From a virus: a DNA stretch of 24,886 nucleotides. Below the pieces are notes generated by a model that did not search any database, had not been told where the DNA came from, and saw only the letters and a program-made list of their open reading frames with translations. The stretch covers positions 1 through 24,886 of IMG/VR virus record IMGVR_UViG_3300025312_000961. One strand, 5' to 3'. The translations under genes were made by a program, and so were the position numbers. Shown here piece by piece: positions 1 to 24,886 of this stretch; within the stretch, counting starts at the first letter, position 1; every line of letters begins with the position of its first letter.

Positions 1-320
1 GGGTCCACGTGGAACGCATGGGTCTCGGCCAACCGGAGGAACTCATCCCGATCCTTGGTCGACACCTTGGGGGGCTCACGCTCGAAGAACCTGGCCTGGA
101 TCTGGCCCACCAGCTTGTCGATAACCTCGCCCTTGCCCGCGGCCGCGAGCCCCGGGGCAAAGGCCACCAGCTGGACATACTGGAAGATGCGATCCTCCTC
201 CCAAAGCTCCACCGCGATCGCGATATCCTCCTCGAGACTCCCGGGCCTCGGGGCCCTGGGCCAGTACCTCATCCTGATCTTGGCCCGCCGGAGAAACCCC
301 GGGGAGGTCAGGATTTTCCC
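1..320 (-). CDS. Tail assembly chaperone, frameshift-extension part (T-like), partial
   Basis: This segment continues the upstream chaperone frame after a -1 shift and runs off the left edge. Read from the slippery site in the -1 frame it is open for about 105 codons with no stop. It gives a normal protein composition: an early basic stretch (FLRRAKIRMRYW), then an acidic helical part (GSLEEDIAIAVELWEED), then IDKLVGQIQARFFE and DRDEFLRLAETHAFHVD. No start codon with a good Shine-Dalgarno sequence precedes it, which fits expression only as a fusion. By analogy with lambda gpG/gpGT, the fusion would bind the tape-measure protein and recruit tube subunits during tail assembly; the tape-measure gene is expected just beyond the left edge. 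The frame choice is seen directly; the function is inferred from position next to sheath and tube. Confidence 0.72.
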
Positions 321-847
321 AGGGACTCTCCTCCCGAGCGGACAAACTTGTCAGCCCGGTCGTTGAACAGCAGGTAGTGGGCGTAGAGGAAGTAGATCAT
401 CTGGACGGGCAGCCGCTTCACCACCTTGATCCGCTCGTCGAAAGCCTTCTCGATGTCATCGGGCTTACTGGATTCGCACACTTCCTCAAGATCCGGTTTC
501 ATCTCGTTGCCGTTGAGCCCCTGGAGCGAAGCCGCGACGTAGAAGAACCGGGCCAACTCGTCGAACACCGCGGACCAGTCCTGCCGATGACGATTCGACA
601 GGATCCTGAGGAGATGCTCCAACACCCGGCCACTCAGGGTACGGTACAACACCTTGACCTTCGGGTTGATGGCGAACGACTGCTCGAGGTATCCCTTGAG
701 CAGCAGGTCCTCGTAATTGAACTGGCTCTGGGTCTTCTCGGCCAACAGGCGGGACACATCATCCTTCGCCAAGATCTTGTCCACCAGGTCTTCGGCCTGG
801 AGCTCCGCCTCCGTCTTCTCGGGTGTACTGTCCGGGGTCTTGTCCAT
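308..847 (-). CDS. Tail assembly chaperone (G-like), zero-frame product
   Basis: This encodes 179 residues, mostly helical and charged, with no recognisable enzyme motif. I start it at the ATG at 847, which has GAAGGAGA five bases upstream; the longer reading frame upstream runs through a terminator and is not credible. It lies directly downstream of the sheath and tube genes, the usual place of tail assembly chaperones, and ends in ESLGKS just after a GGGAAAA heptamer that allows a -1 shift into a long second frame. In phages with this layout the short product and the rarer fusion together coat the tape-measure protein while the tail tube polymerises. Recognition rests on position, size and the frameshift signal, not on sequence similarity that I can name. 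Confidence 0.72.
   Translation of the reverse strand: MDKTPDSTPEKTEAELQAEDLVDKILAKDDVSRLLAEKTQSQFNYEDLLLKGYLEQSFAINPKVKVLYRTLSGRVLEHLLRILSNRHRQDWSAVFDELARFFYVAASLQGLNGNEMKPDLEEVCESSKPDDIEKAFDERIKVVKRLPVQMIYFLYAHYLLFNDRADKFVRSGGESLGKS
314..320 (-). promoter_or_regulatory. Programmed -1 ribosomal frameshift site (GGGAAAA)
   Basis: On the coding strand the zero frame reads CTG GGA AAA TCC TGA, so G GGA AAA is a canonical X XXY YYZ heptamer, one base different from the lambda G/T site GGGAAAG. The zero-frame stop follows one codon later. The -1 frame continues ATC CTG ACC and stays open to the window edge. About 11 bases downstream, CCGGGG-TTT-CTCCGG can form a six-pair stem with one G.U pair, a possible stimulatory hairpin. 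Confidence 0.75.
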
Positions 848-876
848 GGGGTCTCCTTCAAGAGGTTGAAAACCCC

Positions 877-885
877 ATTGTAACA
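877..885 (-). promoter_or_regulatory. Candidate extended -10 promoter for the chaperone gene
   Basis: The coding strand shows TGTTACAAT, that is TGn followed by TACAAT (five of six matches to TATAAT). It lies about 30 bases before the ATG at 847, leaving room for a short leader carrying AAGGAG. No convincing -35 element is visible, as is common for extended -10 promoters. The site overlaps the U-tract of the terminator of the preceding gene, so it could restart transcription right after termination. Pattern match only. Confidence 0.35.
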
Positions 886-930
886 AAAAAAGAAGAGCCG
901 GGGGCTCGACCCCTGGGAATGCCCCCGGCC
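884..930 (-). terminator. Rho-independent terminator after the tail tube gene
   Basis: On the minus strand a perfect nine-pair stem (GCCGGGGGC at 929-921 pairing with GCCCCCGGC at 905-897) encloses a 15-base loop. It is followed by TCTTCTTTTTTTG. It lies about 30 bases after the stop of the tube gene and separates the sheath-tube transcript from the chaperone gene. Confidence 0.8.
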
Positions 931-961
931 CCCTCGGCCCAAGGGCCAAGCCTAAGCAACA

Positions 962-1723
962 CTAGGCAGGGGCGCCGTTTTGTGCAGCCAGCTTAATCCC
1001 GAGGTCTCCTGCGTCCTCCGAAGGTCTGCCAAGAGTCTCGTCAATCAACTGGACCAACTGGATGATCCCGGTGCCGATCGGGATGATGCGCTCGGCCTGG
1101 ACCGTCGTGGTCTCGGACATCAGGATCGTGTTGGAGTCGGTGGCGAAGACGTAGCTGTCGACCATACAGTTTTCCGCGTAGCACATGGCATACGTGAGTT
1201 CGTCCTGATCTCGCAACATCAGGAGCAGGCCAACCGGCTGGCTAAAGAGATCCGACGTCATGTTGATGAAAAAGTTCTGTTCCCCGGGCCGGATCTTGAC
1301 CGTGTGGTTGTTGACCCCAATGGTGTTTCCGCTCTGGAACCTCTTGAGCAGCGCCTTGATTTCACCGGCGCCACCCGTATTCTTGTAATACGCATAGAGC
1401 GCCCGCAACAGGTTGGGCCCGTGGTACATGATGCGGGACAACTGCATCGTGGTGATGGCATGGCCCGTGATGAAGTACTGCCGGACACTCCCGATCTCGA
1501 ACAGCCGCTGGACATTCAGCGCCTGGGAGACCGACATCTGCTGCAGCATCCCGATCAAGAAGATCAGTTCATTCTCATCCCCTGCACCACCCCCTACCCC
1601 ACCGGCAAAGGCCGCGAGGTTCGGCGGCCCGGCCCCAATGACCGTCGCGCGACCACTGAGGTACTGGCCGTGGGGCATGGCCCCCTGGACCTTAGTTTTG
1701 AAAAAATCCCACGTAATCGCCAT
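962..1723 (-). CDS. Probable tail tube protein
   Basis: This encodes 253 residues. It starts nine bases after the sheath stop, with AAGG nine bases before the ATG, and ends in front of a strong terminator. Sheath followed by tube, both before the tail assembly chaperones, is the standard order in contractile-tailed phages, and the length suits a tube subunit with extra loops. The sequence is rich in hydrophobic and beta-prone segments (VGLLLMLRDQDELTYAMCY, VDSYVFATDSNTILM), and a glycine-rich loop lies near residues 41-48. There is no signal peptide or catalytic motif. As tube it would form the hexameric inner channel inside the contracting sheath. I do not recognise the family from sequence alone; the call rests on context, and another virion structural protein is possible. 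Confidence 0.55.
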   Translation of the reverse strand: MAITWDFFKTKVQGAMPHGQYLSGRATVIGAGPPNLAAFAGGVGGGAGDENELIFLIGMLQQMSVSQALNVQRLFEIGSVRQYFITGHAITTMQLSRIMYHGPNLLRALYAYYKNTGGAGEIKALLKRFQSGNTIGVNNHTVKIRPGEQNFFINMTSDLFSQPVGLLLMLRDQDELTYAMCYAENCMVDSYVFATDSNTILMSETTTVQAERIIPIGTGIIQLVQLIDETLGRPSEDAGDLGIKLAAQNGAPA

Positions 1724-1732
1724 GATGCAACC

Positions 1733-4363
1733 TTATAGCAGCAACCGCATACGCAGCAGGTTAAACGGCCCGTAGAACTCGAGGTCCACATCTCCCACCA
1801 TGGTCGTGAGGTCCCCCGGGGCAGTCGACGGTTCCAACGAATTCAGGGTCGCGGATTTCAAAGCCTTACGACCGACAAACAGGGCAATGACCCCCTGGAT
1901 AATCATGCTGACCCGCTCGACCAACTCGGGCGTGATGTTGTTGACTCCCAGGAGCGGCTTGACCGATACTCGGCACGTCTTGGCAAAGTCATCCGTCACG
2001 GTGGTGAAAGATGCCTCGGCCGTGAGGTCGCCACTGACGTCGGTGGTGTACTGCTTGCGGCAAACGATCGGGCCGCCATCAACGTCCTGCACCAGGACCC
2101 AGTGGCCCGCGGAGGTCAAGAGCTCAAGCTGCCGTTCTTTGAACAGATCGTTCGAGTGAACCAACCCTTCCCACCCGGGGATCGGGAGTTCCGAGTACCC
2201 TTGCTCCGATGGAATCGTCGCAATCATCCCGGCAATCGTACAGGCAATGTAATAACCCGGGACTTCCTGCTGGATCCCCCGGATCGTCGTGACCCCAAGG
2301 TCGGGCCAAATGGACCGCACCCGCCGGCTCTTGAACCGCTGGGGGAAGGTGGCCAGGGATTCGGCCTGCCCCTGGATATCGGGCTCATCACCCAGGGGGG
2401 TCGTGATGACCAACGGGTCCCCCGGGGTGTAGATCGAGAAGCTTTCGGTCAACTTGACACCCGTGAGGTCAGTGTTGGGATCATGCACCACGATGGATCC
2501 GTTCCACAGGCGAACCGACTTGATTCCAAAGTCCCGATTCTCGGACTCCAGGTCAAGGAAGTCACCATCGTCGTAATTGGGACTCGAGCCAGCCGCAACA
2601 GCCGAGACGTCCGCGTTGGTAAAGAACTGGGTAAAGGTATCGGCCCCCAGGGTGAAGTCAATCCCTGGGTCATTCGGCACCTCGATGCCGGCACGGGCAC
2701 TCGGCCCTACGAAGAAGGTGGCCAAAGCCGCGACATCGGGGTTGGCATTCAGGGCCGAGACGACAGCGGAACTATCGACCGTCACGCCCGTGAGCCCCTG
2801 CTTGTCCACCGTGATGACCTGCTCGGTTGGATCCAGGACCGAATACGCCAACACCGCGGTCGTGATGTCGAATGGAAACTCCAGCAACACGTTGTCCGCG
2901 TCGATGAAGCTCAAGACCGTGTTGTCGATCGCCGCGCTGTAGCTCTGGGCCAAGACCGCAGGGGTTGCGGCCAAGCCCTCGAGGATCACGATGTCGCTAC
3001 CGTTGGGGTTCGTGATCACGTTGGAAGTCGAGAACCCCAGGATCTTGTACGTGCCCGTGTGGACACCCGCCGTGATGACGAAGTCATCCCCGACGTCGAG
3101 CCCAATGCCACGGAACTGCCGAACAGGACTATTGGCCTTGGCCTGGTTGCCCGTGAGGTCCACAGTCCCGGTGACACTGTAGCGCACCACCTTCCCGACC
3201 GTCGAGATCGCGAAGGCCCCTGTCTCGTTGATGTTCGAACTCCCCGTGACGACCGAACCCACCACGCTGGTGGCCAGGACTTGGAAGTCGGCCGATACCA
3301 AGATTGGCCCCGACCCCGTGCCCGCGAGCACCCGGTAGGCCAGCTTGTTATTCACCGCAGCACCACCACGACGAGCCTCGCCGATCACGTGGTAAGCATC
3401 GGCCAACGATTGCTCAAAATAGGCATGGATCAAGTCGAGATCCCCAATGCCCGAGACCCCAATGTCGTTCGACCCGTTGGTCGGCAGCTCGGTATTGAGC
3501 AGGACGATCCGCTCCTTGCGATTGGTCTCTTCACTCATGTCGAGGATGTGCCGGACCATGGCGTTCTGGACCGCGAGCCCACGGGACAAGGGCACCAGGG
3601 TATAGCCCTCGATCGTGCTCAGGACCTCGATGGCCCGGAGGTAGGCCCCGTAGGTGCCCTCGGGTTCCGCGTCCGACACTTCATCCAAGGCCACGAGGTA
3701 CTGGAATGAGCTTTGCGCCACCTCCAGGACCTTGTTCAACCCCAGGGCCGCGGGGTTCTCAGGTCCGAACTCATCGCCCCCCGCGATCGTGGAGAACCCG
3801 TTGACGTCGGTCTTGAGGAACCGACGAGCGTAATCACGCCGCAGGGCTCGGAATCCAATCACCACATTGGCAAAATACCCGGGGGTGAAGGGCTTGCCAC
3901 TGGAATCCACCTGGGCTGAGAACACCCGGATCCCGACGGTCCGGTTGGTCCCGGCGCCCGATACCCCGGCGATCAACTCGAACCCGACGTTCTGGTCCAG
4001 CTGCACGAAATTGCTGGTCCCAGGGCTTACGAGCAGAACCTTGAAGAACGGGTCTGTCGCCACCTGGTTGTTCGGCAGCACGAGGGACTTGTCCAATAGG
4101 CTTGGGATGGCCAAGGCCCCGGTCAAGTTGACGATGTCGCTGAAGAAGTAAATTTCGATCGCGTTGCCCTTGTACAGCACCGGGCTACCGGCCGAATCCT
4201 TGGCTACGGCATCCTGGTTGATGGTCTCGCCATCCAGTGCCTCAACGACCTGGTAGAACGGCCCCACCACCATGGCCGGGAGCCCGGACTCCAGGATCGT
4301 GACCAGGGGGGTTTGGATCTCCTGGGAAAATTCTACGCCTGCTCGTTTACCTGATACTGCCAT
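1733..4363 (-). CDS. Contractile tail sheath protein
   Basis: This encodes 876 residues, well above the 659 of T4 gp18. The C-terminal 200 residues have the features of phage sheaths: GHWVLVQDVDGGPIVCRKQYTT, then a segment on restoring DFAKTCRVSVKPLLGVNNIT, a long helix (ELVERVSMIIQGVIALFVG) and a closing beta-strand region DVDLEFYGPFNLLRMRLLL. This is the conserved core that joins neighbouring subunits. The N-terminal 340 residues start MAVSGKRAGVEFSQEI, as sheath proteins often do. Residues about 345-600 are threonine, valine and glycine rich with beta-strand character and look like one or more inserted surface domains. In the virion the sheath contracts to drive the tube through the host envelope. 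The start is the ATG at 4363; the Shine-Dalgarno sequence is weak (AGGT, about eight bases upstream). Confidence 0.85.
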   Translation of the reverse strand: MAVSGKRAGVEFSQEIQTPLVTILESGLPAMVVGPFYQVVEALDGETINQDAVAKDSAGSPVLYKGNAIEIYFFSDIVNLTGALAIPSLLDKSLVLPNNQVATDPFFKVLLVSPGTSNFVQLDQNVGFELIAGVSGAGTNRTVGIRVFSAQVDSSGKPFTPGYFANVVIGFRALRRDYARRFLKTDVNGFSTIAGGDEFGPENPAALGLNKVLEVAQSSFQYLVALDEVSDAEPEGTYGAYLRAIEVLSTIEGYTLVPLSRGLAVQNAMVRHILDMSEETNRKERIVLLNTELPTNGSNDIGVSGIGDLDLIHAYFEQSLADAYHVIGEARRGGAAVNNKLAYRVLAGTGSGPILVSADFQVLATSVVGSVVTGSSNINETGAFAISTVGKVVRYSVTGTVDLTGNQAKANSPVRQFRGIGLDVGDDFVITAGVHTGTYKILGFSTSNVITNPNGSDIVILEGLAATPAVLAQSYSAAIDNTVLSFIDADNVLLEFPFDITTAVLAYSVLDPTEQVITVDKQGLTGVTVDSSAVVSALNANPDVAALATFFVGPSARAGIEVPNDPGIDFTLGADTFTQFFTNADVSAVAAGSSPNYDDGDFLDLESENRDFGIKSVRLWNGSIVVHDPNTDLTGVKLTESFSIYTPGDPLVITTPLGDEPDIQGQAESLATFPQRFKSRRVRSIWPDLGVTTIRGIQQEVPGYYIACTIAGMIATIPSEQGYSELPIPGWEGLVHSNDLFKERQLELLTSAGHWVLVQDVDGGPIVCRKQYTTDVSGDLTAEASFTTVTDDFAKTCRVSVKPLLGVNNITPELVERVSMIIQGVIALFVGRKALKSATLNSLEPSTAPGDLTTMVGDVDLEFYGPFNLLRMRLLL

Positions 4364-4417
4364 GGGTTCGACCTGAAACCAGCATACAGGAACCAGGGGT
4401 CACAATACAAACAAGCC

Positions 4418-5098
4418 TCAAGGGAAAGGAGTGCCCTTGGGTTCCGCGTACTGTACTTTGCCAACTATTCGCCTCCTGGGCAACGTACGCCAGGTTTCCT
4501 GATGGTGGACGTTGCACACCACCGTGGCGACGAAGAACTCGCCCGAGGGATTCTGGGCCACGAGCTCACCAGACGCTGGGTTCGTCGTGTTGGCATCGAT
4601 CAACGTGATGCTGGTGATCCGCTCGATCTCCGAGTGCATCTGGTGGAGCGCGGCCGACGCCATCGAGGCCATGGACTCGGCCTCCAGTTTGGTCGACGAC
4701 CTGGCCCGCAGGATGACAGATCCATTCCGAAGGTCACTGTAGAGCCGGGTGCCGTCATTGTACTCGTGCAACAGGTTGTTGATCGCATGGTTCCCCCAGG
4801 TGAAGGGCCCCAGTTCCGCCGTAAGGGCCGGGGTGATCCCCTTGGCCACGGTATCGCGCGGGTCAGCGTACCGGATTTGAATCTTCGACACCGCGGGATC
4901 CGGATCCCACCGGAGCGATGTGTCGGGCAGCGTGCGGAATACCGCCCGGTAGAACGCCAGCATGATTTCCCGGACGTACTGATGGAAGTCCTGGCTCTGG
5001 GCAAACGGCGGGATGGCCAAGAGGCTCGAGCCCTCGACCCCAAGGGTCTCGAGGTCCCGCTGGATCGCGGCATATTGCTCGGCCGTCAGGATGTTCAT
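4418..5098 (-). CDS. Virion-associated protein, probable neck or tail-completion component
   Basis: This encodes 226 residues of unknown family. Its ATG overlaps the stop of the previous gene (ATGA), so translation is likely coupled. Visible features are a helical N-terminal half (EQYAAIQRDLETLG, QYVREIMLAFYRAVFRTLP), then an alternating beta region ending in EFFVATVVCNVHHQETWRTLPRRR. There is no transmembrane segment, signal peptide or metal-binding cluster. It is the last gene of the tightly overlapped block between capsid and sheath. In contractile-tailed phages that position is usually held by head-completion, neck and tail-terminator proteins. The role is inferred from position only. A gap of 54 bases follows before the sheath gene, with no clear promoter. 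Confidence 0.5.
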   Translation of the reverse strand: MNILTAEQYAAIQRDLETLGVEGSSLLAIPPFAQSQDFHQYVREIMLAFYRAVFRTLPDTSLRWDPDPAVSKIQIRYADPRDTVAKGITPALTAELGPFTWGNHAINNLLHEYNDGTRLYSDLRNGSVILRARSSTKLEAESMASMASAALHQMHSEIERITSITLIDANTTNPASGELVAQNPSGEFFVATVVCNVHHQETWRTLPRRRIVGKVQYAEPKGTPFP

Positions 5099-5943
5099 GC
5101 CGCGGGCACCAGGGTGTAGGGCCTCGCGTACTCACGGGACAACGGAATCCTGCTCAAGATGTCCGGTTCCGGGAGAGGAACCTTGTATTTCACATCACTT
5201 TTTTGCACATGGGCCACCCCCAGGACCTGGATGGTGCGGGACCTGAGCTTCTCACTATGGTTGAGTGAGCTGATGAGCCACCGGGTATTATCCGATTCCA
5301 CCAATAGGTCTCCTATAAATGCCTCGATATCGGCCGTCATGGTGGCGGAGCCCATGTGGACAAAGGCTTCATCCACCTCGGCATTCTGGACCAAGGCATC
5401 GGGGTCGTCCTTCATGTTGACCATCAGGACCACGGGGTTGAAAAACCCGGTGATGAACCCGGTGTCAAAACACGTGTCACAGTGGCTCTTGACCCTCTGG
5501 TTTTCGAGATCCCCCCAGCAATCATGACACCGGACCCCATCGGTCCTGAGGCGATAATAAAGCATGGGGCGACCGATAAACTCCCGGAGCAGCAGGTTGT
5601 GGCGCCGGCGGATCTCATTACCCAGCACATCCTTTGGATGGGTAAACTCCCGGGGCACCGTGGTCTCGACCACTGGGTAGGGAGCTTGGCGCGACACCAC
5701 CTTGAGCCGGTAGTAATACCGGGCAAACACCGCTGTCCCGAAGATGTTGCGATCGGTAAACGAGATCGCGTTGAAGGTCTTGGCAATCAGCTGGAACGGA
5801 CCCCCGGGGCTGCTGGATCGCTCAACCCATACCTCATGGGTCAAGGCATCGGCAGGACGAACAAATGACCACAGGGTATCTAATCGCCGGACGTCCAGCC
5901 CAAGGGACGTGACCTTGAATTCTCGGATCACCTGGGTGGTCAC
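5095..5943 (-). CDS. Structural protein with fibronectin-III-like and zinc-ribbon segments
   Basis: This encodes 282 residues, reading from the GTG at 5943, which overlaps the upstream stop as GTGA. The longer open frame beyond this start runs antiparallel to good coding sequence and was discarded. Residues about 22-90 alternate like a fibronectin type III sandwich (LWSFVRPADALTHEVWVERS, then ARYYYRLKVVS). A four-cysteine cluster follows: C139-x2-C142 and C155-x2-C158, about a dozen residues apart, a probable zinc ribbon. The C-terminal third is mixed alpha/beta. The arrangement suggests a particle connector or neck protein whose zinc site stabilises a small fold; no enzyme activity is implied. 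The domain names are pattern-based guesses, but the CxxC pair is seen directly. Confidence 0.5.
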   Translation of the reverse strand: MTTQVIREFKVTSLGLDVRRLDTLWSFVRPADALTHEVWVERSSSPGGPFQLIAKTFNAISFTDRNIFGTAVFARYYYRLKVVSRQAPYPVVETTVPREFTHPKDVLGNEIRRRHNLLLREFIGRPMLYYRLRTDGVRCHDCWGDLENQRVKSHCDTCFDTGFITGFFNPVVLMVNMKDDPDALVQNAEVDEAFVHMGSATMTADIEAFIGDLLVESDNTRWLISSLNHSEKLRSRTIQVLGVAHVQKSDVKYKVPLPEPDILSRIPLSREYARPYTLVPAA

Positions 5944-6797
5944 CCCACCCCCCCGATGACCCCCGAGCCCCCGAGGAACTCGGATAAGAAGAAATACTCT
6001 GAGTTCAACCCCGTGGGGGTGGAGCCAAAGGCGTCGGAGACATTCTTCGCCATCTTGAATTCCTTGACCCACTGGGTGTAGGCGCCCTGCCAGACATTCT
6101 GAGCCTGGAGGTATAGGGCCGCGTTCTCGGGATCCACCGTGACCCCGGCGTCGGTGTACTGGAGGTTGTTCCGTAGCCTCAGGAGCCCGGAGGACGCGAG
6201 GATCCACCCGATCGTCCCGATGACCAGCATCCCGATGCTCGGGAACGAACCAAACTCCACCTTGGCGATCGGGGGAGGGGTCGCGTTGTAGAGCGACATC
6301 GCCATGACCATCGCGATCCTGATCTCCCCGTCCGAGGTCTCGCGCCCCTCGGTCAGGCGGTTCAACTGAGGGTGGTCCCGCAGGATCGTCCGGACCAACT
6401 GGACAAAGATCTCGATGTTCCGGGCGGCCGAGATTTGCCCCGGGGTCGTGGGGAACCCGACCGCCTGGCCCGCGACGGTCGTGTAGGTACCGAATCCCTT
6501 GACCTCAAATCGGATTCGATCGACGAAGAAGGTCGCGACCGCGACCTCGGCGTTCACGTAGGCTGCGTAGATCCCGACGGCCTGGGCGTTGCCCACGGGC
6601 CAATCGACATGGAATCGGCCGACGTCATCGACCACGGGGGACAACGACACCACCAGGGTCCCGGTCTCGTCCTGCCCTTGGTATACCTCGACAGCAAAAG
6701 GGCTGATCGGAACCACCGGGGTTCCGGCCAAAAGGGTCAGGAACGGGATCCTGACGGTTGACCCTTGTTCCGCGTGGCTCGGGTCAACCACCGGCAC
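5940..6797 (-). CDS. Putative virion protein with beta-sandwich N-terminus and a hydrophobic helix
   Basis: This encodes 285 residues from a GTG at 6797, with AAGGGG seven bases upstream, overlapping the preceding gene by 14 bases. Residues 10-100 look like a beta-sandwich (VRIPFLTLLAGTPVVPISPF, FAVEVYQGQDETGTLVVSL). A helical middle follows (RNIEIFVQLVRTILRDHPQLN), then a strongly hydrophobic stretch at about residues 186-207 (FPSIGMLVIGTIGWILASSG). That stretch could be a membrane segment or the buried helix of an oligomeric ring. The C-terminus is helical and ends in a glycine-rich tail. I do not recognise the family. Its place in the chain of overlapping genes between capsid and sheath argues for a connector, neck or adaptor function. 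Confidence 0.45.
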   Translation of the reverse strand: MPVVDPSHAEQGSTVRIPFLTLLAGTPVVPISPFAVEVYQGQDETGTLVVSLSPVVDDVGRFHVDWPVGNAQAVGIYAAYVNAEVAVATFFVDRIRFEVKGFGTYTTVAGQAVGFPTTPGQISAARNIEIFVQLVRTILRDHPQLNRLTEGRETSDGEIRIAMVMAMSLYNATPPPIAKVEFGSFPSIGMLVIGTIGWILASSGLLRLRNNLQYTDAGVTVDPENAALYLQAQNVWQGAYTQWVKEFKMAKNVSDAFGSTPTGLNSEYFFLSEFLGGSGVIGGVG

Positions 6798-7209
6798 GTC
6801 GAATCCCCTTGATCAGGGTCTTCTTGTTCCGGTTCCCCGGTTCTTGGCCTGTGCGGTCACGGAAAAGTGCCTGCAGGGCTGGCAACTCAAGGGTTTCAAA
6901 CGGTGGATCTTCCGCAACGGAAGCCCCGGGTTCAAGTCCAGGCTTTGGATCCTGCTGGACCACCGGGACCCTCGGCTCCACGGCTGGCAAGGGGGCTGGG
7001 GCGGTGATCGACGGCTTGACCGGCACGGGCGCGATCTCCAGGGCCTTCTCCACCGCCACGATCTTGACCATCCCGGCCTTCTCGGCCCGGAAGATGATCT
7101 CGAGCTGCTGATCCGTGATGTTGTCGAACGTGTGTTCCTGGAGCCGTGGCACCGTACCCCAGGGGAAGGCCGCGTCGACCCGCGGGCCACCTTGCAGCGT
7201 GACCTTCAT
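6784..7209 (-). CDS. Small protein with proline-rich linker and SAP/HeH-like C-terminus
   Basis: This encodes 141 residues; its ATG overlaps the previous stop (ATGA). The first 55 residues form a compact unit (MKVTLQGGPRVDAAFPWG, then DQQLEIIFRAEKAGMVKIV). Residues about 58-100 are rich in proline, alanine and valine and look like a flexible linker. The last 35 residues (LPALQALFRDRTGQEPGNRN followed by KKTLIKGIRR) resemble the helix-extended-helix or SAP motif, in which two short helices bind DNA or a partner. Small proteins with this kind of tail are common between capsid and tail genes of phages, where they often sit near the neck. Function is unassigned; the SAP-like reading is a pattern match. 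Confidence 0.45.
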   Translation of the reverse strand: MKVTLQGGPRVDAAFPWGTVPRLQEHTFDNITDQQLEIIFRAEKAGMVKIVAVEKALEIAPVPVKPSITAPAPLPAVEPRVPVVQQDPKPGLEPGASVAEDPPFETLELPALQALFRDRTGQEPGNRNKKTLIKGIRRAGG

Positions 7210-7700
7210 CGCCGTGCCTTTTGTTTGGACTTGGGTTTCGACTTAACCGAGACCTTGACAGTACCCTTGGGACGCTTGGGCTCCACAGGGTCGTGATCGG
7301 GATCCACGACATCGTCGTCACCCCTAGGTTCCAACGGAGCAACGGGTTGTTCCGTCTGCTCGGCGCCCGACTCGACCAGCTCGGAAATCGGATCGTCCTG
7401 TTGGACACCCGCTGGATCCGTGATCGTGACCCCCGTGGTGTCGGCCATCTTGGCCATATCGACCTTGACCTCGGGGACGATCGTGTCGACCACTTGTACC
7501 ACCGGGTTCACAATCTCCACGACACTCGTCGACACCACGACCTCGGGGGCCACGGGCTCGATGACCGTATCCTGCACCTCGACGTACTCGGCCCGGCCCA
7601 TCGAGATGTCGTACTGGACGGACGGCAAGAGGTCATCTTCACGGTACAGCCCCGGGGCCGCGCCGCAGACGGCGTTCGAGTGGACCTGAACCTTTCGCAT
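7206..7700 (-). CDS. Small protein with valine-rich middle and lysine-rich tail, function unknown
   Basis: This encodes 164 residues from the ATG at 7700; the open frame extends upstream but there runs antiparallel to the end of the HNH gene and has poor composition. The N-terminal 40 residues include VCGAAPGLYREDDLLP. A valine-rich stretch (residues about 45-80, VIEPVAPEVVVSTSVVEIVN) may be repetitive beta or disordered. It is followed by an acidic segment (GDDDVVDPDHDPVEP) and a very basic end (KVSVKSKPKSKQKARR). The charge switch suggests a disordered tail that contacts DNA or an acidic partner. It is the first gene of the neck cluster, and a TGGTATAGT motif lies just before its start. No function can be named. 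Confidence 0.45.
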   Translation of the reverse strand: MRKVQVHSNAVCGAAPGLYREDDLLPSVQYDISMGRAEYVEVQDTVIEPVAPEVVVSTSVVEIVNPVVQVVDTIVPEVKVDMAKMADTTGVTITDPAGVQQDDPISELVESGAEQTEQPVAPLEPRGDDDVVDPDHDPVEPKRPKGTVKVSVKSKPKSKQKARR

Positions 7701-7706
7701 GACTCC

Positions 7707-7715
7707 ACTATACCA
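7707..7715 (-). promoter_or_regulatory. Candidate extended -10 element directly before a gene start
   Basis: The coding strand reads TGGTATAGT, then GGAGTC, then the ATG at 7700. TGn plus TATAGT (five of six to TATAAT) is a good extended -10, and a transcript starting about seven bases later would begin at or next to the start codon, giving a leaderless mRNA. The GGAG lies only two bases from the ATG, too close for a normal Shine-Dalgarno. It would open the neck cluster after the HNH gene. Pattern evidence only. Confidence 0.3.
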
Positions 7716-7758
7716 AAGTTGTGGCCTTTGGGACAACCGGGCCAGCCTGACCCCAGGT

Positions 7759-8757
7759 TCAACCCAGGTTGGCCCCAGGCTCCACCTCGACCGTAGGCCC
7801 CGGGGCTGCCGCAAGGCGCTCGCGCTCATGGGGACATTGACCGAAGCGATTTCGTGCCAGATTGCAGCTATGGCAGAGCACCTGGTACCCAGGGGGGAAG
7901 TGATTCTTTCGGAGCCAGATGTAAAAGTTTCGACCATCCGTCTTACTCCCCGTGATTTCCAGCCGGTGGGCCGCCCCGTTGTTATCTATGTGATCGATGC
8001 TGAGGAAATCGAGGTGCTCGGTACCGCAGCAGGCACATTTCTGACCACCATAGGCGTTGAGTATCTGGAGCTTGAGCTTCACATAGCCATTGCGCCTACG
8101 CTCTCGAACTTTATGCTCCTCACCCACCGATGAGTACACAGTCTCAGGTGGTCGCCCCACCCTCACTCCATAGTCCTCAAGACCGTGCGGACAACGATTC
8201 CGGTGCCCAAGAGCAAAATTACAATTCATACAAAGAAGCCTTAAGGTGACCGGATAACCGTTACGTTTTGCCCACGCCCGTAGGGCATCTCCACCCCTCG
8301 GGCCATCCCTATATCCACCTATATGATCCAAAGTCAACAGATCTTCCCTGTGCTCACCGCAGCATAAGCATCGACCACCGTAAGCCATAAACACTTCAGT
8401 CTTTACTTTGTGACGCATTTCTCCATGCTTCTCTCGAACCTTAGACAGATTTCTGTCCTCCCAGTCTTTGGCACGAGCCCTACAGGTGGCACACCTGGAA
8501 AACCCTGGCTCAGACAATTTCGTGCAGTCAGATCCAATGCAAAGCCCCTTAGCTTTCTTTGATTCTGTGGGTATTCTATTTGTGGCCTTGTACCCACGCA
8601 TATATGCCAAATGCTTTGAACACTTGACCTTACCTTCCTCGTGCGGTCTGTGGCAATCCTGAACCGAGCACTCGGTTGCCGGTTTGACTATGGCCTTACG
8701 TCTGTAGTACTTCAGTCGGCTTCGCTCTCGTTCTTTCGCTGGATCTTTGTATGGCAT
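7759..8757 (-). CDS. HNH endonuclease with two tandem HNH modules (homing-type)
   Basis: This encodes 332 residues starting MPYKDPAKERERSR, a typical opening of phage and homing HNH proteins, so I place the start at 8757 rather than at an upstream TTG. Two cysteine clusters lie near the N-terminus (C30/C35/C46 and C73/C78/C89/C92). Two HNH modules follow, at about residues 125-192 and 235-311. Each has AYGG, a CxC-C knuckle, a (T/S)(L/I)DHI active-site strand, a long insert, LLCMNCN or VLCHSCN, and a final CPH. The enzyme would nick or cut DNA with a metal ion bound by the histidine and asparagine. It sits alone between the capsid terminator and the neck genes and is visibly less GC-rich than its neighbours, which suggests lateral arrival. 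No Shine-Dalgarno sequence is visible. Confidence 0.85.
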   Translation of the reverse strand: MPYKDPAKERERSRLKYYRRKAIVKPATECSVQDCHRPHEEGKVKCSKHLAYMRGYKATNRIPTESKKAKGLCIGSDCTKLSEPGFSRCATCRARAKDWEDRNLSKVREKHGEMRHKVKTEVFMAYGGRCLCCGEHREDLLTLDHIGGYRDGPRGGDALRAWAKRNGYPVTLRLLCMNCNFALGHRNRCPHGLEDYGVRVGRPPETVYSSVGEEHKVRERRRNGYVKLKLQILNAYGGQKCACCGTEHLDFLSIDHIDNNGAAHRLEITGSKTDGRNFYIWLRKNHFPPGYQVLCHSCNLARNRFGQCPHERERLAAAPGPTVEVEPGANLG

Positions 8758-8799
8758 GAGTAAGTTTACAACAGTTTCACACAATACTCAACTCAAGAC

Positions 8800-8828
8800 A
8801 AAAAAAGAGCCGCGCTTTCGCACGGCCC
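8800..8828 (-). terminator. Rho-independent terminator after the major capsid gene
   Basis: The minus strand reads GGGCCGTGC-GAAA-GCGCGGCTC followed by seven T. All nine stem positions pair (two are G.U), and the loop is a GNRA tetraloop. It lies 20 bases after the capsid stop codon and separates the head transcript from the HNH gene. Confidence 0.88.
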
Positions 8829-8848
8829 TTTCGTATTTCGCCCTTCCT

Positions 8849-9943
8849 TCAGAAGGAACGAACTTGAGGAAAACGACCACCTTGCTCCGCCAGATTGCGC
8901 TGTTGGAACAGGTCGTCGTCCACGATGTTGAGCGGGTTCTGCTTCGGGTTCGCTGCCTCGTAGGCCGCGTCGTACATCTTGAGCTGCACGGCAGACCCGA
9001 CGTTCGCGATCACGGCCCCGAAGTTCGAGTACACGTGGAACGTCACGATGTTGCTGCGCCGGTCAATGAATAGCTTGTACGGTGCGCCCCCGTAGTCGAG
9101 TACCCCGTTCTTCCCGAGGAACTTCTCGTCTGCGAACAGCCAGAGGTTCCCGGGTTTGAACACGTCCTGCTTGGTCGTCACGACGGTCGCGACGCCCGTC
9201 CACATGGGCTCACGATAGCCCTCGCGGAACACTTGGCCACGCAGCTGGTCGCCCTGTTCGAGCGCTTGCAACGAGTCCAACGTGTTGTAGTCGAACTGCG
9301 TGATCATGACCTTGGAAGGCTTGATCCGGTTCGACTGGTTCTGCTTCGCGCGGGTCAGGGACAGGCTGTTGAGCGGGTTGATGATGCCCGCCGTCAGGGC
9401 GCCCCCAGTGGCCGAGACTCCAAACACGCTCCCGCCGCCGAACACCGCCTTGTACGCCGCGTTGGCGTCGACGAAGTCGATGGCCCGCTTGACGTTCTGG
9501 AGCATGTAGAGGTCATGCTGATCCCCGATCGCCTTGATGGCGTAGTCGTACACCATCTGCATGATGGGGTAGTTGTACACCAACAGCTCCTGCTCCGCGA
9601 TTTCGAACTCCCGGGACTTGAGCATGTGGAAAGACATCGGGACGCGGGGCGCCCGGATGATCTGGCCACGACCCGGTCCACGGAAGTCCGTGATCGCGGC
9701 GGCCGCGTTGGTGTCGAGGTTCACGATGTAGTACATCGTGTCGTTCTCCAGGTTGACCTGACACTCCTCGGGGCGGATCGGCTTCTGCGGGACAATGGTG
9801 TTGAACACCATGTCTTCACGCAGGCGATCGGCCACGAAGTTGTCGCCCACCCGGGTTACTTGACCGGCGTCCTGTCCCAGCTTCTGCAAGAAGTTCTGGT
9901 TATAGACGACCGGCGGGATTCCGTCGAGATTTCTCCAGTCCAT
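8849..9943 (-). CDS. Major capsid protein (probable HK97 fold)
   Basis: This encodes 364 residues with a strong ribosome binding site (AAGGAG, nine bases before the ATG), fitting very high late expression. It follows the protease and small head genes and ends at a strong terminator, the classic position of the major head protein. The sequence fits capsid proteins: an N-terminal arm, a middle rich in long helices (SREFEIAEQELLVYNYPIMQ and a following helix with ALVKRAIDFVDANAAYKAV-like spacing), a segment KVMITQFDYNTLDSLQ, and a C-terminal beta region with NIVTFHVYSNFGAVIANVG. Subunits would build the icosahedral head. The fold is inferred from position, size and general pattern rather than from a diagnostic motif. 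Confidence 0.78.
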   Translation of the reverse strand: MDWRNLDGIPPVVYNQNFLQKLGQDAGQVTRVGDNFVADRLREDMVFNTIVPQKPIRPEECQVNLENDTMYYIVNLDTNAAAAITDFRGPGRGQIIRAPRVPMSFHMLKSREFEIAEQELLVYNYPIMQMVYDYAIKAIGDQHDLYMLQNVKRAIDFVDANAAYKAVFGGGSVFGVSATGGALTAGIINPLNSLSLTRAKQNQSNRIKPSKVMITQFDYNTLDSLQALEQGDQLRGQVFREGYREPMWTGVATVVTTKQDVFKPGNLWLFADEKFLGKNGVLDYGGAPYKLFIDRRSNIVTFHVYSNFGAVIANVGSAVQLKMYDAAYEAANPKQNPLNIVDDDLFQQRNLAEQGGRFPQVRSF

Positions 9944-9970
9944 TTGATTTATCTCCTTGTGTCGTCTTGT

Positions 9971-10537
9971 TTACAGGATTTCGATGTCCATGACGCTGCG
10001 GCGGTCCTGGGTGTACGGAGGCCGCACGACCCTGGCGACACGCAGCGGATTCGCCCCAGCATCACCCGTCAGGTTGGCCTGGACGATCGCGCCATCGACA
10101 GTGCCACCGTCCGTATCGGCCGGGACCAAGGGGCAAACCCCGATCCTGTGGATCACCTGGGCCGCGTCCTCGATGTAGCGGCACAGGGTCAAGAGGTCAC
10201 CTGCCGCATACGTGATGGCCCCGTCGGCCCCATCCTTGGTCGCGAAGACCGAGGTCTGGCACGTGGCGCCCTTGTGCGCCAGCACCGTGAGGCGACGACC
10301 CGACTGCACATCCATCCGGCCCTTGTCGACCAGCAGGGGATAGGCAATCGAAAGCGTCTGGATCTGGGTGGCGTCGGCACGGAACAGCGCCTGGGAAACA
10401 TTGAGTCCCAACCATTCCCCTTCGATCGGGCATCCCGTGTTCAGGGGATCGAGCGAAAGCCCCGCGTCCGCTGGAAACGAGAGCCGCTGAGAGTACGTCA
10501 GGCCGGGCTCCACGATTGTGAACATTCCGAATCTCAT
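9971..10537 (-). CDS. Probable head decoration or minor capsid protein
   Basis: This encodes 188 residues with AAGGAG placed seven bases before the ATG, as strong as that of the capsid gene that follows after 27 bases, so abundant expression in step with the capsid is likely. The sequence is beta-rich (QTLSIAYPLLVDKGRMDVQ, GRRLTVLAHKGATCQTSVF) and ends with a basic stretch RRSVMDIEIL. Small beta proteins next to the major capsid gene in many phages are cement or decoration proteins that bind the outer head surface. That role is inferred from position and expression strength; no family was recognised. Confidence 0.55.
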   Translation of the reverse strand: MRFGMFTIVEPGLTYSQRLSFPADAGLSLDPLNTGCPIEGEWLGLNVSQALFRADATQIQTLSIAYPLLVDKGRMDVQSGRRLTVLAHKGATCQTSVFATKDGADGAITYAAGDLLTLCRYIEDAAQVIHRIGVCPLVPADTDGGTVDGAIVQANLTGDAGANPLRVARVVRPPYTQDRRSVMDIEIL

Positions 10538-10559
10538 GATTCGTCTCCTTTTTTGTTGA

Positions 10560-10904
10560 TTAGCTTTGTAAGAAGCTCATGAGCCCGGTCCCGTGATCTT
10601 GGCCCTGGGCTCCTGGTTGACGATGGAGCGTGTGGCCACGATCCTCCTGCATGTCCGCGAGCTTCTGCTCGAGCTGGAGGTCCTGGTCACTCTTCTGTTC
10701 CAACTCCGCGACCTTTTCGGGCATCTCGCCCATGGGGAGCCGGCCGGCCGACGCCAGCTTGATGGTCAGGTCCCGGGCCGCCACCTGGTGGGCGAGGTCT
10801 TCGTTCTGGGCAGCCAATTGGCCAATGACCTCTTGGGATACCCGGAGCTGTTCCCCCGCTACCTTGAGTAGCCCTCGAACTTCTTCCATATTCAGCTTGT
10901 CCAT
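10560..10904 (-). CDS. Small coiled-coil protein, scaffold or head-assembly candidate
   Basis: This encodes 114 residues from the ATG at 10904, chosen because AAGGA lies eight bases upstream; ATGs at 10913 and 10961 are in frame but have poorer ribosome sites. The sequence is almost all helix with heptad character (MEEVRGLLKVAGEQLRVSQE, then a region around VAELEQKSDQDLQLEQKLAD), followed by a glutamine- and histidine-rich tail ending GLMSFLQS. Helical, charged, coiled-coil proteins just before the major capsid gene often act as internal scaffold or as assembly chaperones. This is an inference from composition and position. The 205 bases upstream contain no other gene that I can support, only a small palindrome and a GC-rich hairpin. 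Confidence 0.5.
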   Translation of the reverse strand: MDKLNMEEVRGLLKVAGEQLRVSQEVIGQLAAQNEDLAHQVAARDLTIKLASAGRLPMGEMPEKVAELEQKSDQDLQLEQKLADMQEDRGHTLHRQPGAQGQDHGTGLMSFLQS

Positions 10905-11065
10905 GTCGATCATCCTTATGGTCTCGTTGTTGTGGCACGGCAGATCCTCCACGGGCACCATGCCCTAGGATCAACTGGTTCACCGCCTCCACGTCCTTGA
11001 AAGGACTCGGCGACGAAGTGCTTACCTTTGTTCTACACCATCGCGGCCCAACAATACAAATGCGA

Positions 11066-11088
11066 AAGGCCGGAATTACCCGGCCCTT
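11066..11088 (-). terminator. Weak terminator-like hairpin
   Basis: On the minus strand CCGGCC and GGCCGG arms (plus-strand 68-73 and 80-85 of this hundred) pair around a six-base loop, followed by TTTCGCATTTG. The stem is GC-rich but the U-tract is broken, so it may only attenuate transcription between the 123-residue gene and the coiled-coil gene. Confidence 0.35.
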
Positions 11089-11109
11089 CGGAACGATTGC
11101 AGCAGAAGT

Positions 11110-11481
11110 TCAGGAACGCATCAGGCCAGCCAATACCCCTCGGCCCGGCCCGGACGCCACCTTCCCGATGGACCTGGGGATTTGGAGCGATCCCTTGGCC
11201 TGGGGGAGCACCTGGCCGACGAACTCGCGGGCCTGGTCGTGGACATCCTGGCGATTGAACCCCAGGGGGCTGTTGAGCATCCGGAGGTTCGCCGCCGCCA
11301 TCGCGGGGGTCGTGGGGAGCTTCTCCGCCACCTTGTCCAAGAGCTCCGCGGTCTTGCCGAGCTCTTGGACGAATCCCGCGACATCGAACTCGACCTCTTG
11401 GCCTTGGCCCGAGGGCTCGGGAGTACCGTCAGCTCCACGCTGCCCGGCCATACCCTTCAGGATGTCTTCGAAGGCCGGCAC
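11110..11481 (-). CDS. Small head-region protein, function unknown
   Basis: This encodes 123 residues from a GTG that lies directly after the stop of the preceding gene (TAAC-GTG), with AAAGG about ten bases upstream. After a short glycine- and glutamine-rich stretch (residues about 12-28) comes a helical core (DVAGFVQELGKTAELLDKVA), then QDVHDQAREFVGQVLPQAKG and a glycine-rich basic end. There is no membrane segment or motif. It is one of three small mostly helical proteins between protease and capsid, a position where scaffold components, core proteins or capsid accessory factors are usually encoded. No specific function can be supported. Confidence 0.45.
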   Translation of the reverse strand: MPAFEDILKGMAGQRGADGTPEPSGQGQEVEFDVAGFVQELGKTAELLDKVAEKLPTTPAMAAANLRMLNSPLGFNRQDVHDQAREFVGQVLPQAKGSLQIPRSIGKVASGPGRGVLAGLMRS

Positions 11482-11482
11482 G

Positions 11483-11833
11483 TTAGGCCGCCTTTCCGAT
11501 CACTTCCTGGAAACGCCCCACGAGGTACTGACGAGCCGCTTCCGCGGTCTTCTCGTAACGGCTCAGCTCGCTGATGATCGCGTGGGCGATGACTCGACCC
11601 TGGGCGTCGGCTTCGACCAGCTGGGCCGAGAAGTCCTCGTCCTCCGAGGCTGTCTTCTGGGCTTCCATTTCCTCGTCGAAGATATCGCCTGCGGGCGTTT
11701 CGTCGAGGATCTGCTCCACCACCGCGACCCCTTCCTCACCGTACTCCTCGCGGATGTCCTCCGCGGCCTTCATGAGGCCTTCGAACGTGGCGTCGTTGTG
11801 GGCTCCATAGATCTCAAAAATGTAGTCGTTCAT
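11483..11833 (-). CDS. Small acidic helical protein, scaffold or core candidate
   Basis: This encodes 116 residues, strongly acidic in the middle (DIREEYGEEGVAVVEQILDE, FDEEMEAQKTASEDEDFSAQ), with a helical C-terminus (HAIISELSRYEKTAEAARQY). The ATG at 11833 is preceded by AGGAGTAAGGA. It starts five bases after the protease stop, so the two are co-transcribed and probably produced together. Acidic helical proteins encoded right behind prohead proteases are frequent scaffold or core proteins, and some are cleaved by the protease during maturation. The role is inferred; the sequence itself shows only composition and secondary-structure tendency. Confidence 0.5.
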   Translation of the reverse strand: MNDYIFEIYGAHNDATFEGLMKAAEDIREEYGEEGVAVVEQILDETPAGDIFDEEMEAQKTASEDEDFSAQLVEADAQGRVIAHAIISELSRYEKTAEAARQYLVGRFQEVIGKAA

Positions 11834-11838
11834 CGTCC

Positions 11839-13245
11839 TTACTCCTGCAAAACGGTTAATGTTGGAAGGTAACCCCCGCGAACCAATGCCTCGAAAACGT
11901 CCCGTGGCTGATCCACTTGCGCTGCCTTCGTTACCAACGGTATATCACGACCCAGTACCCGCGTCAAGGTTCCGGCATCCCGGTGGACCCATCGGGCTGC
12001 CGTGCCATCCAGTAGATACTGCTCCGCGGTCTTGCGGTAGGCTCCATACCCATAGTGGATAGATTCCGGGATCCCCTGGCTACCGCCAGATGCCCGTTTC
12101 ACCATGCCGCCAGGCCGATCCAGCCGGTTGGAGAACGCCGGGATATAGATGGATCGGCCACCAACGTCGTCGAGCCAATCCCCGGGACCCAAGGGTACGA
12201 AAGGCCATGGCATCTCGGCCACCACGTCATAGATAGGAAAGGTGGAACGTGACTCCATGGCCATCGAGGCGGCGGCCGCCTTACCCTCCCGGGCAAACTG
12301 AAGGGCTGCGAACTCATGGGGTCGCAACAGAATCCCCAGGCCCGTGAGGGCCGAGAACACGTTGACCAACGGGTTGGACGCCGCCTTCATGAGCTTTCGC
12401 AAGGATAGATCAGGGTCTTGGTCTGTCCGGAGGGTCGCGGCGTATTCCCCTTTTCTCAACACCCGGAGCCCACCCATGGGGGTCATGGGGATCTGCTTCA
12501 TGATGTCGGCTACTTTCAATTCAGGGAGTTCCTCCGCCACTTTCATCAAAACCCTGGCGGCACGATCCGCTGGACTGGAGACCAAGGAGATGTCGTGGAA
12601 CACCGGATACTTGTTGAACATCCTGACTCGACGACCGTCAGGCAGGATTTCAAGCCGGTGGTTCTTGAGATGATCACAGTATTGCAAGACGTTCGTGGCC
12701 TTGTTTCCACAGATCGAGCAAGAATCGTGCGGAACTCGAGTACCCATCGATACGGCTGGAAGCTCTCCTTGTTCCAGGGCGTCGGCAAAGTAGGGAGCCC
12801 CCTCGTCGCGTAGCCTCTGGAGGTTAAACTTGGCGATCAACTCGACCCGGCCCATCGGAGTGCTGTAAGCCGAGAGCAAGACCCGGCCAGTCCAACGGTC
12901 AGGTGAGTTCCGGTGATGCACGTACCCCTGGGCCTTCTTCTCAAAAGACTTGAACCCCCAGGCGGCGCTCTTGTCCATCGGGACCAGGTCTTCCAACAGG
13001 AACGAATCGGCCTTTCGGTTGGGACCCCAGACCTCATCGGTGCCGAGCGCATGGATCAACAGGGTGTACCACCCCTCCTCGGGCTTGGCCTTGTTGATGA
13101 AGCTCTGGAGCGCGGGCACGTGGGCAAGGCTTGAGGCCACCTTGTCCATCGAGCCCCCGTGGCCAAACAGCGGCTCGACCGGCCGCTCATCCGGCCGAAC
13201 ACACCAAGGTTCGAAGACCTTGCCCTCGACCGCGAACGATTCCAT
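11839..13245 (-). CDS. Prohead (capsid maturation) serine protease, U35-like, with zinc-finger insertion
   Basis: This encodes 468 residues; AGGAA lies seven bases before the ATG. The protease part covers about residues 55-235: YVHHRNSPDRWTGRVLLSAY contains the likely catalytic His (H110 or H111), PAVSMGTRVP the nucleophile Ser166, and FHDISLVSSPADRAARV matches the strand ending the U35 prohead protease fold (usually EVSLVTFPANPEA). Between the last two lies C176-x2-C179 and C190-x-H192, a probable zinc site absent from HK97-type enzymes. The 230-residue C-terminal region, with KRASGGSQGIPESIHYGYG, may be an internal scaffold or core domain. The enzyme would process scaffold and capsid N-termini before DNA packaging. 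The position before the capsid gene supports the call. Confidence 0.75.
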   Translation of the reverse strand: MESFAVEGKVFEPWCVRPDERPVEPLFGHGGSMDKVASSLAHVPALQSFINKAKPEEGWYTLLIHALGTDEVWGPNRKADSFLLEDLVPMDKSAAWGFKSFEKKAQGYVHHRNSPDRWTGRVLLSAYSTPMGRVELIAKFNLQRLRDEGAPYFADALEQGELPAVSMGTRVPHDSCSICGNKATNVLQYCDHLKNHRLEILPDGRRVRMFNKYPVFHDISLVSSPADRAARVLMKVAEELPELKVADIMKQIPMTPMGGLRVLRKGEYAATLRTDQDPDLSLRKLMKAASNPLVNVFSALTGLGILLRPHEFAALQFAREGKAAAASMAMESRSTFPIYDVVAEMPWPFVPLGPGDWLDDVGGRSIYIPAFSNRLDRPGGMVKRASGGSQGIPESIHYGYGAYRKTAEQYLLDGTAARWVHRDAGTLTRVLGRDIPLVTKAAQVDQPRDVFEALVRGGYLPTLTVLQE

Positions 13246-13248
13246 CGG

Positions 13249-13629
13249 TTATTTCCTGAAGAACTTGGGACCCGCGGACTCGACGTCTCGCAACGTCTTG
13301 ATGGTTTCGTGGCTGTAGGCGCCGGGCGACTGGACCAGCTTGTGGACCAGGTTCCACGAAGCAATGGGGTCCTTGGCTACCGAGGGGCTATGGCGCAGGA
13401 CCCCCTCGTAGTATTTCTCGGCCAGTTTCTTGTCTTTGGGTGGAAGGTTCTTATACTGCTCACCCCCATGCTCCTGCATGGCGGCAAAGCCCTTCTTCTT
13501 ACTCGGCTTCCCGGCCCGCCAGGCCAACAACGCGGCCGCCGGCAGGGCCGCCGCAACCCCGAGGCGCACGAGCCCTTGGGTCACGTGGCCGCCAGTCGAC
13601 ATCTCGGACGATCGTTTCGCCAGGCTCAT
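13249..13629 (-). CDS. Small membrane-anchored or hydrophobic head-region protein
   Basis: This encodes 126 residues whose ATG overlaps the previous stop (ATGA). Residues about 19-40 form one hydrophobic helix (GLVRLGVAAALPAAALLAWR), followed by a basic stretch (KPSKKKGF) that would stay on the cytoplasmic side. The rest is a soluble, charged domain (KDKKLAEKYYEGVLRHSPSV, then KTLRDVESAGPKFFRK). It is therefore either a single-pass membrane protein or a virion protein with a buried hydrophobic helix. It lies between a 389-residue unknown and the prohead protease and ends three bases before the protease ATG. No family was recognised. Confidence 0.5.
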   Translation of the reverse strand: MSLAKRSSEMSTGGHVTQGLVRLGVAAALPAAALLAWRAGKPSKKKGFAAMQEHGGEQYKNLPPKDKKLAEKYYEGVLRHSPSVAKDPIASWNLVHKLVQSPGAYSHETIKTLRDVESAGPKFFRK

Positions 13630-14795
13630 GCCATACTCCCGATAGTGTCGCGCAAGGCTTTGATCCGCTGGTACCGCTCCAGAAATGGACTCGTGATCCC
13701 TTGCTTTATCCCCCGGGCCGCCGCGGCCCCAGGGCGAAGTTTACCGCCTTCAAGCAGATTCTTGGCTCCCTCGACCGCGGTCCCCAGCACCACGCCGGAT
13801 CGAATGTCCTTCCGTAGCCCCAGGGGGGTCATCTGGCGGAACTCTTCCCCTGCCCCCCGGGCCGTCGCGCCCACGAGCCCCACGCCTTTACCAGTAGCAC
13901 GGGCAACCTGACGAGTCGTATGCCCCGGGACCTTCAGGATCTTGGCCGCCATGTCCTTGACCCCCGCGAGCTTCTGGTGTTCCGCTTCCTTGGCCCTGTA
14001 CCCCTGGACCAAGGTGTTGAGGTCCATCAGCCCCTGGACAATGGGATGCCCCTGGTCCAACTGTCCCGAGGTTACCTCGACGTCCAGATGCTCCAACCGT
14101 GGGAGCAGACCCTTGGCTACAGCACCATAGTCTTCCGCCAGCTTTTCAACCGCCGGGCCCCCGAGGCAACAGATCGCGGCCGCCAGGAATTCGACCTGAT
14201 CTTCCTCAGACGCCAGCTTGCCCCATTCCTCCTTGACCCCATGGAGACGACTCCGCACCTTGGCCTCCAGGTACTCGATCTCGCCTGCCAACGACGCGAG
14301 TTTCTCAACCCGTTGGTTCTCTTGGATCAACCGGTTGGGTTCCGGCTCAAGCTCCGCGGTCTTGACGACTTCGACCGGCCGATCGGTCCGCTGGGCCACG
14401 AGGATCTGGACATAGTCGGGAATCAGGTGAAGCTGGTGGTAGGCACCGAAATCCAACAGATCAGACCCTTGCTTCGCGAGATCCTGCGGTTCGTCCTCCA
14501 GCCCCATGGCCATGACCACCCCCTCGACCGTCGCGACGGGGAAAGTGAACAACTGGTCGCTCGACGTCTTGGACATCGTGGCGTTGATCTGGTGGTTCGA
14601 CAGTTCCACGACCCGGTGGATCTGCTCGGCCGAAAACCCGGCCCCACGGGCCAACAGGGCGATCGATACGTTGGGATCAACCTGACCCTCGAGATAAGCG
14701 TCCGCTACCTTGGCGGCCATGCCCTCGTACATCAAGGGGGTGGCTTTCGCTGGTATACTGACGAAATCGAGAACTGACGACGCCTTCTTGATCAT
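13626..14795 (-). CDS. Probable structural protein of the head cluster, function unknown
   Basis: This encodes 389 residues from the ATG at 14795; a GTG at 14804 in the same frame is also possible. The protein is mainly helical. A coiled-coil tendency is clear at about residues 160-195 (NRLIQENQRVEKLASLAGEI), and the last 110 residues are basic and glycine-rich (RQVARATGKGVGLVGATARG). It is the first gene of the head operon, where a portal is often found. The length is short for a portal and I see no portal-like pattern, so I do not call it one. An internal head or core protein is a reasonable alternative. Its start region resembles that of the gene at 7700 (TGGTAnnGTGGAGTC before the ATG). 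Confidence 0.45.
   Translation of the reverse strand: MIKKASSVLDFVSIPAKATPLMYEGMAAKVADAYLEGQVDPNVSIALLARGAGFSAEQIHRVVELSNHQINATMSKTSSDQLFTFPVATVEGVVMAMGLEDEPQDLAKQGSDLLDFGAYHQLHLIPDYVQILVAQRTDRPVEVVKTAELEPEPNRLIQENQRVEKLASLAGEIEYLEAKVRSRLHGVKEEWGKLASEEDQVEFLAAAICCLGGPAVEKLAEDYGAVAKGLLPRLEHLDVEVTSGQLDQGHPIVQGLMDLNTLVQGYRAKEAEHQKLAGVKDMAAKILKVPGHTTRQVARATGKGVGLVGATARGAGEEFRQMTPLGLRKDIRSGVVLGTAVEGAKNLLEGGKLRPGAAAARGIKQGITSPFLERYQRIKALRDTIGSMA
14751..14759 (+). promoter_or_regulatory. Candidate extended -10 promoter for the plus-strand gene
   Basis: TGGTATACT matches TGn plus TATACT (five of six to TATAAT) on the plus strand, about 50 bases before the first ATG of the only plus-strand gene. No -35 hexamer is evident. 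It lies inside the start of the head-cluster gene on the other strand, so the two would be divergently transcribed across each other. Confidence 0.4.
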
Positions 14796-14810
14796 CGACT
14801 CCACAGTACC

Positions 14811-15299
14811 ATGAGCCAGCCGATCGTGCCAATAGCCCGAAAATCAAGGGCACGGGTCCGGACCATCATGACGGACACCGACCGGCCCACGAGACAACTC
14901 AATGACGGGGTCTTGATCGCCACGATGGACTCGACCACGTGGTATGAAATGTACCGGGAACTTCAACAAATCAAACTATTGTTGGGTATCTCGTCCCTCG
15001 ACCTCAGGTGCCAGGGGGACGAACTCGTGTTCCTGATCGACCTCTTGATGACCAACATGATCAAGCAATTGGATCTCACGCAACTTTGCAGCCTGTTGGC
15101 CGGAACCTCGCGGGTAGACTTCACGATATTGCAGCGGTACTGGGGGATGCCCCACCAGCCCCACCAGGTGGCGGCCAAGCTATTCAACCTCTTGACCCAA
15201 GGGCCCAACCAGATGATCGACAAGTTCGCCACCCTGGCGATCGTGAACCTCAGGTCCATGGACTCGAGAGTACCACTCCAGGTTCCAATCAGCCGTTAG
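14811..15299 (+). CDS. Lone plus-strand gene, function unknown
   Basis: This encodes 162 residues, or 143 if translation begins at the ATG at 14868; neither start has a clear Shine-Dalgarno. Codon choice is strongly GC-ending and the protein composition is normal (TTWYEMYRELQQIKLLLGIS, QGDELVFLIDLLMTNMIKQL), unlike the opposite strand, so this is the real coding frame. The product looks all-helical and soluble and I recognise no domain. It is divergent from the head operon and convergent with the winged-helix gene, overlapping its end by 11 bases. This isolated orientation is typical of early or regulatory genes inserted among late genes, but that is inference. A promoter-like TGGTATACT lies upstream. 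Confidence 0.6.
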   Translation: MSQPIVPIARKSRARVRTIMTDTDRPTRQLNDGVLIATMDSTTWYEMYRELQQIKLLLGISSLDLRCQGDELVFLIDLLMTNMIKQLDLTQLCSLLAGTSRVDFTILQRYWGMPHQPHQVAAKLFNLLTQGPNQMIDKFATLAIVNLRSMDSRVPLQVPISR

Positions 15300-16284
15300 C
15301 CCTGAGGGCCTCCTTCCAGTCGCTGTAGTAGTAGTCGAGCTTCTGGATCACGAGGTCATCCTTTTGGCGGCACACCCACCGGTAGAAGGCTCGGAACCTC
15401 TGGTCCCAATCCTGGTGCATCGTGACGTTGGCGACGACGTCGCCCATAGCCTCCAGTTCCCGGTTGTTCCGTGGAAGCACCCGGAGGAGATCGTGCTGCT
15501 TCGCCACCTCGATCATGGTGTTGGTGATGGTCAACAACACCACCCTAGAGCATAGATCGGTCAGGTGGCCTGGGGTCCCCTTGAGGACCCAGCTGACCTG
15601 GAGCTTGGATGGATCCCGGTAGTAGGACTTCTGGACGATGAAGTTGTTCAACTGGATGGCCAAGGCCTCCTGGACCGATAGCTTGTCCTTAAGGTCTTGC
15701 TCAAGATCCCGGGGGATCTGGGGTTCCGATGAAGGTAGTTGCAGTAGCTTGCCCCCGGGCCGCAGGCCAGATCCATCCCCTCCGGCTCCTGGAAAGGCGA
15801 GGGCCGGGGGCTCTTGGCCCCTTTCTTCCACCTTCTCTTCCTCTTCTTCTCTTAATATGTGAGCAGTTTCTGCTCGGGTTTTTGTGCCAAACTGAGCAGT
15901 TTTCGATCGGCTATGTGAGCATTTTTCGATCAGGTCGGGTGAGCAGTTTCTGATCACGTCTGTGCGTTTGAGTGCATCGGATGCCTGGTCCAACGTGAGG
16001 ATCTGGAGGTAGTAGGCTCCATCCTTCGGAAGCACCAACCCCATGGATACCAGGCCCTCCATCCCCAAGCCGGTGGTCCGGCGGGTCATGCCACACATCT
16101 TAGCTATCCGGGAGATCGACAACCTTGCAGGATGCCCTGTGTCCATTGATTGGTTCCTGGCCAAGGCCCCCAGGATCTTGATCTGGTTGCCCGACAGAAC
16201 CTTCCAGAACATGTCGAAGAACTCTACCGTGGTGCCGAAAAACACGGATCCTTTAGGTAAGTAGCGGGTCATGGCGATGGGCAT
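15289..16284 (-). CDS. Winged-helix DNA-binding protein, lambda-O-like replication initiator or terminase small subunit
   Basis: This encodes 331 residues; GGAG lies seven bases before the ATG. Residues about 30-95 form a winged helix-turn-helix (NQIKILGALARNQS, LSISRIAKMCGMTRRTTGLG, MEGLVSMGLVLPKDGAYYL). This resembles the N-terminal domain of lambda O and related phage initiators. Residues 110-143 are encoded by a set of DNA repeats, then follows an acidic, proline- and glycine-rich linker (143-192) and a helical C-terminal domain (193-331, with MHQDWDQRFRAFYRWVCRQK). This domain order, with iterons in the linker-coding DNA, is that of lambda O, which binds its own gene as origin and recruits the helicase loader. 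The gene follows the terminase large subunit, so a terminase small subunit that binds a packaging site is the main alternative. Confidence 0.6.
   Translation of the reverse strand: MPIAMTRYLPKGSVFFGTTVEFFDMFWKVLSGNQIKILGALARNQSMDTGHPARLSISRIAKMCGMTRRTTGLGMEGLVSMGLVLPKDGAYYLQILTLDQASDALKRTDVIRNCSPDLIEKCSHSRSKTAQFGTKTRAETAHILREEEEEKVEERGQEPPALAFPGAGGDGSGLRPGGKLLQLPSSEPQIPRDLEQDLKDKLSVQEALAIQLNNFIVQKSYYRDPSKLQVSWVLKGTPGHLTDLCSRVVLLTITNTMIEVAKQHDLLRVLPRNNRELEAMGDVVANVTMHQDWDQRFRAFYRWVCRQKDDLVIQKLDYYYSDWKEALRANG
15831..15859. other. Homopurine tract and AT-rich step beside the repeats (possible unwinding element)
   Basis: The plus strand has 23 consecutive pyrimidines at 15831-15853 followed by AATATG; the coding strand is therefore all purine there and encodes a run of glutamates. 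In a GC-rich region such strand asymmetry beside iteron-like repeats resembles the A-rich asymmetric segment next to the lambda iterons. It lies on the same (downstream, in gene sense) side. It may be simply an acidic linker. Confidence 0.4.
15860..15958. repeat. Four dyad-symmetric iteron-like repeats within the winged-helix gene
   Basis: Four 19-base copies start at 15860, 15893, 15916 and 15940: TGAGCAGTTTCTGCTCGGG, TGAGCAGTTTTCGATCGGC, TGAGCATTTTTCGATCAGG and TGAGCAGTTTCTGATCACG. Each is an imperfect palindrome around TTT (GAGCAG-TTT-CTGCTC is perfect in the first). Spacings are 33, 23 and 24 bases. The 23-base step changes reading frame, so repeats 1-2 and 3-4 encode different residues. 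The similarity is therefore kept at the DNA level. Likely binding sites for the encoded winged-helix protein, as origin iterons or as packaging-site repeats. Confidence 0.8.
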
Positions 16285-16311
16285 GTTGAACTCCAGGGGT
16301 GTGGGGTTGGG

Positions 16312-17979
16312 TTATATGAAATCGTCTTCATCTTCGAGCTGGTCGTTGTGGATGATCTGGATATCCTTCCGCATCATCCGGGCGACCAGGAAACAATAGT
16401 TGAGCGAATGGATCGCGTCGTCAGGACGCAAGGGGGAGTGAGTATATAGGATTCTCCCGAGTTTGTCCGTCGCGACCGCGACGTTGAGGAAATCTTGGCC
16501 GAACTCCTCGACGTATCCTTCAAACACCTCGATGGTCTGGGACTTCATTGCTTCGAACAGGTGGGTCATGGACTCGGTGCGGCTCACGATGTACTTCTTG
16601 AGATTCCGGTTCCACTTGATCAGGGCCTTCTGGCCATGGGCGTAGACGAACTCCGAACACTTGGGAAAATCGGTCCTGATCCTGGTGTTCTGGCTCCACC
16701 CGGCCCCGAAGTCCAGTCCCATGAACACGACACGAAATTTCTTAGCAATTTCAAGAATGTAGCGCACCTGGTACAAAGGGTTTACCTCGTGCCCTACCTT
16801 GAACCTCTTGCAGAAGATGACCTGAAACTTACCGTGTTGATTCCACCCCCCGATCGTCACGACGGTATAGCTGATGTCCCCGTAGCCCCAATCGACCCCC
16901 ATGATTGGCTGTGGGATGTACTGCTGGTCCACCGACATGGGGAGCCGGTTGGCAGCCCGCCGGAGATCCGACGTCGTGATGGGTTTGACCCCAAGTTCGT
17001 AGCTGCGGCCCAGGATCTCGTTGCTGATCCTGGCGTTACTGTAGGTCTTGAGTTTGTTGTACAGTTCATCCCAGTGGTCCAGAACCATCGGGTTGATAAC
17101 CTGGGGGATCCGGTACCCGATGTACATGTCTTTCTTGCCAGGGGCCTGGTGGACCCATTGGCCCTCCAGGACGTTGAGATTCTGTTGACATTTAGAACAA
17201 ATGGGTCCTGTGGTCCCGATGTTCTCGATCTCCATGATGTTCTCATGGCCCTTGGGGCACCGGGTTACCCATTCGCCTTGCGTCGAGTAATCAGCCCAAT
17301 AGGACCCGATCAGGCAGTCCGGAGTATTGGCTGTCCCGGTGATCAAGATCCTGCGGCCGAACCGGTCATGGTGCGAGTGCGTCAGGGTCTCCTGGAGGAC
17401 AGGCAAGTGGCTCGGGATCATCTCCTGGGCCTCGTCGACCAACAGTTGGTCCGACGGGATCCCGCGGGCCGAATCGGCCGTCAGGTAGGCAGAGCGCAGC
17501 AACACAGACGAGCCGTTGGAGAACTCCTTGTGGTACAGGTTATCCACCACCTCCTTGCCCAACAGTTCGCGCAACAGGGGACTGGCCCGTAGGGTGCCGT
17601 CGAGCTTGTCATAGGCGAATGTCCGGGTGTGCTTGTCTGTTGGCGCGACGTACAGGGTTCGGAATCCCCGGAGCCCGTCGAGTTGCGCTACCGCAGGGAG
17701 TAGCATCATGTTTGATAAAAACGAGCTTTTTTCTATCTGACGGCCCCCAATGACAACCATGCGCTTGTGCCATCGGTCGTACAGTGGATACAGGTACGGC
17801 CTGCGGGTAAAGGTGAAGGGCATCCCGCCGCCATCCCGCAGCCGGATGATCTTGACCGCAAGGCTAGATGGAAGTTGCTCCACCACCTGGACGTCGGTGG
17901 TGGCGTTGGGATCAGGTGGAGGCTTCCATCGATGCAGCGGTTTAGGGCTTTCCTGCCAACTTCTCGGCTCGCGCAACAA
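16312..17979 (-). CDS. terL: Terminase large subunit
   Basis: This encodes 555 residues from a TTG at 17979 (GGGAG lies just upstream; the next TTG at 17976 is equally possible), overlapping the previous gene by 38 bases. Motor motifs are clear: Walker A-like GGRQIEKSS (78-86), Walker B QLLVDEAQE (178-186) and the coupling motif ITGTAN (213-218). A zinc knuckle (C241, H245, C261, C264) sits between motor and nuclease. The RNase H-type nuclease has Asp363 in MGVDWGYG, Asp423 in MGLDFGAG and Asp520/521 in RPDDAIHSL. The protein pumps phage DNA into the prohead through the portal and cuts the concatemer. The motor, nuclease and zinc insertion are all intact, so it should be active. Confidence 0.92.
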   Translation of the reverse strand: MLREPRSWQESPKPLHRWKPPPDPNATTDVQVVEQLPSSLAVKIIRLRDGGGMPFTFTRRPYLYPLYDRWHKRMVVIGGRQIEKSSFLSNMMLLPAVAQLDGLRGFRTLYVAPTDKHTRTFAYDKLDGTLRASPLLRELLGKEVVDNLYHKEFSNGSSVLLRSAYLTADSARGIPSDQLLVDEAQEMIPSHLPVLQETLTHSHHDRFGRRILITGTANTPDCLIGSYWADYSTQGEWVTRCPKGHENIMEIENIGTTGPICSKCQQNLNVLEGQWVHQAPGKKDMYIGYRIPQVINPMVLDHWDELYNKLKTYSNARISNEILGRSYELGVKPITTSDLRRAANRLPMSVDQQYIPQPIMGVDWGYGDISYTVVTIGGWNQHGKFQVIFCKRFKVGHEVNPLYQVRYILEIAKKFRVVFMGLDFGAGWSQNTRIRTDFPKCSEFVYAHGQKALIKWNRNLKKYIVSRTESMTHLFEAMKSQTIEVFEGYVEEFGQDFLNVAVATDKLGRILYTHSPLRPDDAIHSLNYCFLVARMMRKDIQIIHNDQLEDEDDFI

Positions 17980-18487
17980 TTGCTCCCGCGATGCGCTCGA
18001 GCACCAGGTTGGGGTCGAGCAAAATTGCCCCGGTCCCCACGCTGAACCACACCATTGGAACCGGGTTTTTGTGTTTCCGATCCGTCATCCTGCCGTTGGA
18101 TCCACGGAAGTACTGGATGGCGCCCGAGGGATCTCGCCAATAGGCCATGACCCTTGTGTCAAGCCGGTGGCCCGAGGGGCTCACGCCCTCTTCCTCATGA
18201 AATTCAGCGTCCACCTGGACCGACTTGCCCAACACCTCGATGACCGCCCCCTCCATGGCCTTGGCAAACGTCTGGTTGTCGGGCAGGAAGGTCTCGTAGT
18301 CCGGAACCCTGGGAAAAATATGGAATTGAAACTTGTTCGTCGGGGCATCGTACTTGTAGTCCACGACCACGTGGGGACCAGCTTTATGGAAATATGACCC
18401 CACCAGGCTGGCCGCCTGGTTGGCAATCGAGGACACGGGGATCCCCCCGACCTCAAGGCTTCGTTGAACTTGCAGGTGTTGCGTCAC
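17942..18487 (-). CDS. Conserved-looking phage protein of unknown function
   Basis: This encodes 181 residues from a GTG that overlaps the previous stop (GTGA). The start has a short amphipathic stretch (SSIANQAASLVGSYFHKAG), then an alternating beta region (HVVVDYKYDAPTNKFQFHIF). An acidic turn follows (DAEFHEEEGVSPSGHRLDTR), then FSVGTGAILLDPNLVLERIA and a basic end. No catalytic motif or membrane segment is visible. It overlaps the terminase start by 38 bases and so is probably translated with it. A baseplate or tail component would fit the spike gene two genes upstream, but this is only positional. Confidence 0.45.
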   Translation of the reverse strand: MTQHLQVQRSLEVGGIPVSSIANQAASLVGSYFHKAGPHVVVDYKYDAPTNKFQFHIFPRVPDYETFLPDNQTFAKAMEGAVIEVLGKSVQVDAEFHEEEGVSPSGHRLDTRVMAYWRDPSGAIQYFRGSNGRMTDRKHKNPVPMVWFSVGTGAILLDPNLVLERIAGAIVARAEKLAGKP

Positions 18488-19251
18488 AGAACCTCCAGGG
18501 GACTTGCGTTTTCAGTCATCAACTTTACGATCAAGGTGTCTTCAGGTTTTTTGAAATGATCGCTATGGTCAAACGTCTTGACGGATGAGAGGAATCCCGA
18601 GAGAGATTTGATCCCCTCGCGATCCGTCCGGATGGGTAATGATTCTAGCGTAACGAGCCAAGTTTGCAACCCGCGGATGTAGGCAGTCTCCTGAATGGTT
18701 CTGCCGGTACTATACCGAAGCCTCAAGGCGAATTCCAAAAACGTGGGCTCGAGCCCCAGGAGGGAATACCGGAGCCACCCACACTTCAGCGTGAGGTAGT
18801 AGATGTCCCGGGCTTTGAGAATCCGGGGGTTAAAAAAATACCTACGGTACGCCGTGATGTCCTGGAGCTTGACCGCGTGGGGATGGGTGATGGACCGGTT
18901 GATCGCACCCGCGACCTCGTCGTCGGTGTACCCGTTGAGCAACAAGGCTTCGATCGGGTTACGGAACATCTGGTTGTTGACCAGCGAGTAGGCCACCTGG
19001 CACGATTCCCCTGCCCGCCGGCGCCGATGTGCTGCCCACATGTCATAGTACCCGGCCTTACGGATCGCCTGGGTAACTTGATGATGCCCTTGACCCAGGA
19101 GCCCCAGGGCCCACTCGCGCTGCTCGTCGAAATATTGATCGGTGTTGGGTGGCAGGAATACGAGGTGATCATCCAGTGACCTGGTGATCCCACTGGCATC
19201 ATGCCCGCAGAGCAAGAGGTACCGGTAGAATTCCCGCGCCGGGATCTCCAC
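18484..19251 (-). CDS. Unknown helical protein between baseplate and terminase genes
   Basis: This encodes 255 residues from a GTG six bases after the preceding stop; no good Shine-Dalgarno is visible, so reinitiation is likely. The protein is rich in helices, aromatics and arginine (REWALGLLGQGHHQVTQAIR, LKARDIYYLTLKCGWLRYSL). Residues about 102-120 (IEALLLNGYTDDEVAGAIN) look like a helix-turn-helix-type turn, though without a clear DNA-binding signature. Its second half has LRYSTGRTIQETAYIRGLQT and ends acidic. I do not recognise the family. The HTH-like segment could suit a terminase small subunit two genes before terL, and this is worth weighing against the winged-helix gene. Confidence 0.45.
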   Translation of the reverse strand: MEIPAREFYRYLLLCGHDASGITRSLDDHLVFLPPNTDQYFDEQREWALGLLGQGHHQVTQAIRKAGYYDMWAAHRRRRAGESCQVAYSLVNNQMFRNPIEALLLNGYTDDEVAGAINRSITHPHAVKLQDITAYRRYFFNPRILKARDIYYLTLKCGWLRYSLLGLEPTFLEFALRLRYSTGRTIQETAYIRGLQTWLVTLESLPIRTDREGIKSLSGFLSSVKTFDHSDHFKKPEDTLIVKLMTENASPLEVL

Positions 19252-19257
19252 GGCGGC

Positions 19258-21282
19258 TCATCGATAAAGCCCCTGGAGCGAGATTGCCCGCAGGGAGTCG
19301 ATAATGGGTTGCATCCGGGTCATCACCACCTTGGCCGGGCCCTCGGGGATCTCGTGCATCCCCAGGCGGCTCAGGAGTAGCAACCGTGCAACCTTCTGTT
19401 GCGCTCGCTCCAGGTCCTGGGCCATCGAGTTGTAGTCATTCTCGATCTCGGTATCCAGGAGCCCAAGCCCCAGGACAGCGTCGACACTGTTGGGATCGTC
19501 CAGCATGGCCGCGGCCTTGAGGAATTCGATGTCTACCCAGGGGATCTCCACCGAGACCTTGCCCCTCGGGACAAGGGTACGGCACCCCGTGAGTTCCACG
19601 AGCCCCTCGTCCGCCACCTTGTCCAACACGGTCTCGACCTGATTGGCCGGCACCCCGGTGGCCAGCAAGACCAGCGCGGTATCATCTGAATCCAATGGTT
19701 CGGTCACGATCGAGGAAACCGCCTGGCCCTCGAGAGCAAACAGGTTACTCGCCAGCTTCATGACCTTGACCGTCGGGTCCACCCGCAGGGGGGCGAACGG
19801 CCGAAACCTTGTATCCCCAAGTGGAACCCACTTGAAAAATGCCGGAACCGTGAGGACCTGGGTCTCGGGGCTATAGATGGGACTCCGGAGCCCCTGGGCC
19901 ACGTAGACCTTGAGGCTCGTGTCCATCGGGAACCCGCGGGACGCCACTCCAGACTCGTGGACTGTGCAGAAGTAGCATGTCCCTTCCTTGGCCTTGGCAA
20001 TAGACCGGACGGTCATGGGGACCATGGCGACAAGTCCTTTTTCACCTTCCGCAAGGAAGAAACCAGTGCCCTGGGGCACCCCACCTTTCATGTCCTGGAG
20101 TTCCCGGCCCACGGAGCAATAGAGTGTCGACTCCATGGCCCAGGATTGACGCTTGGCATCGACAAACAGACTCTTGCCCGTGGGGTTACCGTCAAGGTCC
20201 ACCACCGTGGAGACCAAGAACCCAACTTTCTGATCCTGGCCGTCCTGCAGGGTCGCGGCGCAGACCGCCGGGTATTCGAACTTCACGGTGGTGGCGTTCG
20301 ACGATTTAATCGTGGCCGTGGGCTTGAGGCTGCAGAACATCCCGTTGCCAATGTCCGTGCCCCCGGGGATGTCGATCGAAGCCCCGCGGGTAAAGCTAAA
20401 CCCCGTGGGGTCGGTGGCCCGGACGGTGGCTCCATCAACCCCTTGGAGCACCTGGACCACTGGCCCCCGGACCGGCGGGACTCCTGAGGACGTCCCGGCC
20501 AACGCCTCGATCAAAGGCCCCAGGATATCGGCCAGCCCAGGCTCCTGGGCGACCTTCTCCTGCAGGATCTTGACCTTCTGGGGGTTCACATAAGCAGCCC
20601 CCTTGGAAAACCGGTCTGAAAACGGCACACCTGTGAAATCGGACAACATCTCAAGTTCCTCAACCCCAAGACGCTGGGCCTTGTAGAAAAACTTGGCATC
20701 GTCGAGACGACTGTCTTCCGCCAGCTTGACACCCCCCATCATGGCGGACCCCATGTCCATGCCCCCGGACCCAAAAAAGAACGTACGGGACGGTGGCCAT
20801 AGGTACCCAATGAGCGTGGGGTCGGACGAAATCCGGCCCGTATACTTGCCCATCTGGGTGAGTTCCCCAGCCTTGCGTTTGAAATTGTCTTCGTCCAGGG
20901 CACAGACCGTTGATCCCGAGATGAAGATATCGAGCGGCGCGAGGGTCCCCTCGGCAATGATCAACGGGATACTGGCCATTACCTCCTGCTCAGCTCCTTG
21001 ACTTTGTGGTCCTTGCTGGAAGGCGCTTCCGAGCTGACGCTCGGGCGAAATTGGCTGCTTGGCCGACACCAAGATGCTCCCGATCCCATACTGACGATCC
21101 GGCAACTTCTTGAGAAACTCGATCGCGATGGTAAAGTCCACGAGCCAGGGGTGCAACCGGTAGGCGTAGTCCGTGATCTCGGATTCCCAGTCCTCCGGCG
21201 GGTTGGCCAACTGGATACTGAGGCTCGCGGCCTTCTCGAACGTGTCGGTCAACTGGGGCTTGGGTTTGAACAGGTTCGCCAT
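19258..21282 (-). CDS. Large unknown protein, probable virion or tail component
   Basis: This encodes 674 residues, the second longest complete protein here. The start is the ATG at 21282, nine bases after the spike gene stop, preceded by TAGACT-AGAGTC rather than a normal ribosome site. The N-terminus has helical segments (DTFEKAASLSIQLANPPEDW) and a glycine-rich patch at about residues 169-184 (FGSGGMDMGSAMMGG). The middle (about 250-520) is beta-rich with frequent turns (ASIDIPGGTDIGNG, KVGFLVSTVVDLDGNPTGKS). The last 130 residues are helical (LERAQQKVARLLLLSRLGMH). No signal peptide, membrane segment or enzyme motif was found. Following the spike gene, a baseplate or tail role is plausible. 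It is also long enough to be a portal, but nothing specific supports that. Confidence 0.5.
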   Translation of the reverse strand: MANLFKPKPQLTDTFEKAASLSIQLANPPEDWESEITDYAYRLHPWLVDFTIAIEFLKKLPDRQYGIGSILVSAKQPISPERQLGSAFQQGPQSQGAEQEVMASIPLIIAEGTLAPLDIFISGSTVCALDEDNFKRKAGELTQMGKYTGRISSDPTLIGYLWPPSRTFFFGSGGMDMGSAMMGGVKLAEDSRLDDAKFFYKAQRLGVEELEMLSDFTGVPFSDRFSKGAAYVNPQKVKILQEKVAQEPGLADILGPLIEALAGTSSGVPPVRGPVVQVLQGVDGATVRATDPTGFSFTRGASIDIPGGTDIGNGMFCSLKPTATIKSSNATTVKFEYPAVCAATLQDGQDQKVGFLVSTVVDLDGNPTGKSLFVDAKRQSWAMESTLYCSVGRELQDMKGGVPQGTGFFLAEGEKGLVAMVPMTVRSIAKAKEGTCYFCTVHESGVASRGFPMDTSLKVYVAQGLRSPIYSPETQVLTVPAFFKWVPLGDTRFRPFAPLRVDPTVKVMKLASNLFALEGQAVSSIVTEPLDSDDTALVLLATGVPANQVETVLDKVADEGLVELTGCRTLVPRGKVSVEIPWVDIEFLKAAAMLDDPNSVDAVLGLGLLDTEIENDYNSMAQDLERAQQKVARLLLLSRLGMHEIPEGPAKVVMTRMQPIIDSLRAISLQGLYR

Positions 21283-21291
21283 GACTCTAGT

Positions 21292-22413
21292 CTACGATAG
21301 TTTGGTGTCACGAGCCAACGCCTGGGCCAGGGAAGTCTTGAACGTCTCGATCGACCCCTTGGTAGTCGTGACCGCAGGGGCAATCTGCTGGAACCCAGGT
21401 TGTAGGGCTGCCAAAGGACCTTGCGCCGCAACAGCCAAGGCGGCCCCCGTGGCCGCCAGGCTGTCCATCAAGACGGACATACCCGTGAGGAACGCCTCCA
21501 ACTGGGTCTTGAGGGTCGTGCCCAAGACCGCTGGTTCCGTGGCATTTGCCAATTCTACGCCTGAGTCTCCATTTAGTTTCGCCTTCCCGGTAGCCGACAT
21601 GTTGAATTCACCCTCGACCGTCATGTCGAAATCATCAGTGAATTCGAGCGTCGTGCTCGCGGCCGTGACCTTGAGGTTACCGGCCCGGTCGACAGTGCAG
21701 CGAAACACTTCTTCGCCATCCTTTTGCACAGCCCTGTGGTCCACGGGACGGTCTGGCATGTCGGTCACGTCGGTCACGTTCCCTTGCTTCAACACCAAGA
21801 CCACCTCACCCTTGCTGAATTCCTTGACCTCGTAGACCAGCTCCACCGGGGTCCCGTCGATCCCCTTCTCATCCCGACGGTTCTTCCAACGGAACTCGCC
21901 CCCGGCGGTCTCGAGGGTATAGTTTTCACAGATGTCCTTGATCTGGTGGAGCAGGGGGATGAAGATCCGGCGGGTCACGGGGTCGGCCGCGATGTCGACG
22001 ATTCCACCGGCATGCACGTGGACGTAGTTCCCTGATTCCGACGACATCATGGTGTCACCCGGCCGCATGGCCTTGCGGCGACCCCGGGCGTAGCCCCTCT
22101 GGGCCACCACCGGGAGGAACATCAGGATCACGGGGCTCCGGACGTCCGACAGGTGGGCCACGATGCACTTGTCCCCCACCTGGGGCATGTACCCCATCAT
22201 GGTGCCGTTGCGACTGACCCCCAGGCCCCCGATCTCAATGTTCGACGGTCTACGGCCCGAGAACTTGCATTCCAGATCACACGTCCACAGATCTGGATCC
22301 ACCCGCACGACTTCCGCCGTTTCAATCAGGACAGGCCGATCCGGCGGTACCCACCCGCCCCCAGGGTCTGGTAACTTCAGGCTCGTGAGCTGATCATCGC
22401 GGTTCAGCACCAT
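21292..22413 (-). CDS. Baseplate central spike / assembly protein V-like (OB-fold)
   Basis: This encodes 373 residues from the ATG at 22413, which shares a base with the RNA polymerase stop codon (TAATG), so it is translationally coupled; the longer open frame upstream is antiparallel-like and rejected. Residues about 30-105 have the OB-fold pattern of gpV and gp45 spike proteins (AEVVRVDPDLWTCDLECKFS, then MMGYMPQVGDKCIVAHLSD). A beta region follows (about 125-290), including TTLEFTDDFDMTVEGEFNMS, that should form a trimeric beta-prism or helix. The end, EPAVLGTTLKTQLEAFL, is typical of spike-hub proteins. The spike caps the tail tube and pierces the outer membrane. A lysozyme domain as in T4 gp5 is not visible. 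Confidence 0.75.
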   Translation of the reverse strand: MVLNRDDQLTSLKLPDPGGGWVPPDRPVLIETAEVVRVDPDLWTCDLECKFSGRRPSNIEIGGLGVSRNGTMMGYMPQVGDKCIVAHLSDVRSPVILMFLPVVAQRGYARGRRKAMRPGDTMMSSESGNYVHVHAGGIVDIAADPVTRRIFIPLLHQIKDICENYTLETAGGEFRWKNRRDEKGIDGTPVELVYEVKEFSKGEVVLVLKQGNVTDVTDMPDRPVDHRAVQKDGEEVFRCTVDRAGNLKVTAASTTLEFTDDFDMTVEGEFNMSATGKAKLNGDSGVELANATEPAVLGTTLKTQLEAFLTGMSVLMDSLAATGAALAVAAQGPLAALQPGFQQIAPAVTTTKGSIETFKTSLAQALARDTKLS

Positions 22414-24886
22414 TACCCTGCTGTTTTGGGATCTTGAATCTTGCCGAACCCGATGGACGGCAGGGGCCACCGACCCGCTATGTCGGCCTTCGCGGCCGTC
22501 AGGACCCCGGTCTCCATGGTGCCGCGGAGTCGCTCGAACGACATCTTGGCTGCCCAATCATCCGTCCGGATCAAGGGCATGGTGTTGACCCCCCGGATCA
22601 TTGGGTTGGCCTTGACAGCCCCGCCATCTTCAATCTTGACCCTCATGATATTGTGATCCTTGAGGTCCTTGGCCACCAGGTCCGTCACCTCGGTGCCACG
22701 GCCATACTTGAGGTACTTCTCCGCCAGTTTTTTTCCAATGGCCCAGTCGGGCGCCATGTAGCGGCGGTTGAACGCCTCGATCTTGGCCATCGAGACGACA
22801 TCACCACGCCCGAACCCCGAGGCACCGTCGGCCTGATCCACCACCCCGAGGTCAGTCATGTGGCGCACCACCGTTTCGATGTGGCGCTTGTCAACCCCAA
22901 GGGGTCCGTAGAGTTCGTGGAGAGACCCTACCATGTGGTTCTGCGCGGCCCCAATGCCCGCGAGGCTGGCGAGCTGGTGGACATTCACCTGACCAGACGA
23001 AATCTTGTCCCCTTGTTGAACCTTGGTCCCAACCTTAACCTCCAGGGTCCTGGACGCCGGGACAAATTGTTCCTTGGTCCCAACGAAGACCTTCCATCCG
23101 GTCGCGGTCTTGTTGATCGATGTCACGGTACCGGTCACCTGGCTCAGGACGGCCTCGTCCTTAAGACGAAGCGGCGCTTTCAGCAGGGTCTCGGCCACGG
23201 CGAACTGATCCACGAGTTTCGAAGCCTTGGATGCCACGCCGCCTTCATGAAACAGCTTCATGGACAACTGGGTCGTGGGTTCCCCAAGGGACTGGCCACT
23301 GATCACCCCGATGTTGGTACCGACGGACGGATCGTTACCGTCGTGCCACCGGCCAAAACACTTGGCACAGATGCCATCATGAGCTTCACATTTCAACGGA
23401 GTCCTGACCAACAGTTTCGATACCCCTGCGTTGCGGGCCGACATCACGACCGTGCCATCCACAAGAGTGTCCTTAGCTACTGACTTGTTCCCGATCTTCT
23501 GGGCCTTGGCCAGGTAACGCCCGATGATGTCACGACTCTTCACATCCTCGTATATCCCCTGGCTCGTCTGGCAATCTTCCGTGGTAACCCGGGCATCTGC
23601 CACCGTGCTGATGATCTGGCGGGACAGGTACCCCGGGAGCGCGGTCCCGCGGGACTTCGAGATCATGCCAAGCCGAGCCCCGTGGAGTGTGGTCCAGTAG
23701 TCCCCGAGTTTCAAGCCTTCGGCATACGACCGGTTGATCGGCTTGGGGGCCACGCGGCCCGCCTCCGTTGAAATCATGCCAGGCGATAAGACAATCTGCT
23801 TCAACTGGTCGAATGTCCCCCGGGCACCCGAGACAACGGTCTTGTACAACCCGTTGTCCTGGGCCGAGAGCCGGCGCTTGGCCTCGTGCTCGACCTTATC
23901 ACGGGCCGTGCTGTACTGTTCGATCCGGCGGACCGAGTCCGTGGCGTTGGGAAGATGCTTGGCCAAATCTTTCATCGGCTTGAGATCCGCCATGCTGACC
24001 GACGCCCCGAGGGTAAAGGCAGCCTTGTCCCCCAGTTGCCGCATGGTCGTGAGGAACTGGGGGAAATCGGCCGGCTGGGTCTTGCCCACCTGGACCATCA
24101 GGCTGTTGACCTGATGTTTGTCCAGACGGAATTTTCGGTCGTACGCGATCTTCTGGTACCAGTCGTCATGTAGACGACCCATGGGGATCGCGTTGGCCAC
24201 CAGGAGGCGTCCTAAGGTCGTCTTGCGCCCCCCAAAGGTCACGACGTCCTGGAGGCGAACCTGTCGACGGCCATACGCTTCCATCAATTTGTCGAAACTT
24301 TGGAACACCTGGTTTGTGTTCCTCCCCTCCTCGGTCAACAGGTAAAGCCCCAACTGCTGCTCATGCTGGGGCTTGTGCATCAGGGATCCGGACTTCACGC
24401 CGAAGAGGTTCCGGCTCGGGACGAGACCCTTGGCCTCTTCCTTCGCCGCCTCGGTGGCCGGGACGTAGACCGATACGGTGTTGGACAGCACGACACCCTC
24501 GACGTTCATAAAGGTCTCGTGCCCCGGGACCGTGAGGTCGTAACCCGTCTCCCGAATACCCGTGACCTCCACGGATTCCACCATGTCCCACGTAACATCC
24601 GTCTGCTGGACGATGTTCCACCACAGAGCGCCATCGGGGTGGGCCACAATCTGATTTATTGACACGTAAGATGTGACTCGTTCAGCAGCATCTCGTGTTA
24701 CATAGCCTTCTTTCGCTGCCTTGTTAAAGTTGAAATACGCATTCTTGCGAGCCTGCGGGGCGCTGCGTTCCATAGGAATACTTTTGTAGATGTGCTGGGC
24801 CAAGGAAACAGAGATAGGAACAAGATCGTGGCGCACGAGAGATGGGGTAATCCCTATCTCGATTGAACGTAATAGCTCCAGTTTAT
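22413..24886 (-). CDS. rpoC: RNA polymerase beta-prime subunit, C-terminal part, interrupted by an intein (5' end outside window)
   Basis: The frame is open to the right edge; the GTG at 24836 is not a true start. From 24479 down, 688 residues match bacterial beta-prime downstream of its catalytic loop. TVSVYVPATEAAKEEAKGLV corresponds to the segment after NADFDGD, then come SGARGTFDQLKQI and a bridge helix (YAEGLKLGDYWTTLHGARLG). The second zinc site keeps all four cysteines (TEDCQT and CEAHDGICAKC). The trigger loop is GEPTTQLSMKLFHEGGVA with the catalytic-loop His and Met. The length equals E. coli beta-prime without its SI3 insertion. It would form, with beta and other subunits outside the window, a phage RNA polymerase that transcribes phage genes. 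It is coupled to the spike gene, so late expression or packaging in the virion is possible. Confidence 0.88.
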   Translation of the reverse strand, partial: KLELLRSIEIGITPSLVRHDLVPISVSLAQHIYKSIPMERSAPQARKNAYFNFNKAAKEGYVTRDAAERVTSYVSINQIVAHPDGALWWNIVQQTDVTWDMVESVEVTGIRETGYDLTVPGHETFMNVEGVVLSNTVSVYVPATEAAKEEAKGLVPSRNLFGVKSGSLMHKPQHEQQLGLYLLTEEGRNTNQVFQSFDKLMEAYGRRQVRLQDVVTFGGRKTTLGRLLVANAIPMGRLHDDWYQKIAYDRKFRLDKHQVNSLMVQVGKTQPADFPQFLTTMRQLGDKAAFTLGASVSMADLKPMKDLAKHLPNATDSVRRIEQYSTARDKVEHEAKRRLSAQDNGLYKTVVSGARGTFDQLKQIVLSPGMISTEAGRVAPKPINRSYAEGLKLGDYWTTLHGARLGMISKSRGTALPGYLSRQIISTVADARVTTEDCQTSQGIYEDVKSRDIIGRYLAKAQKIGNKSVAKDTLVDGTVVMSARNAGVSKLLVRTPLKCEAHDGICAKCFGRWHDGNDPSVGTNIGVISGQSLGEPTTQLSMKLFHEGGVASKASKLVDQFAVAETLLKAPLRLKDEAVLSQVTGTVTSINKTATGWKVFVGTKEQFVPASRTLEVKVGTKVQQGDKISSGQVNVHQLASLAGIGAAQNHMVGSLHELYGPLGVDKRHIETVVRHMTDLGVVDQADGASGFGRGDVVSMAKIEAFNRRYMAPDWAIGKKLAEKYLKYGRGTEVTDLVAKDLKDHNIMRVKIEDGGAVKANPMIRGVNTMPLIRTDDWAAKMSFERLRGTMETGVLTAAKADIAGRWPLPSIGFGKIQDPKTAG
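24480..24886 (-). mobile_element. Intein, C-terminal splicing part, inside the RNA polymerase beta-prime gene
   Basis: About 135 residues are visible. The end has intein blocks F and G: ESVEVTGIRETGYDLTVPGH, then ETFMNVEGVVLSN followed by T. The terminal Asn119 (counting from the GTG at 24836) would cyclise and the +1 extein residue is Thr120. The penultimate residue is Ser instead of the usual His, as in a minority of active inteins. The junction lies exactly where the catalytic NADFDGD loop should join TVSVYVP. Upstream sequence (QARKNAYFNFNKAAKEGYVT) belongs to the intein; no LAGLIDADG motif is visible, but the N-terminal half lies outside the window. Confidence 0.85.

What the first reader, a model, noticed from the sequence alone, without database searches (positions are those of the whole stretch)
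24440..24886. Intein splitting a phage RNA polymerase beta-prime at its catalytic metal loop
The sequence YDLTVPGHETFMNVEGVVLSN directly precedes T-VSVYVPATEAAKEEA, which in other beta-prime proteins follows NADFDGD. So the intein sits right after the three Mg-binding aspartates, and no functional polymerase can exist before splicing. Inteins favour such invariant sites, but one in a phage-encoded multisubunit polymerase is unusual and could delay polymerase activity until splicing. The penultimate Ser instead of His may make splicing slow or conditional.
Basis: partly seen in the sequence, partly recalled or inferred. Interest (0 to 1): 0.85.

Follow-up and report, generated by a model that had tools for sequence, protein, structure and literature searches.

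The report
Nucleophile-free intein in phage RNA polymerase
A phage's single-chain RNA polymerase is interrupted, exactly at its metal-binding active site, by a self-splicing protein insert from a group of 25 relatives that lack the fixed first amino acid normally used to start splicing, so it may use an unusual splicing chemistry.

Summary
Confirmed and extended. The window is a contig fragment that ends inside the gene. Near-identical contigs show the whole gene: one 2944-aa ORF fusing RNA polymerase beta and beta', interrupted by two inteins. One (360 aa, canonical Cys1) is in beta. Joining the exteins gives an uninterrupted metal loop that aligns with intein-free phage homologs. The intein's first residue is Gln, and across 25 distinct relatives at this site residue 1 is Q, E, D, A, F, Y, C, K or L, while block B DDD (His to Asp), block F Asp/Glu, C-terminal Ser-Asn and Thr+1 are fixed. 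A neighbouring group at the same site (16 inteins) always has Ser/Cys1, block B His and C-terminal Asp. Two contigs carry the intein as two separate genes (21-aa N part). I infer a class-2-like mechanism: Thr+1, or the extein's own metal-binding Asp, attacks the N-junction without an intein N-terminal nucleophile. Splicing itself is not shown. 'Slow or conditional' splicing because of the penultimate Ser is unsupported, since that Ser is invariant.

The parts
24480..24886 (-). C-terminal ~135 aa of the 510-aa beta' intein (ends LSN); the rest lies off the contig and is at L004:8876-10405
24477..24479 (-). Thr+1, first C-extein residue and presumed nucleophile
   Evidence: +1 is Thr in 25/25 relatives against 55/97 intein-free alleles
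22413..24479 (-). beta' C-terminal extein (after NADFDGD), to the end of the fused beta-beta' ORF (stop included)
   Evidence: TIGR02386 rpoC 5e-82, Pfam RNA_pol_Rpb1_4/5
24483..24545 (-). intein blocks F and G region: GYDLTVPGHETFMNVEGVVLS, with Asp491 (F:4), Glu498 in the place of the F:13 His, penultimate Ser509

Best explanation
This is a homing-type (LAGLIDADG) intein inserted between the last metal-binding Asp of NADFDGD and the next residue in a phage fused beta-beta' RNA polymerase. It belongs to a monophyletic clade that has lost the need for an N-terminal Cys/Ser. Most likely Thr+1 attacks the Asp(-1)-X1 peptide bond directly (class-2-like), helped by a rebuilt active site (Ser/Thr118, Asp121, Asp491, Glu498, Ser509). 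Asn510 then cyclises and the ester rearranges to a peptide, restoring DFDGD-T. Until that happens the polymerase cannot form its Mg site. Shown: insertion site, junctions, residue patterns, clade, fold prediction, split forms. Inferred: that it splices, and by this chemistry.
For: Exact extein continuity with intein-free homologs at both inteins. Residue 1 has nine different identities in 25 distinct clade members, against Ser/Cys in 16/16 of the group at the same site (Fisher p 1.5e-9). Block A aligns residue for residue between the groups for most members. No Cys column is conserved in the 25, which excludes a class 3 Cys nucleophile. LSN|T in 25/25. Thr+1 25/25 against 55/97 in intein-free alleles (p 8e-6). 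The clade is one side of a 100/99 branch. dN/dS 0.15 between L186 and L189 although residue 1 differs (E/D). The N-extein region of the polymerase was found only once on 12 contigs checked, 69-205 kb. Two contigs have the intein split into two genes with no group I/II intron match. HINT/LAGLIDADG fold prediction.
Against: No experiment. The model is low-confidence at the N-junction (residues 1-15), so active-site geometry is not seen. All clade members have Asp at -1 because all sit at one site, so Asp(-1) assistance cannot be separated from direct Thr+1 attack. Ser98 is invariant and could be a hidden nucleophile. In the literature found here class 2 inteins use Cys+1 (PMC4031507), and direct amide attack by Thr would be harder.
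Confidence: 0.6

Rival explanations
1. Extein-assisted splicing: the carboxylate of Asp(-1), the polymerase's own third metal-binding Asp, attacks its own carbonyl to form a cyclic anhydride, releasing the intein N-terminus; Thr+1 then opens the anhydride. The missing intein nucleophile is supplied by the invariant host residue.
For: Asp is at -1 in all 25 clade members while residue 1 is free; no conserved Cys. Asp-anhydride self-cleavage is known chemistry in other autoprocessing proteins (own knowledge, not checked here).
Against: Asp(-1) is required by the polymerase anyway, and the Ser/Cys1 group also has it in 15/16. Opening could give the wrong (beta) linkage.
Confidence: 0.2
2. An internal Ser/Thr (Ser98 of WSxH is the best candidate) replaces residue 1 as nucleophile, a class-3-like route using oxygen instead of Cys.
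For: Ser98 and His100 are invariant in 25/25; Ser98 is one of few invariant hydroxyl residues.
Against: F:4, the class 3 Cys position, is Asp in all; Ser98 lies before block B, not in block F.
Confidence: 0.12
3. Degenerate insert: residue 1 drifted because the intein no longer splices; it only cleaves at its C-terminus or inactivates the gene.
For: N-terminal nucleophile lost in nearly all members; block B and F His lost too.
Against: Fixed LSN|T, purifying selection, intact exteins on both sides, no second copy of the interrupted region on the contigs checked, separate-gene forms retained.
Confidence: 0.06
4. The insert is removed as RNA (group I/II intron carrying a LAGLIDADG ORF), not as protein.
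For: Stop codons separate the two parts in L260/L261 and L242.
Against: In L004 the insert is in frame with full intein blocks; no intron family match in L260, L004 or the window; reading frame conserved to LSN|T.
Confidence: 0.02

Closest known systems
Class 2 inteins (Mja KlbA orthologs)
   Same: No Cys/Ser at residue 1, Asp at F:4, Ser at G:6, Asn at G:7 (PMC4031507)
   Different: KlbA has fixed Ala1, His at B:10 and Cys+1; here residue 1 is any of nine residues, B:10 is Asp, F:13 is Glu, +1 is Thr; phage polymerase, not KlbA
Class 1 inteins, including the Ser/Cys1 group at the same DFDGD site (e.g. L128, L030, L272)
   Same: Same insertion site, shared DLxDFP segment and LAGLIDADG layout
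   Different: That group keeps Ser/Cys1 and block B His and ends in Asp (WD/YD); the window's clade does not
Class 3 inteins (WCT)
   Same: No N-terminal nucleophile; phage origin proposed
   Different: No Cys at F:4 and no conserved Cys at all
RNA polymerase inteins of archaea (Mja rPol A', A'') and eukaryotes (RPB2, RPA2, RPC2)
   Same: Inteins in multisubunit RNA polymerase (PMC1635734)
   Different: Those are cellular or NCLDV genes; whether any lies at DFDGD was not checked here
mReC phages (multisubunit RNAP-encoding Caudovirales, Weinheimer and Aylward 2020, PMC7481178)
   Same: Tailed phages with beta and beta' recognisably like cellular ones, found in IMG/VR
   Different: Search terms for inteins, insertions and fusion found nothing on inteins or mReC fusion in that text; identity with that clade not tested
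Atypical split inteins (AceL-TerL, 25-aa N part)
   Same: Very short N part encoded separately (21 aa in L260)
   Different: AceL-TerL has Cys1 (PMC11766414); here residue 1 is Leu

Membership tests
Intein (HINT protein-splicing element) | In-frame insert whose removal restores a conserved host protein | tested here: met
   alignment to intein-free Arash and D69
Intein (HINT protein-splicing element) | HINT fold with splicing blocks and LAGLIDADG domain | tested here: met
   (TliVMA intein E 8e-19)
Intein (HINT protein-splicing element) | Demonstrated protein splicing | not testable with these tools
   needs bench work
Class 1 intein | Cys or Ser at residue 1 | tested here: not met
   Gln1 in four contigs; 2/25 nucleophiles in the clade, both Cys
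Class 1 intein | TxxH block B | tested here: not met
   [ST]DDD instead, Ala for S/T in one member
Class 2 intein | No nucleophile at residue 1, Ser G:6, Asn G:7, Asp F:4 | tested here: met
Class 2 intein | Ala1, Cys+1, block B His, KlbA host (all class 2 inteins known to the 2014 review) | tested here: not met
Class 2 intein | +1 residue attacks the N-junction directly | not testable with these tools
   inferred only
Class 3 intein | Cys at F:4 (WCT motif) | tested here: not met
   Asp491 invariant, no conserved Cys
Cellular-type RNA polymerase beta/beta' | beta and beta' catalytic motifs incl. NADFDGD | tested here: met
mReC phage RNAP clade | Groups with the published mReC RNAPs in a tree | not tested
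   their sequences were not compared

The most novel reading that the evidence does not exclude
A further mechanistic class of protein splicing: inteins with no N-terminal and no internal Cys nucleophile, in which Thr+1 or the host enzyme's own catalytic Asp does the first step, confined so far to the metal loop of phage RNA polymerases and including naturally split forms.
Probability: 0.4. Interest if true: 0.88.

Novelty: new variant of a known kind. Interest (0 to 1): 0.72.

Why it matters
Protein splicing is taught as needing Cys or Ser at the first intein residue, with two known exceptions (KlbA-type class 2 and the Cys-in-block-F class 3). A 25-member clade with a free residue 1, a three-His-to-Asp/Glu/Ser active site and a fixed Thr+1 gives a natural series in which to test how an intein activates its N-junction without a thiol. 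It would also be a source of residue-1-tolerant (and naturally split) splicing tools. For phage biology it means that some phage RNA polymerases can only become active after splicing at the active site itself.

Tried and rejected
Looked for the 5' part in the window's own record: none, the record is the window. tblastn of the intein against 50,697 phage records: no match. Genome scan: one full relative (L195, a contig binned as Eisenbacteria), the other 34 are partial matches, mostly over the LAGLIDADG part. Considered an RNA intron: no Rfam intron match. Considered a shifted N-junction with a hidden nucleophile: the intein-free alignment fixes the junction and no nearby C/S/T is conserved. 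Considered an assembly error for Gln1 and for the split form: repeated in four contigs and in two contigs from different samples. Considered a second intact polymerase gene: the N-extein region was found only once on each of 12 contigs. Literature searches for Gln1, nucleophile-free or phage polymerase inteins found nothing; intein catalogues such as InBase and non-open papers could not be searched.

Full report
What is in the window. The window is a complete 24,886-bp IMG/VR record, a fragment of a tailed phage: it encodes a GpA-type terminase large subunit on the same strand as the polymerase gene. The minus-strand frame 24884-22413 has no stop and runs off the right end. Its start reads ...YDLTVPGHETFMNVEGVVLSN|TVSVYVPATEAAKEEA. 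The part after LSN matches rpoC (TIGR02386, 5e-82) and the part before matches Intein_splicing weakly.

The whole gene. The search for related loci returned four contigs from four IMG/VR samples (L001-L004), 99.97-99.99% identical where they overlap. In each, one ORF (2944 aa, L004:3638-12472) encodes beta followed by beta'. Pfam and NCBIfam find beta domains before and beta' domains after. Two inteins interrupt it. The beta intein (360 aa, L004:6059-7138) has Cys1, TPNH block B, a LAGLIDADG domain and ends SGN|S, between NPA and SVVGRVNLGQ. The beta' intein (510 aa, L004:8876-10405) starts directly after ADFDGD and ends LSN|T. Joined exteins give 2074 aa.

Junctions. Salmonella phage Arash (gp206/gp216) and Vibrio phage D69 carry homologous polymerases without these inteins. 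Aligned to the joined exteins they show no gap at either site: ADYDGD-ALSMYLP and ADYDGD-AMSVFAP against ADFDGD-TVSVYVP, and NPASVTSRINLGQ against NPASVVGRVNLGQ. The first intein residue is therefore Gln, in four contigs.

Relatives. Scans with polymerase alignments gave about 150 loci. In 96 distinct ORFs beta and beta' motifs lie on one chain, median 2112 aa, so fusion is normal in this phage group. Several have inserts at the same DFDGD site. Scans with the inserts themselves raised this to 41 distinct inteins. They fall in two groups. Group DDD (25, including the window's): block B [ST]DDD[PE]R (Ala in place of S/T in one), block F YD[LI]TVPxxETF, C-terminus LSN, +1 Thr, every time; residue 1 is Q9, E3, D3, A2, F2, Y2, C2, K1, L1. 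Group H (16): residue 1 is Ser 13 or Cys 3, block B DH where it could be read, C-terminal residue Asp, +1 Thr/Cys/Ser. The difference at residue 1 has Fisher p 1.5e-9. Group DDD is one side of a branch with 100/99 support. Sister sequences differ at residue 1 (L186 Glu and L189 Asp; L021 Gln and L195 Asp) while the intein is under purifying selection (dN/dS 0.15 for L186/L189).

Is it functional? All 41 intein-bearing alleles have Thr, Ser or Cys at +1, against 59 of 97 distinct intein-free alleles, which also use Ala, Lys and Gln; Thr is 25/25 in group DDD against 55/97 (p 8e-6). This is expected if the +1 side chain is used chemically. In 12 long contigs (69-205 kb) each part of the N-extein region of the polymerase was found once; in G005 the beta and beta' parts lie in separate genes. 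In L260 and L261, contigs from two samples identical over the stretch compared, the N-ORF ends NADFDGD|LQINSVFVRFYDKSSEGQKIK-stop. After ~100 nt with a TTGACA-16-TATAGT promoter-like site, a second ORF starts MNRVKFF... and carries the rest of the intein to LSN|TMTYYVP. The rest of beta' is a third ORF elsewhere. No intron RNA family matches there. L242 shows a second, single-contig case: a stop after a 25-aa N part, with an in-frame ORF following. Split parts would need trans-splicing to make the metal loop. This is inference.

Mechanism. AlphaFold2 (18-sequence alignment, mean pLDDT 78, low at the N-junction) gives a fold that Foldseek matches to VMA and archaeal inteins. In group DDD the canonical block B His is Asp121, block F His (F:13) is Glu498, the penultimate His is Ser509, and F:4 is Asp491; no Cys is conserved. 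Class 1 fails (no Cys/Ser1) and class 3 fails (no Cys F:4). The features agree with class 2 in the missing nucleophile, Ser G:6 and Asp F:4, but not in Ala1, block B His or Cys+1 (definitions from PMC4031507, and PMC7664689). The best reading is direct attack by Thr+1. The main rival is that Asp(-1), the polymerase's own metal ligand and invariant at this position, forms an anhydride first. Ser98 as a hidden nucleophile is a third route.

That no polymerase activity can exist before splicing follows from the position but was not measured. That the penultimate Ser makes splicing slow or conditional is not supported: it is invariant in the clade.

Novelty. Known RNA polymerase inteins are archaeal, eukaryotic or NCLDV (PMC1635734). 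Crass-like phages carry inteins in TerL and have disrupted polymerase genes (PMC7886860). The mReC paper gave no hits for inteins. I found no report of this clade, but intein catalogues and closed papers were not searchable.

Noticed in passing
window 7759-8784 (-): 341-aa ORF with two tandem HNH-like Cys/His modules (CLCCGEHREDLLTLDHI and CACCGTEHLDFLSIDHI); no Pfam match; looks like a free-standing homing endonuclease.
   Followed up: no
L260:6807-6977 and L242:6735-6815: The nucleophile-free intein occurs as two ORFs with a 21- or 25-aa N part; L260/L261 have a promoter-like site between the halves.
   Followed up: partly
L007:1572-7086 (Vibrio phages D181, D148): The same polymerase gene is broken by an insert with a homing endonuclease ORF that is absent from D69; possibly an intron.
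   Followed up: no
L177:5827-5862: The metal loop reads DFNGD: the middle metal-binding Asp is Asn in an intein-bearing gene.
   Followed up: no
L051 / L278, after the intein: The C-extein loses the polymerase sequence after TM (TMVRFYIQ...), suggesting a frameshift or assembly join.
   Followed up: no
L067 (ORF from 6398) and L004:6059: The two beta inteins sit three residues apart at the same conserved loop (NPTGVP|TR and NPA|SVV); both start CYDDKTE and end SGN.
   Followed up: partly
L049 / L270: A Ser1/Asp-ending intein sits two residues further on (DFDGDAM|S), so group H can use a neighbouring site.
   Followed up: no
L195 (JAGMDA010000864.1): A contig binned as Candidatus Eisenbacteria holds a 3610-aa ORF with the polymerase, this intein and at least one further intein-like block B (TEDH); probably a phage contig.
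   Followed up: partly
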